Below are positions 1 through 64,000 of a DNA stretch of 64,000 nucleotides, one piece after another. The notes beneath the pieces were generated by a model, which had not been told where the DNA came from, made no database searches, and saw only the letters and a program-made list of their open reading frames with translations. Source of the stretch: Streptomyces luteolus (GTDB taxonomy: Bacteria; Actinomycetota; Actinomycetes; Streptomycetales; Streptomycetaceae); the NCBI RefSeq assembly GCF_029968015.1, contig NZ_JASCIS010000002.1, forward strand, positions 1 to 64,000. The letters run 5' to 3'. Every line of letters starts with the position of its first letter. The stretch's first letter is position 1. Made by a program: the position numbers and the translations under genes.

Positions 1-99
1 CGCGGGCTCCACGACCGCCCGCACCCCCGCCGCATACATCGCTTCGTAGTCGTCGGTGGTCCGGGAGGTCATGTGGATGTGCGGGTCGAAGATGCGCAT
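1..99 (-). CDS. TatD-family metal-dependent hydrolase (EboB-like), N-terminal fragment
   Basis: Only the first 33 codons are in the window; the gene runs off the left edge. The visible start is MRIFDPHIHMTS, with the His-x-His pair that opens TatD and amidohydrolase-type metal sites. The ATG at 99-97 shares one base with the TGA of the upstream EboA gene (TGATG), so translation is probably coupled. In ebo clusters a TatD-like hydrolase (EboB) is a constant member, which agrees with the neighbours here. The active site beyond the first motif cannot be checked. Confidence 0.75.
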   Translation of the reverse strand, partial: MRIFDPHIHMTSRTTDDYEAMYAAGVRAVVEPA

Positions 100-950
100 C
101 AGGACTCCTTGCGGGACACGCGGGGTGCGCGGGACATGCCGTCGTCGGACCCGACGGGCGCGGGCTCGGTCGTCGCTGGGGACGCGGTCGACGGGGCGGG
201 CTCTGCGGACGCGGACGACGGGGCGGTCTCTACGGACGCGGACGGCACGGCGGGATCCCTGCCCGCACCCCGGCCCACACCGACGCCCTCGCCCTCGCTC
301 TCGCTCCTGCCCTCCCCCTCGACCGGCGGCTGGGTGAGGCCGAGGACGCGGTGGAGATCGTCAGGGACGGGGCGGTCGGCGGCGGAGCGTTCGGCGGCGT
401 AGTCGCCGAGCATGCGGGCGAGTTCGACGTCGCCTCGGGCTCGGACGTGCAGGCGGGCGACAGGTGCGACCGGTACGCCGATGAACAGGCACTTGAGGAT
501 CGCGTGCCGCCAGGCGTGTGGGTCGAGGTGTTCCCCGGCGTACGGGCCGACTGCGGCGGCGACCAGACGGGGGTCGTTGGTCCGCAGCGCGTCCTCGGTC
601 AGTGGCAGGGCCTGCGGGCCTTCGATGAGATGCGGCAACGAGAGGAGGACGGCGCGGCGTTCGTCGGCGGTGCCCTGCTGGTAGAGGCGGGTCACGGTGG
701 CCAGGTCGGCCTGGGCGGCCTGGAGGAGCAGGAGTCGGGCGGCGTCGGCGTGGGCGGCACCGCAGCGGCGGCCTACCTCGGCAAACCTCAACTCCCATAG
801 CGGTGGGGGCTCTTGGGGGGTGAAGGGGGTATCGGACGGCTTGCCGGTGGAGGACTTGGCGTGGGCCGTCGCCTGCTCCAGCGCCCTGTCGAGCCAGGCG
901 CGGGCCGGGTCGTCGAGGGCGGCACGGAGTGCGGAGGCTGTGTCGGTCAC
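99..950 (-). CDS. eboA: EboA-domain protein
   Basis: The protein is 283 residues and starts with GTG inside a GTGA overlap with the upstream TIM-barrel gene. The helical core (about residues 1-210) has the EboA-like segments LWELRFAEVGRRCG, LPHLIEGPQALPLTEDALR and AILKCLFIGVPV. It contains no recognisable catalytic motif. The last 70 residues are a low-complexity tail rich in Ser, Ala, Pro and Glu, unlike the compact core. The ebo genes are known in Nostoc to be needed to move a scytonemin precursor to the periplasm; the biochemical role of EboA itself is unknown. Assignment rests on recalled family resemblance plus gene context. Confidence 0.8.
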   Translation of the reverse strand: MTDTASALRAALDDPARAWLDRALEQATAHAKSSTGKPSDTPFTPQEPPPLWELRFAEVGRRCGAAHADAARLLLLQAAQADLATVTRLYQQGTADERRAVLLSLPHLIEGPQALPLTEDALRTNDPRLVAAAVGPYAGEHLDPHAWRHAILKCLFIGVPVAPVARLHVRARGDVELARMLGDYAAERSAADRPVPDDLHRVLGLTQPPVEGEGRSESEGEGVGVGRGAGRDPAVPSASVETAPSSASAEPAPSTASPATTEPAPVGSDDGMSRAPRVSRKES

Positions 951-1900
951 TGGGGGCCTCCCTGTCCCGGGACGAAGGTGAGAGGCGAGGCGGTGTTCGT
1001 GGCGCTGGTCGGGAGCGAGGGTGTGGTCGCAGGCGTGGTCGTGGCCCGGGCTACGGGTTGCGCGGCTGCGGCCCGGCGCAGGAAGTGGAGGGATTCTTCG
1101 GCGAGTTGCGGGCCGGCGTGGGAGTGGCGGGGCAGTTCCACGACGGTCAGGCCTTGGTAGCCGGTGGCAGCCAGGGCGTCGAGGACGGGCGGGAAGTCGA
1201 TCTCGCCGGTACCGAAGGGGAGGTGTTCATGGACGCCGCGGCGCATGTCCTCGATCTGGACGTGCCGTAGCCACGGACCGGCTGCGGTGACGCAGGCGGC
1301 GGGAGGCTCGGGCTCGAGGCACTGGCAGTGGCCGATGTCGAGGGTGAGGCCGAGCGCGGCCGGGTCGCCGAGGTCGCGGCGCAGACGGTGGAAGTCGGCC
1401 AGGCGGGCGAGCAGATGGCCCGGTTCGGGTTCGACCGCCAGCGGAACTCCGGCCTCGGTGGCGGCGGTGACGACCGGTTCCATGGTCTCGGCCAGCCGCT
1501 TCCAGCCGGTCTCGGTGTCCGTGCCCGGTGGCAGGGTGCCGCTGAAGCAGTGCACGGCATGGGCGCCCAGGTCGGCGGCGACCTGGATGGCGCGCTGGAG
1601 GAGCTGCACGCGGGCAGCGCGGCCGTCCGGGTCGGGGTCGAGCAGGGAGGGGCCGTGCTTGCGGCGGGCGTCGAGTACGTAGCGAGCGCCCGTCTCGATG
1701 GTCACCGTGAGGCCGAGCTGGTCGAGGCGGCGCCCGACATGGCGGGTGCGGTCGGCGAGGTCCGGCGCCAGGGGGTCCAGGTGCATGTGGTCGAGGGTCA
1801 GGCCGAGGCCGTCGTAGCCGAGGTCGGAGAGGAGGGCGAGGGCGTCGTCGAGACGGAGGTCGGTGAGGCCGTTGGTGCCGTAGCCGAAGCGGAGGGTCAT
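947..1900 (-). CDS. eboE: EboE-like TIM-barrel protein (xylose isomerase/sugar-phosphate epimerase fold)
   Basis: I place the start at the ATG 1900-1898, giving 317 residues beginning MTLRFGYGTNGL. That ATG forms an ATGA overlap with the stop of the upstream repeat ORF, and the in-frame sequence further upstream is only 14-residue repeats. The barrel carries the metal-site pattern of AP-endonuclease-2-like enzymes: Glu in AVEPEPGHLL, Asp-His in LDIGHCQC, His in HVQIEDM and Glu in VVELPRHSH. Members of this family isomerise or epimerise sugar phosphates, but EboE proteins have no assigned reaction. It lies between the repeat ORF and EboA in a fully overlapping operon. Confidence 0.82.
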   Translation of the reverse strand: MTLRFGYGTNGLTDLRLDDALALLSDLGYDGLGLTLDHMHLDPLAPDLADRTRHVGRRLDQLGLTVTIETGARYVLDARRKHGPSLLDPDPDGRAARVQLLQRAIQVAADLGAHAVHCFSGTLPPGTDTETGWKRLAETMEPVVTAATEAGVPLAVEPEPGHLLARLADFHRLRRDLGDPAALGLTLDIGHCQCLEPEPPAACVTAAGPWLRHVQIEDMRRGVHEHLPFGTGEIDFPPVLDALAATGYQGLTVVELPRHSHAGPQLAEESLHFLRRAAAAQPVARATTTPATTPSLPTSATNTASPLTFVPGQGGPQ

Positions 1901-2304
1901 GAGGGCACCGTCCTGCTGCCGGAGGGGAAGGGGGTGAAGCCGTTGCCGCACGCGCGCGGGCCGGGCTGGCGGGAGGTGAACTCGTGGACGCACGCGCGGA
2001 GGCCGGACGGGTAGACGGCCAAGCCCTCGACGCACGCGCGCGAGCCGGACGGGAAGGAAGCCGAGCCCTCGACGCACGCGCGCGAGCCGGACGGGAAGAC
2101 GGCCAAGCCCTCGACCCACGCGCGCGAGCCCGAAGGGAAGGAGGCCAAGCCGTCGACGCACGCGCGCGAACCGGACGGGCGGGAGGTGAACCCGTCGACC
2201 CACGCGCGCGAACCGGACGGGCGGGAGGTGAACCCGTCGACGCACGCGCGCGAACCGGATGGGAGGTGAGGCTCCTCGGATGAGGGGAACGGTCGGCGGT
2301 TCAT
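1897..2304 (-). CDS. 14-residue tandem-repeat protein, translationally coupled at both ends; function unknown
   Basis: This 135-residue reading frame starts MNRRPFPSSEEPH and then consists of about eight 14-residue repeats of the type PSGSRACVDGFTSR or PSGSRAWVEGLAVF, each with a Cys or Trp at the seventh position. Its ATG (2304-2302) overlaps the TGA of the UbiA gene as ATGA, and its TGA (1899-1897) overlaps the ATG of the EboE-like gene as ATGA. That double coupling argues for a translated gene. The underlying 42-bp DNA array is a multiple of three and therefore open in several frames, so reading-frame length alone proves nothing. I recognise no homologue. It could instead be a repeat insertion that merely preserves coupling. 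Confidence 0.45.
   Translation of the reverse strand: MNRRPFPSSEEPHLPSGSRACVDGFTSRPSGSRAWVDGFTSRPSGSRACVDGLASFPSGSRAWVEGLAVFPSGSRACVEGSASFPSGSRACVEGLAVYPSGLRACVHEFTSRQPGPRACGNGFTPFPSGSRTVPS
1920..2265. repeat. 42-bp tandem repeat array
   Basis: About eight imperfect copies of a 42-bp unit lie head to tail. Each contains the core ACGCGCGCGAGCCGGACGGG followed by a variable spacer ending near CCGTCGACGC. Adjacent cores are 42 bp apart, for example CGAGCCGG at 2041 and again at 2083. Neighbouring units differ at a few positions, so the array is diverged rather than freshly amplified. It sits between the UbiA and EboE-like genes. Confidence 0.9.
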
Positions 2305-3758
2305 GTGGCGCTCACCCGCTTGCCCAGGCGGCGGGCGAGGGGGGCGAGGGCTGCTGTGACGAGGGCCGTACCGAGGGAACCGGAGCGGGCCGAGAGAGCG
2401 GACTGGAGGGGAATCATGGCGCGGATGCCGCCGCCCACGGCACGTTGGGTGAGTTGCGGGGAGGGGTTGAGGGTGGCGTGCCACAGAGGGCGGGCGGCAG
2501 TGGCGACATACGCGGCCCCGAGGAGGTGGTGCGGGGCGAGGCGGACAGTGGCCGGGCCGGGCAGACGTATCGCGGCGGGCCCGGGGAGCCGGACGGCGTT
2601 GGGCCCGCCGGGTGATGCAACCACCCGCCCCAGCAGAGTGGTTGCGGCCAGGGCGGCGAGGGGGGTCAGGGCTGAGCCGCCCTGCGCCTCGCGGCGGGAG
2701 ACGGTCGTGACCGCCAGGGTGTGGGCGGCGAGCACGGCCGAGGAGGGCAACGCGCGACGCACCGCGTCCGCCGTGACGCCCACACGCGTGCCCGCACCCA
2801 CGACTCCAGCACCGGCCCTGGCCCCGGCACCCGCCCCCGCACCGGCCCTGGCCCCCGCCCCTGCCCCCGCCTCGGCCCCGCCCACCGAAGCGACGGCCCC
2901 CGAAGCCACAGCCCCCAGCAGGAGGTCCAGGCCCCGGGCCGTGGCCATGGCTGCCGGGCCCGCGGCGGTGTGCTTCAGCTTCAGGTCGTACGCCCAGACC
3001 GAGCCCGCGAGGAGGCTCGCCACGGTCAGGGCGGGGCGGCCGGCGCGGGCGGCGAGCCCGAGGCCCGCAGCGGTGAGGACACCGGCGGCGGCGAGGGCGG
3101 CGCCGGATGGGATCCGGCCGGAGGGCAGGGGCCGGTGGGGGCGTTCGACGGCGTCCTCGTCGTGGTCCGCCCAGTCGTTGAGGGCCATGCCGGCCTCGTA
3201 CAGGCAGAGGGAGGAGCCGATGGCGGCAAGGGTGTGGGCGTTGGGGCGGACGCCGATGGCGGCGGCACCGGCCAGGGCGTCGCCGGGGACGGTGAACAGG
3301 GCGGAGATGCGCAGGAGTTCGGCCCAGTCACGCGCACGGCCGAGGCGTGGTCTCCGTGCGACGGACGGCGAACCTCCGTCCCGGGACCGCCCGTTCGCGA
3401 CCGAAGCCCCGTTCGCAGCTGGAGCCCCGTTCGCCGCCCCCGGAGCCCCATCAGGCCCGGAAGCCGTGCCCGGCCCGGGCGCCCCGTCGACACCCCGACC
3501 GTCGGAAGGAGAACTCACCCCCGGCGCGTACCCACCAGAAGCACCCGACGCACCCGACGCGCCGGACACGCCGTACACCCCAGCCGCACCGGACGCACCA
3601 GAACGCTCCCCGTCGCCGTTCAGGGACCGCCCGGACCGGCCCACCGCGCCGAGCCCACCCGAACCAGAACCCGAACCGAAGCCCGAATCCAAACCCGAGC
3701 CCGAACCCGAGCTGGTCCCCCACCCATCGACCCCACCCTTGCGTCCGCGCCACCTCAC
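2301..3758 (-). CDS. eboC: UbiA-family prenyltransferase (EboC-like) with long low-complexity N-terminus
   Basis: The gene starts with GTG in a GTGA overlap with the inositol-phosphate synthase gene and gives 485 residues, compared with about 300 for most UbiA enzymes. The first 135 residues are Gly, Ser and Ala-rich, with runs such as SGSGSGGLG and GASGASGASG. The membrane domain follows and carries the prenyl-diphosphate-binding motif ALNDWADHDEDAVERPHRPL, the usual NDxxD site of the family. A further Ala-Gly-Arg run near residues 295-320 (GAGAGARAGAGAG) interrupts a loop. UbiA enzymes transfer an isoprenoid chain to a small acceptor in the membrane; the acceptor here is unknown. The stop overlaps the ATG of the repeat ORF. 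Confidence 0.85.
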   Translation of the reverse strand: MRWRGRKGGVDGWGTSSGSGSGLDSGFGSGSGSGGLGAVGRSGRSLNGDGERSGASGAAGVYGVSGASGASGASGGYAPGVSSPSDGRGVDGAPGPGTASGPDGAPGAANGAPAANGASVANGRSRDGGSPSVARRPRLGRARDWAELLRISALFTVPGDALAGAAAIGVRPNAHTLAAIGSSLCLYEAGMALNDWADHDEDAVERPHRPLPSGRIPSGAALAAAGVLTAAGLGLAARAGRPALTVASLLAGSVWAYDLKLKHTAAGPAAMATARGLDLLLGAVASGAVASVGGAEAGAGAGARAGAGAGAGARAGAGVVGAGTRVGVTADAVRRALPSSAVLAAHTLAVTTVSRREAQGGSALTPLAALAATTLLGRVVASPGGPNAVRLPGPAAIRLPGPATVRLAPHHLLGAAYVATAARPLWHATLNPSPQLTQRAVGGGIRAMIPLQSALSARSGSLGTALVTAALAPLARRLGKRVSAT

Positions 3759-4882
3759 TGCGCCTCCCCCAGTCGCTCCGCGAACGCCAGCAGGTCGGCG
3801 TACTGCTCGCCGAGGGCGGAGGTGTGGCCGTCGGGGTCCTTGAAGTAGAAGCCCAACTCGGGTCGGGGGCCCGTGAGTCCGACGTCGGCGGAGCGGGCGA
3901 GGAGGCGGGCCAGGTCGAGGACGAGGGGGGCGGCGAGGGCGGAGTCGCAGCCCTGCCAGATGGTCTGCAGGACCATGCGGGAGCCGAGGAAGCCGTCGAA
4001 GGCGATGTGGTCCCAGGCGGTCTTCCAGTCGCCGAGGGACGGTACGTCGTCGATGTGCACCTCACCCTCGGGGGCGGTGCCGAGGACGTCGGCGAGGACG
4101 CGTTCCTTGCCCGCGTTCTTGGCGGCGGCCGCGGCCGGGTCGGCGAGGGCGGCGCCGTCGCCGCCGCCGAGGAGGTTCGTGCCGGACCAGGCGCGGACGT
4201 CGAGGGCGCGCTGCAGGAACATCGGCGCGAGCACGGCGCGCAGCAGGGTCTGGCCGGTCTTGCCGTCGCGCCCGGCGTAGGGAACGCCCGATGAAGCGGC
4301 CGAGGCGCCGAGTGCGGGGTGGTGCAGTCCGGTGGAGGGGGTGAAGTTGATGTAGGGGCAGTCGGCGCGGAGGGCGGCCGCCGCGTACAGGGAGCTGGCC
4401 GGGAGGCGCGGGTCGCCGTCGGCCGGGGCGGGTTCGGTGGAGGCGACGTTGACCACGACTGTCCGGGCGAGGCCGCGGCGGCGGGTGAAGTCGCTGATGT
4501 CGCCGGCGAACGCGGCGATCAGCTCCTCGTCCGACCGCGCATCGCCGCTCACCGGGCCGCCCGGCCTGATCTCGGCGTCGGCGGCGGCGAGTTCGGCGCG
4601 TACCGCCGAGGGGAGTCCGTGCGGCAGGACGCCCCCGGCCGCGAGGTGCTCGGCGCGTTTGGGCAGCGGGCACTCCATGGTGTCGTGGCCGCCGAAGACA
4701 AGGGAGGCGAGGGGTGGCAGGCCGGACTCGGCGAAGGGAGGTGTTTCGGTCACCATGCCGGTCGCCGGGTGGAGTCCGGCGGCCACCGCCGCACTTCCCG
4801 CGACCGCCGTGGTGGCGACCGAGCCGCGGGCGCCGATCAACCAGACGCCGTAGGAGGGGACAGGAGTGGACGAAGGGGTCAC
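3755..4882 (-). CDS. Inositol-3-phosphate (myo-inositol-1-phosphate) synthase family protein
   Basis: The start chosen is the GTG at 4882-4880, preceded by AAGGAGG with 7-nt spacing, giving 375 residues beginning VTPSSTPVPSYGVW. An upstream in-frame extension reads only short Pro-rich repeats and is rejected. The NAD-binding loop is LIGARGSVATTAV (about residues 16-28). Conserved synthase segments include NVASTEPAP, YINFTPSTG, GRDGKTGQT, SGTNLLGGGDG and WDHIAFDGFLG. The enzyme class converts glucose 6-phosphate to inositol phosphate through an NAD-dependent aldol cyclisation. In many ebo clusters a sugar-phosphate cyclase (EboD, related to 3-dehydroquinate synthase) holds this place, so a different cyclase may fill the same role here. 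It appears to be the first gene of the ebo-like operon. Confidence 0.88.
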   Translation of the reverse strand: MTPSSTPVPSYGVWLIGARGSVATTAVAGSAAVAAGLHPATGMVTETPPFAESGLPPLASLVFGGHDTMECPLPKRAEHLAAGGVLPHGLPSAVRAELAAADAEIRPGGPVSGDARSDEELIAAFAGDISDFTRRRGLARTVVVNVASTEPAPADGDPRLPASSLYAAAALRADCPYINFTPSTGLHHPALGASAASSGVPYAGRDGKTGQTLLRAVLAPMFLQRALDVRAWSGTNLLGGGDGAALADPAAAAAKNAGKERVLADVLGTAPEGEVHIDDVPSLGDWKTAWDHIAFDGFLGSRMVLQTIWQGCDSALAAPLVLDLARLLARSADVGLTGPRPELGFYFKDPDGHTSALGEQYADLLAFAERLGEAQ

Positions 4883-4994
4883 GGCACAGCCTCCTTGGAT
4901 GGGTGGAGACGGCGGGCGGAGGTCCGGCGTCCCCCGCCCGCCGCCGTTCAACGGCCCGCGCCCGGGAGAGCGCGGACGTACAGAGCCGGAGCCG

Positions 4995-6425
4995 TCAGCC
5001 GCCGGACGGACCGGCGGATTCACCGGCCCTTTCGGCGGATTCACCGGCCCTTTCGGCGGGTTCACCGGACGCCTCGGCCAGTTCCTTCACCCGGATGTCG
5101 CGGAACGCCACGCGATCGCTGTCTCCGTGGTTCTGGATGCCGATGTGTCCCTGGGCCAGGCTCCGTGCCGGATCGGTGTTGGTGTAGTCGTTGATCTTCA
5201 CGCCGTTGAGCCAGATCTGCAGGTGCTCGCCCTCGACGCGGAGTTCGTAGGTGTTCCACTCCCCCGGCGGGTTGAGCGCCTTGTCGCGGGCCTCGATGTC
5301 GGCGGACTGGAAGCCGTAGACCGAACCCGTGGTCTTCTCCGGTACGTCGGTGGCGTCGATCTGGATCTCGTAGCCGTTGTCCACCGCCGACCAGGGGTCG
5401 TCGGAGGGCGGGAAGCCGATGAAGATGCCGGAGTTGTCGTCCCCGGCCTCACCGGCCATCTTCCAGTCGAGCCTCAGGGAGTACGAGCCGAACTCCTTGG
5501 CCTCGTACCAGAGCATGCCCATGCCGCCGACGGTGGTGAGCGTGCCGTCCTTCAGCTCGAAGGAGCCGGGTCCTGCCTGCTTCCAGCCGTCCACCGAGGT
5601 GCCGTCGAAGAGCTTGGTGTAGCCCTGCTCGGGCCGGCAGTCGGCGTTGGCGGCGCCGGTTGCGTAGCGGATGCCGCCCAGCAGGTGCTGCTTGAAGGCG
5701 GGTTCGGCGTACGACTCCTTGGTGTGGCCGCCGCCGGTGTAGAAGGAGCGGCCGCCTTCGAACTCCTGGCACCAGGCGATGGGGTGGTCGCCGTTCATGG
5801 TGCCGCCGGTGTACGAGGACTCGTCGAGGGAGGCCAGGACGCGGGCGCGTGTCCGCGGGTTGGAGCGGTAGTTGTACCACTCGTCGGTGCGCTCCCAGGT
5901 CGGGCCGAGGTGGGCGGTCGCCTCGTGGGCGTGGTCCTCCACGTCGACCTTCGCGGGCTGGATGTGCGGGTGGGACTGGAAGTAGGCGCCCGCGAGTTCG
6001 CCGTAGAAGGGCCAGTCGTACTCGGTGTCGGCGGCGGCGTGGACGCCCACGTAGCCGCCGCCGTCCTTGACGTACTTCTCGAAGGCGGACTGCTGTTCCT
6101 CGTTCAGGACGTCGCCGGTGGTGGAGAGCCAGACGACGGCGTCGTACTTGGCGAGGTTGCCGGGTGTGAAGGCCCCGGCGTCCTCGGTGGCGTCGACGGT
6201 GAAGCCGTGTGCGGCGCCGAGTTCCTTGACGGTGGCGATGCCTTCGGGGATGGAGTCGTGGCGGAAGCCGGCGGTCTTGGAGAAGACCAGGACGCTCTCG
6301 CCGTCCTTGCCGGGCTTGCCCGGCCGGTGGTCGGGGTCCGGCTTGGACGCCGCCGGTCCGGACACGCAGCCGATGAGCAGGGCTGCTGTCGCGGTGGCGG
6401 TGAGCAGTCGGGCTCGTGTGCGCAT
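4995..6425 (-). CDS. Secreted lipoprotein with ThuA and DUF1080 (laminin-G-like) domains
   Basis: The start is set at the ATG 6425-6423, which has GAGGGA at good distance; a GTG nine bases upstream has no room for a ribosome site. The 476-residue product opens with a lipoprotein signal ending in LLIGC. A ThuA domain (about 45-265, glutamine-amidotransferase-like fold) contains VLVFSKTAGFRHDSIPEG and GVHAAADTEYDWPFY. A DUF1080 domain (about 275-455) contains KLFDGTSVDGWKQ and GEWNTYELRVEG; this family binds or cleaves sugars, including 3-keto-disaccharides in some members. The tail is a Glu-Arg-Ala repeat from a 21-bp tandem repeat. It follows the PQQ-type dehydrogenase by 30 bases, a frequent pairing, so both probably act on extracellular sugars. 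Confidence 0.88.
   Translation of the reverse strand: MRTRARLLTATATAALLIGCVSGPAASKPDPDHRPGKPGKDGESVLVFSKTAGFRHDSIPEGIATVKELGAAHGFTVDATEDAGAFTPGNLAKYDAVVWLSTTGDVLNEEQQSAFEKYVKDGGGYVGVHAAADTEYDWPFYGELAGAYFQSHPHIQPAKVDVEDHAHEATAHLGPTWERTDEWYNYRSNPRTRARVLASLDESSYTGGTMNGDHPIAWCQEFEGGRSFYTGGGHTKESYAEPAFKQHLLGGIRYATGAANADCRPEQGYTKLFDGTSVDGWKQAGPGSFELKDGTLTTVGGMGMLWYEAKEFGSYSLRLDWKMAGEAGDDNSGIFIGFPPSDDPWSAVDNGYEIQIDATDVPEKTTGSVYGFQSADIEARDKALNPPGEWNTYELRVEGEHLQIWLNGVKINDYTNTDPARSLAQGHIGIQNHGDSDRVAFRDIRVKELAEASGEPAERAGESAERAGESAGPSGG
5017..5066. repeat. 21-bp tandem repeat at the 3' end of the ThuA gene
   Basis: Two and a half copies of a 21-bp unit containing TTCACCGGCCCTTTCGGCGG lie at 5017-5066. 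On the minus strand they encode the GESAERA repeats that form the C-terminal tail of the ThuA/DUF1080 protein. The same bases lie just upstream of the inositol-phosphate synthase start. Confidence 0.9.
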
Positions 6426-6455
6426 TGCGGTCACTCCCTCTCTCTGCTCGACGGG

Positions 6456-8978
6456 TCAGCCGGTGGTGAACTTGAAGTCGTCGACCTCGTAGAGCGCTCC
6501 GGTGCCCTCGCCCTTGAAGACCAGGTAGAGCGTGGTGGTCTCGGCGGGTGCGCCGCTCAGGTCGGCGCTCACGTCGACGTAGGTCTCCGCGCCGCCGGTC
6601 GGGTCGACCTTGGCGGTGCCGAGGAGCTTGCCGTCGGCGGCTCCGGCGCGGACTTCGAGGGTGCCGCCGGCTCCGGCGGAGGCGACGCGGGCGGTGACCT
6701 TGGTGGCGTTGCCGAGGACGTACGGCTTGAAGGAGATCCAGTCGCCGTTGTTGATCTCGCCGACGGCCTTGCCGCCGTGGGCGGCGCCGCGGCTCACCAC
6801 GGACACGCCCTGGTTGTCGTCGAAGTGCTCGGCCTGGCGGTGCTTGGGCTGGACGACGTTCTGGTCGTGGGTGGTGAGGGCGGGCTGACCGTTGGCGCCC
6901 TTGTCGGTGTACTCGGCGTCGAAGACTCCGAAGATGTTGGCGTTGGGGTCGTGCTCGCCGTCGGCGGAGGTCTGGATGGTGCCCTCGCAGCCGTTGGCGG
7001 AGGTCACCGGGTGGCCGTGGCTGTCGTGGCCGAGGATGTGCGTGACCTTGACCTTGGAGCAGTCGACGGTGCCGTCCTCCGGGTCGGTGACGGTGACCTT
7101 GAAGGGCACCTTGTCGCCGAAGGTGAACAGCTGGCCGTCGGCGGGCAGTTCGAGCTTCACGGTCGGTGCGGTGTTGCCGACGGTGATGTGGGCGCTGGCC
7201 GAGCCGGTGCGGCCGGTCTTGTCGGTGGCGGTGACGGTGGCGGCGTAGACGCCGTTCTTCTCGAAGGTGTGCGTGGGGTTCTGCTCGGTGGAGGTGGCTC
7301 CGTCGCCGAAGTCCCACTTGTACGTGACCTTGTCGCCGTCGGCGTCGGTGGCCTTGGCGTCGAACTGCACCTTCAGCGGGGTCTGGCCGCTGGTGACGTC
7401 GGCGCCGGCCTCGACGACGGGCGAGTGGCCGTCGGTGGCGTTCTCGATGCGGTAGAGCGCGGAGTTCTCGTCGCCGTTGAAGTAGCCGGTGCCGTAGTCG
7501 AGGACGTAGAGGGCGCCGTCGGGGCCGAAGTCCATGTCCATGACCTGGGTGCCGGTCCAGGGGAAGTCGTTGATGGACTGCACGGCGCCCGCGTCGTCCT
7601 GGGCGATCCGCTTGATCCAGCGGCGGCCGAACTCACCGGCGAAGAAGTTGCCGTCGTAGGACTCGGGGAACTTCACCTGCGAGTCGGAGTTGGCGTCGTA
7701 GCGGTAGACGGGGCCGCCCATCGGGGACTCGGAGCCGGTGCCGAACTCGGGGACGGAGCCGCCGTCGTAGGGGATCCAGGCTTCCTGGGCGGGCGGCAGG
7801 TCGGTGAGGCCGGTGTTGTGCGGCGACTCGTTCTTCGGGGCGGCGCAGTCGAAGGCGGCGCCGGAGGTCTGGTCGGCGAAGTTGTAGTCGATGTAGGCGT
7901 CGTTCTTGCCGGTGCAGTACGGCCAGCCGAAGTTGCCGGGCTTGGTGACGCGGGCGAACTCGACCTGACCTGCCGGGCCGCGCTTGGGGTCGGCCTTGCC
8001 GGAGTCGGGGCCGTAGTCGCCGACGTAGACGGTGCCGGTGGGCTTGTCGACGCTCATGCGGAAGGGATTGCGGAAGCCCATCGCGTAGATCTCGGGGCGG
8101 GTCTTCTCGGTGCCCTCGGCGAAGAGGTTGCCGTCCGGGACGGTGTACGAACCGTCGTCCGCGACCTTGATGCGGAGGATCTTGCCGCGCAGGTCGTTGG
8201 TGTTGCCGGAGGTGCGCTGCGCGTCGTAGGCCGGGTTCCGGTTCGCGCGCTCGTCGATGGGGGTGAAGCCGTCGGAGGCGAAGGGGTTGGAGTCGTCGCC
8301 GGTCGACAGGTAGAGGTTGCCGTCCTTGTCGAAGTCGATGTCGCCGCCGACGTGGCAGCAGATGCCGCGGTTGGCGGGAACGTCGAGGACCTTCTTCTCG
8401 CTGGCCGCGTCGAGGGTGCCGTCCTCCTTGAGGACGAAGCGGGAGAGCCGGTTCACGCCGTCGAACTTCTTGAAGTCCTCGGCGGTGCCCTCATTGGGCG
8501 CGTCACCGGAGGGGGTCTCCATGGGCGGGGCGTAGTAGAGGTAAATGGCCCTGTTCTCAGCGAAGTTCGGGTCTATGCCGACGCCTTGGAGGCCCTCTTC
8601 GTCGTGCGAGTAGACGGGTATCTTCCCGGCGACCTTGGTGGTGCCGGTGGCGTCGGTGAGGCGGACGGTGCCGTCGCGGGAGGTGTGCAGGACCGAGCGG
8701 TCCGGGAGCACGTCGAGTGTCATCGGCTCGCCCATCTCGGGCTCGCCCTTGGCGAGGGTGACCTGCTGGAAGTCCTCGGCCTTGGGGCCCTTGGGGCCCT
8801 TGGGGCCCGTGGGGCCCGTGGGGTCCTTGCCCTTCTTCCCGGCCACGGGTTCGACGCCCGACGTGGGCGCGTCCGGTACGGCGGTGGCGGGGGCGGCGAG
8901 GGTCAGCGACGCGGTCGCCATCACGGCGCCGGTGAGCAGGGCGAGCGTCTTGCGAAGTCTGAGCCTGTCTCTGTGCAC
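6456..8978 (-). CDS. Secreted PQQ-type sugar dehydrogenase with PKD and CBM6-like domains
   Basis: The GTG start at 8978-8976 follows GGAGG with 6-nt spacing; the product is 840 residues. A signal peptide ends near APATAVP, followed by a short collagen-like stretch (GPTGPKGPKGPK). The six-bladed propeller (about 70-500) resembles soluble glucose/sorbosone dehydrogenases, with GLQGVGIDPNF, GICCHVGGDIDF, LRGKILRI and GFRNPFRM. The adjacent Cys-Cys is like the vicinal disulphide seen in PQQ enzymes. A PKD domain (KWDFGDGATS) and a C-terminal CBM6-like module (about 715-840) follow. The likely reaction is oxidation of an extracellular sugar. A conserved 24-bp site lies about 160 bp upstream and probably places it under the ROK regulator of this region. 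Confidence 0.88.
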   Translation of the reverse strand: MHRDRLRLRKTLALLTGAVMATASLTLAAPATAVPDAPTSGVEPVAGKKGKDPTGPTGPKGPKGPKAEDFQQVTLAKGEPEMGEPMTLDVLPDRSVLHTSRDGTVRLTDATGTTKVAGKIPVYSHDEEGLQGVGIDPNFAENRAIYLYYAPPMETPSGDAPNEGTAEDFKKFDGVNRLSRFVLKEDGTLDAASEKKVLDVPANRGICCHVGGDIDFDKDGNLYLSTGDDSNPFASDGFTPIDERANRNPAYDAQRTSGNTNDLRGKILRIKVADDGSYTVPDGNLFAEGTEKTRPEIYAMGFRNPFRMSVDKPTGTVYVGDYGPDSGKADPKRGPAGQVEFARVTKPGNFGWPYCTGKNDAYIDYNFADQTSGAAFDCAAPKNESPHNTGLTDLPPAQEAWIPYDGGSVPEFGTGSESPMGGPVYRYDANSDSQVKFPESYDGNFFAGEFGRRWIKRIAQDDAGAVQSINDFPWTGTQVMDMDFGPDGALYVLDYGTGYFNGDENSALYRIENATDGHSPVVEAGADVTSGQTPLKVQFDAKATDADGDKVTYKWDFGDGATSTEQNPTHTFEKNGVYAATVTATDKTGRTGSASAHITVGNTAPTVKLELPADGQLFTFGDKVPFKVTVTDPEDGTVDCSKVKVTHILGHDSHGHPVTSANGCEGTIQTSADGEHDPNANIFGVFDAEYTDKGANGQPALTTHDQNVVQPKHRQAEHFDDNQGVSVVSRGAAHGGKAVGEINNGDWISFKPYVLGNATKVTARVASAGAGGTLEVRAGAADGKLLGTAKVDPTGGAETYVDVSADLSGAPAETTTLYLVFKGEGTGALYEVDDFKFTTG

Positions 8979-9136
8979 GAATGTCCTCCGGAATGCGGCC
9001 GGTGGTACTTGGCGTGTGCGATACGTGCGGTGCGCCGGGGTGCGCCGTCACCCCGGAGGGGCTCGTTTCCCTACATCTCAGGGAAGGTAGCCACGTTTGT
9101 CCCCGATAGAAAGCCCTTGCACAGAACAGGAGTTGG

Positions 9137-9160
9137 ACTTTTCCCTGAGTCTGGACAAAG
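9137..9160 (-). promoter_or_regulatory. Putative ROK-regulator operator upstream of the PQQ dehydrogenase
   Basis: On the minus strand the site reads CTTTGTCCAG, ACTCAGG, GAAAAGT. It matches 20 of 24 positions with the element at 16751-16774 upstream of the ROK gene. Both have imperfect dyad symmetry (ACTTT and AAAGT ends). The 204-bp gap between the isomerase and dehydrogenase genes also holds a perfect 6-bp inverted repeat, TTCCCT at 9067-9072 and AGGGAA at 9080-9085. The site suggests a second ROK-controlled promoter for the secreted pair. ROK binding is inferred from position only. Confidence 0.6.
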
Positions 9161-9182
9161 TGCTCAAGTGTGGGGGAATGAT

Positions 9183-10187
<1,005 letters not shown>

Positions 10188-10193
10188 CGGTCC

Positions 10194-11414
10194 TTAAACC
10201 TCCAGTGCCGGGATCGGGGTGTACGAGGAGTTCTTCGCCGCGCTCTCCTCCACCGCCGCGAGGACCCGCTGCACCCGCAGGCCGTCGGCGAAGGACGGCT
10301 CGGGCTGAGTGCCCGTGGCGATGGCGTGCACGAGGTCGCGGGCCTGGTGCGCGAAGGTGTGCTCGTAGCCGAGGGCGTGTCCTGGCGGCCACCAGCCTTC
10401 CAGGTACGGGTGGTCGGCCTCGGTGACGAGGATGCGCCGGAAGCCCGCCGAGACCGCGGGCTCGGTGTCGTCGTGGAAGGAGAGCTCGTTGAGCCGCTCC
10501 AGGTCGAAGGCCAACGAGCCCTTCTCGCCGTTGACTTCGAGGCGCAGCGCGTTCTTCCGGCCGGTGGCGAACCGGGTGGCCTCGAACGTGGCGAGCGCCC
10601 CGGAGGCGAGCCGCGCGGTGAACACGGCCGCGTCGTCGACGGTCACGGGCCCGTGCGCGGTTCCCGAGGCTCCCCCGCCCGCCGCGAGCCCGGCGGACGC
10701 CCCGGCGAGCAGGGGCCGTTCCCGTACGAAGGTCTCGGTCATCGCGGAGACGCCGATGATGTGCTCGCCCGCGACGTACTGCGCGAGGTCCACGATGTGC
10801 GCGCCGAGGTCGCCGAGCGCGCCCGAGCCGGCGTGCTCCCGCTCCAGGCGCCAGGTCAGCGGGAACTCCGGGTCGACCAGCCAGTCCTGGAGGTACACCA
10901 CGCGCACGTGCCGGATGCGACCGAGGCGGCCTTCGGCGATCAGGCGGCGGGCCAGTGTCATCGCGGGCACGCGACGGTAGTTGAACCCCACCATCGCCAA
11001 CTGCCCGCGCTCGCCAGCCCGTTCGGCCGCTTCGGCCATCGCCTCCGCCTCCTCCACGGAGTTGGCGAGCGGCTTCTCGCACAGCACGTGCTTGCCCGCC
11101 TCCAGGGCCGCGATCGCGATCTCGGCGTGGCTGTCGCCCGGCGTGCAGATGTCGACGAGCTGCACGTCGTCGCGGTCGAGGAGGGCACGCCAGTCGGTCT
11201 CGGCGTGGGACCAGCCGAGGCGGTCGGCGGCGGCCCGTACGGCGCCTCCGTCGCGGCCGCAGATCGCCGTCAGCTCCGGCGCGAGCGGCAGGTCGAAGAC
11301 GCGGCCGACGGTGCGCCAGCCCTGGGAGTGCGCGGCCCCCATGAAGGCGTACCCGATCATGCCGACGCCCAGGCGCGGCCGTTCGGTCTCGTCCTGCTCC
11401 CCGTTGTGCTGCAT
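10194..11414 (-). CDS. Gfo/Idh/MocA-family oxidoreductase
   Basis: The ATG at 11414-11412 follows GAGGAGG with 8-nt spacing, giving 406 residues. The N-terminal Rossmann fold has GMIGYAFMGAAHSQ and the conserved EKPLA motif (VLCEKPLANS). The C-terminal sheet domain contains GALGDLGAHIVDLAQY, the usual position of the catalytic Asp and His. The class oxidises or reduces sugars and inositols using NAD(P). It lies between the periplasmic-binding-protein gene and the isomerase gene, so it probably acts on the transported sugar. The stop codon is TAA, uncommon in this window. Confidence 0.9.
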   Translation of the reverse strand: MQHNGEQDETERPRLGVGMIGYAFMGAAHSQGWRTVGRVFDLPLAPELTAICGRDGGAVRAAADRLGWSHAETDWRALLDRDDVQLVDICTPGDSHAEIAIAALEAGKHVLCEKPLANSVEEAEAMAEAAERAGERGQLAMVGFNYRRVPAMTLARRLIAEGRLGRIRHVRVVYLQDWLVDPEFPLTWRLEREHAGSGALGDLGAHIVDLAQYVAGEHIIGVSAMTETFVRERPLLAGASAGLAAGGGASGTAHGPVTVDDAAVFTARLASGALATFEATRFATGRKNALRLEVNGEKGSLAFDLERLNELSFHDDTEPAVSAGFRRILVTEADHPYLEGWWPPGHALGYEHTFAHQARDLVHAIATGTQPEPSFADGLRVQRVLAAVEESAAKNSSYTPIPALEV

Positions 11415-11473
11415 ACGAAATGCCTCCTCGTCGACGGCGGTGGGGGGTGTGGTCAACCCGGCTTCCGAGCCGC

Positions 11474-12535
11474 TCACTTGAAGCCGGTGGACATGTACTG
11501 CTTGACGTTGTCCTTGGTGACGACGGCCGAGTAGAGGGTGATCGACGACGGGATCTCGAACTCCGCCATGCCGCCGATGCCCTTGCCCTGGCCGAGTGCG
11601 CGGGCCAGGTCGATCGCGGAGGCGGCCATCGTCGGCGGGTAGAGGACGGTGGCCTTGAGGACGCTCTCGCCGGACTCGATGGCCTGCATCGCGGAGAGGG
11701 CGCCCGCCCCGCCGACCATGAAGAAGTCGTCGCGGCCGGCCTGCTCGATGGCGCGCAGGGCGCCCACGCCCTGGTCGTCGTCGTGGTTCCACAGGGCGTC
11801 GAAGTTCTTCTGCGCCTGGAGGAGTTGGGACATCTTGGACTGGCCCGACTCGACGGTGAACTCGGCGGCCTGCCGGGCGACCTTCTTGACGTTCGGGTAG
11901 TTCTTCAGGGCGGCGTCGAAGCCCTCGGTGCGCTGCTTGGTGAGCTCCAGGTTGTCGAGCCCGGCGAGCTCGACGACCTTGGCGTTCTTCTTGTCCTTGA
12001 GCTGCTCGCCGATGTAGTGCCCGGCGTTGAGGCCCATGCCGTAGTTGTCGCCGCCGATCCAGCAGCGGTACGCCTGCGGGTTCGCGAAGATCCGGTCGAG
12101 GTTGACGACGGGGATACCGGCCCGCATCGCCTTGAGCCCGGCCTGCGTCATGGCCTTGCCGTCGGCGGGCAGGATGACGAGGACGTCGACCTTCTTGTTG
12201 ATGAGGGTGTCGATCTGGCCGATCTGCGCGGCCGTGTCGTTGGAGCCCTCGGTGATCTCAAGGGTGACGTCCTTGTACTTCTTGGCGCGTTCCTTGGCGT
12301 TGACGTTGATGGCGTTGAGCCAGCCGTGGTCGGCCTGGGGCCCGGCGAAGCCGATGGTGACGGGCTTGCCCGGCTTGTCGTCGGCGACGGGGGCGTCGGC
12401 CGCCTGACCGCCGCTGCCCTCCTTGGGCTCGTTGCTGGTACAGGCGGTGAGGAACGCCCCGCCGGAGAGGGCGGCGGCTCCGAAGAGGAGCCTTCTGCGG
12501 GTGGCGGAGGTTGGCAGGCTTGGCTTGTCAGACAT
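11474..12535 (-). CDS. Sugar ABC transporter substrate-binding lipoprotein (ribose type)
   Basis: The product is 353 residues with a twin-arginine-like signal (TRRRLLFGAAA) and a lipobox ending FLTAC, so it is probably exported and lipid-anchored. The mature part is a type I periplasmic-binding fold of the ribose/galactose class, with VTIGFAGPQADHGWLNAI and LINKKVDVLVILPADG. The segment LWNHDDDQGVGALRAI is the usual sugar-contacting hinge region. It is the third gene after the ATPase and permease genes, with a 68-bp gap upstream. The order ATPase, permease, binding protein matches xylose- or inositol-like systems. The ligand is unknown. Confidence 0.9.
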   Translation of the reverse strand: MSDKPSLPTSATRRRLLFGAAALSGGAFLTACTSNEPKEGSGGQAADAPVADDKPGKPVTIGFAGPQADHGWLNAINVNAKERAKKYKDVTLEITEGSNDTAAQIGQIDTLINKKVDVLVILPADGKAMTQAGLKAMRAGIPVVNLDRIFANPQAYRCWIGGDNYGMGLNAGHYIGEQLKDKKNAKVVELAGLDNLELTKQRTEGFDAALKNYPNVKKVARQAAEFTVESGQSKMSQLLQAQKNFDALWNHDDDQGVGALRAIEQAGRDDFFMVGGAGALSAMQAIESGESVLKATVLYPPTMAASAIDLARALGQGKGIGGMAEFEIPSSITLYSAVVTKDNVKQYMSTGFK

Positions 12536-12603
12536 GGCGGACCCTTCGCGTAAGACCGGTCTCTACGGGGAAGTGCGGTGCTGCACAGGGAAGTTCGGGC
12601 TGG

Positions 12604-13656
12604 TCAGGGCGTGTGCGACGTACGCCGCTGGACGAGCACCGCGGCGACGATGATCGCGCCCTTGGCGATCTGCTGGGTCGCGCTCTCCAGGTTGTTGAGC
12701 GCGAAGATGTTCTGGATCGTGATGAAGATCAGTACGCCGAGGACGGAGCCGGTGACGGTGCCTCGGCCGCCGCTGAGCAGGGTGCCGCCGATGATCGCGG
12801 CGGCGATGGCGTCCAGCTCGTACAGGTTGCCGTTGGTGTTCTGGCCCGAGCCGGCGAGCACGATCAGCAGGAACGCGGCGATGCCGCAGCACAGGCCGGA
12901 CAGCAGATACAGGTAGAGGCGCTGACGGCGGACATCGATGCCGGCGAGCCGGGCAGCCTCGGCGTTGCCGCCGACCGCGACGGTGCGGCGGCCGAACGTG
13001 GTCCGGTTGAGGACCAGCCAGCCGATCACGGTGACGGCGGCGAACACCAGGACGAGCGGCGGGATACCGAGGAGGTACGCGTCGCGCTCGCCGAGGTCGA
13101 GGACCGACGGGATGGTCACCATCTGCGTCTTGCCCTCGGTGATCTGCAGGGCGAGCCCGCGCGCCGAGGCCAGCATGGCGAGGGTGGCGATGAACGGCAC
13201 CATGCCGCCGTACGCGATGAGCACGCCGTTGACGAGTCCGCAGCCCAGGCCGACGATCACGGCGGTGAAGAGGATGCCCGCGAAGCCGTACTCCTGGGTG
13301 GCGACGGTGGTGGCCCAGACGGAGGCGAGGGCGACGATCGCGCCGACGGACAGGTCGATGCCGCCGGAGGTGATCACGAACGTCATGCCGACTGTGACCA
13401 CGCCGATCACCGAGGCCTGCGTGAGGATCAGCTGGACGTTGCTGGTGGCGAGGAACGCGTCGGGCTTGGTGAGGCCGCCGATCAGGGCGAGCCCGACGAG
13501 GACGCCGATCAGGGACAGGGTGCGCACATCGGCGCGGAACAGGCGGGCGCTCCAGGGGCTGCCGCCACCGCCGCCGGAAGCGGACTTCCCAGATCCGGGT
13601 CCGCCGCCGTCGAGCAGAGGTCCCTCCTGCCGTGCGGGCGTCGTCGGGTGCGTCAT
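12604..13656 (-). CDS. Sugar ABC transporter permease (RbsC/XylH type)
   Basis: The ATG at 13656-13654 forms an ATGA overlap with the stop of the ATPase gene; the product is 350 residues. After a Gly-rich cytoplasmic leader of about 40 residues it has 8-10 hydrophobic segments. Family markers are MTFVITSGGIDLSVGAIVAL and FGRRTVAVGGNAEAARLAGI, the second being the ATPase-coupling loop. RbsC-type permeases form the membrane channel for ribose-class sugars. Confidence 0.92.
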   Translation of the reverse strand: MTHPTTPARQEGPLLDGGGPGSGKSASGGGGGSPWSARLFRADVRTLSLIGVLVGLALIGGLTKPDAFLATSNVQLILTQASVIGVVTVGMTFVITSGGIDLSVGAIVALASVWATTVATQEYGFAGILFTAVIVGLGCGLVNGVLIAYGGMVPFIATLAMLASARGLALQITEGKTQMVTIPSVLDLGERDAYLLGIPPLVLVFAAVTVIGWLVLNRTTFGRRTVAVGGNAEAARLAGIDVRRQRLYLYLLSGLCCGIAAFLLIVLAGSGQNTNGNLYELDAIAAAIIGGTLLSGGRGTVTGSVLGVLIFITIQNIFALNNLESATQQIAKGAIIVAAVLVQRRTSHTP

Positions 13657-15212
13657 GACGCCGGGCTCCCTTCCATCACGAGGTCGAGTACGCGGTGTTC
13701 GTCGAGGTCGCGCGCGGGCGCGGTGTGGACGACGCGGCCCTCGCGCAGGACGAGGACGCGGTCGGCGAGGCCGAGGACTTCGGGCACTTCGCTGGAGACG
13801 AGGAGCACGCCGAGCCCGTCGTCGGCGAGCCGCCGGATCACGGCGTACAGCTCGGCGCGAGCGCCGACGTCCACGCCGCGGGTGGGCTCGTCGAGAAGCA
13901 GCACCCGGCAGCCGCGGAGCAGCCAGCGGGCGAGGACGGCCTTCTGCTGGTTGCCGCCGGAGAGGGTGCGCACGGGCGCGGAGGGCCGGTCGGGCTTGAG
14001 GGACAGCTCGCGGGTGGCGCGGCGCGCGGCGGTGAATTCGGCGCCCCGGTCGAGCCAACCGCCGCGTGAGAAACGGGACATGGAGGAGACGGAGACGTTC
14101 CGGGTGATGGACTCCAGCATCAGCAGGGCCTGTGCCTTGCGCTCCTCGGGGGCGAGGCCGAGTCCGGCGCGTACGGCGGCCCGCACGCTCCCGGTCTTCA
14201 ACGCCCGCCCGTCGACGTGCACTTGACCGGCGTCCGGTTTGCGTGCGCCGTAGATGGTCTCCAGGATCTCGGAGCGCCCGGAGCCCACGAGTCCGGCGAG
14301 CCCGACGATCTCGCCGGGGCGCACGTCCAGGTCGAGGGGTGCGAACTCGTCGGCGCGGGTGAGTCCCCGTACCGTCAGCAGTGGTTCGGCGAGGGCCGCT
14401 CGGGCGGGCCGCTCGGGGAAGACGTACTCGACGTTGCGGCCGGTCATCAGGGCGACCACGTCACGGGTGGGCGTGGATTTGGCGGGCAGTCCGCCGGCGA
14501 CGGCGCGGCCGTCCTTGAGGACGGTGACGCGGTCGCCGATGCGGCGGATCTCCTCCAGGCGGTGCGAGATGTAGACGACGGCGACACCGTCGGCGGTGAG
14601 GTCGGCGACGATCCGGAAGAGGTTGGCGACCTCGTCGGGGTCGAGCGCGGCGGATGGCTCGTCCATGACGATGAGCCGTACGTCGTGGGAGAGCGCCCGC
14701 GCCATGGAGACGATCTGCTGCTGCGCGGCGGAGAGTTCGCCGACGAGCCGGGCCGGGTCGATCTCCGGGTGGCCGAGCCGGCGAAGCAGCCCGGCGGCGG
14801 CGTTCCGCGCCTCCCGGCCGCGTACGACGAAGCCGGCGGCGGTGGGCTCGTGCCCGAGGAAGACGTTCTCGGCGACGGAGAGCCCCTCCACCAGGTCGAG
14901 TTCCTGGTAGATGGTGGCGACGCCGAGGCGCATGGCGGCGATCGGCGACTTCAGGGTGACGGTGTCGCCGCGCCAGGTGATGCGGCCGCCGTCGGGCTGG
15001 TGGGCGCCGGCGAGCACCTTGATGAGGGTGGACTTGCCGGCACCGTTCTGCCCGAGCAGACAGTGCACTTCACCGGCACGCACCTCCAGGTCCACGCCGT
15101 CGAGGGCGCGGACGCCGGGGAAGGACTTGGTGATGCCGGACATGGTGAGCAGGGGCGGCGTGTCGGCGGAGGTCACCGGCTCGGCGCCGGGCAGGGGTGG
15201 TTCTGGTGCCAT
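13653..15212 (-). CDS. Sugar ABC transporter ATPase with two nucleotide-binding domains (RbsA/MglA type)
   Basis: The product is 519 residues with two ABC domains in tandem. The first has a complete Walker A (LGQNGAGKST), signature (ELSAAQQQIVSMARAL) and Walker B (LIVMDEPSAALD). The second has the degenerate P-loop GLVGSGRSE typical of this class, with signature TLSGGNQQKAVLARWL and LLLDEPTRGVD. GAGGGA lies 7 nt before the ATG. It is the first transporter gene after the ROK regulator, separated by a 224-bp gap filled with two tandem-repeat arrays. Confidence 0.93.
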   Translation of the reverse strand: MAPEPPLPGAEPVTSADTPPLLTMSGITKSFPGVRALDGVDLEVRAGEVHCLLGQNGAGKSTLIKVLAGAHQPDGGRITWRGDTVTLKSPIAAMRLGVATIYQELDLVEGLSVAENVFLGHEPTAAGFVVRGREARNAAAGLLRRLGHPEIDPARLVGELSAAQQQIVSMARALSHDVRLIVMDEPSAALDPDEVANLFRIVADLTADGVAVVYISHRLEEIRRIGDRVTVLKDGRAVAGGLPAKSTPTRDVVALMTGRNVEYVFPERPARAALAEPLLTVRGLTRADEFAPLDLDVRPGEIVGLAGLVGSGRSEILETIYGARKPDAGQVHVDGRALKTGSVRAAVRAGLGLAPEERKAQALLMLESITRNVSVSSMSRFSRGGWLDRGAEFTAARRATRELSLKPDRPSAPVRTLSGGNQQKAVLARWLLRGCRVLLLDEPTRGVDVGARAELYAVIRRLADDGLGVLLVSSEVPEVLGLADRVLVLREGRVVHTAPARDLDEHRVLDLVMEGSPAS

Positions 15213-15246
15213 GGTGGATTCCCTCGCGGGTGCGGGGTGCGGGGCC

Positions 15247-15294
15247 GGTTCAGAGCAGAGCAGGTTCAGGGCAGAGCAGGTTCAGGGCAGAGCA
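15247..15294. repeat. 16-bp tandem repeat, three copies
   Basis: Three adjacent 16-bp units of the form GGTTCAGGGCAGAGCA (first unit with AGAG instead of AGGG) lie at 15247-15262, 15263-15278 and 15279-15294. They are in the gap between the ROK gene stop and the ABC ATPase start, so they fall in the leader of the transporter transcript if it is read from the ROK promoter. Confidence 0.95.
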
Positions 15295-15327
15295 GGGCAA
15301 AGCGGGCGGTGCGGGACGCGCTGTGCT

Positions 15328-15430
15328 GTCGTACGGGCTATGCGGGTGCTGTCGTACGGGCTTGCTGCTGTGCGGTCGTATGGGCTTGCTGCTGTGCGGT
15401 CGTACGGGCTTGCTGCTGTGCGGTCGTACG
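15328..15430. repeat. 24-bp tandem repeat, three full copies plus partials
   Basis: Units of 24 bp containing GTCGTACGGGCTTGCTGCTG lie at 15351-15374, 15375-15398 and 15399-15422, with a degenerate 23-bp unit before and a truncated one after. The array ends just beyond the 3' end of the ROK gene. Together with the 16-bp array it occupies most of the ROK-ATPase gap. No gene is apparent in the gap. Confidence 0.95.
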
Positions 15431-15436
15431 TACCGG

Positions 15437-16627
15437 TCAGGCCGGTGAGAACAGGTGGTCGCTGATCAGGCGGGCGGCGCCGATGACTCCGGCGACGGGC
15501 CCCAACTCGCCCAGGACGATGGGGAGGTTGCCGGTCGCGAGGGGCAGCGACTGGCGGTAGACCTGGGTGCGGATCGCGGCGAGGAGCGTGTGCCCGAGTC
15601 CGGTCACGCCACCGCCGATCACCACCAGGCCGGGGTTGAAGAAGCTGACGAGTCCGGCGATGACCTGGCCGGTGCGGTTGCCGCCCTCGCGGATGAGTTC
15701 GAGGGCGACGGCGTCGCCCGCGGCAGCGGCGGCGGCCACGTCGACGGCGGAGAGGGAGCCCGCGGCTTCGAGCCGGCCGGCCAGCTCCGCCGAGCGGCCC
15801 TGGGTGGCGGCCTCCTCGGCGTCCCGGGCGAGGGCGGCGCCGCTGAAGTGCGCCTCCAGGCAGCCCTTGTTGCCGCAGGCGCAGGGCCGTCCGTCGGGTT
15901 CGACCTGGATGTGGCCGATGTCCCCGGCGCTGCCCGTCGTACCGCGGTAGACCTCGGCGCCGACGACGAGGCCGCAGCCGATGCCCGTACCGATCTTGAC
16001 GCAGATGAAGTCGTCCACGGAGCGGGCGACTCCGGCGTGCTGTTCGCCCATGGCCATCAGGTTCACGTCGTTGTCGACCATGACCGGGCAGCCCAGGTCC
16101 TGGCTGAGCGCCTCGCGCACCGGGAAGCCGTCCCAGCCGGGCATGATCGGCGGTGCGACGGGGACGCCCTCGGGGAACCGGACGGGTCCCGGCACTCCGA
16201 TGCCGCAGCCGTCGAAGCCCTCGGCGAGCCCGGAGGCCTTCAACTTGGCGGCCATGGCGAGGACTTGCTCGAAGACCGCGACGGGCCCCTCGCGTACGTC
16301 CATCGGCTGGTTGATGTGGCCGAGCACTTCCAGCTCGGCGTTGGTGACGGCCACGTCGACCGAGGTGGCGCCGATGTCGGCGCCGAGGAAGCGGAGTTCG
16401 GGGGCGAGCCGGATGTTGTGCGAGCGGCGGCCGCCGCGCGAGGCGGCGAGTCCGTCGGCGACGACCAGGCCGGTCTCCAGGAGCCGGTCGACCTCGACGG
16501 CCAGCTTCGACCGGGAGAGGTCGACCTGATCGCCCAGCTGGGCACGGGAGTTGGGCCCGCCGTCACGCAGCAGGCGGAGCAGTCGCGCCTGGTGCGCGTT
16601 CGCGGGTCGAGCCGTCATGCGCCTCAC
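15437..16627 (-). CDS. ROK-family transcriptional regulator
   Basis: I favour the GTG at 16627-16625, which has GGAGG 6 nt upstream (396 residues); the ATG nine bases downstream is the alternative. Residues 1-65 form a winged helix (NSRAQLGDQVDLSRSKLAVEVDRLL). The ROK domain follows, with GADIGATSVDVAV, GIGVPGPVRFPEG, VDNDVNLMAMGE and GTGIGCGLV. The zinc motif CACGNKGCLEAHF is intact, so the protein may sense a sugar and keep glucokinase-like features. It precedes the ribose-type ABC genes on the same strand. A dyad element 120-150 bp upstream, shared with the PQQ dehydrogenase promoter, is its likely operator. Confidence 0.93.
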   Translation of the reverse strand: MRRMTARPANAHQARLLRLLRDGGPNSRAQLGDQVDLSRSKLAVEVDRLLETGLVVADGLAASRGGRRSHNIRLAPELRFLGADIGATSVDVAVTNAELEVLGHINQPMDVREGPVAVFEQVLAMAAKLKASGLAEGFDGCGIGVPGPVRFPEGVPVAPPIMPGWDGFPVREALSQDLGCPVMVDNDVNLMAMGEQHAGVARSVDDFICVKIGTGIGCGLVVGAEVYRGTTGSAGDIGHIQVEPDGRPCACGNKGCLEAHFSGAALARDAEEAATQGRSAELAGRLEAAGSLSAVDVAAAAAAGDAVALELIREGGNRTGQVIAGLVSFFNPGLVVIGGGVTGLGHTLLAAIRTQVYRQSLPLATGNLPIVLGELGPVAGVIGAARLISDHLFSPA

Positions 16628-16750
16628 GCCGCCCCTCCCACCGTCGACAGGCCTCATCGGTCGCCACCGCCCCCGATGGGGCCTGGCTTTCGAGGGGAAC
16701 GTAGCAGCGGCTGCCGGGGGTGGGAAGAACTTGCGCAGGAAGTGGGTCCT

Positions 16751-16774
16751 ACTTTTTCCTGTGGCAGGACAAAG
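16751..16774 (-). promoter_or_regulatory. Putative ROK operator (autoregulatory site)
   Basis: On the plus strand the core is TCCTG-TGG-CAGGA (16757-16769), a perfect 5-bp dyad that extends imperfectly to ACTTT and AAAG at the ends. It lies between the ROK start and the upstream GntR gene. Twenty of 24 positions match 9137-9160, the only other copy I found by eye. Binding by the ROK protein is inferred. Confidence 0.62.
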
Positions 16775-16803
16775 GGTGGTCGTCGGCAGGGCGAGCGGGC
16801 GTG

Positions 16804-17478
16804 CTACGCGTTGCGCTGGTGGTACGTCGCCCGAGTGTGCTCCGTGTGCGCACGCATCACTTCCGTCGCGCGCCCCTCGTCGCGGGCGCTGATCGCCGCG
16901 ATCAGCTCGCGGTGCTCGATCCACGACTGCTTGCCGCGCTGCCGGGCCACGGGTGTGTAGTACCAGCGGACCCGCCGGTCCACCTGGCCCGCGAGTTCGG
17001 CGAGGACGACGTTTCCGGCGAGCTCCATCACCTTGGCGTGGAAGGCGGCGTTGGTGGCTACGACGGTGTCCACCTCGCCGTCGGCCACGGCCTGTTCGCC
17101 GGTGGCGCAGAGCTCCTCGAGTGCGGTGATCCCGGCCGAGGTGGCGTTGGCCGCGGCGAGCCGGGCGGCCTCGGCCTCCAACAGCGTGCGGACGGTGAGG
17201 AGTTGATCGGCCTCCTCCTCCGTCGGCTCGTGCACGAACGCGCCCTGGGCGGGGCGCAGGTCGACCCAGCCCTCGGTGTTCAGCCGCTGCAGCGCCTCGC
17301 GCACCGGCTGCCTGGAGACGCCCAGGTGCCCGGCCAGCTCGCTCTCGACCAGGTGCTGGCCCGGGCGCAGGGCGCGGGTGGTGATGAGTTCGAGCAGGGC
17401 CTCGTACACCCGCTCGCGCAGCGGGCCCGGCCGCTCCAGTTTCGGCACGGCACCGTGCGGCAGTCCTGCGGACAACAT
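16804..17478 (-). CDS. GntR-family regulator, FadR/FCD subfamily
   Basis: I choose the ATG at 17478-17476 (MLSAGLPHG), which has GAGGGGG at 6-nt spacing, giving 224 residues. A winged helix (about 20-85) has LRERVYEALLELITTRALRPGQ and GVSRQPVREALQRLNTEGWV. The C-terminal FCD domain has metal-binding His residues in NAAFHAKVMELA and IEHRELIAAI. FCD regulators usually sense small organic acids or sugar acids. A half-palindrome ACTGTAGAC lies upstream of this gene and again upstream of the ketopantoate-reductase/formate-dehydrogenase operon, suggesting autoregulation plus control of that operon. Confidence 0.92.
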   Translation of the reverse strand: MLSAGLPHGAVPKLERPGPLRERVYEALLELITTRALRPGQHLVESELAGHLGVSRQPVREALQRLNTEGWVDLRPAQGAFVHEPTEEEADQLLTVRTLLEAEAARLAAANATSAGITALEELCATGEQAVADGEVDTVVATNAAFHAKVMELAGNVVLAELAGQVDRRVRWYYTPVARQRGKQSWIEHRELIAAISARDEGRATEVMRAHTEHTRATYHQRNA

Positions 17479-17534
17479 CGCGGTCCCCCTCGTCGGCACG
17501 CGGCCGCTCCGATGGCAACAGTGGACGTATTGGC

Positions 17535-17550
17535 TATCGTCTACAGTCTA
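17535..17550. promoter_or_regulatory. Putative GntR operator upstream of the GntR gene
   Basis: The plus-strand sequence TATCGTCTACAGTCTA contains TATCGTCTACAGT, the reverse complement of ACTGTAGACGATA. This matches 12 of 13 bases of ACTGTAGACAATA at 19480-19492. It lies about 60 bp before the GntR start, in the gap after the KAS III gene. FCD-type GntR proteins bind short palindromes of this kind. Confidence 0.6.
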
Positions 17551-17610
17551 CCGAGCGCCATGGCCGGCACACAGGGAAGTCGGGCTCGTCACAGCAGGCG
17601 CGGTCCGCCC

Positions 17611-18567
17611 TTACGGGCAGCGCACGACCTGACCCGCGTACGACAGGTTCCCGCCGAAGCCGAAGAGCAGCACCGGTGCACCGGGCGGGACCTCGCGCCG
17701 TTCGACGAGCTTGGACAGGGCGAGCGGGATGCTCGCGGCCGAGGTGTTGCCCGACTCCACGACATCCCGGGCGACGACCGCGTTGACGGCCCCGATGCGC
17801 TGGGCGACGGGTTCGATGATGCGCAGGTTGGCCTGGTGGAGCACGACCCCGGCGAGGTCCTCGGGCGCGAGTCCGGCGCGCTCGCACACCCTCCGGGCGA
17901 TGGGCGGGAGCTGGGTGGTCGCCCACCGGTACACGCTCTGGCCCTCCTGCGCGAAGACCGGCGGCGTGCCCTCGATGCGCACGGCGTGCCCCATCTCCGG
18001 CACGGAGCCCCAGAGCACGGGACCGATGCCCGCCTCCTCCCCGTCCGCCACGGCCTCGACGACCGCGGCGCCCGCGCCGTCCCCGACCAGGACACAGGTC
18101 GTACGGTCGCTCCAGTCCGTGACGGCGGACATGTTGTCGGCGCCGATCACCAGGGCGCGGGTCGCCGAGCCCGCCCGGATCGCGTGGTCCGCGGTGGCCA
18201 GGGCGTGCGGGAACCCGGCGCAGACCACGTTCAGGTCGAGCACGGCGGGCGAGGGCATGCCGAGGCGGGCGGCGACGCGGGCGGCGGTGTTCGGGGAGCG
18301 GTCGACCGCGGTGGAGGTGGCGACGACGACCAGGTCGATCTCCTCGGCGGTGCGGCCCGCCCCGGCCAGGGCCTTGGCGGCGGCCTGGGCGGCGAGCGCG
18401 TCGACGGGCTCGTCGGGTCCCGCGATGTGCCGGGTGCGGATGCCGACCCGGCTGCTGATCCACTCGTCGCTGGTGTCGACGAGCCGCGCGACGTCGTCGT
18501 TGGTGAGCACCTTCGTGGGCTGATGGTGGCCGACCGCGGTGATACGCGTGCCGTTCGTGCCGTACAT
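17611..18567 (-). CDS. 3-oxoacyl-ACP synthase III-like protein (KAS III/FabH family)
   Basis: The 318-residue product starts from an ATG with GGAGG 9 nt upstream. The thiolase-fold triad is complete: Cys in LNVVCAGFPHALA, His in VVLHQANLRI and Asn in ESGNTSAASIPLALS. The glycine-rich C-terminus GFGGNLSYAGQ is normal for the family. KAS III condenses an acyl-CoA starter with malonyl-ACP. There is no fab gene or carrier protein beside it, so it is probably a secondary or specialised FabH rather than the housekeeping enzyme. Confidence 0.92.
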   Translation of the reverse strand: MYGTNGTRITAVGHHQPTKVLTNDDVARLVDTSDEWISSRVGIRTRHIAGPDEPVDALAAQAAAKALAGAGRTAEEIDLVVVATSTAVDRSPNTAARVAARLGMPSPAVLDLNVVCAGFPHALATADHAIRAGSATRALVIGADNMSAVTDWSDRTTCVLVGDGAGAAVVEAVADGEEAGIGPVLWGSVPEMGHAVRIEGTPPVFAQEGQSVYRWATTQLPPIARRVCERAGLAPEDLAGVVLHQANLRIIEPVAQRIGAVNAVVARDVVESGNTSAASIPLALSKLVERREVPPGAPVLLFGFGGNLSYAGQVVRCP

Positions 18568-18711
18568 GGTGCGGGGCCTCCGACGCCGGGTGCTGAGCAG
18601 GAGGCCCCAGTCTCGTCAGCGACTCACGGGTAGCACGGCACGCAAGGTGACAGTTTTTGGCCGGTGTCCTTGGAGCTTTCCCCTACCCGCCCCTTCCCGC
18701 ACGGGTCCGAC

Positions 18712-19362
18712 TCACCGCACCCTGCGCGCCCGCAGCACCACGTCCTCGTGGTGGTGCGCGCCCGCGCCGCCCTCGATCTCGCGCGGCCGCCGCTCATGCA
18801 CCTCGACCTCCCAGTCTTCGGTGAGCAGCGCGGCGACCGTCGCGGGCAGGACATAGTCATCCGGGTCGAAGCCCGCCTCCTGGGCGTGCTCGGCGTCGAC
18901 GACGTGGTGGACGAGCAGCAGGACGCCGCCGACCTTCACGGCTGCGAGCAGCGCGCGCTCCGCCGTCGCGCCGGGTGTGCGGAGCAGGGCCGGGTACTGG
19001 GCGGAGACCAGGTCGAAGGAGCCCGGCGCGAGATCCGCCCCGGTCAGTTCGGCGTGGACCCAGTGGACGGAGACCCCGGCGTCGCGCGCGTGCGCGGCCG
19101 CCCGGTCGAGTGCCACGCCGGAGACCTCGACCGCGGTCACGTCCCAGCCGCCGCGCGCGAGCCAGATGGCGTCGGCGCCCTCGCCGCAGCCCACGTCGAG
19201 GACCCGCCCCGGCGTGAGCCCGGCGGCCTCGGCCACCAGCGCGCCGTTGGGCCGGCCGCTCCACAGCCGCTCCCGGTCGGCGTACTTGTCGTCCCACTCC
19301 GCACGTACAGAAGCGTCGCCGAGGTAGCCGTCGCGACGGGGTGCTGCGATGTCATCAGTCAT
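18712..19362 (-). CDS. Class I SAM-dependent methyltransferase
   Basis: The start is taken at the ATG 19362-19360 (MTDDIAAPRRDGYL), giving 216 residues; a GTG two codons upstream is possible. SAM-binding motif I is VLDVGCGEGADAIWLA, followed by an acidic residue at the end of strand 2 (VTAVEVSG) and the motif LVSAQYPALL. The family also contains TehB-like and thiopurine-type methyltransferases. A perfect palindrome, TTGCCGATACGGCAA, lies 43 bp upstream and may be its operator. The substrate is unknown. Confidence 0.85.
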   Translation of the reverse strand: MTDDIAAPRRDGYLGDASVRAEWDDKYADRERLWSGRPNGALVAEAAGLTPGRVLDVGCGEGADAIWLARGGWDVTAVEVSGVALDRAAAHARDAGVSVHWVHAELTGADLAPGSFDLVSAQYPALLRTPGATAERALLAAVKVGGVLLLVHHVVDAEHAQEAGFDPDDYVLPATVAALLTEDWEVEVHERRPREIEGGAGAHHHEDVVLRARRVR

Positions 19363-19404
19363 GCGCACACCGTGCCTCGGCCGCCCCCGCGACGCCCACA
19401 AAAC

Positions 19405-19419
19405 TTGCCGATACGGCAA
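19405..19419. promoter_or_regulatory. Perfect palindrome TTGCCG-ATA-CGGCAA in the methyltransferase promoter
   Basis: A 15-bp inverted repeat with a 3-nt centre lies 43 bp upstream of the methyltransferase start. A second short palindrome, GCAAC-G-GTTGC, follows at 19431-19441. Such symmetric sites usually bind dimeric helix-turn-helix repressors. The regulator is not identifiable here; the GntR protein is unlikely because its presumed motif differs. Confidence 0.55.
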
Positions 19420-19478
19420 ACCTGGCCCCAGCAACGGTTGCCAATGTGCCGTGCGACCCCTTGTCGCCCCAACTTCCA

Positions 19479-19492
19479 TACTGTAGACAATA
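19479..19492. promoter_or_regulatory. Putative GntR operator upstream of the panE-like/formate dehydrogenase operon
   Basis: TACTGT-AG-ACAATA is a near-perfect dyad (5 of 6 half-site positions) 140 bp before the first operon gene. It shares ACTGTAGAC and the following RATA with the site at 17535-17550 before the GntR gene. This suggests that the GntR protein, encoded 2 kb away, controls this operon. Confidence 0.6.
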
Positions 19493-19516
19493 TTTCGTCG
19501 ACACAGGTACGGGTGC

Positions 19517-19569
19517 GACACCGTGCCGCACCGTGCGGCACCGCGCGACACCGCGCGACACCATGCGAC
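19517..19569. repeat. 10-bp tandem repeat, five copies
   Basis: Five 10-bp units (GACACCGTGC, CGCACCGTGC, GGCACCGCGC, GACACCGCGC, GACACCATGC) are followed by a partial unit. They lie between the putative GntR operator and the first gene of the formate dehydrogenase operon. The period equals about one helical turn, so the CACC cores sit on one face of the DNA. Confidence 0.9.
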
Positions 19570-19573
19570 TCCC

Positions 19574-19595
19574 TGAAGCACCTGCCGGTGCTTCA
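19574..19595 (+). promoter_or_regulatory. Perfect 9-bp hairpin in the leader of the panE-like/fdh operon
   Basis: TGAAGCACC (19574-19582) and GGTGCTTCA (19587-19595) are exact inverse complements around the loop TGCC. The hairpin ends 25 bp before the GGAG ribosome site of the first gene. No run of T follows, so it is not a classical terminator. It could be a regulatory leader structure. Confidence 0.6.
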
Positions 19596-19631
19596 CCTCC
19601 CTCGGTCCCCTCAACCGACAGGAGCCACACC

Positions 19632-20627
19632 GTGAAAGTCGCAGTCCTCGGCGCCGGAGCGATCGGCGCCTACGTCGGAGCCGCGCTGCACCGCGCGGGC
19701 GCCGACGTCCATCTCATCGCCCGTGGACCGCACCTGGCGGCCATGAGGCGGCACGGAGTGCGCGTGCTCAGCCCTCGCGGCGACTTCACCGCGCGGCCGC
19801 ACGCCACCGACGACCCGGCCGGGATCGGCCCGGTCGACCATGTCTTCCTGGGCCTGAAGGCGACCTCGTACGCGGCGTGCGGGCCGCTCGTGGCGCCGCT
19901 GCTCCAGGAGCACACCAGCGTGATCGCGGCCCAGAACGGCATCCCCTGGTGGTACTTCCACCGGCACGGCGGGCCGTACGACGGACACCGGATCCAGAGC
20001 GTCGACCCCGGCGGCTCGGTCAGCGCGGTGCTCGCCCCGCGGCGGGCCGTCGGCTGCGTCGTGTACGCGGCCACGGAGCTCGAAGGGCCGGGCGTGGTGC
20101 GGCACTTGGAGGGCACCCGGTTCTCCGTCGGCGAGCCCGACCGGTCCGTGTCGAAGCGCTGCCTGGAGTTCAGCGAGGCCATGCGGGCGGGCGGACTGAA
20201 GTGCCCCGTCGAACCAGAGCTGCGCGACGACATCTGGATCAAGCTGCTCGGCAACATCTCGTTCAACCCGATCAGCGCCCTGACCCGTGCGACGATGCGC
20301 CAGATGTGCGTGCACGGCACGACGCGCGAGGTCATCGAGCAGATGATGCGGGAGACCCTGGCCGTCGCGCACGCACTCGGCTGCCGACCGGAGGTCTCCG
20401 TGGAGCGGCGCATCGCGGGCGCCGAACGCGTCGGCGACCACCGCACCTCCACCCTCCAGGACCTGGAGCGCGGCAAGCCCCTCGAACTCGACGTGCTGCT
20501 CGCCGCAGTGCTGGAACTCGCCACGGTCACCGGCGTTCCGGTGCCCACGCTCCGTACCGTGCACGCCCTCTCGGATCTCCTTGCCACGCGCACCCAGCCG
20601 ACAAGTCCGGAAAGCGAGGCGGCATGA
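19632..20627 (+). CDS. 2-dehydropantoate 2-reductase (PanE/ApbA) family protein
   Basis: The GTG at 19632 follows GGAG with 7-nt spacing, giving 331 residues; an in-frame ATG at 19563 has no ribosome site. The NADP-binding motif is KVAVLGAGAIGAYVGAAL. Segments ELRDDIWIKLLGNISFNPISAL and the later Glu-rich helix match the ketopantoate reductase fold, including the catalytic Lys position. Family members reduce ketopantoate or related 2-oxo acids. Its stop forms an ATGA overlap with the formate dehydrogenase catalytic gene, so it is the lead gene of that operon. The link between the two activities is unexplained, and it may not act on ketopantoate. Confidence 0.88.
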   Translation: MKVAVLGAGAIGAYVGAALHRAGADVHLIARGPHLAAMRRHGVRVLSPRGDFTARPHATDDPAGIGPVDHVFLGLKATSYAACGPLVAPLLQEHTSVIAAQNGIPWWYFHRHGGPYDGHRIQSVDPGGSVSAVLAPRRAVGCVVYAATELEGPGVVRHLEGTRFSVGEPDRSVSKRCLEFSEAMRAGGLKCPVEPELRDDIWIKLLGNISFNPISALTRATMRQMCVHGTTREVIEQMMRETLAVAHALGCRPEVSVERRIAGAERVGDHRTSTLQDLERGKPLELDVLLAAVLELATVTGVPVPTLRTVHALSDLLATRTQPTSPESEAA

Positions 20628-22573
20628 GGAAACGCGACCGCGCCCCGAAGACCTACAACCGGCTCACCCACCCCCTGGTCCGCGACGGCAAGGGCGGGCC
20701 GCTGCGCCGAGCCACCTGGGACGAGGCGCTCGCCAAGGCCGCCGAAGGCTTCCGGAACGCGCGCGTGGCGCACGGCCCCGACGCGTTCGCGATGCTGTCC
20801 TGCGCCCGCGCGACCAATGAAATGAACTATGTGGCGCAGAAGTTCACCCGCGTCGTCATGGGCACCAACAACGTGGACTCCTGCAACCGCACCTGCCACG
20901 CCCCGAGCGTCGCCGGGCTCTCCGCCGTCTTCGGCTCGGGCGGCGGCACGTCCTCGTACGAGGAGGTCGAGCACACCGACCTGATCGTGATGTGGGGCTC
21001 CAACGCCCGCTTCGCGCACCCGATCTTCTTCCAGCACGTCCTGAAGGGGATACGCAACGGGGCGCGGATGTACGCGGTCGACCCGCGCCGCACCTCCACC
21101 GCCGAGTGGGCCGAGTCCTGGCTCGGGCCGAACGTCGGCACCGACATCCCCCTCGCGCACGCCGTCGCCCGCGAGATCATCCACGCCGGGCTGCACAACG
21201 AGGCGTTCATCGAGCGAGCGACCAGCGGCTTCGAGGAGTTCCGCGCCCTGGTCGAACCCTGGACGCTCTCCCTCGCCGAGAAGGTCACCGGCGTACCGGC
21301 CGCCGCGATCCGCGACCTCGCGCACGCCTACGCCAGAGCCGAACGCGCCCAGCTCTGCTGGACGTTGGGCATCACCGAGCACCACAACGGCACCGACAAC
21401 GTCCGCGCCCTGATCAACCTGGCGCTGCTCACCGGGCACGTCGGACGGTACGGCGCCGGGGTGCAGCCGCTGCGCGGGCAGAACAACGTCCAGGGCGGCG
21501 GCGACATGGGCGCCATCCCCAACCGGCTCCCCGGCTTCCAGGACATCCTCGACGACGGCCACCGCGCCAAGTTCGAGGCCGCCTGGGACACGGTGATCCC
21601 ACCGCGGTACGGGATGACGCTCACGGACATGTTCGAGGCGATGGGGCCGACGGCAGGGCACAGATCGCTGCGCGCGGTGTACTGCATCGGCGAGAACCCG
21701 GCCCAGTCGGAGGCCGACAGCGAGCAGGCCCTGCGCCGCCTGGCCGCGCTCGACCACCTGGTCGTGCAGGACATCTTCCTGACGAAGACCGCCGAGCTGG
21801 CGGACGTCGTCCTGCCCGCCACGGCCTCCTGGGCGGAGACCGACGGCACCACCACCAACAGTGAACGCCGCGTCCAGCGCGTACGGGCCGCGCTCACCCC
21901 GCCCGGCGAGGCCCGCGAGGACATCGACATCATCTGCGAGATCGCCGAACGCCTGGGCCACGCCTGGAAGTTCGCGGACGCGGAGTCGGTCTGGAACGAG
22001 CTGCGCGCCCTGTCCCCCGACCACTTCGGCATGACGTACGACAGGCTGGAGGAGCACCAAGGCCTCCAGTGGCCCTGCCCGGATCTGGAGGCGCTGCCGT
22101 CCAGTTTCCTGCACGGGCGCCTGTGGGACCCGGACCCCGAACTCCGTGGCCGCCGCGCCCCGTTCGGCCTCGTCGAGCACGACCCGCCGGTGGACCTCAC
22201 CGACGAGTCGTACCCCCTGCGCCTGACCACCGGCCGGCGCCTCGACTCGTACAACACCGGTGTGCAGAGCGGCGGTTTCGCCTCTCCGCTGCGGCGCGGC
22301 GAGTACGTCGAGCTGTGCCCGGAGGACGCGGAGCGGTACGGCGTGGTGGTGGGCGAGGAGGTACGGGTGGCCTCGCGGCGCGGCACGGTGATCGCGCCGG
22401 TCTGGGTCGACCCGGGCCTGCGCCCCGGCCTCGCCTTCATGACCATGCACTTTCCCGACGAGGTGGACACCAACCTGCTCACGATCGAGGCGAACTGTCC
22501 GATCGCGGGCACGGCGGAGTTCAAGGCGTCGGCGATCCGGATCGAGAAGCTCGACGTGGCCGTGAGGAGCTGA
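20624..22573 (+). CDS. Formate dehydrogenase alpha subunit, molybdopterin part only (lacks N-terminal Fe-S domains)
   Basis: The ATG lies in an ATGA overlap with the preceding gene; the product is 649 residues. It begins directly at the sequence that normally follows the first Fe-S domain (TYNRLTHPLVRDGKGG). The active-site segment is NVDSCNRTCHAPSVAGL, where Cys91 occupies the position of selenocysteine in some formate dehydrogenases. Other conserved parts are GVQPLRGQNNVQGGGDMG and the C-terminal MoCo-binding domain (PLRLTTGRRLDSYNTG). The missing [4Fe-4S] domain is found at the end of the protein encoded at 24606-25466. The assembled enzyme would oxidise formate to CO2 and pass electrons to NAD+. 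Confidence 0.93.
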   Translation: MRKRDRAPKTYNRLTHPLVRDGKGGPLRRATWDEALAKAAEGFRNARVAHGPDAFAMLSCARATNEMNYVAQKFTRVVMGTNNVDSCNRTCHAPSVAGLSAVFGSGGGTSSYEEVEHTDLIVMWGSNARFAHPIFFQHVLKGIRNGARMYAVDPRRTSTAEWAESWLGPNVGTDIPLAHAVAREIIHAGLHNEAFIERATSGFEEFRALVEPWTLSLAEKVTGVPAAAIRDLAHAYARAERAQLCWTLGITEHHNGTDNVRALINLALLTGHVGRYGAGVQPLRGQNNVQGGGDMGAIPNRLPGFQDILDDGHRAKFEAAWDTVIPPRYGMTLTDMFEAMGPTAGHRSLRAVYCIGENPAQSEADSEQALRRLAALDHLVVQDIFLTKTAELADVVLPATASWAETDGTTTNSERRVQRVRAALTPPGEAREDIDIICEIAERLGHAWKFADAESVWNELRALSPDHFGMTYDRLEEHQGLQWPCPDLEALPSSFLHGRLWDPDPELRGRRAPFGLVEHDPPVDLTDESYPLRLTTGRRLDSYNTGVQSGGFASPLRRGEYVELCPEDAERYGVVVGEEVRVASRRGTVIAPVWVDPGLRPGLAFMTMHFPDEVDTNLLTIEANCPIAGTAEFKASAIRIEKLDVAVRS

Positions 22574-22582
22574 GGAGCCGAC

Positions 22583-24577
22583 ATGGATCTGCACTTCGGT
22601 GACAGCAAGCCGACCGACGAGGAGCGTGCCGCCGTCGACGCCCTCCTCGGCCCGCCCGAGTCCCCCTGGGAGGGCGCGTCGGACCGCCCCGACGCGGACC
22701 TGCGCTGGGCCCGCGGCGGCCGCACGGCCCGGGACCGGCGCGACCTGCTGCTGCCGGGGCTGCACGCCGTGAACGACCGGATCGGCTGGATCAGCGAGGG
22801 CGCGCTCGCCTACCTGTGCAGGCGGCTGACGGTGCCGCCGGCGGAGGCGTACGGGGTGGCGACGTTCTACTCGATGTTCGCGGTGCGGCCGCGCCCGGCG
22901 ACGCGGGTGCAGGTGTGCACGGATCTGGCGTGCGCGGCACGGGGTTCGGCCGAGCTCTGCTCGGAACTGGAGTCCCGCCTCGGGCCGTCCGGCACGGTAT
23001 GGGAGAAGAGCCCGTGCCTGGGCCTGTGCGAACGGGCTCCGGCGGCGCTGGTGACGCGGGCGGGTCCGCCTGCGGCGCGCTCTCTCCCCGCCCCGCCCCT
23101 TCCCGAAAGTCCTGCCGGACGGGCCTCCTCAATCGCCGGAGGGGCTCAAATTGAGCCCCTCCGGCGATTGAGGAGCGGGGGTCCGGGGGCTGGCCCCCGA
23201 AGCGCCGCAGGCTTTCGGGAAGGGGCGGGGCGGGGAGAACAACACGCGACCGCCGTCCTCGCGCCCGCGACGGTGGACACGGTCATCCGGGGAACCGAAT
23301 CCCCGGAAACGGCCACCCCCGAAGCCCCGGCGGCAGCCGCCGTTCCCCAGGCAGGCCAGGAAGGCCTGACCCTGCTCAAAAGGATCGGCAAGATCGACCC
23401 GTACAGCCTCGACGACTACCGATCCACCGGCGGCTACGAAGCCCTCCGCAGAGCCTTCCGGCTCGGCCCCGCCGAAGTGATCCGCGAGGTCACGGACGCC
23501 GGCCTCCTCGGCCGAGGAGGAGCCGCCTTCCCCACGGGAAGAAAGTGGCAGGCCACCGCCTCCCAGCCCGACCACCCCCACTACCTCGTCTGCAACGCCG
23601 ACGAATCGGAACCCGGCACCTTCAAGGACCGCGTCCTGATGGAGGGCGACCCGTACGCGCTGATCGAGGCGATGACGATCGCCGGGTACGCGACCGGCGC
23701 CCACCTCGGCTACCTCTACCTGCGCGGCGAGTACCCGCGCGCCCTCGAACGCCTCACCCACGCCCTCGCGCAGGCCCGCGCCCGCGGCCTCCTCGGCGAC
23801 GACGTGCTCGGGCAGGGGTACGCCTTCGACATCGAGCTCCGGCGCGGCGCGGGCGCGTACATCTGCGGGGAGGAGACCGCGCTGTTCAACTCCATCGAGG
23901 GGTACCGGGGCGAGCCCCGCTCCAAGCCGCCGTTCCCCGTCGAGAAGGGCCTGTTCGGCAAGCCCACGGCCGCCAACAACGTCGAGACGCTCGTGAACGT
24001 CCTGCCGATCCTGACCATGGGCGCCCAGGCGTACGCGGCGATCGGCACACCCACCTCCACCGGGCCGAAGCTCTTCTGCGTCTCCGGGAACGTGGACCGC
24101 CCCGGCGTCTACGAGCTGCCGTTCGGCGCGACGCTCGGCGATCTGCTCGAACTCGCCGGGAAACCGGACCAGTTGCGGGCCGTGCTGCTCGGCGGTGCCG
24201 CGGGCGGGTTCGTGCGCGGGGACGAGCTGGACATCCCGCTGACCTTCGAGGGCACCCGCGAGGCCGGCACCACCCTCGGCTCGGGTGTGGTGCTCGCCCT
24301 CGACGACACCGTCCCGCTCCCCCGCATGCTCCTCCGCATCGCCGAGTTCTTCCGCGACGAGTCCTGCGGCCAGTGCGTACCCTGCCGGGTCGGCACCGTA
24401 CGGCAGGAGGAGGCGCTGCACCGGATCGCCGAGCGCACCGGGGCCGCCGCAGCCGACGACATCGCGCTCCTGCGGGACGTGGGGCGGGCCATGAAGGACG
24501 CCTCGATCTGCGGTCTGGGCCAGACCGCGTGGAACGCCGTCGAGTCCGCCATCGACCGCCTCGGAACGTACGCATGA
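22583..24577 (+). CDS. NAD-linked formate dehydrogenase beta subunit, NuoE-NuoF fusion
   Basis: The 664-residue product joins two electron-transfer modules. The NuoE-like part (about 1-165) carries a [2Fe-2S] set in CTDLACAARG and CLGLCERAPA. The NuoF-like part (about 250-664) has the FMN loop GRGGAAFPTGRKW, the NADH loop GAGAYICGEETAL and a [4Fe-4S] site in ESCGQCVPCRVG with a later Cys in ASICGLGQT. The linker (residues about 168-218) is encoded by a 150-bp nested palindromic repeat of the kind otherwise found between genes here. The start lies 9 bases after the alpha-subunit stop. It transfers electrons from the Fe-S chain to NAD+. Confidence 0.92.
   Translation: MDLHFGDSKPTDEERAAVDALLGPPESPWEGASDRPDADLRWARGGRTARDRRDLLLPGLHAVNDRIGWISEGALAYLCRRLTVPPAEAYGVATFYSMFAVRPRPATRVQVCTDLACAARGSAELCSELESRLGPSGTVWEKSPCLGLCERAPAALVTRAGPPAARSLPAPPLPESPAGRASSIAGGAQIEPLRRLRSGGPGAGPRSAAGFREGAGRGEQHATAVLAPATVDTVIRGTESPETATPEAPAAAAVPQAGQEGLTLLKRIGKIDPYSLDDYRSTGGYEALRRAFRLGPAEVIREVTDAGLLGRGGAAFPTGRKWQATASQPDHPHYLVCNADESEPGTFKDRVLMEGDPYALIEAMTIAGYATGAHLGYLYLRGEYPRALERLTHALAQARARGLLGDDVLGQGYAFDIELRRGAGAYICGEETALFNSIEGYRGEPRSKPPFPVEKGLFGKPTAANNVETLVNVLPILTMGAQAYAAIGTPTSTGPKLFCVSGNVDRPGVYELPFGATLGDLLELAGKPDQLRAVLLGGAAGGFVRGDELDIPLTFEGTREAGTTLGSGVVLALDDTVPLPRMLLRIAEFFRDESCGQCVPCRVGTVRQEEALHRIAERTGAAAADDIALLRDVGRAMKDASICGLGQTAWNAVESAIDRLGTYA
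23086..23235. repeat. Palindromic interspersed repeat copy 1, in frame inside the NuoE-NuoF gene
   Basis: The element is exactly 150 bp, or 50 codons. Its outer arms at 23086-23109 and 23212-23235 are perfect 24-bp inverse complements (CCCCGCCCC...CCCGAAAG). Inside, 23125-23149 and 23151-23175 form a second perfect 25-bp inverted repeat around one central base, with GGCGATTGAGGAG in the right arm. Related copies lie at 26540, 32234, 37824, 41441, 50089 and 59728. Confidence 0.95.
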
Positions 24578-24609
24578 CCGCCATCGACCGTCTGGGAGCG
24601 TACGCATGA
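24574..24609 (+). CDS. 11-codon leader ORF created by a 32-bp tandem duplication
   Basis: A 32-bp sequence starting ATCGACCG is tandemly duplicated (24551-24582 and 24583-24614, four mismatches). It contains the end of the NuoF gene and the start of the next gene. The duplication leaves an intervening ORF, MTAIDRLGAYA, whose ATG overlaps the NuoF stop and whose stop overlaps the next ATG, both as ATGA. It may simply be a relic that keeps ribosomes coupled; a function for the peptide is doubtful. Confidence 0.4.
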   Translation: MTAIDRLGAYA

Positions 24610-25466
24610 CCGCCATTCCGCTGCAGCCGCCGCGTCGTCTCGTGGAGTTCACGCTGGACGACGAACCCGTACGGGTCCCCGAGGGCGCCACCGTCCTGGA
24701 CGCCTGCCGGGCCGCGGGCAAGGACATCCCGACGCTCTGCGAGGGCGACACGCTCACCCCGAAGAACGCCTGCCGGGTGTGCGTGGTGGAGGTCGAGGGC
24801 GCGCGTACCCTGGCGCCCGCCTGTTCCCGCAGGGCCGAGCCCGGCATGGAGGTCCGTACGGACACCGAGCGCGCCCGGCACAGCCGCAGGCTGGTCCTCG
24901 AACTCCTCGCGTCCTCGGTCGACTTGTCGACCACCCCGCGCGTCCAGGAGTGGCTGAAGGAGTACGAGGCGAAGCCCGACCGCTTCGGCCCGGACGCGGC
25001 CCGCCTGAACGAGTCCCCGAAGGTCGACAACGACCTGTACGTACGCGACTACGACAAGTGCATCCTCTGCTACAAGTGCGTGGACGCCTGCGGCGAGCAG
25101 TGGCAGAACACCTTCGCGATCGCCGTCGCCGGGCGCGGCTTCGACGCCCGGATCGCCGTCGAGCACGACGCCCCGCTCACCGACTCCGCGTGCGTGTACT
25201 GCGGCAACTGCATCGAGGTCTGCCCGACGGGCGCGCTCAGCTTCAAGAGCGAGTTCGACATGCGGGCGGCCGGTACGTGGGACGAGTCGGCCCAGACGGA
25301 GACGACCACGGTGTGCGCGTACTGCGGTGTGGGCTGCAACCTGACGCTGCACGTGCAGGACAATGAGATCGTCAAGGTCACCTCGCCGCACGACAACCCG
25401 GTGACCCACGGCAACCTCTGCATCAAGGGCCGCTTCGGCTATCAACACGTACAGAACCGGGACTGA
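24606..25466 (+). CDS. Formate dehydrogenase Fe-S subunit: NuoG/HoxU-like N-terminus plus the alpha subunit's first [4Fe-4S] domain
   Basis: The 286-residue product has, in order, a [2Fe-2S] domain (LCEGDTLTPKNACRVC), a His/Cys-type site around RARHSRRLVLELL, two [4Fe-4S] clusters (CILCYKCVDACG and CVYCGNCIEVCP), and finally CAYCGVGCNLTLHV with GNLCIKGRFGYQ. That last domain normally starts the molybdopterin domain of FdsA-type alpha subunits. The protein ends where the catalytic subunit encoded at 20624 begins, so together they reconstitute one FdsA chain in two pieces. The ATG overlaps the stop of the 11-codon leader. It conducts electrons between MoCo and the flavin subunit. Confidence 0.93.
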   Translation: MTAIPLQPPRRLVEFTLDDEPVRVPEGATVLDACRAAGKDIPTLCEGDTLTPKNACRVCVVEVEGARTLAPACSRRAEPGMEVRTDTERARHSRRLVLELLASSVDLSTTPRVQEWLKEYEAKPDRFGPDAARLNESPKVDNDLYVRDYDKCILCYKCVDACGEQWQNTFAIAVAGRGFDARIAVEHDAPLTDSACVYCGNCIEVCPTGALSFKSEFDMRAAGTWDESAQTETTTVCAYCGVGCNLTLHVQDNEIVKVTSPHDNPVTHGNLCIKGRFGYQHVQNRD

Positions 25467-25473
25467 TCACCTG

Positions 25474-26367
25474 ATGGGACGCGTCACCGAGCGACGCCGC
25501 GTCATCCGTGTCCGGGACGGGGCGGTCTCCACCCGCCCGGACACGCTGGTCGCGGAGGAGCCGCTGGAAATCCGCCTGAACGGCAAGCCCCTCGCGATCA
25601 CGATGCGCACACCGGGCGACGACTTCGCGCTCGCCGCCGGGTTCCTGGTGAGCGAGGGCGTACTCGGCGCGGCGGACGAGCTGCGGTCCATCGTGTACTG
25701 CGCGGGGGCTACGCAGGAGGGCTCCAACACGTACAACGTGGTGGACGTGTCGACCGCCCCCGGAGTCCCCCTCCCGGACATCACGCTCGAACGGAACGTC
25801 TACACGTCCTCGTCCTGCGGCCTGTGCGGCAAGGCCAGTCTGGACGCGGTGCGGACGACGGCGCGCTGGCCCATCGACGACGCGACCGGCGACGGCACGC
25901 ACGGCACGGACCACCAGAAACGCAGCACTCCCCCGGTCCGGCTCGAACCCGCCCTGCTCGCGAGCCTCCCCGACCGGCTCCGCGCGGCCCAACGGGTCTT
26001 CGACCGGACCGGGGGCCTGCACGCGGCGGCGCTGTTCACGGAGGACGGCGACCTGGTCGACGTGCGGGAGGACGTGGGGCGGCACAACGCGGTCGACAAG
26101 CTGGTCGGCCGCGCGCTGCAGGACGACCGGCTTCCGCTGGCCCGCACGATCCTGCTCGTCTCCGGGCGTGCCTCCTTCGAGCTGGCGCAGAAGGCCGTGA
26201 TGGCGGGCATCCCGGTGCTCGCCGCGGTCTCCGCGCCGTCCTCGCTCGCCGTGGACCTGGCGGCCGAGACGGGGCTCACGCTTGTGGGCTTCCTGCGCGG
26301 CACCTCCATGAACGTGTACGCGGGCGACCATCGCATCGCCCTGCAGGCCGCGGCCGGTCAGGGCTGA
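25474..26367 (+). CDS. fdhD: Formate dehydrogenase accessory sulfurtransferase FdhD
   Basis: The gene starts 7 bases after the Fe-S subunit gene and encodes 297 residues. FdhD passes sulfur from a cysteine desulfurase to the molybdenum cofactor, which formate dehydrogenase needs for activity. The essential Cys pair is present in SSSCGLCGKAS. Other family segments are VAEEPLEIRLNGKPLAITMRTP cut into its two conserved halves, EDVGRHNAVDKL and ILLVSGRASFELAQKA. Its presence as the last operon gene supports the formate dehydrogenase assignment. Confidence 0.95.
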   Translation: MGRVTERRRVIRVRDGAVSTRPDTLVAEEPLEIRLNGKPLAITMRTPGDDFALAAGFLVSEGVLGAADELRSIVYCAGATQEGSNTYNVVDVSTAPGVPLPDITLERNVYTSSSCGLCGKASLDAVRTTARWPIDDATGDGTHGTDHQKRSTPPVRLEPALLASLPDRLRAAQRVFDRTGGLHAAALFTEDGDLVDVREDVGRHNAVDKLVGRALQDDRLPLARTILLVSGRASFELAQKAVMAGIPVLAAVSAPSSLAVDLAAETGLTLVGFLRGTSMNVYAGDHRIALQAAAGQG

Positions 26368-26453
26368 CCGCGAGCGCCCGCGTACGCGGCGGCGGGGTCC
26401 CGGCCGGCGAGGAGCGCCCCCTGCACCGGCCGGACCCGTGCGCGCTGCCCCGC

Positions 26454-26468
26454 AGGGGCGTCGCCCCT
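26454..26468. terminator. Possible terminator hairpin after fdhD
   Basis: AGGGGC (26454-26459) and GCCCCT (26463-26468) pair around GTC, about 85 bp after the fdhD stop. There is no T run, as is common for Streptomyces hairpin terminators. It is the first of several hairpins in this 497-bp gap, which otherwise holds a repeat and the sialidase promoter. Confidence 0.45.
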
Positions 26469-26539
26469 ACGTACCCCGGTCGCCCTCCGGGCTCGTCCTC
26501 AAGCGCCGGACGGGCTGCTTCATGCCGTCGTTCGGCCAG

Positions 26540-26731
26540 CCCGCCATCGTGGCTGGTCGCGCAGTTCCCCGCGCCCCTCAAAAGATGCGCAGTTCCCCGC
26601 GCCCCTATCAATAGCCCCTCCGGCGTTTGAGGAGCGGGGGTCTGGGGGCTGGCCCCCAGGAGCTGTCCGCAGGCCACGCGGCGCCAGCCGCACATCGACA
26701 CAGCCGGGAAGGGGCGGGGAGGGGAAAAGCA
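26540..26731. repeat. Palindromic interspersed repeat copy 2, between fdhD and the sialidase gene
   Basis: The copy contains GCGCAGTTCCCCGCGCCCCT twice, then GCCCCTCCGGCGTTTGAGGA, GGGGGCTGGCCCCC and the terminal block GGGAAGGGGCGGGGAGGGG. These modules recur in the other copies in the same order. It occupies most of the gap, which I otherwise find empty apart from the hairpin at 26454 and the dyad at 26784. Confidence 0.88.
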
Positions 26732-26783
26732 ACGCCCGCGCAGGTCCTTGTCGCCGCCTATCACCCCAAGTACCTTCAGGAAA

Positions 26784-26809
26784 CCGGACATTGGACGTGG
26801 GATGTCCGG
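26784..26809. promoter_or_regulatory. Putative operator: CCGGACAT-N10-ATGTCCGG upstream of the sialidase gene
   Basis: Perfect 8-bp inverted repeats at 26784-26791 and 26802-26809 flank a 10-bp spacer that itself contains GGACGT. The centre lies about 70 bp before the sialidase start, a typical repressor position. No regulator gene is adjacent, so the cognate protein is elsewhere. Confidence 0.6.
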
Positions 26810-26864
26810 ATGACGTGAACGTGCAGCAGATGCCGCGCAGGACCGCAGAAGGGCAGGTATCCAC

Positions 26865-28760
26865 ATGCCGTCCGGACCCCGCAGAGCCTTACGCCCCCTC
26901 CTCGCCACCCTCACCGCCCTCGCCCTGGCAGCCCCCGCCACGATCGCACAAGCCTCCCAACGCGCCCCCGAAGCGACGGACTTCACGCAGCAGGTCCTCT
27001 TCAAGGCCTCCCAGGACCCGGGCTACGCCTGCTTCCGCATCCCGGCCGTCGTGCAGACAACTTCAGGGACCCTGCTCGCGTTCGCCGAGGGCCGGGTGAA
27101 CGACTGCACGGACGCGGGCGACATAGACCTCGTCCTCAAACGCTCCACGGACGGCGGCCGCACCTGGGGCCCGCTGCAGGTCGTCAACGAGGGCGCGGGC
27201 GACACCCACGGCAACCCGGCGCCCATGGTGGACCGCGAGACCGGCCGCATCCTGCTGGCCGAGACCTGGAACCCGGGCAAGCCCGGCGGCGGCAACTGCG
27301 ACGTGCCCTGCGAGCGCACCCCGCACCTCCAGTACAGCGACGACGACGGCCGCAGCTGGTCCGAGCCGCGCGACCTCAGCGACCAGATCCTGCCGGGGCA
27401 CTGGAACTCCTGGTACGCGACGGGCCCGGTGCACGGCATCCAGCTGGAGCGCGGGCCGCACGCGGGCCGGCTCGTCTTCGGCGTCAACACCGAGACGTGG
27501 AACGGCAGTCGGGTCACCGCCAACCACGCCGCGCTGATCCACAGCGACGACGGCGGCGACACGTGGAAGGTCGGCGCGACCGACTCCTGGCCGATAGCGC
27601 AGGACGGCACGTTCCGCCAGAAGCCCTCCGAGGTTACGCTCACCGAGCGCGGCGACGGCGAGATCTATGTCAGCGGACGCGAGCAGGACGGCACCGACCT
27701 CGGCCACCGCACCCACGCCGTGAGCCGGGACGGCGGCGCGTCCTTCACCGGCAAGTTCCGCGCGATCCCGGACCTGTACGCACCCCAAGTGCAGTGCGCG
27801 ACGGTCGGCCTTGAGCACCGGATGCTTCTCTCCTGCCCGGCCGACCCGGACCGGCGGCGCACGATGATGGTGCGTTCCTCGTACGACGGGGGCCGTACCT
27901 GGGACAGCGTGGACCGCGGCACGGTCGTGTCCACCGACTGGTCCGGCTACTCCGACCTGGTGGCGATCGGCGGCGCGGGCCGCACTCCGGCGACTGTCGG
28001 CCTCCTCTACGAGGGCGGCGCGGTGGACGCGCGCGACGAGATCCGCTTCGCCCGCTTCACCGAGGACTGGCTGAAGCCCCGCCGCGGCCCCGATCCGACC
28101 ACCCCGGACCTGGCGTTCGGAGCACCCGGCGCCACGGTGCTCGGCGGCGGCAGGGCGACCTCGGGCCGGTTCGGCGGCGCGCTCGCCCTCGACGGCACCG
28201 ACGACGCCGTACGCCTGCCGTATCGCTCGCAACTCCCGCTGTACGACGACGAGTTCACGGCCTCGCTCTGGTTCCGTTACTCGGCCAAGAGCGGCGAGCA
28301 TCCGCTGCTGTGGATGGGTGGCGTCGGCACGAAGCAGCCGCAGGTGTGGCTGCGCGGCGAGCCCGCCTCGGGGCGGATCATGGGCCTGATGACCGCGCGG
28401 GACGGCGCCGCGGCGCCCCGCTCGGCGTGGGTGCGCAACACGTCCGCGCTGAACGACGGCAAGTGGCACCACGCCGTACTGCGGCGCACCGAGGGCGAGT
28501 TCAGCCTCACCGTCGACGGCACGAAGGTCGCCACGACGGGGGCCGTGCCCGGTTCGGTGAGCCGGACGTCCGGGTTCGGCGTGCACGTCGGTCAACGCGT
28601 CGACAGCCGGGCCCACTTCGCGGGCGCGATCGACGAGGTCCAGGTGTGGGACCGGGCGCTGAGCGACGCCGAGCTGAAGCGGCTGCGCACACGCGGCGGC
28701 GCTGTGCCCCTCGGCACCGTGCTGCGGCTGCCGTTGGACCGGATCAACGGCAGCCGTTAA
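26865..28760 (+). CDS. Secreted exo-sialidase (GH33) with C-terminal LamG-like domain
   Basis: The 631-residue product has a Sec signal ending near IAQAS. The catalytic six-bladed propeller (about 40-400) begins with the FRIP motif (ACFRIPAV, residues 57-60) and contains five Asp-boxes: STDGGRTWG, SDDDGRSWS, SDDGGDTWK, SRDGGASFT and SYDGGRTWD. Sialidases use an Arg triad and a Tyr/Glu pair to release terminal sialic acid. A concanavalin-like LamG domain (about 425-620, ending DEVQVWDRALSDAEL) may bind carbohydrate. No sialic acid uptake or catabolic genes are adjacent. A dyad operator lies about 55-80 bp upstream. Confidence 0.93.
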   Translation: MPSGPRRALRPLLATLTALALAAPATIAQASQRAPEATDFTQQVLFKASQDPGYACFRIPAVVQTTSGTLLAFAEGRVNDCTDAGDIDLVLKRSTDGGRTWGPLQVVNEGAGDTHGNPAPMVDRETGRILLAETWNPGKPGGGNCDVPCERTPHLQYSDDDGRSWSEPRDLSDQILPGHWNSWYATGPVHGIQLERGPHAGRLVFGVNTETWNGSRVTANHAALIHSDDGGDTWKVGATDSWPIAQDGTFRQKPSEVTLTERGDGEIYVSGREQDGTDLGHRTHAVSRDGGASFTGKFRAIPDLYAPQVQCATVGLEHRMLLSCPADPDRRRTMMVRSSYDGGRTWDSVDRGTVVSTDWSGYSDLVAIGGAGRTPATVGLLYEGGAVDARDEIRFARFTEDWLKPRRGPDPTTPDLAFGAPGATVLGGGRATSGRFGGALALDGTDDAVRLPYRSQLPLYDDEFTASLWFRYSAKSGEHPLLWMGGVGTKQPQVWLRGEPASGRIMGLMTARDGAAAPRSAWVRNTSALNDGKWHHAVLRRTEGEFSLTVDGTKVATTGAVPGSVSRTSGFGVHVGQRVDSRAHFAGAIDEVQVWDRALSDAELKRLRTRGGAVPLGTVLRLPLDRINGSR

Positions 28761-28770
28761 CGTCCCGTGC

Positions 28771-30066
28771 GTGTCAGCCGCTGAACGAACGAGGCATACG
28801 AGGCGCACGAGGCGTACGGGGAAGCCCGCGGCCCGGCGGTGGCCGTACGGCACCGGTCTGGTGCTGCTGCTCGCCGCCGTCCTCGCGGGCACCCTGTTCA
28901 CCGCCCTCCCGGACCGGGACGACCGGAAGGGCGGCGCCGCGTGCGCCCCGCGCAAGGTGGCGTCCTGGACGGCGGACCAGCGCACGACCGGGGAGTTCGC
29001 CCGGTACGGCAACGACGCGTCCCGTGACGACGACTGGTCCGGCGGCGACGGCACCCACTCGGTGCGGCTGCCGGACGGACGGGTCCTGTGGCTGTTCTCG
29101 GACACGTTCCTCGGCAAGGTGCACGGACCGCCGAACCTCTCCGGCCAGCCGCACGCCTGGCGGGACACGACCGCCCCGTTCGTGCGGAACTCGGCGGTGG
29201 TGATGGGCCGTTCGGGTCGACTTGAGCGGACCCTGCCCGCCCCGCTGTTCGCCGATCCGGCGGCGGGCCAGTGGCGCTGGCCGGTCGCGGCGAAGGTCGA
29301 GCCCCGCTCCCCCGGCTCCTCCGAACAGGTCGTCCGCGTCCTGCTGTGGACCCGCGCCACCGGCACCGGGCCGTGGATCTACGGGCTGCCCCTGGCCACC
29401 GAGGTCGCCACGCTCTCCCTGCCGGACCTGCGCCTGGAGGGCACGGTCCGGGTCTCCGACCAGAGCGGCGTCAAGGACCCGGTCGAGCGCGTCCTGTACG
29501 GGACGACGGCGGTCGACGGCAAGGAATACACGTACGTCTTCGGCGGCAACGACGGGAAGACGGCGGTGCGGCCCGCCTCGGAGGCGTACGTGGCCCGCGT
29601 CCCGCACGGGCGGCTCGCCGAGCCCGGCGCCTGGCGGTACTGGGACGGCGAGGGCTGGGGCAGCGAGGCCGCACCGGTGCTCGGGGACGGGGAGAAGAAG
29701 GGCGTGGGCAGCGCGTACACCGTCGTACGGGACGAGGGGACGTGGGTCCTCTTCACGATGGCGGCGGGGGCAAAGGGCCTGTCGACGATCACGTCGTACT
29801 GGTCGTGCGCGCCGAACGGGCCCTGGCACGGCCCGGCGAAGGGCTTCGCGCCGCCGCTGCCACCGGACGGGGCGGCGCGGCAGAGCACCGCCGTCTACAA
29901 CCCGCAGGCACACCCCGCGCTGCGGTCCGACGACGGCCGGCTGCTGCTGAGCTACGACGTGAATTGGCTGGAGTCGGACCCGCGGGCGGCGCAGGCGAAC
30001 GTCAGCCGGAACGTGTCGCTGTACCGGCCACGGTTCCTGCGGCTGCGGCTCGCTCCAGGCGACTGA
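28771..30066 (+). CDS. Membrane-anchored propeller-like extracellular protein (DUF4185/DUF5005-like), unknown function
   Basis: The gene starts with GTG ten bases after the sialidase stop and is probably cotranscribed. The 431-residue product has a basic N-terminus, one membrane segment (GTGLVLLLAAVLAGTLF) and a long exported domain. Motifs such as LPDGRVLWLFSDTFLG, LYGTTAVDGKEYTYVFGG and SYWSCAPNGPWHGP recall secreted DUF4185/DUF5005-type families, which resemble GH43-like propellers. I see no proven catalytic set. Pairing with a sialidase suggests a role in glycan binding or cleavage. Its 3' end overlaps the convergent transporter gene by 65 bp. Confidence 0.8.
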   Translation: MSAAERTRHTRRTRRTGKPAARRWPYGTGLVLLLAAVLAGTLFTALPDRDDRKGGAACAPRKVASWTADQRTTGEFARYGNDASRDDDWSGGDGTHSVRLPDGRVLWLFSDTFLGKVHGPPNLSGQPHAWRDTTAPFVRNSAVVMGRSGRLERTLPAPLFADPAAGQWRWPVAAKVEPRSPGSSEQVVRVLLWTRATGTGPWIYGLPLATEVATLSLPDLRLEGTVRVSDQSGVKDPVERVLYGTTAVDGKEYTYVFGGNDGKTAVRPASEAYVARVPHGRLAEPGAWRYWDGEGWGSEAAPVLGDGEKKGVGSAYTVVRDEGTWVLFTMAAGAKGLSTITSYWSCAPNGPWHGPAKGFAPPLPPDGAARQSTAVYNPQAHPALRSDDGRLLLSYDVNWLESDPRAAQANVSRNVSLYRPRFLRLRLAPGD

Positions 30067-31180
30067 TCGGGCCGGCGTCCGGTGCTGCCGCCGCCTCGGG
30101 CGGTACGGCGTCGGCGGCGGCCTCGGGGTCGCGGGAGCGGCGCTTGGCGATGACGGCGCAGACCATCAGCTGCATCTGGTGGAAGAGCATCAGCGGAAGG
30201 ACCGCGAGCGAGGCCTGCGCGCCGAACAGCACGCTGGCCATGGGCAGTCCGGCCGCCAGGGACTTCTTCGACCCGGCGAACTGGATCGCGACCCGGTCGG
30301 CCCGGGAGAAGCCAAGTCGCTTCGCGCCGAACCAGGTCAGCGTCAGCATCGCGGCGAGCAGCACGGCCTCGACGCCGAGGAGCGCGAGCAGCCGCAGCGG
30401 GGTGACCTGGTTCCAGATGCCGGCGACCATGCCCTGGCTGAACGCGGCGTAGACGACGAGCAGGATGGAGCCGCGGTCCACCAGGCCGAGGACCTTCTTG
30501 TGCCGGGCGACGAACGGGCCGATCCAGCGCCGCAGCAGCTGCCCGGCGAGGAACGGCACGAGCAGTTGCAGCACGATCTTGACGAGCGAGTCCGCGGAGA
30601 ACCCGGCGTGCCCGCCGATGAGCCCGGCGGCGAGCAGCGGCGTCAGCACGATCCCGGCGAGCGACGAGAACGACCCGGCGCAGATCGCGGCGGGCACGTT
30701 GCCGCGCGCGATGGACGTGAACGCGATCGACGACTGCACGGTCGACGGCACGAGGGTCAGGAACAGGAAGCCGCTGTACAGCGCGGGCGTCAGGACGTAC
30801 GGCACGAGCCCGCCCGCGGCCAGGCCGAGCAGCGGGAAGACCGCGAACGTACAGGCGATGACGGTGAGGTGGAGCCGCCAGTTGCGCAGGCCGTCCAGCG
30901 CCTCGCGGGTGGAGAGCCGGGCGCCGTAGAGGAAGAACAGGAAGGCGACCGCGCCGGTGGCCGCACCGGAGGCGACCTCGGCGCCCGTGCCCCGCGCGGG
31001 CAGCAGCGCCGCGATGCCCACCGTGCCGAGCAGCAGCAGGACGTACGGGTCGATCGGCATCCAGGACGGCCAGGTCGGGCGTTTCACGGTGCGCTGTGCT
31101 CCAGTGCGGTGGGCGGGGTCGGTGACGGTGACAGTGACGGTGACGGGAGGGGCATGCGATGCGGAGCGTGCCCTCTCCAT
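30002..31180 (-). CDS. Bile acid:sodium symporter (SBF-like) family transporter
   Basis: The product is up to 392 residues from the ATG at 31180; the GTG at 31087 (VKRPTWPSWMPIDPY) is a good alternative because homologues usually begin there. The intervening codons come from a GGTGAC hexamer repeat. Nine to ten hydrophobic segments include FLTLVPSTVQSSIAFTSIA and AIQFAGSKKSLAAGLPMA, which match the SBF-like 7,8-family. The substrate is unknown and need not be a bile acid. It is divergent from a LysR gene with a LysR-type box between them, so it is the likely LysR target. Confidence 0.88.
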   Translation of the reverse strand: MERARSASHAPPVTVTVTVTDPAHRTGAQRTVKRPTWPSWMPIDPYVLLLLGTVGIAALLPARGTGAEVASGAATGAVAFLFFLYGARLSTREALDGLRNWRLHLTVIACTFAVFPLLGLAAGGLVPYVLTPALYSGFLFLTLVPSTVQSSIAFTSIARGNVPAAICAGSFSSLAGIVLTPLLAAGLIGGHAGFSADSLVKIVLQLLVPFLAGQLLRRWIGPFVARHKKVLGLVDRGSILLVVYAAFSQGMVAGIWNQVTPLRLLALLGVEAVLLAAMLTLTWFGAKRLGFSRADRVAIQFAGSKKSLAAGLPMASVLFGAQASLAVLPLMLFHQMQLMVCAVIAKRRSRDPEAAADAVPPEAAAAPDAGPISRLERAAAAGTVAGTATRSG

Positions 31181-31229
31181 CGTCCTCCTGAACGCCGTGA
31201 TCGGGAATCCGGGATACGGGACTGACTGC

Positions 31230-31245
31230 TATCGCGATACGTGAT
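31230..31245. promoter_or_regulatory. LysR-type box between the symporter and LysR genes
   Basis: TATCGCGATA (31230-31239) is a perfect 10-bp palindrome. It overlaps ATC-N9-GAT (31231-31245), the T-N11-A arrangement bound by LysR-type regulators. The box ends 22 bp before the LysR start. Confidence 0.7.
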
Positions 31246-31266
31246 AAGGACGCTAGCCTGGCGTGC

Positions 31267-32154
31267 ATGTACGACCCCGCGCAACTGCGCACCTTCCTGG
31301 CCGTGGCGCAGACCCTGAGCTTCACGCGGGCCGCGCGCCGGCTCGGCCTGCGCCAGTCGACGGTCAGCCAGCACGTGCGGCGCCTGGAGGACGCGACGGG
31401 CCGCACGCTCTTCGCACGGGACACGCACAGCGTGGAGCTGACCGAGGACGGCGAGGCGATGCTCGGTTTCGCCCGCACGATCCTGGAGGCGCACGAGCGG
31501 GCGGCGGCGTTCTTCGCGGGCACGCGGCTGCGCGGGCGGCTGCGGTTCGGCGCCTCGGAGGACTTCGTCCTCACCGAACTGCCGGAGATCCTCAAGGCGT
31601 TCCGGCGCGAGCATCCGGAGGTCGACCTGGAGCTGACGGTCGAGCTCTCCGGCACGCTGCACCGCAGGCTCGCGGACGGGCGGCTCGACCTGGTCCTCGC
31701 GAAGCGCCATCCACGGGACGGGGAGGCGGAGGGGACGCTGGTGTGGCGGGACGAGCTGGTGTGGATCGGCGCCGAGACCGGCGGGGAGCGGCTGCGGGTC
31801 GACCCGCGGGAGCCGGTGCCGCTGATCGTCTACCCCCCGCCGGGCATCACGCGGGCCCGCGCGCTCGAAGTCCTGGAGCAAAGCGGCCGCGCGTGGCGCA
31901 TCGCCTGCACGAGCGGCAGCCTCAACGGCCTGGTGGCGGCGGCCCGCGCGGGCCTCGGCGTGATGGCCCACACCCGCAGCCTGATCCCGCCGGGCCTGGT
32001 CCGGATTCGCTCGGGCCTGCCGGACCTCGGCGGCGTCGACTTCGTACTCCGCCACGGCCGCACCCGGGCCCGCGCCCAGGAGGCGGCGGACGCGCTCGCG
32101 TCGGCGATCCTGGCGGGCGGGGACCGGTTGCACCGGGGCGGGCAGGAGCGCTGA
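31267..32154 (+). CDS. LysR-family transcriptional regulator
   Basis: The 295-residue product has an N-terminal winged helix (LRTFLAVAQTLSFTRAARRL and QSTVSQHVRRLEDATGR) and a two-lobed effector domain starting near residue 90 (GRLRFGASEDFVLTELPEIL). LysR proteins usually bind a small molecule and activate or repress a divergent gene. Here the divergent gene encodes the SBF-like transporter, with a T-N11-A box between. The length is normal. Confidence 0.93.
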   Translation: MYDPAQLRTFLAVAQTLSFTRAARRLGLRQSTVSQHVRRLEDATGRTLFARDTHSVELTEDGEAMLGFARTILEAHERAAAFFAGTRLRGRLRFGASEDFVLTELPEILKAFRREHPEVDLELTVELSGTLHRRLADGRLDLVLAKRHPRDGEAEGTLVWRDELVWIGAETGGERLRVDPREPVPLIVYPPPGITRARALEVLEQSGRAWRIACTSGSLNGLVAAARAGLGVMAHTRSLIPPGLVRIRSGLPDLGGVDFVLRHGRTRARAQEAADALASAILAGGDRLHRGGQER

Positions 32155-32233
32155 AGCGCCTTGCCTGCGGGCGCAGTTCACCCGGCCCACCGGGGTCCGT
32201 GCGAAACTCCCGGAATGCCAGCATGGATCACCC

Positions 32234-32440
32234 CGCGCCGCCTTCCCGAAAGCCTGCGGCAGCTTCGGGGCTGCGCCCCCCGCCTTCTGCTCCGTCTTTT
32301 CGGCTGCCGCGCCGTCGTGGCTGGTCGCGCAGTTCCCCGCGCCCCTAAAAACAGCCCCTCCGGCGTTTGAGGAGCGGGGGCCGGGGGCGGAGCCCCCGGA
32401 GCCGACCGCAGGTCTTTCGGGAAGGGGCGGGGAGGGGAGA
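32234..32440. repeat. Palindromic interspersed repeat copy 3, after the LysR gene
   Basis: This copy runs from CCTTCCCGAAAGCCTGCGGC through CGTGGCTGGTCGCGCAGTTC and CCCCTCCGGCGTTTGAGGAG to TTTCGGGAAGGGGCGGGGAG. The ends are inverted relative to each other, so a long stem can form. It fills the first two-thirds of the 481-bp gap before the acyl-CoA synthetase gene; the remainder, 32441-32635, should hold that gene's promoter but shows no clear consensus. Confidence 0.9.
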
Positions 32441-32635
32441 AACCGCCCCACGTGACCGCCGCGTACAGATTCCGTGGAGGTTACGGAACCGAAACTTACC
32501 CCGAAGTAGGTATCGCCCCATTTCGCCGCCTGACCTGTGACGATGACGGCCATCCGAGGCCCGCCACCCCCTCCCGCCCGGAAGCCGCGTGGGGTACCGT
32601 CACCCGCGCTGTGTGGAGCGCCACAAGGAGAACCA

Positions 32636-34459
32636 TTGCGCGAGTTCACCTCACCTCCCCTGGCGTCGGCGCCGCCGGTGGGCGGTCTGGCCGATGTCGT
32701 CTTCGACCATGCCCTCGAGGACCCCTTGCGCATCGCCCTGGGACGCAAGGTCGACGGCGAGTGGCGGGACGTCACGTCGGCGGAGTTCCGTGACGAGGTC
32801 CTCGCCCTGGCCAAGGGCCTGCTCGCGCACGGCGTACGCTTCGGCGACCGCGTCGCCATCATGTCCCGTACGCGCTACGAGTGGACGCTCTTCGACTTCG
32901 CCCTGTGGACCATCGGCGCGCAGGTCGTGCCGGTCTACCCGACCTCCTCCGCCGAGCAGGTCTTCTGGATGCTGTACGACGCCGAGGTCTCGGCCTGCGT
33001 CGTGGAGCACGAGGACCACTCGATGACGATCGGCTCGGTCATCGACCGGCTGCCCGCGCTGCGCCGCCTGTGGCAGCTGGACTCGGAGGCGGTCGGTGAA
33101 CTGGTGGCCGCGGGCGAGCACATCGACGACGAGGTGGTGCACCGCCACCGTCGTGCGGTGACGCCCGACTCGGTCGCGACGGTGATCTACACCTCCGGTA
33201 CGACGGGCCGCCCCAAGGGCTGCGTGATCAGCCACGCCAACTTCATGTACGAGGCGGACACCCTGGTCGCCCGCTGGGAGCCGGTCTTCCACTCCAAGCG
33301 CGGCGACGAGGCGACCACGCTGCTCTTCCTGCCGCTCGCGCACGTCTTCGGGCGGATGGTGGAGGTCGCGGCGATCCGCGGCCGGGTCAAGCTGGGCCAC
33401 CAGCCGAACCTGAACGCGGCCGCGCTGCTGCCCGATCTGGCCGCGTTCCGGCCGTCGTTCATCCTGGCCGTGCCGTACATCTTCGAGAAGGTCTTCAACG
33501 CGGCCCGCAGGAAGGCCGAGACGGACGGCAAGCTCGGGCCGTTCGACAAGGCCGTCGAGGTCGCGGTGAAGTACTGGGACGCGATGGAGCACAAGGCGTT
33601 CGGCACCGGGCCGGGCCCCTCGGCGGCGCTGCGGATGCAGCATCAGCTCTTCGAGAAGCTGGTGTACTCCAAGGTCCGCGCGGCCATGGGCGGCCGGGTG
33701 CGGCACGCGATGTCCGGCGGCTCCGGCATGGACCGCAGGCTCGGCCTGTTCTTCGCCGGCGCGGGCGTGCTGATCTTCGAGGGGTACGGGCTCACCGAGT
33801 CGACCGCCGCCGCGACCGCCAACCCGCCGGAGCAGACCCGCTTCGGCACGGTCGGCCGCCCGATCCCCGGCACCACGGTGCACATCGCGGACGACGGCGA
33901 GGTGTGGCTCTACGGCGACCAGGTGTTCCAGGGCTATCTGGGCAACCCGAAGGCCACGGACGAGGCACTGCACGAGGGCTGGCTCGCCACCGGCGACCTG
34001 GGCCACCTCGACGAGGACGGCTATCTGACGATCACCGGCCGCAAGAAGGAGATCATCGTGACCTCCGGCGGCAAGAGCGTCTCGCCCTCGCAACTGGAGG
34101 AGCGGGTACGGGACCATCCGCTGGTCGCGCAGTGCATCGTCGTCGGCAACGACCGGCCGTACATCGCGGCGCTCGTCACCCTGGACAGCGACTCCGTCGA
34201 GCACTGGCTGAACATGCGCGGCAAGCCCAGCCTCAGCCCGGCCGACCTGGTGCGCGACCCGGACCTGGAGACGGAGATCCGGCGCGCGGTGGTCGCCGCC
34301 AACACGCTGGTCTCGCAGGCCGAGTCGATCCGTACGTTCCGGATACTGGCGCACCAGTTCTCCGAGGAGCACGGCCTGCTCACCCCGTCCCTGAAGCTCA
34401 AGCGGAAGGCGATCGAGCAGACCTACGAGGCCGAGGTGGAGGCCCTCTACCGCGCGTGA
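32636..34459 (+). CDS. Long-chain acyl-CoA synthetase-like AMP-dependent ligase
   Basis: I choose the TTG at 32636, which has AAGGAG 5 nt upstream and starts LREFTSPPLA, giving 607 residues; an upstream in-frame ATG at 32537 has no ribosome site. The AMP-binding P-loop is IYTSGTTGRPKGC. The motif FEGYGLTEST and the hinge TGDLGHLDEDGYLTITGRKK, followed by EIIVTSGGKSVSP, match bacterial long-chain acyl-CoA synthetases. It activates fatty acids with ATP and CoA at the membrane. The following branched-chain-type ABC operon has its own operator-rich promoter, so it is probably a separate unit. Confidence 0.92.
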   Translation: MREFTSPPLASAPPVGGLADVVFDHALEDPLRIALGRKVDGEWRDVTSAEFRDEVLALAKGLLAHGVRFGDRVAIMSRTRYEWTLFDFALWTIGAQVVPVYPTSSAEQVFWMLYDAEVSACVVEHEDHSMTIGSVIDRLPALRRLWQLDSEAVGELVAAGEHIDDEVVHRHRRAVTPDSVATVIYTSGTTGRPKGCVISHANFMYEADTLVARWEPVFHSKRGDEATTLLFLPLAHVFGRMVEVAAIRGRVKLGHQPNLNAAALLPDLAAFRPSFILAVPYIFEKVFNAARRKAETDGKLGPFDKAVEVAVKYWDAMEHKAFGTGPGPSAALRMQHQLFEKLVYSKVRAAMGGRVRHAMSGGSGMDRRLGLFFAGAGVLIFEGYGLTESTAAATANPPEQTRFGTVGRPIPGTTVHIADDGEVWLYGDQVFQGYLGNPKATDEALHEGWLATGDLGHLDEDGYLTITGRKKEIIVTSGGKSVSPSQLEERVRDHPLVAQCIVVGNDRPYIAALVTLDSDSVEHWLNMRGKPSLSPADLVRDPDLETEIRRAVVAANTLVSQAESIRTFRILAHQFSEEHGLLTPSLKLKRKAIEQTYEAEVEALYRA

Positions 34460-34536
34460 GCGCCTTCGGCAAGAGGGCCCGGCGGCGGCCGTTACCGCTC
34501 GTGCGTCCCGTCGACAAGAGGGCCCGGCGCCACTTC

Positions 34537-34582
34537 TGACGGTTCATCAATTACCGATGCGTCAGTTATTGACGGTTCATCA
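34537..34582. promoter_or_regulatory. Direct repeat TGACGGTTCATCA with inverted half-sites upstream of the liv genes
   Basis: TGACGGTTCATCA occurs at 34537-34549 and again at 34570-34582, 33 bp apart, or about three helical turns. With the preceding base, CTGACG-GTT-CATCAA is a near-dyad, and GTCA-GTTAT-TGAC lies between the copies. The cluster ends 45 bp before the substrate-binding-protein start. It looks like a cooperative operator; the regulator is not adjacent. Confidence 0.65.
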
Positions 34583-34627
34583 GGTCGGCCACAGAATCTC
34601 CCTCACTTCGACGGAGGGAACCGGCCC

Positions 34628-35893
34628 GTGCCTCGACGCAACCGCATCCGCACCTTCGCCGCCGCGGCCGCCCTGCTGCTCGCCGCCACCGCCACCGCCT
34701 GCAACTCCGCCGCGACCCCTGCCTCCGGCGGGGAGAAGGGCGGTTCGGCGCGCGGGGTGAGCGACGACAGCATCAAGGTCGGCGGCATCGTCTCCATGAC
34801 CACGTCCAGCGGCTACAGCAAGAAGGACACCGACCTCGGCGCCAAGGCCCGCTACGACCGCGCCAACGCCGAGGGCGGCGTGCACGGCCGGACCATCGAC
34901 TACCTGGGCGCGGAGGACGACGGCCAGGACCCCGCCAAGAACCTCGCATCGGCCCGCAAACTCGTCCAGCGGGACAAGGTGTTCGCGGTGTCGCCGATGA
35001 GCTCGGTCGCCTTCTCCGGGGCCGACTTCCTGAACAGGGAGAGGGTGCCGACCTTCGGCTGGGGCACTCTTCCGCAGTTCTGCGGGCCCGAGTACATCTA
35101 CGGCTTCGGCGGCTGCATGGTCCCGATGCCGGGCGGCACCATCACACAGAGCTGGCCCGAGGGCCTCGCCGACGTGATGGGCGGCGCGAAGGGCAAGTCC
35201 GTCGCGATCCTCGCCAACGACAACGACGCCGGCACCTTCGCCATCCGCACCTACAAACAGGGCTTCGCCGCCGCCGGTTTCGACGTGACGTACGCGAAGG
35301 CCGTCGTCCCCGCCGCGTCAGCGCCCAGCGACTGGTCCGCGTACACCAAGGAGATCCTGCGCAGCGACGGCGGGAAGGCGCCGGACGCGGTGGTCTCGGT
35401 GATGCAGACCCCGTACAACATCGGTCTGTTCACGGCGGTCAAGCGCAGCGGCTTCAAGGGCGTGATCACCGATCCCACCGACTACGACCCCGGCCTGCTC
35501 GCCAAGAGCGCCAGCCGTAAGGCGCTCGACGGCGTGCATGTGCTGCTGACCTTCGAGCCGTTCGAGTCGGACAGCGCGCGGATGCAGCAGTTCAAGGCCG
35601 ACATCAGGAAGGCCGCCGGCAAGGACGTGCCGCTCAACATGCACATGATGACCGGCTACATGTCCGCCGACCTGTTCCTCGCAGTCGCCGAGAAGGCCGG
35701 CCGCGACCTCACCACGGCCTCCTTCCAGAAGGCCGCCAAGGGCTTCTCCGACAAGGACACGATGGTCGGCGACCGCGAACTGCCCAAGGGCCAGAAAGAG
35801 TCCTTCGGCTGCGGCGCGCTCGTCCAGCTCAAGAACGGCCGGTACGAGGTGTCCTCGCCGTTCAAGTGCTACGAACCCATCCCCTTCAAGTAG
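34628..35893 (+). CDS. Branched-chain-amino-acid-type ABC transporter substrate-binding lipoprotein
   Basis: The GTG start at 34628 follows GGAGGG. The 421-residue product has a signal peptide and a lipobox ending ATACN. The mature protein is a type I periplasmic-binding fold of the Leu/Ile/Val class, with IKVGGIVSMTTSSGY, VFAVSPMSSVAFSGADFLN and a second lobe starting near GKSVAILANDNDAG. Such proteins bind amino acids, amides or aromatic acids; the ligand is not predictable. It is followed 12 bases later by the permease/ATPase gene. Its promoter carries direct operator-like repeats. Confidence 0.9.
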   Translation: MPRRNRIRTFAAAAALLLAATATACNSAATPASGGEKGGSARGVSDDSIKVGGIVSMTTSSGYSKKDTDLGAKARYDRANAEGGVHGRTIDYLGAEDDGQDPAKNLASARKLVQRDKVFAVSPMSSVAFSGADFLNRERVPTFGWGTLPQFCGPEYIYGFGGCMVPMPGGTITQSWPEGLADVMGGAKGKSVAILANDNDAGTFAIRTYKQGFAAAGFDVTYAKAVVPAASAPSDWSAYTKEILRSDGGKAPDAVVSVMQTPYNIGLFTAVKRSGFKGVITDPTDYDPGLLAKSASRKALDGVHVLLTFEPFESDSARMQQFKADIRKAAGKDVPLNMHMMTGYMSADLFLAVAEKAGRDLTTASFQKAAKGFSDKDTMVGDRELPKGQKESFGCGALVQLKNGRYEVSSPFKCYEPIPFK

Positions 35894-35905
35894 GGGCGGC
35901 CCGCC

Positions 35906-38728
35906 ATGGCTGACCTTCTCGGCTTCGTCCTCAGCGGCCTCGTCTCGGGTGCGCTGTACGCGCTGCTCGCCACCGGGCTGGTGCTCTCCTACTCGGCCTC
36001 CGGGCTCTTCAACTTCGCCCATGGCGCGACCGCCTACCTCTGCGCGCTCGCCTTCCACGAACTGCACTCCGGCTTCGGCTGGCCTACCGTGCCGACCGCG
36101 CTGCTGCTCGTCTGCGTGATCGCGCCAGGGCTCGGCTGGGCCCTTGACCGGCTGATGTTCCGCAAGCTGGCGCGAGTCGGCGAGACGGCTCAGATCGTCG
36201 CCACCATCGGCCTCCTTGTGGCGCTGCCCGCGCTCGGCCTGTGGATCGTCGAGGTCCTGGAGCAGGCGGGTGCGCCGGTGAAACCCGCCGAGAACCAGTT
36301 CGGACTGCCCGGCGTCGGGCCGAGCCCCGCCGTGTCCTGGCAGCTGATGGACGGCGTCGGCGTCGACTCGGACCAGCTGATCACCTGGGTGACGACGGCC
36401 GTGGTCGCCGCGGGCCTGTGGCTGCTGCTCCGGCACACCCCGCTCGGCCTGCGGCTGCGCGCCGTCGTCGACAACCGTTCCCTGGTCGAGCTGCGCGGCA
36501 TGAGCGCCGACCGGCTGTCGTCGGTGGCGTGGATGCTGTCGTCGGCGCTCGCGGGCCTGGCGGGCGTGCTCGCCACTCCGCTCCTCGGCCTGTCCGCCCA
36601 CGACTTCACCCTGTTCCTCTTCGTCTCCGCGACCGCCGCCGTACTCGGCCGCTTCGCCTCGATCCCGCTGGCGTTCGCGGGCGGCCTGGCCCTCGGGGTG
36701 CTGCAGAACCTCGTGGCCGGGTACGCCTCGTTCGCCGACGACCTCACCGGCTTCCGTACGGCCGTACCGTTCCTGATCCTCTTCGGCGGGCTGCTGATGA
36801 TGGCGCGGCGGCAGCGCACCGCGGGCACCGCCGCCGTGGACGCGCCGCCGCTCGACTACCTCGCGGGCAGCTCGTGGACCCGGCGCTGGGGGCCGTGGGC
36901 GGCGGGCGCGGCGCTGCTCGCGATCGCCTTCTACACGGTCACGACCCCGTTCTGGAGCGGCATCCTCGCCCAGGGCCTGGCAGTCTCGCTCGTCTTACTC
37001 TCCTTCACCGTGGTCACGGGACTCGGCGCGATGGTCTCCCTGGCACAGGCCACCTTCGTCACGGGCGCGGCCCTGGTCGCCGGGCTCCTGATGAGCCGGG
37101 GCTGGCCGTTCCTCGGCGCGGCGCTCGTCGGCACCTGCGCGGCCGCGCTGCTCGGCGCCGTGGTCGCGCTGCCCGCGCTGCGCCTCGGCGGCCGCTCCCT
37201 CGCCCTCGCGACACTCGCGCTCGCCTTCCTCGCCGACCAAGTCCTGTTCCAGACCGGCTGGTTGAGGAACGGCGACACGGGCTGGGAGATACCCCGGCCC
37301 GTCTTCGGCCCCATCGATCTGGGCGACGACCGGGCGATGGGCGTGGCCCTGCTCGTCCTCGTCACGGCGGTCGTGGCGGCCCTCAGCGCGCTGCGCAACT
37401 CTCCGACGGGCCGCGCGATGCTCGCCGTACGCTCCGCACCGGCCGCGGCGATGGCCTCCGGCGTCTCCGTGGTCCGTACGAAACTGCTCCTGTTCACGCT
37501 GTCCGCGGGGCTGGCCGGTTTCGGCGGGGTCATGTACGCCTCGTACAACACCCGTATCACCGCGACCGACTTCACCGCGATGACGGGCCTGATCTGGCTC
37601 GCGGTGGTCGTCGCGGCGGGTGTGCGGAGGCCGCAGTTCGCGGTGGTGGCGGGGCTGGTGTTCGCCCTCATGCCCCACCTGATCGCGGACTATGTGACGG
37701 AGTCGGTGCACCTGCCGGTGATCCTGTTCGGGTTGGCGGGGTTGGCGTTGGCGAATGACCCTGACGGGTATGCGGCGGCGGTGTCGGTACGGCGGTACAG
37801 GCGGCGCCGGGCTTCTTCCCCCACCCCGCCCCTTCCCGAAAGCCTGCGGCGCCGTCGTGGCTGGTCGCGCAGTTCCCCGCGCCCCTATCGGGGCACGGAT
37901 GCCGAGCCAAATTCAGCCCCTCCGGCGTTTGAGGAGCGGGGTCCGGGGCGGAGCCCCGAAGCGCCGCAGGCTTTCGGGAAGGGGCGGGGAGGGGAGAAAG
38001 ACGCCCTCGCCCTCCACGGCATCCACGCCGGATACGACACCGCAGCCGTACTCCACGGAGTGCACCTCACCGTAAGAGCAGGCGAGATCCTCGCCCTCCT
38101 CGGCCCCAACGGCGCGGGCAAAACCACCACTTGCCGAGTAGCGGCCGGAATCCTCACGCCCCGCACCGGCCAGGTGCTGGCCGACGGCCGCGACGTCACC
38201 CGCACCGGCCCCGTCCCCCGCTCCCGCGCAGGCACCCTCCTCGCCCCCGAAGGCCGCGGCATCTTCCCGGCCCTCACCATCGACGAGAACCTCGCCCTGC
38301 ACCTGCCGGACCGCACCGACCGCGACGCGGTGTACGAACGCTTCCCCGCGCTCGCCGCCCGCCGCACCGTCAGCGCCGGCTCGCTCTCCGGCGGCGAGCA
38401 GCAACTCCTCGCCCTCGCCCCGCTGTTGCAGCGCCCGCCGAAGGTGCTGATCGCCGACGAACCGTCCCTCGGGCTCGCGCCGCGCGTCGTCGACGAGGTG
38501 TTCCGGCTGCTTGCCGAACTCCGGGACGCGGGCACGGCGTTGCTGCTCGTCGAGGAGAAGGCCGCCGAGATCCTGGGCGTCGCGGACCGGGTCGCCTACC
38601 TGTCCCAGGGCCGCGTCTCGTGGTGCGGCCCGCGCGCGGAGGTCGAGGCGGACCGGCTGACGGAGGCGTACCTCGGCATCGCGGCGGACGACCCGCACGC
38701 GACACGTACGGAGGTGAGCGGGCCATGA
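35906..38728 (+). CDS. LivH-LivM-LivF fusion: two ABC permease domains joined to an ATPase
   Basis: This 940-residue polypeptide joins three normally separate subunits. A LivH-like permease (about 1-300) is followed by a LivM-like permease (about 320-635). A linker (about 640-695) is encoded by a palindromic interspersed repeat. A LivF-like ATPase (about 698-940) has Walker A LLGPNGAGKTT near residue 735, signature SLSGGEQQLLALA and LIADEPSLGLAPR. I see no plausible internal start just before the ATPase, so LivF is probably made only as a fusion. Codon 364 (36995-36997) is TTA, which in Streptomyces needs the bldA tRNA, so translation may be limited to differentiating cultures. The stop overlaps the LivG start as ATGA. 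Confidence 0.88.
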   Translation: MADLLGFVLSGLVSGALYALLATGLVLSYSASGLFNFAHGATAYLCALAFHELHSGFGWPTVPTALLLVCVIAPGLGWALDRLMFRKLARVGETAQIVATIGLLVALPALGLWIVEVLEQAGAPVKPAENQFGLPGVGPSPAVSWQLMDGVGVDSDQLITWVTTAVVAAGLWLLLRHTPLGLRLRAVVDNRSLVELRGMSADRLSSVAWMLSSALAGLAGVLATPLLGLSAHDFTLFLFVSATAAVLGRFASIPLAFAGGLALGVLQNLVAGYASFADDLTGFRTAVPFLILFGGLLMMARRQRTAGTAAVDAPPLDYLAGSSWTRRWGPWAAGAALLAIAFYTVTTPFWSGILAQGLAVSLVLLSFTVVTGLGAMVSLAQATFVTGAALVAGLLMSRGWPFLGAALVGTCAAALLGAVVALPALRLGGRSLALATLALAFLADQVLFQTGWLRNGDTGWEIPRPVFGPIDLGDDRAMGVALLVLVTAVVAALSALRNSPTGRAMLAVRSAPAAAMASGVSVVRTKLLLFTLSAGLAGFGGVMYASYNTRITATDFTAMTGLIWLAVVVAAGVRRPQFAVVAGLVFALMPHLIADYVTESVHLPVILFGLAGLALANDPDGYAAAVSVRRYRRRRASSPTPPLPESLRRRRGWSRSSPRPYRGTDAEPNSAPPAFEERGPGRSPEAPQAFGKGRGGEKDALALHGIHAGYDTAAVLHGVHLTVRAGEILALLGPNGAGKTTTCRVAAGILTPRTGQVLADGRDVTRTGPVPRSRAGTLLAPEGRGIFPALTIDENLALHLPDRTDRDAVYERFPALAARRTVSAGSLSGGEQQLLALAPLLQRPPKVLIADEPSLGLAPRVVDEVFRLLAELRDAGTALLLVEEKAAEILGVADRVAYLSQGRVSWCGPRAEVEADRLTEAYLGIAADDPHATRTEVSGP
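36995..36997 (+). other. TTA leucine codon (bldA-dependent) in the LivHMF gene
   Basis: The codon is in frame (codon 364, within SLVLLSF). I found no other in-frame TTA on reading the rest of the window. In Streptomyces, TTA is decoded efficiently only when the bldA tRNA is mature. Confidence 0.85.
37824..37989. repeat. Palindromic interspersed repeat copy 4, in frame at the LivM-LivF junction
   Basis: The outer arms at 37824-37851 and 37962-37989 are perfect 28-bp inverse complements (CCCCGCCCCTTCCCGAAAGC and onward). Inside lie the shared modules GTCGCGCAGTTCCCCGCGCC and CCCCTCCGGCGTTTGAGGAG. The element is read through in frame, giving an Arg- and Pro-rich linker. Confidence 0.95.
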
Positions 38729-39501
38729 CCCGTCACGTGCTCGAAGCGACCGGGATCGACGTCCGGTTCGGCGGTGTACGCGCCCTGCGGGACGCGAGGA
38801 TCGCGGTGCGCCCCGGCGAGGTCTGCGGCCTGATCGGTCCCAACGGGGCCGGGAAGACCACCCTGTTCGACGTCGTCTCGGGCATCCGCCTCCCGGACTC
38901 CGGCCGGGTCCTGCTCGACGGGGCGGACGTCACCCGGCGCTCCCCGGTCTGGCGGGCCCGGCACGGCATGCGGCGTACGTTCCAGCGTCAGCAGCTCTTC
39001 GGCCAGCTGACCGTCGCCGACAATCTGCTCGTCGCCCAGGAGTGGCGCGGCGGCGGGGGCGGGCTCGTGGCCGACGCGGTCGGTGCGCCCGGCCGCCGCA
39101 GGCGTGAACGGGCCCGCCGCGCAGAGGCGTCGGAGGTGCTCAGGGAGTGCGGGCTCGACGACCTGGCGGACCGGCACGCGGGGGCCCTGCCGGTCGGCCG
39201 CGCCCGCATGGTCGAGCTGGCGCGGGCGCTCGCCGACCCGCCCCGGGTGCTGCTTCTGGACGAGCCGGCGTCCGGGATGACGGCCGCGGAACGTGCCCAG
39301 TTGGCCGCCGTCGTACGGCATCTCGCGGACGAGCGGGGCTGTGCGGTGCTGCTCGTCGAGCACAATGTGGCGTTCGTGATGGAGCTCTGCGCCCGTGTCG
39401 TCGTCCTGGACCTCGGCGCGGTCCTCGCGGAGGGCACCCCGGCCGAGGTGCGCGCCGACCCGAGGGTGCGGGAGGCGTATCTCGGCCTCCCGGCGCGGTG
39501 A
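38725..39501 (+). CDS. Branched-chain-amino-acid-type ABC transporter ATPase (LivG)
   Basis: The ATG overlaps the fusion gene stop (ATGA); the product is 258 residues. Walker A is LIGPNGAGKTTLF, Walker B is VLLLDEPASGMT, and LLVEHNVAFVMELC is the switch region. The signature motif is unusual: ALPVGRARMVELARAL replaces the LSYGQQR of normal LivG proteins. A 10-residue Gly/Arg-rich insertion follows LVAQEWRGGGGG. With the fused LivHMF and the binding protein it completes a five-component importer, in which the two ATPases pair as a heterodimer. Confidence 0.9.
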   Translation: MTRHVLEATGIDVRFGGVRALRDARIAVRPGEVCGLIGPNGAGKTTLFDVVSGIRLPDSGRVLLDGADVTRRSPVWRARHGMRRTFQRQQLFGQLTVADNLLVAQEWRGGGGGLVADAVGAPGRRRRERARRAEASEVLRECGLDDLADRHAGALPVGRARMVELARALADPPRVLLLDEPASGMTAAERAQLAAVVRHLADERGCAVLLVEHNVAFVMELCARVVVLDLGAVLAEGTPAEVRADPRVREAYLGLPAR

Positions 39502-39594
39502 ACGTGTCGTGAACGAGACGGCGAACGGGAATGCGCGGTACGGCGTGATCGTTGACGATGTAAGTACCACCCACCACCGAAGGATCGAGAGCTC

Positions 39595-40428
39595 GTGAGC
39601 AAGGTCCCCACCATCACCCTCAACAACGGCGTCGCCATGCCGCAGCTCGGCTTCGGCGTCTGGCAGGTGCCGGACGAGGAGGCGGAGCGCGCGGTCGGCA
39701 CCGCCCTGGAGGCCGGGTACCGCAGCATCGACACCGCCGCCGTGTACGGCAACGAGGAGGGCACCGGCCGGGCCCTCGCCTCCTCGGGCATCGCGCGCGA
39801 CGAGCTGTTCGTCACCACCAAGCTGTGGAACGCCGACCAGGGCTACGACTCGACGCTGCGCGCCTTCGACACCTCCCTTGCCAAGCTCGGCCTGGACCAC
39901 GTCGACCTGTACCTGATCCACTGGCCGCTGCCCGACCGGGGCACGTTCGTCGACACGTACAAGGCCTTCGAGAAGATCTACGCCGACGGCCGCGCGGAGG
40001 CCATCGGCGTGTCGAACTTCCTGCCGGAGCACCTGGAGCGGCTGCTCGACGAGACGTCGGTCGTGCCCGTGCTCAACCAGATCGAGCTGCACCCGCAGCT
40101 GCAGCAGGCCGAGTCCCGCGCGGCCCACGCGCGCCACGAGATCGCGACCGAGGCCTGGTCGCCGCTCGGCCAGGGCAAGGGCCTGCTCGAGGTGCCGACG
40201 ATCGTCGCGATCGCGCGGAAGCACGGCCGCACCCCGGCCCAGATCGTGCTGCGCTGGCACCTCCAGCTGGGCAACGTCGTGATCCCGAAGTCCGTGACCC
40301 CGTCCCGGATCAAGGAGAACCTCGACGTGTTCGGCTTCGAGCTCGACGGCGAGGACCTGACGGCGATCGCGGCGCTCGACGAGGGCAAGCGCCTGGGCCC
40401 GGACCCGGCGACGTTCGACGTGGTCTGA
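39595..40428 (+). CDS. Aldo/keto reductase
   Basis: The GTG start at 39595 gives 277 residues. The barrel has the catalytic tetrad of the family: Asp in YRSIDTAAVYGNE, the Tyr in the same segment, Lys in VTTKLWNAD and His in DLYLIHWPLP. NADPH-binding residues are in IPKSVTPSRIKEN. It resembles bacterial 2,5-diketo-gluconate-reductase-type enzymes, which reduce a broad range of aldehydes and ketones. It is preceded by its own 93-bp gap and followed by a strong hairpin, so it is probably monocistronic. Confidence 0.93.
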   Translation: MSKVPTITLNNGVAMPQLGFGVWQVPDEEAERAVGTALEAGYRSIDTAAVYGNEEGTGRALASSGIARDELFVTTKLWNADQGYDSTLRAFDTSLAKLGLDHVDLYLIHWPLPDRGTFVDTYKAFEKIYADGRAEAIGVSNFLPEHLERLLDETSVVPVLNQIELHPQLQQAESRAAHARHEIATEAWSPLGQGKGLLEVPTIVAIARKHGRTPAQIVLRWHLQLGNVVIPKSVTPSRIKENLDVFGFELDGEDLTAIAALDEGKRLGPDPATFDVV

Positions 40429-40443
40429 GCCGCCTCAGGCATG

Positions 40444-40488
40444 CGGCGGAGCCGCCGTCCGGAACACCTCCGGGCGGCGGCTCCGCCG
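40444..40488. terminator. Bidirectional terminator hairpin between the aldo/keto reductase and a methyltransferase
   Basis: CGGCGGAGCCGCCG (40444-40457) and CGGCGGCTCCGCCG (40475-40488) are perfect 14-bp inverse complements around a 17-nt loop. They lie between two convergent genes, 15 bp from each stop. Confidence 0.85.
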
Positions 40489-40502
40489 TTCCCGTACGTG
40501 GC

Positions 40503-41360
40503 TCAGGCGCCCTTCCGCCCCAGATACACGGTCTGCGCGGCAAGGAGGAACACATCGGGCCGGTGGTCAAGGCCCGCCTCGTCGTCCGGGTCGAGGAGCC
40601 GGTCGAGGGTGGCGGCATCGTCCGCGTCGAGCCCCTCGCGCAGGCCGCCGCTCAGCCGCCCGAAGAGGTCGGCGACGTGCGCGCGGACAGTGGGGGACGC
40701 GGGGGCGGGCAGGTCGAGCAGATGGGTGCGCGTCTCCGCGTGCGTGAGTCCGGCCGCTGTGAGCAGGGCGCCCCAGTCCTCGGCCTCGTCCTTGACGTCC
40801 GGCAGCGCGGCGCGCATCTCGTTGAACCGGTCCTCCTGGGCCACGTCGAGGCGGGCCTGCAGTCCGGGCCTGCCGATGCCGATGTCCCGGGGCAGGCAGC
40901 GCGCCGGAAGCCCGCCCTCCAGGAGGACGAGGGTGCCGCCCGGCGCGAGCCGGCGGGCGAACTCGGTGAGCGCGGCGCGCTGGTCGCCGAGGTGGTGCAG
41001 GGCGAGGCCGAGCCAGACCACGTCCGCCTCGCCGACGTCCGCGAGGCCGTCCGGCAGGTCGGCGAGGTGTGTCCGCACCCGGTCGGCGACCCCGGCGCGC
41101 TCGGCGCGCCGCGCGGTCAGGTCGAGCAGGGCCTGTGTGCCGTCGACGGCGACGACCTCGGCGTCCGGGAAGGCCTCGGCGAGCGCGCAGGCGATGACGC
41201 CGGGGCCGCTGCCCGCGTCCACGATCCGGCGCGGTCGCGGCTGTGCGGCGCGCAGCTGCTCGATGATCCGCGCGGTCATCGGCGCGTACGCCTCGGCCCG
41301 CCGCGTCAGGCTCGCGCCCAGCTGTTCCCAGTCGACGTCGCCGTGTTGGTGATTGCCCAT
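40503..41360 (-). CDS. SAM-dependent methyltransferase
   Basis: The 285-residue product starts from an ATG with GAGGGG at 8-nt spacing. SAM-binding motif I is RRIVDAGSGPGVIACALAEA, motif II EVVAVDGTQALLD, and the loop ADVVWLGLALHHL is typical of small-molecule methyltransferases. The substrate is unknown. It converges with the aldo/keto reductase gene. The upstream gap to the pterin dehydratase gene holds an interspersed repeat. Confidence 0.88.
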   Translation of the reverse strand: MGNHQHGDVDWEQLGASLTRRAEAYAPMTARIIEQLRAAQPRPRRIVDAGSGPGVIACALAEAFPDAEVVAVDGTQALLDLTARRAERAGVADRVRTHLADLPDGLADVGEADVVWLGLALHHLGDQRAALTEFARRLAPGGTLVLLEGGLPARCLPRDIGIGRPGLQARLDVAQEDRFNEMRAALPDVKDEAEDWGALLTAAGLTHAETRTHLLDLPAPASPTVRAHVADLFGRLSGGLREGLDADDAATLDRLLDPDDEAGLDHRPDVFLLAAQTVYLGRKGA

Positions 41361-41440
41361 GGTGGTCGCCCCTCATGTCGTACGTGTACGGGGGCAGCGT
41401 GCGCGCACGCATGCAGGTCGGGCAAACCTCGTTGCGGTTC

Positions 41441-41554
41441 CAGCAAGCCGGGGCTCCGCCCCAGACCCCCGCTCCGTCGTTTGGCTGCCGCGCCATCGTG
41501 GCCGGTCGCGCAGTTCCCCGCGCCCCTGTCGGGGCACGAGGCGGGGAGGGGAAA
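41441..41554. repeat. Palindromic interspersed repeat copy 5, after the pterin dehydratase gene
   Basis: A shortened copy contains GGGGCTCCGCCCC, GGTCGCGCAGTTCCCCGCGC, CCCTGTCGGGGC and the terminal GCGGGGAGGGGAAAAGC. It lacks the CCGGCGTTTGAGGAG module. It ends 4 bp before the dehydratase stop codon, so it lies in the 3' region of that gene and upstream of the methyltransferase. Confidence 0.85.
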
Positions 41555-41557
41555 AGC

Positions 41558-41866
41558 TCAGGCCCTGACCCCGTGCGCCTTCGCGAGAGCCTCCACCCGC
41601 CCCGCAAGCCCGAAGTCCTTCTCCGTGACCGCGCCCCCCACACTGTGCGTGTTCACCGACAGCTTGACGGAGTTGTAGCCGAGCGTCAGGTCCGAGTGAT
41701 GGTCCAGCTCGTCCTGCACCTGCGCGATGTGCACGGCGAGCGCCGCCGCCGCGAAGTGCGAGCCGAGGCGGTACGAGCGGGACAGCTTGTCGTCCCGGAA
41801 CTCCCAGCCGGGCAGCTCCGCGAGCCGGTCGTCGATCTCCTGCTGCGACAGCGGTGCCAGTGCCAT
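41558..41866 (-). CDS. Pterin-4a-carbinolamine dehydratase family protein
   Basis: The ATG at 41866-41864 follows GAGGAG with 7-nt spacing; the product is 102 residues, normal for the family. The active-site segment AQVQDELDHHSDLTLGYNSV contains the His-His pair and Asp of dehydratases. The enzyme recycles the carbinolamine formed by aromatic amino acid hydroxylases. No such hydroxylase is nearby, so it may serve another folate or pterin role. It is divergent from the XRE regulator. Confidence 0.92.
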   Translation of the reverse strand: MALAPLSQQEIDDRLAELPGWEFRDDKLSRSYRLGSHFAAAALAVHIAQVQDELDHHSDLTLGYNSVKLSVNTHSVGGAVTEKDFGLAGRVEALAKAHGVRA

Positions 41867-41953
41867 GGCGGCGCTCCTCACGGGGGTACGAGTCGGGGTA
41901 CTCGCCGTCAGCCTGCCACAGCCCGACCCTCCGGGATCGGTTACGGTCCTGTC

Positions 41954-42775
41954 ATGACCAGCGCTCAACGAAGGCCAACTGCCGTACGGGACAAGGGAGT
42001 CGGGCCCCTTCTGCGCGGCTGGCGGGAGCAGCGCCGCATCAGCCAACTGGAGCTGGCGCTGCGCGCGGACTCCTCGGCCCGGCACATCAGCTTCGTGGAG
42101 ACCGGCCGGTCCCGGCCCAGCGAGGAGTTCCTGCTGCGCCTCGCCGAGCATCTGGACGTCCCCGTACGGGAGCGGAACGCGCTGCTCCTGGCCGCCGGAT
42201 ACGCGCCGCGCTTCCCGGAGACCCCGCTGGACGACCCGTCCCTCGACGCCCTGCGCGCCGGTCTCGACCAACTGCTTCAGGGGTACGAGCCTTATCCGGC
42301 GCTTGTCGTCGACGCCACCTACGAGGTGGTCGCGGCGAACCGGGGCATGGCGATCCTCCTCAACGGAGTACCGGAGCGCCTGCTCACGCCGCCGCTCAAC
42401 GCCATGCGCCTGACCCTGCACCCGGAGGGCCTCGCCCCGCGAATCCGCAACCTCGGCGAGTGGCGCGGGCATCTGCTGCACCAGATGGAGCGCCAGATCG
42501 CCCTGCGCCGCTCGGAGACGCTGCGCGAGCTGTACGAGGAGGTCGCGGCCTACCCGGTGGCGGACCCGGGCGAGCAGCCGGAGCCGGAGGCGCCGCCGCT
42601 GCCGTACTTCGCGCTGCCGCTGCGCCTGGAGCACCAGGGGCGGCTGCTGTCGTTCGTGTCGTCGATCGCGACGTTCAATACGCCGATGGACGTGACGGTC
42701 GCCGAGCTGGCCGTGGAGACGCTGCTCCCGGCCGACCCGGCGACGGTGAAGCACCTGCGGGAGCTCATGCCCTGA
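41954..42775 (+). CDS. XRE-family regulator with MmyB-like ligand-binding domain
   Basis: The ATG at 41954 gives 273 residues. The helix-turn-helix (about 15-75) has RRISQLELALRADSSARHIS and ETGRSRPSEEFLLRLAEHL. The C-terminal PAS-like MmyB domain includes YPALVVDATYEVVAANRGMA and LRLEHQGRLLSFVSSIATF, proposed to bind a fatty acid-like ligand. Such regulators often control an adjacent divergent oxidoreductase gene, but here the neighbour is the pterin dehydratase. It overlaps the convergent membrane-protein gene by 11 bp at the 3' end. Confidence 0.92.
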   Translation: MTSAQRRPTAVRDKGVGPLLRGWREQRRISQLELALRADSSARHISFVETGRSRPSEEFLLRLAEHLDVPVRERNALLLAAGYAPRFPETPLDDPSLDALRAGLDQLLQGYEPYPALVVDATYEVVAANRGMAILLNGVPERLLTPPLNAMRLTLHPEGLAPRIRNLGEWRGHLLHQMERQIALRRSETLRELYEEVAAYPVADPGEQPEPEAPPLPYFALPLRLEHQGRLLSFVSSIATFNTPMDVTVAELAVETLLPADPATVKHLRELMP

Positions 42776-43166
42776 CGACGGCCCCGGCCCGCACGCCCCG
42801 CAGGGCGACGTACTGCGCGACGGCGAACGCGGCGACGACGAGCGCCTGCACCGGGATCCACACGGCGCCCGCCGCGCTCGGCTCCAGCCACGCGGCGAGC
42901 GCGACGAGGCTGAGCAAGGCCCAGACCGTGTTGATGTCGACCACCGCGTTCACGGCGAGTACGGGCGGCCGCGACCGGGAGGCGAGCAGCCCGACGCCGG
43001 CCGCGTAGAGCACGAGCCCCACGCCGAGGGCGAGCAGCAGCCCGGAGTCGACGCCGAGGAGCCGGCCGAGCGGCCCGGAGACGGCGGCGTAGGCGAGGCC
43101 GTTGGCGCCGGTGACCACGGCGTCGAGGGCGAGCAGACGGCGCAGGGTGAGCGAAGAAGTCGACAT
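42765..43166 (-). CDS. Small integral membrane protein, unknown function
   Basis: I take the ATG at 43166-43164, which has GAGAGGAA upstream; the product is 133 residues beginning MSTSSLTLRRLLALD. Four hydrophobic helices span nearly the whole length, with DSGLLLALGVGLVLYAAGVG and VNAVVDINTVWALLSL as clear segments. It resembles small uncharacterised Streptomyces membrane proteins with a conserved internal Asn-x-x-W helix. No catalytic residue stands out. Confidence 0.8.
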   Translation of the reverse strand: MSTSSLTLRRLLALDAVVTGANGLAYAAVSGPLGRLLGVDSGLLLALGVGLVLYAAGVGLLASRSRPPVLAVNAVVDINTVWALLSLVALAAWLEPSAAGAVWIPVQALVVAAFAVAQYVALRGVRAGAVVRA

Positions 43167-43491
43167 GATCGGTTCCTCTCGGTGAGCGGTCATGGGCGGT
43201 CATGGGCCGTCATGGGCTGCCACGCGCGGTCAAGGCAGTCATGGACGGCGCCCGCGCCGGGTGCGCGAGCCCCGGACACCGGAGCGGAGTGCGCCGCCCC
43301 GGGGCCCGGTACGACGACTGTGCCGGGCGGGGGCGGGGGCGTCGATTACGTCCCAGGTAAGGCCCGGACGGCCACGGATGGCCCCGGGCCCGCCCACGGT
43401 CCGCCCCGGACGGCCCCCGCAAAGATGTAGCGGCCCCGCACCGCGCTTACGTTCGCCGGAGGCGATGGCCCACGTCCGAGGGAGCTCTGCG
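43167..43491. other. 325-bp gap upstream of narG with a 10-bp repeat
   Basis: The gap contains three 10-bp units (GGTCATGGGC twice, then CGTCATGGGC) at 43189-43218, next to the membrane-protein gene. The remainder should contain the nar promoter. I see no clear Fnr, NarL or DevR-type box by eye. The GTG chosen for narG has GGGAG at 7-nt spacing. Confidence 0.6.
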
Positions 43492-46400
43492 GTGACCGAC
43501 CAAGTGACGGAACCGGGCGCCGCGCTGCTGCGCGCCGGGAAGTTCTTCCGGCGCGGCAAGGCGGCGCCCGACCTGCACAGCATCGAGCTGTCGGGCGGGC
43601 GGCAGGCCGACGCGTTCTACCGGGACCGGTGGAGCCACGACAAGGTGGTGAACTCCACGCACGGCGTGAACTGCACCGGTTCCTGCCGTTGGAAGGTGTA
43701 CGTCAAGGACGGCATCATCACGTGGGAGACCCAGCAGACGGACTATCCGTCGGTCGGCCCGGACCGCCCCGAGTACGAGCCGCGCGGCTGCCCGCGCGGC
43801 GCCGCGTTCTCCTGGTACACGTACTCGCCGACGCGCGTGCGCTACCCGTACATCCGTGGCGTGCTGCTCGATCTGTACCGCGAGGCGAAGCAGCGGTGGA
43901 AGGACCCGGTGCTCGCCTGGGCGGACATCCAGGACGACCCGGAGCGTCGGCGTACGTACCAAGTGGCGCGCGGCAAGGGCGGGTTGGTGCGGGCGACGTG
44001 GGACGAGGCGCTGGAGATCGTCGCGGCGGCGCATGTCCACACCATCAAGAAGTACGGCCCCGACCGGATCGCCGGGTTCTCGCCGATCCCGGCGATGTCG
44101 ATGGTGTCGCACGCGGCGGGCGCCCGTTTCCACTCGCTGATCGGCGCGCCGATGCTGTCGTTCTACGACTGGTACGCGGACCTCCCCGTGGCCTCGCCGC
44201 AGGTCTTCGGCGACCAGACCGACGTACCGGAGTCCGGGGACTGGTGGGACGCGGCCTATCTGATGATGTGGGGCTCGAACGTCCCGGTGACGCGGACGCC
44301 GGACGCGCACTGGATGGCCGAGGCGCGCTATCGCGGGCAGAAGGTCGTGGTCGTGGCGCCGGACTACGCGGACAACGCGAAGTTCGCCGACGAGTGGCTG
44401 CATCCGCACCCCGGCACGGACGGCGCCCTGGCGATCGCGATGGGGCACGTGATCCTCAAGGAGTTCTTCGTCGAGAAGAAGACGGAGTTCTTCGACGACT
44501 ACGTCCGCAAGTTCACGGACCTGCCGTTCCTGGTGACGCTGAAGGAGAAGGACGGCTCCTACGTCCCGGACAAGTTCCTGCGCTCCTCGGACCTGGGCGA
44601 CGACGGCGAGGGCGGCGAGTGGAAGACGGTCGTCCTGGACGCGAACACCGGGCAGCCGGCCGTCCCCAACGGCTCGTTGGGCTTCCGCTGGACCGAGTCC
44701 GGCCAGGGCAAGTGGAATCTGCAGCTGGGCTCGGTCTCGCCGCGACTCTCGCTGCACGGGCAGGAGTTCACGACCGGCGTCGAGGTGCTGCTGCCGCGCT
44801 TCGACACGGACGGCGGCGCGCACGGCCAGGGGCGCGGCGAGGTGCTCGGCCGCGGCGTGCCCGCGACCCGGCTCGGAGGCCAGGAAGGACCGCTGGTCAC
44901 GACGGTCTTCGACCTGCTGCTCGCGCAGTACGGCGTGGGCCGCGAGGGCCTGCCCGGCACGTGGCCCGAGTCGTACGAGGACGCCTCGCAGCCCGGCACG
45001 CCCGGCTGGCAGGAGGCGCACACGTCGGTGCCGGCGGCAAAGGCCGTGAAGATCGCCCGGGAGTTCGCACGGACCGCGGAGCAGTCGCGCGGCCGCTGCA
45101 TGATCCTGATGGGCGCGGGCACCAACCACTGGTTCCACTCCGAGACCATCTACCGCGGCTTCCTCGCGCTGCTCACCCTCACCGGCTGCCAGGGCCGCAA
45201 CGGCGGCGGCTGGGCGCACTACGTCGGGCAGGAGAAGTGCCGTCCGGTCACGGGCTGGGCGACGCTCGCGGGCGCGGGCGACTGGTCGCGGCCGCCGCGC
45301 CAGATGATCGGCGCCGCGTACTGGTTCCTCAACACCGACCAGTGGCGCTACGACCGCTTCGCCGCCGACGTGCTCGCGTCGCCGCTCGGCGAGGGCCGCT
45401 TCGACGGGATGACGGGCGCGGACTGCTTGGCCCAGTCGGCCCGGCTCGGCTGGATGCCGTCGTACCCGACGTTCGACCGCAACTCCCTCGACCTCGGTGA
45501 GCAGGGCGTCGACGGCACGCTGGCGCAACTCAAGGACGGCTCGCTGAAGTTCGCCTGCGAGGACCCGGACGCCCCGGAGAACTGGCCGCGCGTGCTGACC
45601 CTGTGGCGGGCCAATCTGCTCGGCTCGTCCGCGAAGGGCGCCGAGTACTTCACCAAGCATCTGCTCGGCACGCAGTCCTCGCTGCGCGCCGAGGAGGCCG
45701 GGCCCGAGGAGCGCCCGCGCGATGTGACGTGGCACGAGGAGGCCCCGGAGGGAAAGCTGGACCTGCTGCTCTCCCTGGACTTCCGGCAGACCTCGTCCAC
45801 GCTCCTGAGCGATGTCGTCCTGCCCGCCGCCACGTGGTACGAGAAGCACGATCTGTCGTCCACGGACATGCACCCGTACGTGCACTCCTTCAGCCCGGCG
45901 GTCGACCCGCCCTGGCAGGCGCGTACCGACTTCGACACGTTCCTCGGACTCGCCCGGAGACTGAGCGAGTTGGCGGCTCCGCACCTCGGCGTCCGCAAGG
46001 ACCTGGTGGCCACCGCCCTGCAGCACGACACCCCGGGCGAGACGGCCCAGCCGGGCGGTGTCGTACGGGACTGGAAGCGCGGCGACTGCGAACCGGTGCC
46101 GGGGAAGACGATGCCGAACCTGACAGTCGTGGAGCGGGACTACACGGCGATCGGCGACAAGTTCGCCGCGCTCGGCCCGCTCGCCGAGGAGCTGGGCCTG
46201 CCCGCGAAGGGCATCGCGCTCCGCCCCGACCAGGAGGTGGAGGACCTGGGCGAGCGCAACGGGCGGGTGCTCGGCGGGCCCGCCGACGGGCGGCCGCTCC
46301 TGGACACCGCGGTGAAGGCCTGCAACACAATCCTCGCGCTGTCCGGCACCACCAACGGCCGCCTCGCCACCCAGGGGTTCCACACCCTGGAGAAGCGCAC

Positions 46401-47169
46401 GGGCCAGGAGATGGCCCACCTGGCGGCGGAGGCCGAGGGCAAGCGCATCACGTACGCGGACACGCAGGCCGCCCCCGTCCCCGTCATCACGAGCCCGGAG
46501 TGGTCGGGCAGCGAGTCCGGCGGGCGCCGCTACACGGCGTTCACGCTCAACACCGAGCATCTGAAGCCCTGGCACACGCTGACCGGGCGGCAGCACTTCT
46601 TCCTGGACCACGACTGGATGCACGAACTAGGCGAGACGCTGCCCGTCTACCGGCCACCCCTCGACATGAACCGCCTTTTCGGGGAACCGGAGTTGGGCCC
46701 TGACGGGCAGAAGCAGGTCACGGTCCGCTATCTCACTCCGCACAACAAGTGGTCGATCCACTCCGAGTACCAGGACAACCTGTTCATGCTGTCGCTGTCC
46801 CGGGGCGGGCAGTGCATCTGGATGTCCCCGCAGGACGCGGCCGCGATCGGGGTCGAGGACAACGACTGGATCGAGGCGGTCAACCGCAACGGTGTGGTCG
46901 TGGCCCGCGCGATCGTCTCGCACCGCATGCCCGAGGGCACGGTCTACATGCACCACGCCCAGGAGCGCACGGTGAACGTCCCGAGGACGGAGACCACCGG
47001 CAAGCGCGGCGGCATCCACAACTCCCTGACCCGCGTCCTGATGAAACCGTCCCATCTCATCGGCGGATACGCCCAACTCTCCTGGGCCTTCAACTACTTG
47101 GGCCCGACCGGAAACCAGCGCGACGAAGTCACGGTCATCCGCCGCCGCAACCAGGAGGTCGAGTACTGA
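43492..47169 (+). CDS. narG: Respiratory nitrate reductase alpha subunit
   Basis: The GTG at 43492 gives 1225 residues, normal for NarG; an ATG at 43465 has its GGAGG only 2 nt away. The FS0 [4Fe-4S] ligands are His57, Cys61 and Cys65 (HGVNCTGSC) and Cys100 (PRGC), the His ligand being diagnostic for NarG. The Mo-bisMGD region has YDWYADLP, FGDQTDVPES and WGSNVPVTRTPDAHW. The C-terminal domain includes TPHNKWSIHSEY. It reduces nitrate to nitrite at the cytoplasmic face and takes electrons from NarH. It heads an operon whose genes all overlap by 1-4 bp. Confidence 0.97.
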   Translation: MTDQVTEPGAALLRAGKFFRRGKAAPDLHSIELSGGRQADAFYRDRWSHDKVVNSTHGVNCTGSCRWKVYVKDGIITWETQQTDYPSVGPDRPEYEPRGCPRGAAFSWYTYSPTRVRYPYIRGVLLDLYREAKQRWKDPVLAWADIQDDPERRRTYQVARGKGGLVRATWDEALEIVAAAHVHTIKKYGPDRIAGFSPIPAMSMVSHAAGARFHSLIGAPMLSFYDWYADLPVASPQVFGDQTDVPESGDWWDAAYLMMWGSNVPVTRTPDAHWMAEARYRGQKVVVVAPDYADNAKFADEWLHPHPGTDGALAIAMGHVILKEFFVEKKTEFFDDYVRKFTDLPFLVTLKEKDGSYVPDKFLRSSDLGDDGEGGEWKTVVLDANTGQPAVPNGSLGFRWTESGQGKWNLQLGSVSPRLSLHGQEFTTGVEVLLPRFDTDGGAHGQGRGEVLGRGVPATRLGGQEGPLVTTVFDLLLAQYGVGREGLPGTWPESYEDASQPGTPGWQEAHTSVPAAKAVKIAREFARTAEQSRGRCMILMGAGTNHWFHSETIYRGFLALLTLTGCQGRNGGGWAHYVGQEKCRPVTGWATLAGAGDWSRPPRQMIGAAYWFLNTDQWRYDRFAADVLASPLGEGRFDGMTGADCLAQSARLGWMPSYPTFDRNSLDLGEQGVDGTLAQLKDGSLKFACEDPDAPENWPRVLTLWRANLLGSSAKGAEYFTKHLLGTQSSLRAEEAGPEERPRDVTWHEEAPEGKLDLLLSLDFRQTSSTLLSDVVLPAATWYEKHDLSSTDMHPYVHSFSPAVDPPWQARTDFDTFLGLARRLSELAAPHLGVRKDLVATALQHDTPGETAQPGGVVRDWKRGDCEPVPGKTMPNLTVVERDYTAIGDKFAALGPLAEELGLPAKGIALRPDQEVEDLGERNGRVLGGPADGRPLLDTAVKACNTILALSGTTNGRLATQGFHTLEKRTGQEMAHLAAEAEGKRITYADTQAAPVPVITSPEWSGSESGGRRYTAFTLNTEHLKPWHTLTGRQHFFLDHDWMHELGETLPVYRPPLDMNRLFGEPELGPDGQKQVTVRYLTPHNKWSIHSEYQDNLFMLSLSRGGQCIWMSPQDAAAIGVEDNDWIEAVNRNGVVVARAIVSHRMPEGTVYMHHAQERTVNVPRTETTGKRGGIHNSLTRVLMKPSHLIGGYAQLSWAFNYLGPTGNQRDEVTVIRRRNQEVEY

Positions 47170-48779
47170 TGCGCCCGATGGCACAGATCGCCATGGTCAT
47201 GAACCTCGACAAATGCATCGGCTGCCACACCTGCTCGGTCACCTGCAAGCAGGCGTGGACCAACCGCAACGGCATGGAGTACGTCTGGTTCAACAACGTC
47301 GAGACCCGCCCCGGCCAGGGCTACCCGCGCCGCTACGAGGACCAGGAGAAGTGGCGCGGCGGCTGGGAGTTGAACAAGCGCGGAGCCCTGAAGCTGAAGA
47401 ACGGCGGCCGCATCAAGTCGCTCCTCGGCATCTTCTCCAACCCGAAACTGCCGGAGATCAAGGACTACTACGAGCCCTGGACGTACGACTACAAGAACCT
47501 CACCGACGCCCCGCTCGGCGACGACTACCCGGTGGCGGAGCCGCGCTCGCTGATCGACGGCAAGCCGATGAAGGTCGAGTGGTCCTCGAACTGGGACGAC
47601 AGCCTGGGCGGCATGCCCCAGCACGGCGACCTGGACCCGATGGTCACGAAGGTGCGCCAACAGGCCGCCGACAAGGTGAAGTTCGCGTTCGAGCAGACCT
47701 TCATGTTCTATCTGCCGCGGATCTGCGAGCACTGCCTCAACCCGTCCTGCGTCTCGTCCTGCCCGTCCGGCGCGATGTACAAGCGGGCGGAGGACGGCAT
47801 CGTCCTCGTCGACCAGGACGGCTGCCGGGGCTGGCGCAAGTGCGTGACGGGCTGCCCGTACAAGAAGGTGTACTTCAACCACGCCACCGGCAAGGCGGAG
47901 AAGTGCACGTTCTGCTACCCGCGCCTGGAGGTGGGCCTGCCCACCGTCTGCTCCGAGACCTGCGTGGGCCGGCTGCGCTATCTCGGGGTGATCCTCTACG
48001 ACGCCGACAAGGTGACCGAGGCCGCGTCCACCCAGGACGAACAGGCCCTGTACGAAGCCCAGTTGGGAGTGTTCCTCGACCCGGAGGACGCCGAGGTGCG
48101 GCAGGCGGCCGAGCGGGCCGGGATCCCGTACGACTGGGTGGAGGCGGCGCGGCGCTCCCCCGTGCACACGCTGATCAGCAAGTACAAGGTGGCGCTCCCG
48201 CTGCACCCGGAGTACCGCACGATGCCCATGGTCTGGTACATCCCGCCGCTCTCCCCGGTGGTGGACGCGCTCACGGAGACCGGGCACGACGGGGAGGACG
48301 CGGACAACCTGTTCGGCGCGATCGACACGCTGCGCATCCCCCTCGAATACCTCGCGGAGATCTTCACGGCGGGCGACGTGGAGCCGGTCCGGGCGTCCCT
48401 GAACAAGCTGGCGGCGATGCGCTCCCACATGCGGGCCGTCAACCTGGGCGAGCGGCCGGGCCGGGAGATCGCCGAGTCGGTCGGCATGGACGGCCCGGAG
48501 ATCGAGGAGATGTACCGGCTGCTCGCCATCGCCAAGTACGAGGACCGCTATGTCATCCCCACCGCGGCGGTCGGCGACGCCCGGCGCCTGGAGGAGTCGG
48601 CGGTCCCGGACTCCTGCTCGCTCGACCACGCGGACGGCCCCGGCATGGGCGGCGACGGCCCCTTCGGCCAGGACTCCGGCCAGAAGCAGCTGCCGCTGGT
48701 GACCATCGAGAACTTCCACGCCGCCCGCAAACGCCAGACCTCCGACGACGAGCCCGAAGACGTACGGGAGCAGCAGTGA
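47169..48779 (+). CDS. narH: Respiratory nitrate reductase beta subunit
   Basis: The ATG shares one base with the narG stop (TGATG). The 536-residue product carries four Fe-S clusters: CIGCHTCSVTCKQAW, CEHCLNPSCVSSCPSG, CRGWRKCVTGCPY (Trp in place of one Cys, giving the [3Fe-4S] cluster) and CTFCYPRLEVGLPTVCSETC. It carries electrons from the NarI haems to NarG. Length and motif order are normal. Confidence 0.97.
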   Translation: MRPMAQIAMVMNLDKCIGCHTCSVTCKQAWTNRNGMEYVWFNNVETRPGQGYPRRYEDQEKWRGGWELNKRGALKLKNGGRIKSLLGIFSNPKLPEIKDYYEPWTYDYKNLTDAPLGDDYPVAEPRSLIDGKPMKVEWSSNWDDSLGGMPQHGDLDPMVTKVRQQAADKVKFAFEQTFMFYLPRICEHCLNPSCVSSCPSGAMYKRAEDGIVLVDQDGCRGWRKCVTGCPYKKVYFNHATGKAEKCTFCYPRLEVGLPTVCSETCVGRLRYLGVILYDADKVTEAASTQDEQALYEAQLGVFLDPEDAEVRQAAERAGIPYDWVEAARRSPVHTLISKYKVALPLHPEYRTMPMVWYIPPLSPVVDALTETGHDGEDADNLFGAIDTLRIPLEYLAEIFTAGDVEPVRASLNKLAAMRSHMRAVNLGERPGREIAESVGMDGPEIEEMYRLLAIAKYEDRYVIPTAAVGDARRLEESAVPDSCSLDHADGPGMGGDGPFGQDSGQKQLPLVTIENFHAARKRQTSDDEPEDVREQQ

Positions 48780-49360
48780 GCCAAGTCCGCCCCGAGCACG
48801 CCCTGATCCACCAGGCGGCGGCGCTCTGCCTCGCCTACCCCGACGACGCGTTCCGCGAGCGCCTTCCGCTCCTGCGGGCCGCGGCCCCACCCGCCCTCGA
48901 CGCGTTCCTCACGTACGCGGAGTCCACGAGCCCGCGCGACCTGGCAGCCCACTACGTCCAGGTCTTCGACTTCAAGAACCGGCACTCCCTGTACCTGAGC
49001 TGGTGGCGGGACGGGGACACGCGGCGGCGCGGTATGACGCTGGTCGGCTTCAAGGAGACGTACCGGGCGCACGGCCTGGACTTCACCGGTGAGGAGCTGC
49101 CCGACTTCCTCCCGGCGGTCCTGGAGTTCTCCGCGCAGGCGGGCCCGGTCCTCCTGGAGGAGCACCGGGCGGGCCTGGAGCTGCTGCGGCTCGCCCTGAC
49201 CGACCACGGCACGCCGTACGCGACGGTCCTCGACGCCGTCTGCGGCACGCTGCCCGGCCCCTCCCCCAAGGACCGCGCGGAGGCACGGGCGCTCGCCCGC
49301 TCGGGCCCGCCGCGCGAGGAGGTCGGCCTCGAACCGTTCACCCGTACCGGAGGGCTCTGA
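48776..49360 (+). CDS. narJ: Nitrate reductase molybdenum cofactor assembly chaperone
   Basis: The GTG overlaps the narH stop (GTGA); the product is 194 residues. It is an all-helical TorD/NarJ-type chaperone with LAAHYVQVFDFKNRHSLYLS, the characteristic NarJ segment, and GEELPDFLPAVLEF. It binds apo-NarGH and allows MoCo insertion before membrane attachment. Confidence 0.95.
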   Translation: MSQVRPEHALIHQAAALCLAYPDDAFRERLPLLRAAAPPALDAFLTYAESTSPRDLAAHYVQVFDFKNRHSLYLSWWRDGDTRRRGMTLVGFKETYRAHGLDFTGEELPDFLPAVLEFSAQAGPVLLEEHRAGLELLRLALTDHGTPYATVLDAVCGTLPGPSPKDRAEARALARSGPPREEVGLEPFTRTGGL

Positions 49361-50085
49361 TGAAGACACTGCTGTGGGGCGCCCTGCCGTACATCGCGGT
49401 CGTCCTGCTCGTCGCGGGCACGATCTGGCGGTTCCGCTACGACAAGTTCGGCTGGACCACCCGCTCGTCCCAGGTGTACGAGTCGAAGCTCCTGAACGTG
49501 GCCTCGCCGGTGTTCCACTACGGCATCCTGTTCGTGGTCGTCGGCCATCTGATGGGCCTGCTGGTGCCGGAGCGGTGGACGGACAACGTCGGCCTCAACG
49601 AGCACACGTACCACCTGTTGTCGCTGTTCGGCGGCACGGCGGCGGGCGCGCTCGCGGTGCTCGGCATCCTGCTGCTGCTGTACCGGCGCCGCACCAACGC
49701 CCCGGTCTTCAAGGCGACGACCGCCAACGACAAGGTGATGTACCTGGTCCTGCTCGCGGCGATCGTCCTCGGCATGTGGGCCAAGCTCGCCCACTCGTCG
49801 GTGAGCGAGGGCTACGACTACCGCCAGACCATCGCCCCCTGGGTCCGCAGCCTGTTCACGCTGCAGCCGGACGTCGACCGGATGGTCGGGGTCCCGGTCC
49901 TGTTCCAGATCCACGCGGTGGTCGGCATGCTCCTGATCGCCCTGGTCCCGTTCACCCGCCTGATTCATATGTTCAGCGCGCCGGTGCAGTACCTGTTCCG
50001 CCCGTACGTGGTGTATCGCTCGCGCGACGAGTCGCAGCTGGGGGCGCGACCGGAGCGGCGCGGCTGGGAGAAGAGCAAGCTTTGA
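49360..50085 (+). CDS. narI: Respiratory nitrate reductase gamma subunit (cytochrome b)
   Basis: The ATG shares a base with the narJ stop (TGATG). The 241-residue product has five membrane helices. Haem-ligand His residues are expected in FHYGILFVVVGHLMG and in the last helices around FQIHAVVGMLL and TRLIHMFSAP. It oxidises menaquinol and anchors NarGH. The operon ends here and an interspersed palindrome follows immediately. Confidence 0.95.
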   Translation: MKTLLWGALPYIAVVLLVAGTIWRFRYDKFGWTTRSSQVYESKLLNVASPVFHYGILFVVVGHLMGLLVPERWTDNVGLNEHTYHLLSLFGGTAAGALAVLGILLLLYRRRTNAPVFKATTANDKVMYLVLLAAIVLGMWAKLAHSSVSEGYDYRQTIAPWVRSLFTLQPDVDRMVGVPVLFQIHAVVGMLLIALVPFTRLIHMFSAPVQYLFRPYVVYRSRDESQLGARPERRGWEKSKL

Positions 50086-50088
50086 TCT

Positions 50089-50325
50089 CCCCGCCCCGCC
50101 CCTTCCCGAAGTCCTCAGCGGACGGCTCGCCGGGGGCTCCGCCCCCGGTCCCCGGGAGCTGTCGCTCGGCTTTCCCGCCGTTGTGGCTGGTCGCGCAGTT
50201 CCCCGCGCCCCTGAAAAACCAGCCCCTCCGGCGCTGAATCCAGCCCCTCCGGCGTTTGAGGAGCGGGGGTCCGGGGGCGGAGCCCCCGAAGCCGCTGCAA
50301 GCTTTCGGGAAGGGGCGGGGCGGGG
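50089..50325. repeat. Palindromic interspersed repeat copy 6, between convergent narI and dnaK; likely bidirectional terminator
   Basis: Outer arms at 50089-50110 and 50304-50325 are perfect 22-bp inverse complements (CCCCGCCCCGCC onward). Internal hairpins include GCCGGGGGCTCCGCCCCCGG and GGGGGCGGAGCCCCC. The copy starts 4 bp after the narI stop and ends 2 bp before the dnaK stop, so it fills the whole gap. The module GCCCCTCCGGCG is present twice. Confidence 0.93.
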
Positions 50326-50326
50326 A

Positions 50327-52174
50327 TCAGCGCTTCTCGTCGTCCACGACCTCGGCGTCCACCACATCCTCGCCCTCCGGCGACTGCTCCCGTGGCTGCT
50401 CCCGTGGCTGCTCCTCCTGCTGAGGCGCCGCGTACATCGCCTGCCCCATCCGCTGGGCCGCGGCGGACAGCTTGTCGGTGGCGGCGCGGAGCGTATCGGG
50501 TGAGGTGTCCTCGGCGTCGAGCAGGGACTTCAGCTCGGTGAGCGCCGAGGTCACCTCCTCACGGGTCTCGGGCGGCACGCGCTGCTCGTTCTCGCGCAGG
50601 AACCGCTCGGTCTGGTACGCGAGTTGCTCGGCCTCGTTGTGCGTCTCGGCGGCCTCGCGGCGGCGACGGTCCTCGTCCGCGTACTGCTCGGCGTCCCGCA
50701 TCATGCGGTCGATGTCGTCCTTGGGGAGCGCCGATCCGCCGGTCACGGTCATCTTCTGCTCGCGCCCGGTGGCGAGGTCCTTCGCGGAGACGTGCATGAT
50801 CCCGTCGGCGTCGATGTCGAACGTCACCTCGACCTGCGGCACCCCGCGCGGCGCGGGCGGCAGCCCGGTGAGGTCGAAGACGCCGAGCTTCTTGTTGTAC
50901 GCGGCGATCTCCCGCTCGCCCTGGAAGACCTGGATACCGACCGAAGGCTGGTTGTCGGTGGCGGTCGTGAAGACCTCCGAACGGCGCGTGGGGATCGTGG
51001 TGTTGCGCTCGATCAGCTTCGTCATGATGCCGCCCTTGGTCTCGATGCCGAGCGACAGCGGCGTCACGTCGAGCAGCAGCACGTCCTTCACGTCGCCCCG
51101 GATCACACCCGCCTGGAGCGCCGCGCCGACCGCCACGACCTCGTCCGGGTTGACGCCCTTGTGCGGCTCCTTCCCGGTCAGATCCTTGACCAGTTCCGTG
51201 ACGGCGGGCATGCGCGTGGAGCCGCCGACGAGGATGACGTGGTCGACGTCGGCCAGCTTGATCCGGGCGTCCTTGACGGCCTGGTGGAAGGGCGCCTTGC
51301 AGCGCTCCAGCAACTCTTCGGTCAGCTCCTGGAACTGAGGTCGCGTCAGCTTCTCCTCCAGGTGCAGCGGCCCGGCGTCGGAGGCGGTCACGTACGGCAG
51401 GTTCACCTGCGTCTCACCGGCCGAGGACAGCTCGATCTTCGCCTTCTCGGCGGCCTCGCGGAGCCGCTGCACGGCCATCTTGTCCTGGCCGAGGTCGATG
51501 CCGTTGGCGTTCTTGAACTGCCGTACGAGATGGTCGACGATCCGCTGGTCCCAGTCGTCGCCGCCGAGGTGGGTGTCGCCGTTGGTGGCCTTGACCTCGA
51601 TGACGCCGTCGCCGATCTCCAGGAGCGACACGTCGAAGGTGCCGCCGCCGAGGTCGAAGACCAGGACCGTCTGCTCGTCGCCCCGGTCGAGGCCGTACGC
51701 GAGGGCGGCGGACGTGGGCTCGTTGATGATCCGCAGGACGTTCAGGCCGGCGATCTCCCCGGCCTCCTTGGTGGCCTGGCGCTGGTGGTCGTCGAAGTAG
51801 GCGGGCACGGTGACGACGGCGTCGGTGACGTTCTCGCCCAGGTACGCCTCGGCGTCCCGCTTCAGCTTCTGCAGCACGCGCGCCGACAGCTCCTGCGGTG
51901 TGAACCGGTTGCCGTCGACCGCGCCCTGCTGCGGGAAGCGCCAGTCCGCCACGCCCATGTGCCGTTTCACGGAGCGCGCCGTGCGCTCCACGTTCGTCAC
52001 GGCCTGCCGCTTGGCGACCTCGCCGACCAGAACGTCACCGTTCTTCGCGAAGGCCACGACCGAGGGGGTGGTGCGCGCGCCCTCGGCGTTGGCGACGACG
52101 GTGGGCTCGCCGCCTTCGAGGACCGCGACCACACTGTTCGTCGTACCGAGATCGATCCCGACCGCACGTGCCAT
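50327..52174 (-). CDS. dnaK: Hsp70 chaperone DnaK (stand-alone copy)
   Basis: The 615-residue product has a full nucleotide-binding domain ([47 protein letters not shown]) and the substrate domain after the hydrophobic linker [14 protein letters not shown]. The C-terminus is acidic with Gln/Glu/Pro repeats and ends [11 protein letters not shown]. It folds proteins with ATP. There is no grpE, dnaJ or hspR next to it, so it is probably a second DnaK rather than the main operon. A HAIR-like half-site overlaps its likely -35, which suggests HspR control. Confidence 0.95.
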
Positions 52175-52228
52175 GTCCGTCCCCTTCCGGGCCCCGCATC
52201 GCTCCGCTGCTCTCCCTCCAGCACAAAA

Positions 52229-52249
52229 CTTGAGTGCCGTTCTGTCAAT
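52229..52249 (-). promoter_or_regulatory. HAIR-like element and -35 region upstream of dnaK
   Basis: The plus strand has CTTGAGT, seven bases, then TGTCAAT, compared with the HspR consensus CTTGAGT-N7-ACTCAAG. One half-site is perfect and the other matches 4 of 7. On the minus strand the same bases give TTGACA, a perfect -35, with TGTGCT 17 bp further as a weak -10. It lies 55 bp before the dnaK start. Confidence 0.65.
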
Positions 52250-52348
52250 GCCTCGATCCGGCGACGTACGCGAGCACCCCGGACACGCCGCTGCCGCCGC
52301 CCGGACACGTGCACCGGACGGCGGCAGCGATACGGCGGGTGCGGCCGC

Positions 52349-52786
52349 TCAGGGCGCGGGGGCGGCCAGGGTGGCCCGGAGCGCGATGTCCGTGCCGGAG
52401 AGCGCCTGGCTGACCGGGCAGTTCTTCTTGGCGTCCTCGGCGGCCTTGACGAACTCGGCCTCGTCGAGTCCGGGTACGGCGCCCTCGACGATCAGCAGGA
52501 TGCCGGTGATGCCCTCGCCCGGCTGGAACGTGACCTCGGCCTGCGTGACGAGCTTGGTGGGTGGCGTCCCGGCCTGGGTCAGGCCGTTGGAGAGCGCCAT
52601 CGAGAAGCAGCTGGAGTGGGCGGCGGCGATCAGCTCCTCGGGGCTGGTCTTCCCGTTCGGCTCCTCGGCACGGGAGGGCCAGGACACCGGGTACTGCCCG
52701 ATCCCGGACGAGTCGAGCGCGACCTTGCCGGAGCCCTCCAGCAGGTTGCCTTCCCAGACGGTGTGCGCGGTGCGCATCGTGGCCAC
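52349..52786 (-). CDS. OsmC-family peroxidase
   Basis: I favour the GTG at 52786, which has AAGGAA 5 nt upstream and starts VATMRTAHTVWEGNLL; the product is 145 residues. The two redox Cys are in AAAHSSCFSMALSNGL and KKNCPVSQAL. The Arg and Glu of the OsmC active site are expected around SWPSRAEEPNGKTSPEEL. The family reduces organic hydroperoxides using thiols. Confidence 0.93.
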   Translation of the reverse strand: MATMRTAHTVWEGNLLEGSGKVALDSSGIGQYPVSWPSRAEEPNGKTSPEELIAAAHSSCFSMALSNGLTQAGTPPTKLVTQAEVTFQPGEGITGILLIVEGAVPGLDEAEFVKAAEDAKKNCPVSQALSGTDIALRATLAAPAP

Positions 52787-52895
52787 GACGGTTCCTTCCT
52801 GTACGGACGGTACGAGCGCTGCGAGAGCGCCTCTCCCATCCGACCACACGGGACGCCTCGGGACACTCCGTACACCCGGGACGCGCCCCCACCCG

Positions 52896-53417
52896 TCAAC
52901 CCTCGGCACCCAGTACCTCCCGCAGCCACGCCCGCTCCGCCCGGCTGCTCGCGCGGGCGAGGAGGAGCATGCCGCGGCGGTACGGGTCGTCCACCTCCTC
53001 GGCGGTGAGCGGACGGTCCCCGTCGTGGAAGAAGCTCGCGGGCTCGTCCAGGAAGTCCAGGCGGCGGCGGAGCACGGCGTGCTGGTCGGCGACGTCCGGG
53101 AGCAGGGAGAGGAAGGCGAGGACGGTGAAGAAGCGGGTGCTGTCGCCGATGTCCAGGCGGTCCGGCTCACGGAGACGGCACAGCAGCTCGGCGCGCCCGG
53201 CACCGGTCAGGCTCAGGGTGTGGCGGCGGGCGGCGGAGACGCCGGGTTCGGCGCGCCGGTCCAGGAGGCCGGAGGCGACGAGGCGGTTGATCGCCGGGTA
53301 GAGGCTGCCGTCACTCACGGGTCGGGTGTGACCGGACAACTGGGCGATCCGGCGGCGCAGTTGGTACCCGTGCAGCGGCCCTTCGGCCAGGAATCCCAGG
53401 ATCGCGAGCTCCAGCAT
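52896..53417 (-). CDS. PadR-family transcriptional regulator
   Basis: The ATG at 53417-53415 gives 173 residues. The winged helix (MLELAILGFLAEGPLHGYQL and VSDGSLYPAINRLVASGLL) is typical of PadR. A C-terminal dimerisation helix region follows (about 95-173). A 17-bp dyad lies 29 bp upstream, in the gap shared with a divergent cysteine hydrolase gene, so the protein probably represses itself and perhaps that gene. Confidence 0.92.
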   Translation of the reverse strand: MLELAILGFLAEGPLHGYQLRRRIAQLSGHTRPVSDGSLYPAINRLVASGLLDRRAEPGVSAARRHTLSLTGAGRAELLCRLREPDRLDIGDSTRFFTVLAFLSLLPDVADQHAVLRRRLDFLDEPASFFHDGDRPLTAEEVDDPYRRGMLLLARASSRAERAWLREVLGAEG

Positions 53418-53445
53418 GCTGCTACTCTCGCACATCGAAACGAGG

Positions 53446-53462
53446 TATCTCGAATCGAGGTA
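53446..53462. promoter_or_regulatory. Putative PadR operator
   Basis: TATCTCGA-A-TCGAGGTA is a dyad matching in 7 of 8 half-site positions. It lies between the PadR start and the divergent hydrolase start, with an additional CGAGGTA at 53441. Dyads of this type around the promoter are usual for PadR repressors. Confidence 0.68.
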
Positions 53463-53521
53463 CGGTGTCGCCGGGCTGCCGGTGCCCGGCCGCGCCGGGT
53501 CCTACCGAGGGGGTACGGAAG

Positions 53522-54184
53522 GTGTCCACGTACAGCGAGGCATGGGTGACCGCACGCGCGCGGCACGCCTACGAGCACGGGCGCGCGGAGTTCGACGTAC
53601 GCCCCGAGCGGTCCGCGCTGCTCGTCGTCGACATGCAGGACGAGTTCGTACGCCCCGGCTGGAGCCCGTACTGGGTGCCCGCCGCGACCCGGATGGTGCC
53701 GCGGCTGCGCGGACTCGTCGAGGTCTGCCGGGAGCTCGGGATGCCGGTCGTCTGGACGGTCTTCGACGACACCCACCTGGGCCTTGACCGCCCGCGTGCC
53801 CTGCCCGCGCTCCCTCACGGCGCGAGTGACTGGCGGCGCCCTGGGCCCGCCGAGGTATGCGGGGAGCTGGGGCGGCGGGCGGACGAGCCGCTGATCCGGA
53901 AGCCGTCGTACGGCGCCTTCTACGACACCCCGCTCGACACGATGCTGCGCAACCTCGGCCGGGACACGGTCGTCGTCACGGGCACGCTCACCAACTACTG
54001 CTGCGGCACGACGGCCCGGCAGGCGTACGAGCGCGGGTACCAGGTGGTGTTCGGCGCGGATGTCACGGCCACCGACGACGAGAGCCGGCAGGAGCCCGAA
54101 CTGGCCGTGCTGCGCAAGGGGTTCGCGCTGGTCCTCGGAGCCGCGGAGATCGAGGCGGAGCTGCGGGCGCCGGGCCGGGGTTGA
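53522..54184 (+). CDS. Isochorismatase-family cysteine hydrolase
   Basis: The GTG at 53522 follows GAGGGGG with 8-nt spacing; the product is 220 residues. The catalytic triad is complete: Asp in ALLVVDMQDEFVRPG, Lys in PLIRKPSYGAFY and Cys in TGTLTNYCCGTTARQAYE. Such enzymes hydrolyse amides or vinyl ethers (nicotinamidase, isochorismatase, N-carbamoyl compounds). The substrate is not evident. It is divergent from the PadR gene. Confidence 0.93.
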   Translation: MSTYSEAWVTARARHAYEHGRAEFDVRPERSALLVVDMQDEFVRPGWSPYWVPAATRMVPRLRGLVEVCRELGMPVVWTVFDDTHLGLDRPRALPALPHGASDWRRPGPAEVCGELGRRADEPLIRKPSYGAFYDTPLDTMLRNLGRDTVVVTGTLTNYCCGTTARQAYERGYQVVFGADVTATDDESRQEPELAVLRKGFALVLGAAEIEAELRAPGRG

Positions 54185-54194
54185 GGGCTCGGGG

Positions 54195-54737
54195 CTACTT
54201 CGTGCGTCGCAGGTGGGCCGCGAGGTGGTGCTGGAGGGGCCGGCCGACCGCCGCCATGTCGTGCACGAACGTGAGGGCGTCCGGGGCGGTCAGGGTGTAG
54301 CGGCGGCGGGTGGCCTCGACCTGCTTGGCCGTGGGGGTGGTCGCCACCTGGTCCGTGGCGAGGTCGACCGCGCCTTCGGCGGCCCGGCCGACCGCGATCT
54401 CCGCGATGCCGGTGGGCTGCGTGATCAGCGCCTCCACGCGCCCGTCCGGCTGCAGCCGCCACCAGCCGCTCTCCCGGGCCGCGGGCCGCAGCGGCTCGCC
54501 GGCGGGGCCGAGCAGCCAGGCCCGTGCCTCGTACCGGAGGAACGGGCGGCCGTCGTGGCTGAACCGCACCTCCTGCGCGTAGGCGAAGTCCCCGTCGAGC
54601 GTCGGGTACTCGCCCTCCCCGCGCCCCCGCCAGTCCCCCAGAAGTCCGAGCACGGGCGTGAGCAGCGGGTGCGGCGCGGGCGTGCCGTCGGCGTCGAGGC
54701 TTTCGGCGTACGGGTACTCGGGTGCGGCGTCGAACAC
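54195..54737 (-). CDS. Nitrobindin-like haem-binding beta-barrel protein (FABP-like)
   Basis: The 180-residue product has the diagnostic [15 protein letters not shown] near the start of the barrel and a C-terminal HHLAAHLRR, where the haem-ligand His is expected. Family members hold ferric haem and isomerise peroxynitrite to nitrate. An upstream 50-residue leader ([15 protein letters not shown]) is normal in actinobacteria. It converges with the hydrolase gene with a 10-bp gap. Confidence 0.9.
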
Positions 54738-54802
54738 GGGTGGCGCTCCTCAGGTCGGGCGGTGGCTTGTCGGGGGAAGCCTAAGCCGACCTGGCCGGAC
54801 GC

Positions 54803-55477
54803 TCATCGGGACTGCTTGGCCTGGGCCGTCCCGCGGCTTGGGTCCTGGCGGTCGGGGCCGCTCACATACCCGGGTGCGCGCTCGAACTCGCCGAGCCAGA
54901 GGTGGGTGGGGGCGTGCTGCCTGACCGCGGCGATGAGGGTGTCCATGAACTCCCCCCTGGCGGCCGAGATCTGGTAGCGCCGCCGGCGCAGATCCGGCCG
55001 CAGCGGCTCCTCGTCCCGGACCAGGTGCCACAGGCCCGGGGTGTCCCGGACGATCTCGTCCCGCGGGCACAGTTCGAGGGAGAAAACCGACGGCTCCCGG
55101 CCCTCGACGGGGCTCCACTGCACGGCTACCGCCGCGAGGTCGGCCCAGGCGATGGTGGCTGCTCCGCCGCTGCTGTGGTGCAGGGCGAGGCCCTCGCCGT
55201 CGACGCGGACCAGGTTCCTCATCCGCCTGCGGGCGAGGCGGACGAGGTTGACGCCCGGCCGGCCGAGCATCACGGAGAAGAACAGACCTGACAGCCACCA
55301 GAGGCCGGAGCGCTCTCCCATCACCCCTGCTGCGCCCGCCACGCACAGAACGGCGACCACCACGGCAACGGCGATCAGACAGCTGCCGTAGATCACCGCC
55401 CCGCGCACGTGTTTCGAGCGGTTCCGGACGAGGGTGGCCGTCGGCGCGGAGCCGGGCTGCGGAGGTGGCGTGGACAT
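54803..55477 (-). CDS. Membrane protein with PH-like C-terminal region, unknown function
   Basis: I take the ATG at 55477-55475 (MSTPPPQPG), 224 residues; the 12 codons upstream derive from ACATGGCAGG repeats. Two membrane helices (about 32-85: GAVIYGSCLIAVAVVVAVL and SGLFFSVML) are followed by a soluble domain starting LVRVDGEGLALHHSSGGAA, which looks like a bacterial PH-like domain. No family name can be assigned with confidence. Confidence 0.7.
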   Translation of the reverse strand: MSTPPPQPGSAPTATLVRNRSKHVRGAVIYGSCLIAVAVVVAVLCVAGAAGVMGERSGLWWLSGLFFSVMLGRPGVNLVRLARRRMRNLVRVDGEGLALHHSSGGAATIAWADLAAVAVQWSPVEGREPSVFSLELCPRDEIVRDTPGLWHLVRDEEPLRPDLRRRRYQISAARGEFMDTLIAAVRQHAPTHLWLGEFERAPGYVSGPDRQDPSRGTAQAKQSR

Positions 55478-55538
55478 GGCAGGGACATGGCAGGGACATG
55501 GCGGGAAGTCCATGGGCAGTGCCTGTGCCTCCGCCGCC

Positions 55539-55856
55539 CTACCCGGCCAGTGTCAGTGCCCCCACAACGGCCACCGTCGTCACCGCCGCTGCGATGCGGC
55601 CCGCGCGGGCCATGCCGGGGCGGCCCAGGCGCCGGGCGTTTAGCGCCGTGAACAGGCCGACGGTGACGGTGACGAGGTTGAGGCCGCCGAGCCACCCGAA
55701 GCTGCCCTGCTTCAGCGCGAAGTACAGGAGGAGCCAGGCCGCGACGCCGGCCACCGCCCAGGCGAGGATTTCGAGCTGGAAACCGAGGGGAGGAGCTTGC
55801 GGCCGCTCCCCGGCGACGGTCGTCGGCGCGTCCTGCGGGCGGGTCTTCCGGGACAA
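55539..55856 (-). CDS. Small membrane protein, unknown function
   Basis: The likely start is the TTG at 55856-55854, preceded by AGGAG at 5-nt spacing, giving 105 residues (LSRKTRPQDAPTTVAG). Three hydrophobic segments follow (ILAWAVAGVAAWLLLYFAL, VTVTVGLFTALNA, IAAAVTTVAVVGALTLAG). An in-frame ATG at 55931 is possible but has no ribosome site. I do not recognise it. Confidence 0.6.
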   Translation of the reverse strand: MSRKTRPQDAPTTVAGERPQAPPLGFQLEILAWAVAGVAAWLLLYFALKQGSFGWLGGLNLVTVTVGLFTALNARRLGRPGMARAGRIAAAVTTVAVVGALTLAG

Positions 55857-55943
55857 GAGGGCTCCTGGGTTGTTCAGGCACGGGCGGCGGGGCCCGTACG
55901 ACCCTAGGCGGCGCTTGTACGGGGCCCGCAACCGGCCCTGCGC

Positions 55944-57365
55944 TCAGCCGACTTGACCCGATTCCGCCTTCTTCTTGCGGGCCGACATCACCGCGTACAC
56001 GACGACGCCGATGAAGAGGAAGATCACGCCCTGGTAGACCGCCGCGTAGCCCGCGCCGCCGACCAGCCACAGGGAGAAGCCGCAGGCGATCGCGGAGACG
56101 ACGGAGTCGCGGACGAGGCGGGAGCGGTGCACGCGGTCGCCCTGGCCGGAGATCAGGTAGTAGATCTGGGCGGCGGTGGCGAGGAGGTAGGGGACGGTGG
56201 CCATGAAGGTCGTGACCGTGACGAGGAGCGTGAACACCTCGGCGTCGCCCTTGCCCTCGCCGGAGGCGTAGTTGTAGACGGTGAGCAGCGAGGCGAGGAC
56301 CACGGTGATCACCACGCCGGTCGTGGGGACGCCGCGCCGCTTCTTCAGGAACACCGTCGGGAACAGCCCGTCCTTCGCCGCGGCGAACGGGGTCTGCGCG
56401 CTGAGCAGGGTCCAGCCGTTGAGGGCGCCGAGGATCGAGACCACCGCGGCGACGGCGACGAGGGAACCGCCCCACGTACCGCCGAACATCGCGTTCACCG
56501 CGTCCGAGAACGGGGCCTCGCTGTCCATGAGGCGCTCGTGCGGGACGGTGCCGAAGACGGCGAGCGTGCCGAGCAGGTAGACGAACGCGGCGCCGAGCAC
56601 GCCGAGGATGGTGGCGCGGCCGACGTTGCGCCGCGGGTCGCGCACCTCACCGGCGCTGACGGCGGCGGACTCCACGCCGAGGTAGCTGAAGAGCAGCAGC
56701 GCGGCCGCGGCCGAGACGGCCCCGACCGGGCTGGCGTCCGGGTCGGCCTGGAACGGCCCGAGGTTGTCGGCGTCGAAGAAGAACAGGCCGCCGACGGCGA
56801 CGAGCAGCAGCGGCCCGAACTTCAGTACGGTCGCGACGAGTTGGACCGCGCCGACGTACCGCGTGCCCGCGAGGTTGGCGAGTCCGGGCAGCCACTGGAC
56901 GACGAGCGCGGCCAGGCACATCGTCCACCAGTGGCCGTCGAGGTCGATCAGCAGCTTGAGGTAGCCCACGGCGCCCACGGCGAGCGCGGCGTTGGAGACC
57001 CAGGAGGTGATCCAGTACGACCAGGCCGCGAGGAAACCGGCGAAGTCGCCGAAGGCCTCGCGGGCGTACACGTACGGGCCACCGGTGCGCGGGTCGCGCT
57101 GCGCGAGCCGGCCGAACACCAGGGCCAGGGCGATCGCGCCGAGCGTGAGCACCGCGAAGGCGACGAGGCTGATGGTGCCGTAGGCGGCGACGTCGTGCGG
57201 GAGGCGGAAGATGCCGCCGCCGATGATGTTGCCCATGACCAGGCAGGTGGCGATGGGGAGTCCGAAGCGGCGGGCGTGCTTGCCGATCTCGCCGCGGCTC
57301 TCGATCTCCGCGGCCTCGCCTCGGTCTGCCGGAGCCGGCGTCGATGCGGATCCGGAGTCGTGCAT
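55944..57365 (-). CDS. APC-family amino acid permease
   Basis: The 473-residue product has about 12 membrane helices. The family motif lies in the first helix (LVMGNIIGGGIFRLP) and a second in RLAQRDPRTGGPYVYAREAF, the substrate-site loop. It resembles arginine/agmatine or arginine/ornithine exchange carriers, but the specificity is not clear. It stands alone with no adjacent catabolic gene. Confidence 0.92.
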   Translation of the reverse strand: MHDSGSASTPAPADRGEAAEIESRGEIGKHARRFGLPIATCLVMGNIIGGGIFRLPHDVAAYGTISLVAFAVLTLGAIALALVFGRLAQRDPRTGGPYVYAREAFGDFAGFLAAWSYWITSWVSNAALAVGAVGYLKLLIDLDGHWWTMCLAALVVQWLPGLANLAGTRYVGAVQLVATVLKFGPLLLVAVGGLFFFDADNLGPFQADPDASPVGAVSAAAALLLFSYLGVESAAVSAGEVRDPRRNVGRATILGVLGAAFVYLLGTLAVFGTVPHERLMDSEAPFSDAVNAMFGGTWGGSLVAVAAVVSILGALNGWTLLSAQTPFAAAKDGLFPTVFLKKRRGVPTTGVVITVVLASLLTVYNYASGEGKGDAEVFTLLVTVTTFMATVPYLLATAAQIYYLISGQGDRVHRSRLVRDSVVSAIACGFSLWLVGGAGYAAVYQGVIFLFIGVVVYAVMSARKKKAESGQVG

Positions 57366-57451
57366 GGGGTGGTGCGCCTCTCGTCGTGCTGGGGCCGCCC
57401 GGGATCGCCGGACGACGGCCTATGGTCGGGCACGTTGAACGCTGCACCAAA

Positions 57452-59650
57452 TCAGTGGGTTTTGTCCTCCACGGCGCGGTCGTCGGCCGCAAAATGTTCG
57501 TCCACGGGTTCGGCCGGGCGCGGATTCTCCGTACGGTCGGGCAGGGCACTCAACGGCACCTGCGGTCCGTCCGCCGCCTCCCGCAGCCAGCGGCGAAGCA
57601 CCCCGTGCACCTGCTCGGCGCCGACCAGTTCCGCCCCGTCCTCGACCGGCGGCGAGAGCGTGTACGGGGAGAGCAGGAAGGGTCGGCCCTGGGCGCCGCC
57701 GAGGCCCCCGTGCGAGCCGATCTGCTCCTCGAAGGCCAGCACCTCGCCGTCGCCCGCACCGCCCGCACCGCCCGCACCCGGCTCGTACGAGGAGTTGACC
57801 ATGATGTCCGCGACGTGCGGGAAGCCGTCCGTGCGGCGCACGGCGGCGACTGCGCCCGGGCCGAACCCCCGCAGCGGCTCCGGGAGTTCGGCTGGGTCCG
57901 GGTCGTCGGGCAGCTCGTCGAGGCGGATCTCCGCGCCGCGCGGGCCGAGCACCAGCGGGCCGTGCTCCTCGCTGCGGACCAGCAGGAAGCCGATGCCCGG
58001 GTGGTTGGCGAGGGTGGGCAGGAGCGCGGGGTGGCGGCGGTCGAGCTGCTCGCGTGTCATCCGGCCGCGCACGTCGGGGAAGGAGACCAGGCCGAGGTTG
58101 CCGGAGGCCAGGACGACGGGTTCACGGCGCTTCGCGGGCCTGCGCTGCTCGCCGCCCTCCTCCACCGGCCGGTGCAGCGCGGCGAGCACCGCGGCGCGCG
58201 CCTCCGCGCCGCTGCGGGTGCGCCGGGCGCGGCGCGGCACGGGCAGCCCGCAGCCGGCCCGCACCAGGTCGCCGAGGGTCAGCCCGTAGCGGGCGCGGAA
58301 CGTCTCGCCCGGGCTCTGGCCGTGGTCGGACAGGAGCACGATGCGGTACTGGCGCGGCGCGTGCTCGGCGACCTTGGCGAGCAGCGCGAGCGAGCGGTCG
58401 AGGCGGACCAGGACCTGCTCCGCGTCCCGGCTGCGCGGCCCGGAGTGGTGCGCCACCTCGTCGTACGCCACCAGGTCCGCGTAGACGGCGCTGCGTCCGG
58501 CGAGCATGTCCCCTATCACCGCGGCGACGACGACGTCCCGTTCGACGACGGTCGCGAAGGCCCGGATGAACGGGTAGAGGCCGCCGCGGCCCACCCGGGG
58601 GCGGGTGCCGCGGAGCCGGGCGCGGGTGGACTGGGCGATCTCGCGGATCACCTCGGCGACGAAGGACATGGCGGTACGGACGGCGTTCGCCGGGTCGGAG
58701 AAGTACGCGAAGTACCCGGCGCGGGACCGGTTGGCGCGGCCTCGGCGGGCGGCGACCGAGAGGACCAGGGCGAGCTGGTCGGCGCCGCCGCTGAAGAGGT
58801 TGCCGCGGCTGGCGCCGTCGACGGTGAGCAGGCCCGCGTCCCCGGTGCGGGCGACGGCGCGGCGCTGCAGTTCGGCGGCGCTCGCGGGCCGGTTGCAGAC
58901 CACGACCTCGCCGTGCTCCTTCTCGAACCAGCGGAAGGCGGGCACGTCGTGGTTGCTGCCGTGCAGGATGCCGAGCTGGCTGGCGCCGGTCTGGCTGGAC
59001 CAGTCGGTGCGCCAGGGGGTGAGGCGGTGGCTCGGGGGATCGCCGGGGCGTTCGGCGAGCAGTCCCGCGACGGTCGGCATCAGGCCCTCGGCGACGGCGT
59101 CCCGCAGCACGTCGTGGCCGACGCCGTCCAGTTGCAGGAAGACGGTGCCGGGGGCGCGCGGCCCTGCGACCGCGGCGGCCCGGCGGCGGCGCCGGTCGGC
59201 GAGGCGGTAGAGCCTGCGGCGGTACGCGGTGTCGTCGCGGACGGCGAGCGCGGTGGACGTCGCCGAGGCCACGGCGGACATCACGGCGGCGACGACCACG
59301 GCGGTCTGCGGGTCGGACTCGCCGCGGCCGTCCGGGATCAGGCTGAGGGCGACGAGCAGCAGCGAGCCGTTGAGGAAGAACACCAGCAGGCCGAGGACCA
59401 GGGCGGGCACGAGCAGCAGCGCGCGGACGACGAGCGGCCACACCAGTGCGCTCAGCAGACCGAAGACTCCGGCGCCGATGGCCGCGGTGATGCCGATCCG
59501 GGTGGCGCTGTCGCCGCTCTCGGACTGCAGCCGGAACTCCGGCAGGAGCCCGGCGAGGACCAGCATCGTGACGGTACCGACCGCCCAGACGGCGCCGATC
59601 CGCCACGCGGCCCGCCCGGTCTGGCGCCACTTGCTGTCGGCCACGTCCAC
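57452..59650 (-). CDS. Membrane protein with alkaline-phosphatase-superfamily domain
   Basis: The 732-residue product has three or four N-terminal helices (about 15-140), the first region resembling small holin-like membrane domains, and then a large cytoplasmic or extracellular phosphatase-like domain. Metal-site motifs are VFLQLDGVGHDVL, a Ser/Thr-rich nucleophile region WSSQTGASQLGI, YADLVAYDEVAHHSG and IVLLSDHGQSPGE, in superfamily order. It could be a nucleotide pyrophosphatase or phospholipid-type phosphodiesterase. A Gly-Ala repeat near residue 660 comes from a 9-bp repeat. Confidence 0.87.
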   Translation of the reverse strand: MDVADSKWRQTGRAAWRIGAVWAVGTVTMLVLAGLLPEFRLQSESGDSATRIGITAAIGAGVFGLLSALVWPLVVRALLLVPALVLGLLVFFLNGSLLLVALSLIPDGRGESDPQTAVVVAAVMSAVASATSTALAVRDDTAYRRRLYRLADRRRRRAAAVAGPRAPGTVFLQLDGVGHDVLRDAVAEGLMPTVAGLLAERPGDPPSHRLTPWRTDWSSQTGASQLGILHGSNHDVPAFRWFEKEHGEVVVCNRPASAAELQRRAVARTGDAGLLTVDGASRGNLFSGGADQLALVLSVAARRGRANRSRAGYFAYFSDPANAVRTAMSFVAEVIREIAQSTRARLRGTRPRVGRGGLYPFIRAFATVVERDVVVAAVIGDMLAGRSAVYADLVAYDEVAHHSGPRSRDAEQVLVRLDRSLALLAKVAEHAPRQYRIVLLSDHGQSPGETFRARYGLTLGDLVRAGCGLPVPRRARRTRSGAEARAAVLAALHRPVEEGGEQRRPAKRREPVVLASGNLGLVSFPDVRGRMTREQLDRRHPALLPTLANHPGIGFLLVRSEEHGPLVLGPRGAEIRLDELPDDPDPAELPEPLRGFGPGAVAAVRRTDGFPHVADIMVNSSYEPGAGGAGGAGDGEVLAFEEQIGSHGGLGGAQGRPFLLSPYTLSPPVEDGAELVGAEQVHGVLRRWLREAADGPQVPLSALPDRTENPRPAEPVDEHFAADDRAVEDKTH

Positions 59651-59727
59651 CTCACGTTCTGGTGCCCGGGGTACTCGGGCCGGGCCCGGTCCCAGCGTGC
59701 CACGGGGGCGCCTGGCGGGCTGGGCAG

Positions 59728-59850
59728 TGCCCCGATAGGGGCGCGGGGCTGTGAGATTTGCGGCTCTGCCGCGGGGCGCGACCAGCCACGACGGCGCCGC
59801 AGCCGAAAAGGGAGCCGGGCGGGGGCCCCGGGGGGCGCAGCCCCGAACCG
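59728..59850. repeat. Palindromic interspersed repeat copy 7, upstream of the phosphatase gene
   Basis: This inverted and shortened copy reads CCCCGATAGGGGCGCGGGGC, GCGCGACCAGCCACGACGGC and GGGGGGCGCAGCCCCGAACC. It ends next to the stop of the resolvase-like gene at 59853. It occupies most of the 202-bp gap. Confidence 0.85.
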
Positions 59851-59852
59851 GT

Positions 59853-60257
59853 TCAGCAGCCGTCGTACCCCGCAGTCGGCATCGAGAGACGGCGATGCAC
59901 CCGGGCCTTCATCTCCGCGTCGTACGACGGTTCGTCGAGCCCTGCCGTCTCCAGGCGCACCCCGCGCCGTACGCACTCCTCCGTGAAGTCGTCCGCGCAG
60001 GCGAGGGCGCGCTCCAGGACGCGGCGGCTCGGCGTCACGAACAGGTCGACGAGGCCCGCCTCCACGTCCGCCCAGAGGCTGAGGTGGTCGGTGCGCAGCC
60101 GGTGCACGAGCAGTTCACGTGTCACCACGTAGCCGCGGTCCGCGGCCCAGCGGGCGCACATGGCGTACTGGCTTCGGGAGTCCACGAGGAATGGGTCCCG
60201 GTCCAGCTCCTCCAGCGGGGTCAGGCTGGCGATGGCCGCCACCCTCAGCTCACCCAT
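59853..60257 (-). CDS. Small protein resembling a degenerate serine-recombinase N-terminal domain
   Basis: The 134-residue product starts MGELRVAAIASLTPLEEL. SQYAMCARWAADRGYVVTRE and WADVEAGLVDLFVTPSRRVL follow the layout of resolvase N-terminal domains (QxxxCxxxAxxxGY, then the xGxVDxxxVxxxxRL stretch). The usual Arg-Val-Ser active-site stretch is not recognisable near the N-terminus, so recombinase activity is unlikely. It may be a domesticated derivative with another role. No mobile element surrounds it. Confidence 0.55.
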   Translation of the reverse strand: MGELRVAAIASLTPLEELDRDPFLVDSRSQYAMCARWAADRGYVVTRELLVHRLRTDHLSLWADVEAGLVDLFVTPSRRVLERALACADDFTEECVRRGVRLETAGLDEPSYDAEMKARVHRRLSMPTAGYDGC

Positions 60258-60346
60258 GCCGTCCCCTCCTGTCCCTGATGTCCGCCGACCCTACTACTCG
60301 CCGTAGGCTCGGAGCAGTGCCGTGCAAGCGCGGAAGGAGGCCGTAC

Positions 60347-61120
60347 GTGCCGGTGGAGATCACCTGGTGGGGCCATGCCACGTGCACGGTCGAGGACGCG
60401 GGCGTACGGGTCCTCACGGATCCGCTGTTCGCCCGCCGCCTCGCGCATCTGCGGCGGCGCCGAGGGGACCTGCCCGCACCGGCCGCGCGGACCGCCGACG
60501 TCGCGCTCGTCTCCCATCTGCACGCCGACCACCTGCACCTGCCGTCGCTGGCCCAACTCCCGCCCGGCACCCGCCTGTTGGTGCCGCGCGGCGCCCCGGT
60601 CGCGGTCCCGGGGCTGCGCCGCCTGACCGGTCTGGAGGTCACGGAGGTCGCACCCGGGGACGAGGTGCCGGTCGGCGACGTGACCGTACGGGCGGTCTCC
60701 GCGCTGCACGACGGGCGGCGGCTGCCGGTCGGCCCGCACCGCTGTCCGGCGCTCGGCTTCGTGGTGAGCGGTGAGGCGCGTACGTACTTCGCCGGGGACA
60801 CCGGCCTGTTCGACTCGCTGGCCGACGAGGTGGGCGAGGTGGACGTGGCACTGCTTCCGGTCGGCGGCTGGGGCCCGTACCTCGGGCACGGTCATCTGAA
60901 CGCGCGGCGCGCGGCGGTGGCCCTGTCCCGGATCGCGCCGCGCGCCGCGGTGCCGGTGCACTACGGCACGTACTGGCCGATCGGCTTGGACGCGGTCCGG
61001 CCGCATGAATTCCACGCGCCGGGCGACGAGTTCGCGCGGCTGGCGGCGCGGCTGGCCCCCGAGGTGGCGGTGCACCGGCTCGGGCACGGCGAGAGTGTCC
61101 GCCCGGGGGTCGCCAAGTGA
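60347..61120 (+). CDS. Metallo-beta-lactamase-fold hydrolase (UlaG-like)
   Basis: The GTG at 60347 follows AAGGAGG with 6-nt spacing; the product is 257 residues starting VPVEITWWGHATC. The metal motif is VSHLHADHLHLPSL (His-x-His-x-Asp-His), with Asp in TYFAGDTGLFDSL and a late His in AVPVHYGTYWP. Members include lactonases and phosphodiesterases; the substrate here is unknown. The stop overlaps the start of the downstream membrane gene (GTGA). Confidence 0.9.
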   Translation: MPVEITWWGHATCTVEDAGVRVLTDPLFARRLAHLRRRRGDLPAPAARTADVALVSHLHADHLHLPSLAQLPPGTRLLVPRGAPVAVPGLRRLTGLEVTEVAPGDEVPVGDVTVRAVSALHDGRRLPVGPHRCPALGFVVSGEARTYFAGDTGLFDSLADEVGEVDVALLPVGGWGPYLGHGHLNARRAAVALSRIAPRAAVPVHYGTYWPIGLDAVRPHEFHAPGDEFARLAARLAPEVAVHRLGHGESVRPGVAK

Positions 61121-61758
61121 ACGTCGGCGCAAGGGTGTTGGGCCTGGCGGCGGAGGTGCCGCCGGAGTCCACGCAGCAGGCGGTGGGCTATCCGTCGCTG
61201 TTCCTGCTCGTGGTGATCGGCGCGCTCGTGCCGGTGGTGCCGACGGGAGCCCTGGTCAGTTCGGCGGCGGTGGTGGCGTTCCATCACTCGGCGCCGCTGT
61301 CGCTGCTGTTCGTGTTCCTGGTGGCGTCGTGCGCGGCGTTCCTGGGGGATGTCGGCCTGTACTGGCTAGGGCAGCGCGGCCTGCGCTCGAAGAACGGCTC
61401 GCGCTGGCTGCGTGCGCTGCGCGACCGGGCGCCCGAGGAGCGGCTCACGCGGGCGCGGGACAAGCTGGACGCGCACGGGGTGGCCGTCCTGGTCCTCTCC
61501 CGCCTCGTGCCGGCCGGCCGGATCCCGGTCATGCTGGCCTGCCTGCTCGCGAAGATGCCGCTGCGCCGCTTCATCCGCGGCAACGCTCCGGCGTGCCTGG
61601 CGTGGGCCGCCACGTACCAGGTGATCGGGATCCTCGGCGGCTCTCTCTTCCCCGAGCCGTGGGAGGGCGTGGTGGCGGCGGTCGGACTAACGGTCCTGGT
61701 CAGCGTCGCGCCACCGGCGTGGAAGCGGCTGCGGCGACCCCGGATTTCGAAGACCTGA
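61117..61758 (+). CDS. DedA/SNARE-associated-type membrane protein
   Basis: The GTG at 61117 overlaps the previous stop. The 213-residue product has five to six hydrophobic helices. The DedA-type features are GALVPVVPTGALVSSAAV, GDVGLYWLGQRG (re-entrant loop) and LVLSRLVPAGRIPVMLACLLA, with the conserved Arg. Related proteins flip polyprenyl phosphates or phospholipids. It is coupled to the UlaG-like hydrolase gene. Confidence 0.9.
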   Translation: MNVGARVLGLAAEVPPESTQQAVGYPSLFLLVVIGALVPVVPTGALVSSAAVVAFHHSAPLSLLFVFLVASCAAFLGDVGLYWLGQRGLRSKNGSRWLRALRDRAPEERLTRARDKLDAHGVAVLVLSRLVPAGRIPVMLACLLAKMPLRRFIRGNAPACLAWAATYQVIGILGGSLFPEPWEGVVAAVGLTVLVSVAPPAWKRLRRPRISKT

Positions 61759-61814
61759 ACTCCCAGGCCCCTACGACGCGGCTCCCGACCGACTCGGTCT
61801 GCTGATTCTGCTCG

Positions 61815-61945
61815 GCCTCCTGGTTCTGCCCGGTCTGCCCGGCCTGCCAGGTCAACTCAGCCCGCCCGGCCAGCCAGGTCAACTCAGCCTGCCCGCCTGC
61901 TCGGTCGACTCAGCCCGCCCGGCCCGCTCGGTCAACGCGGCCTGC
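61815..61945. repeat. Imperfect 26-27-bp tandem repeat around the 3' end of the second metallo-hydrolase gene
   Basis: Units containing GGTCAACTCAGCC and CCCGCCCGG recur at 26-27-bp spacing (CAACTCAG at 61853 and 61880, CGACTCAG at 61906). They extend into the C-terminal codons of the gene ending at 61879, encoding its Glu-Gln-Ala-Gly-Arg tail. The 120-bp gap after 61758 contains nothing else visible. Confidence 0.75.
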
Positions 61946-63168
61946 TCGGACCGTTCCCCCGCCGAGCCGAGGACGCGCGAAGCCCCCACCGGGAGGTCCC
62001 ACAGGTCGTCGCGGTGGTGGCCCTTCTCGGTCCAGGCGCGGCGGACGCGGGTGAGGGGTTCGAGGACCGGCTCGGCGGAGAGCAGGAACGTCGCCCAGTG
62101 CATCGGGGCAAGCCGGGAAGCGCCGAGGTCGGTGATCGCGCGGACCGCCTCCTCCGGGTCGCAGTGGACGTCGCTGAGCCACCAGCGCGGGTCGTACGCG
62201 CCGATCGGCAGCAGCGCCAGGTCGATGCCGGGGTGGCGGCGGCCGATCTCCGTGAACCAGTGGCCGTAGCCCGTGTCACCGGCGAAGTACAGCTTGCGGC
62301 CGGCGGGATCGGTGAGGACCCAACCGCCCCACAGGGAACGGCAGGTGTCGGTCAGGGTGCGCTTGGACCAGTGGTGGGCGGGCACGAAGTCGAAGCGCAC
62401 CCCACCCAGTTCGGTCGCCTCCCACCAGTCGAGCTCGGTCACGCAGCGGAAGCGGCGGCGCCGGAACCAGCCGCCGAGCCCGGCCGGGACGAACAGCGGT
62501 GTCTCGCGCGGCAGCCGCTTCAGGGTGGGGGCGTCCAGGTGGTCGTAGTGGTTGTGGCTGATCACCACGGCGTCGACGCGGGGCAGCGCCGCCCAGGCCA
62601 CGCCCGCCGGGGTGATCCGGGCGGGGATGCCGAGGATGCGCCGTGACCACACGGGGTCGGTGAGCACGGTCAGGCCGCCGATACCGACGACCCAGCTGGC
62701 GTGCCCGACCCAGGTGACGGCGATGTCGGTGGCGGCGGGCCGGGGCAGCGGTCCCGGTTCGAAGGGCAGCAGGGGGATGTCGGCGAGCCCTTCCGCGTCG
62801 GGCCGGGTCGCACCCTCGCGCGCGAAACGGGCGAACGCCTGCACACCCGGCAGCGGAGCGGTCAGCCGGTCCGCGAAGCTCCGCGGCCAGCGGCGCCCCT
62901 CGCCGAGCGGCCGGGGGGACGGCGGCGGCGGGAGCGGCGGGAGCGGCGGGAGCGGCGGGAGCGGTCGTATCGGATGGTTCGAATGGGTCGGATGGATCGA
63001 ATGGATCGAATGGATCGAATGGATCGAATGGGTCGGATGGGTCGGATGGATCGGATGGATCGGCTCGACCGGCGGGGTCGCCTGGGCGGGTCGGCTCGGT
63101 CGGGGGTCTACGGGGACACCGGCATCGGTCGCGGAACGGGAGGACGTCGACTCCGACTGCTGCGTCAT
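61879..63168 (-). CDS. Metallo-beta-lactamase-fold hydrolase (NAPE-PLD-like) with a His-repeat N-terminus
   Basis: The 429-residue product has the motif VVISHNHYDHLDAPTLKR (His-x-His-x-Asp-His), VTWVGHASWVVGI at the first strand, FVPAHHWSKRT and LYFAGDTGYGHWF, matching NAPE-PLD-like and UlaG-like hydrolases. Residues 36-67 are a His-x-x repeat (HPIHPTHPTHSIHSIHSI) followed by an LPP repeat, both from 9-bp tandem DNA repeats. The His run could bind metal or be a neutral microsatellite product. The ATG overlaps the stop of the upstream gene (ATGA). Confidence 0.9.
   Translation of the reverse strand: MTQQSESTSSRSATDAGVPVDPRPSRPAQATPPVEPIHPIHPTHPTHSIHSIHSIHSIHPTHSNHPIRPLPPLPPLPPLPPPPSPRPLGEGRRWPRSFADRLTAPLPGVQAFARFAREGATRPDAEGLADIPLLPFEPGPLPRPAATDIAVTWVGHASWVVGIGGLTVLTDPVWSRRILGIPARITPAGVAWAALPRVDAVVISHNHYDHLDAPTLKRLPRETPLFVPAGLGGWFRRRRFRCVTELDWWEATELGGVRFDFVPAHHWSKRTLTDTCRSLWGGWVLTDPAGRKLYFAGDTGYGHWFTEIGRRHPGIDLALLPIGAYDPRWWLSDVHCDPEEAVRAITDLGASRLAPMHWATFLLSAEPVLEPLTRVRRAWTEKGHHRDDLWDLPVGASRVLGSAGERSEQAALTERAGRAESTEQAGRLS
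62971..63060. repeat. 9-bp tandem repeat, ten units, coding for His-x-x repeats
   Basis: Ten consecutive 9-bp units of the type CGGATGGAT or CGAATGGAT run from 62971 to 63060. On the minus strand they encode His followed by Ser/Pro and Ile/Thr. A second 9-bp array (GCGGGAGCG type) encoding LPP lies just downstream at about 62928-62966. Indels of whole units would preserve the frame. Confidence 0.95.
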
Positions 63169-64000
63169 CGAGGCGGCTCCATTCGTGGGGCGGCGTCGTC
63201 CCGTACCGCGTCCAGGGCCGACGCGAACATGCTCAACGCTCCCTGTACGTGCGGCAATTCGAGCGGCTCCAGTGCGGTGAGCGACTCCAGCCGCTCCGCG
63301 GGCGTACGGCCGAGCAGCGGGGCGACGGAGAGGCGTACGCGCAGGGCGGCCAGGTCGTCGCCGAAGCGGTGGCCGCCGGGGACCGGGGTGCCGAGGGCCT
63401 GCGTGAGGTGGTCCTCCAGCTCCATCGCGTCGCCGACCCCGCGCCGGACGAGCCCGGCCCGCAGCGGGTCGAGGTCCGCGTACAGGTGCCGGCCGGCCTG
63501 CGGCGGACGGACCAGCGCCCCGGCGTCCCGGACGAGTCGGTACACGGCGGCGGCCACGCGCGCGTGCAGGGCGACGGCGGCGGCGCGGCGCGCGGTGACC
63601 TCCTCGGGCTCGGCGAGGGCGTACGCGGCGGCCGCCGATACGGGGGCGGCGACGACCGCGCCGAGTCCGGTGAGCGCGTCCAGGGCGTGGGCGCGCAGCT
63701 CGGCGCCGTCGGGGGACGCGGGGAAGCGGGCGATCGCGGCGGGCCAGTCGCCGGGCAGGAGTCCGCCCGCGAGGTCGGCGAGGACGGTGACGTGGGCCGG
63801 GGCCATCTCGGCGGGGCTGATGAGGACGGTGTCGCGCGGGTCGTGCAGGGTGTCGCGCCAGGTCTCGTCGGAGACGATGTGCAGCCCCTCGCCGAGCGCC
63901 GCCTCCACGGTCTCGTGCAGCACTTCGGGCGGTGCCACGGTGGCCGTCGGGTCGTCGGCGACGCTGAGCAGCAGCAGCCGCGGCCGTCCGCCCTCGTCCC
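63165..64000 (-). CDS. Aminotransferase class I/II-like protein, partial; visible part has no lysine
   Basis: The gene continues beyond the right edge; about 278 codons are visible. The fold-type I layout is recognisable: LLLSVADDPTATVAPPEVL at the place of the NPxNPTG loop, then EAALGEGLHIVSDETWRDTL (the SDE-Tyr region). The segment where the PLP-binding Lys should follow (about TVLADLAGGLLPG) has none. The last 257 residues contain no lysine at all. It may bind PLP weakly, act non-catalytically or use the fold for another role. The stop overlaps the start of the metallo-hydrolase gene as ATGA. Confidence 0.75.
   Translation of the reverse strand, partial: DEGGRPRLLLLSVADDPTATVAPPEVLHETVEAALGEGLHIVSDETWRDTLHDPRDTVLISPAEMAPAHVTVLADLAGGLLPGDWPAAIARFPASPDGAELRAHALDALTGLGAVVAAPVSAAAAYALAEPEEVTARRAAAVALHARVAAAVYRLVRDAGALVRPPQAGRHLYADLDPLRAGLVRRGVGDAMELEDHLTQALGTPVPGGHRFGDDLAALRVRLSVAPLLGRTPAERLESLTALEPLELPHVQGALSMFASALDAVRDDAAPRMEPPR

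Follow-up and report, generated by a model that had tools for sequence, protein, structure and literature searches.

A repeat-built ORF bracketed by two ATGA overlaps as a candidate translational relay between UbiA and isomerase-like genes of Streptomyces luteolus

We analysed a 64,000-nucleotide stretch of Streptomyces luteolus DNA (contig NZ_JASCIS010000002.1, hereafter the window), in which a 42-bp tandem array lies between a UbiA-family prenyltransferase gene and a xylose-isomerase-like gene, inside an ORF that overlaps both neighbors by ATGA. We propose, with a probability of about 0.7, that this ORF is a translated relay, which would carry ribosomes across the array and keep the isomerase-like gene coupled to UbiA. 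The frame rules of relatives and the Shine-Dalgarno (SD)-like sites at both ends favor translation of the ORF, and its peptide is probably for the most part a dispensable by-product, free to vary in sequence. The features of the locus are as follows.

3755–4882, minus strand: myo-inositol-1-phosphate synthase-like gene (Ino1; Pfam PF07994 and PF01658; start codon not settled)
2301–3758, minus strand: UbiA-family prenyltransferase gene of the SCO3242 family (NF045897, 358 bits, cut-off 260)
2305–2324, minus strand: SD-like site in the UbiA tail, GGGTGAG (duplex of −10.7 kcal/mol with the 16S tail)
2301–2304, minus strand: junction 1, ATGA, UbiA stop and array ORF start (from the sequence)
1897–2304, minus strand: array ORF, candidate relay, 135 codons (from the sequence; an ORF with the same ends occurs in locus L089)
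1918–2272, minus strand: 42-bp tandem array of 8.4 copies inside the array ORF (TRF)
1901–1920, minus strand: SD-like site at the 3' end of the array ORF, AGGACGGTG (duplex of −10.2 kcal/mol with the 16S tail)
1897–1900, minus strand: junction 2, ATGA, array ORF stop and isomerase-like gene start (from the sequence)
947–1900, minus strand: xylose-isomerase-like TIM-barrel gene (PF01261, 2.5e-45)
99–950, minus strand: EboA-domain gene (NF035938, 157 bits, cut-off 50)

The ATG of the array ORF (2304–2302) overlaps the TGA of UbiA (2303–2301), and its TGA (1899–1897) overlaps the ATG of the isomerase-like gene (1900–1898). Both junctions are thus present on the minus strand, as the first-pass annotation had described, and the frame between them encodes 135 amino acids without an internal stop. 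The annotation's eight repeats of about 14 residues were recovered as eight full units plus a partial one when the product was split by motif. The proposed Ser-Arg-Ala-Cys/Trp core was complete in six of the eight units and shortened to RA[C/W] when all eight were considered. The unit number was read from one assembly in 113 contigs and is therefore provisional. In the forward direction, the 42-bp units are free of stop codons in all frames. Differences among them are mostly non-synonymous in every frame, and counts of synonymous and non-synonymous changes revealed no strong constraint in any frame.

The Ino1-like gene is the first of the coupled genes and is joined to UbiA by a GTGA (3755–3758), in which its stop and the UbiA start overlap. 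The NF045897 match in the UbiA protein begins at residue 144 and is preceded by a low-complexity N-terminal extension. This extension, of about 140 residues (3300–3758, minus strand), is a side observation of its own, as relatives carry either an in-frame extension or a relay ORF at that place. Against the EboC equivalog model NF035940, the UbiA protein scored 111.5 bits (cut-off 250); it matched the SCO3242 family instead. The stop of the isomerase-like gene overlaps the start of the EboA-domain gene as GTGA (947–950); the EboA-domain protein scored 61.6 bits against the stricter EboA_family model, below its cut-off of 320. The window contig begins at window base 1, so the remainder of the operon is visible only in relatives. 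In L089, the operon continues past EboA with a weakly TatD-like gene (below cut-off), EboE (8417–9928; NF035939, 428 bits, cut-off 250), and a weakly hydrolase-like gene (below cut-off). The gene downstream of the array had been called EboE-like; its product matched PF01261 and no EboE model, and since EboE lies farther down the operon in L089, the TIM-barrel gene adjoining UbiA is a different gene. A xylose-isomerase-like domain fused to EboA is mentioned for other actinobacteria in an excerpt of PMC5133447.

In the proposed mechanism, ribosomes finishing UbiA would re-start at the overlapping ATG of the array ORF, translate the repeat, and use the second ATGA to terminate and then initiate the isomerase-like gene. 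Passages of PMC10666635 give the −4 nt overlap as the commonest distance and report that native gene pairs of H. volcanii and E. coli lose almost all coupling at gaps of about 20–38 nt. Because coupling is nearly lost over such gaps, an untranslated insert of 400 nt would sever the isomerase-like gene from UbiA. A frame open from ATGA to ATGA would restore the hand-over, which is why we read the ORF as a putative relay.

The first-pass annotation considered chance retention of both junctions around the array unlikely, which is overstated for one locus. None of the three forward frames is closed by a stop within the array, and after dinucleotide shuffling (2000 shuffles) the ORF frame was still open in a fraction of 0.62. 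Given the downstream gene's own ATGA and a frame that is often open, a single double-ATGA locus is unremarkable. Judged from sequence comparison, the weight of the case is in recurrence across loci and not in the window locus alone. Codon statistics were mixed: the window ORF frame had a GC3 of 0.93 and the best codon score among the forward frames, one antisense frame equaled this GC3, and the ORF frame of L089 scored worse than its isomerase frame, which we counted against the relay.

We surveyed the UbiA/isomerase junction in relatives. The isomerase-like gene was sought in 392 genomes of the genus, and 347 gave a match at E 1e-3, including many weaker paralogues. Further loci came from 61 relatives (37 already in the first set) and at least 80 GTDB loci, and 100 more stretches were picked from the genus-search matches listed, with about ten listed matches left out. 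The sample comprised 238 loci (L031 to L268); 18 without a UbiA tail were dropped, leaving 220 pairs with 204 distinct junctions. A redraw from the genus for closer kin returned the same genomes as the first draw and nothing nearer than 83% among the matches listed.

An ATG, GTG, or TTG lay over the UbiA stop in 203 of the 204 distinct junctions (ATG 172, GTG 30, TTG 1; the remaining one is CTG). The frame was open from this overlapping start into the isomerase-like gene at 192 junctions, either as a direct overlap or as a hypervariable N-terminal extension of 0–214 residues (median 11). This extension was at most one residue long in 50 of these and at least 40 residues long in 34, and was built of tandem repeats in several loci (e.g., L045, L047, L097, L127, and L129). 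Twelve junctions departed from the in-frame rule, and nine of them carry one ORF or several chained ORFs whose last stop lies in an RTGA that starts the isomerase-like gene in frame. These nine double-overlap loci are L031 (the window), L064, L076, L089, L132, L143, L167, L191, and L256.

The other three departures were individual, and all were counted against the relay. In L173, the stop is followed 7 nt on by an ATG in another phase. In L172 (genome G174), the interval does not share the frame of the isomerase-like gene, and no start codon in that frame offers a restart; this could be due to an indel in the assembly or to a coupling that is broken. L088 is a 49% paralogue with a CTG start. 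Among the 18 dropped loci, 16 had an in-frame RTGA ending another frame of at least 138 open codons, which suggests that the upstream gene has diverged or is another one, and not that a large gap intervenes. L239 had no such RTGA, and L079 lacks the gene start. When the nine relay loci were mapped on a rough FastTree tree (203 loci), eight changes were required, four of them forced by well-supported branches; shuffled labels on the same tree required 8.9 on average.

Duplex energies were calculated with what we take to be the letters of the 16S tail. The first junction had a median of −11.7 kcal/mol over the 204 loci. Random upstream places had a median of −2.4 kcal/mol, and at most 0.8% of them were as low as the two junctions of the window.

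Repeat periods followed the reading frame. A tandem array was found in 44 of 131 intervals of at least 20 nt, with a best period of 0 modulo 3 in 33, 2 in six, and 1 in five (binomial 1.9e-8 for 33 of 44 against one third). As most of these 44 arrays are in-frame extensions, the bias shows the general frame constraint on the interval. Arrays inside relay ORFs had periods of 42/126 (window), 27 (L089), 54 (L064), 15 (L111), and 24 (L144), all divisible by three, and units spanning stop-start sites measured 80 (L256) and 118 (L076), which are not. In a phase test over both junction types, 10 of 11 single-phase loci were 2 modulo 3 (one-sided 0.006); this test left out L076 (mixed), L172 (no restart), and L088 (CTG), and the window and L089 in it are kin. 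At such a repeat-prone junction, inserts seem to persist when they are in frame with the isomerase-like gene (an extension, common) or bring a stop-start overlap with them (a relay, rare). An array within a relay ORF could expand and turn over while its unit is a multiple of three.

The neighboring Ino1/UbiA junction was readable in 69 of 81 records (80 GTDB loci among the matches listed, and the window). A start overlapping the Ino1 stop was in frame with UbiA in 66 and CTGA was found in one. Both out-of-frame loci, L111 (43 codons) and L144 (116 codons), held repeat-bearing ORFs with RTGA at both ends. SD-like energies at this junction were weaker (−5.9 to −10.3). The isomerase/EboA junction (n = 78) gave 55 in-frame overlaps, one out-of-frame overlap, one TGATG-type, and 21 of neither scored type. 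The overlap rule is looser there (55/78), which we counted against the relay. In 0.8 Mb of two other chromosomes of the genus, where a crude GC rule served as the gene test, seven double-RTGA chains were found and none had a tandem array; repeat-bearing relays are therefore not everywhere.

The nearest isomerase proteins among the matches listed were those of L089 (88% identical to the window) and L090 (85%). L090 has no insert, and its UbiA gene overlaps the isomerase-like gene directly by ATGA. L089 has a 66-codon ORF with the same two ends as the 135-codon ORF of the window (MNLRP...FPSGSKAVPS in L089, MNRRP...FPSGSRTVPS in the window), around a different array with a 27-bp instead of a 42-bp period. 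This is the comparison of the interval in related loci for which the first-pass annotation had called.

The relay ORFs show traces of a possible origin. The small ORF of L064, L132, L167, and L191 and the first ORF of L076 end in a sequence that nearly repeats the UbiA tail (KVSxT-stop or similar; all by eye). Tandem duplication of the SD-stop-start segment would explain both overlaps in such ORFs. No UbiA-tail copy is evident in the window, L089, or L143, and none is clear at junction 2 of the window. L256 contains three tandem 80-bp units, each with an SD, a stop-start overlap, and a 27-codon ORF; this unit was found at one place only in its genome, G207 (best 40 of 79 candidates scored). 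One middle step of the L076 chain is a 7-nt gap, which was counted against the relay.

Four other explanations were weighed. The array could be an untranslated minisatellite; the isomerase-like gene would then use its own SD, and the double ATGA would arise incidentally from open frames in GC-rich DNA. The shuffles, the three open frames, and the SD-like site at the second junction all agree with this explanation, but the restart at an RTGA overlap in nine of the 12 departing loci, the array periods that follow the reading frame, and the two further double-RTGA cases at the Ino1/UbiA junction make it unlikely. The first-pass annotation preferred a functional repeat peptide as an additional component of the ebo-like pathway. 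The double overlap, the good codon usage of the window frame, the fixed spacing of Cys/Trp, and the ORF ends common to the window and L089 speak for it. We nevertheless have little confidence in this proposal and do not retain it. The peptide gave no match at E 1e-3 among 4097 candidates, in line with the annotation's remark that it recognized no homologue, and hit no Pfam or NCBIfam family; its single-sequence structure model was of low confidence (mean pLDDT 48). Among 392 genomes of the genus, the array was found solely in the window's own (two candidates scored per genome), where it occupies one place (best 40 of 110 candidates scored); 67 of the 391 others gave matches of at most 47.3 bits, which we took as chance. 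The genomes of L089, L144, and L111 gave nothing beyond short matches of 30–41 bases to the array, and the L089 match (40 bases, 93%) is the common 3' end of the ORF. Moreover, L090 lacks the array, the ORF of L089 carries another repeat and shares only its two ends with the window, and the interval is in frame with the isomerase-like gene at the 192 junctions described above.

The array might instead form an N-terminal extension of the isomerase-like protein, reached through an internal GTG or a frameshift. No stop interrupts the isomerase frame within the array, eight GTGs lie in this frame there, and it is the frame read in 192 of 204 junctions. These GTGs, however, have duplex energies of merely −1.7 to −3.1 and thus no SD-like sites, the ATG in the UbiA stop belongs to another frame, and L089 has no isomerase-frame start codon between the UbiA stop and the isomerase ATG; we regard this explanation as very improbable. 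We give almost no credence to an action of the array as DNA or RNA, through a regulatory RNA structure or an internal promoter. The repeats are GC-rich and MIRUs offer a precedent, as an internal promoter is reported for the senX3-regX3 MIRU region in a portion of PMC4213456, but the folding z-score was −0.42, Rfam gave no match with E up to 1, and a search for sigma-70-like sites found none in 1850–2400. No terminator was found in this interval either.

With the ORF read as a candidate relay, the nearest known system appears, by analogy, to be the mycobacterial MIRU, reportedly described by Supply et al. in 1997. MIRU units typically carry their own stop-start overlap, as does the L256 unit, whereas the 42-bp unit of the window has none. 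MIRUs are described as mobile and interspersed, in contrast to the window array and the L256 unit, each at one place among the candidates scored (40 of 110 and 40 of 79). In the parts of PMC12548453 that treat MIRUs, these are repeats that sit between genes of one direction and contain an ORF coupled at −4 nt spacing to the gene that follows. They are described as inserting at start codons, which brings about this coupling, and as limiting the cost of insertion. The window ORF likewise meets the following gene by a −4 nt overlap (ATGA, 1897–1900), at which coupling is putative. MIRU units of 77 and 53 bp, given for one locus in a portion of PMC4213456, are both 2 modulo 3, as is the 80-bp unit of L256. 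As the array is not dispersed as searched, its unit has no stop-start overlap, and the comparison is one of arrangement, we do not file it as a MIRU.

Three other arrangements share part of this design. The −4 nt overlap at both window ends and the SD-like sites resemble termination-reinitiation (TeRe) at ATGA overlaps, but unlike in a plain TeRe pair, the two genes, which in some relatives overlap each other directly, are separated here by a third ORF built of repeats, whose coupling is putative. The hypervariable N-terminal extension of the isomerase-like protein in other Streptomyces has the same place, the same start, and often repeats divisible by three; in contrast, the window frame ends before the isomerase-like gene, which is started anew at a second ATGA. 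Short upstream ORFs that deliver ribosomes, as presented in a part of PMC12548453, would similarly serve through being translated, whereas the window ORF is intercistronic, repeat-built, and fed by the stop of the upstream gene. For Streptomyces, no description of this arrangement was found in the literature titles and abstract openings searched, a coverage outside which most subscription journals lie.

One junction in about 200 Streptomyces-type loci thus offers a testable series of direct overlap, in-frame extension, single relay, and chained relays, which illustrates a way in which repeats could grow between coupled genes and be tolerated by the operon. It also cautions that such ORFs should not be annotated as pathway components. 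More speculatively, coupled stop-start junctions might be nurseries for ORFs that obey a frame rule, of which MIRUs would be the mobile case; we hold this generalization only tentatively. An SD-stop-start cassette would duplicate in tandem and yield relay ORFs that are translated as soon as they arise and burden the operon little. An insert of 0 modulo 3 would extend the next protein, and one of 2 modulo 3 with a new RTGA would form a relay. This is a suggested route for the birth of small ORFs that are already translated, and the frame rule could be applied to re-examine intercistronic repeats such as MIRUs.

Several further observations were made. A second UbiA/isomerase pair in the same genome (G000:C71:713-1588, L169) encodes an isomerase of 76% identity whose in-frame extension is short; this pair lacks an array. 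The EboA-domain protein has a low-complexity tail (99–330, minus strand) with a 27-bp repeat at 176–244, near its overlap with the following gene, which is cut off by the contig end. The EboE protein of Streptomyces sp. B-S-A8 (L089, 8417–9928) contains an internal PAEAV-type repeat. Elsewhere in the window, two adjoining arrays lie at 15247–15430 (16 bp × 3.1 and 24 bp × 4.7), and a 9-bp tandem array, ATCGGATGG, of 10.6 copies lies at 62969–63063.
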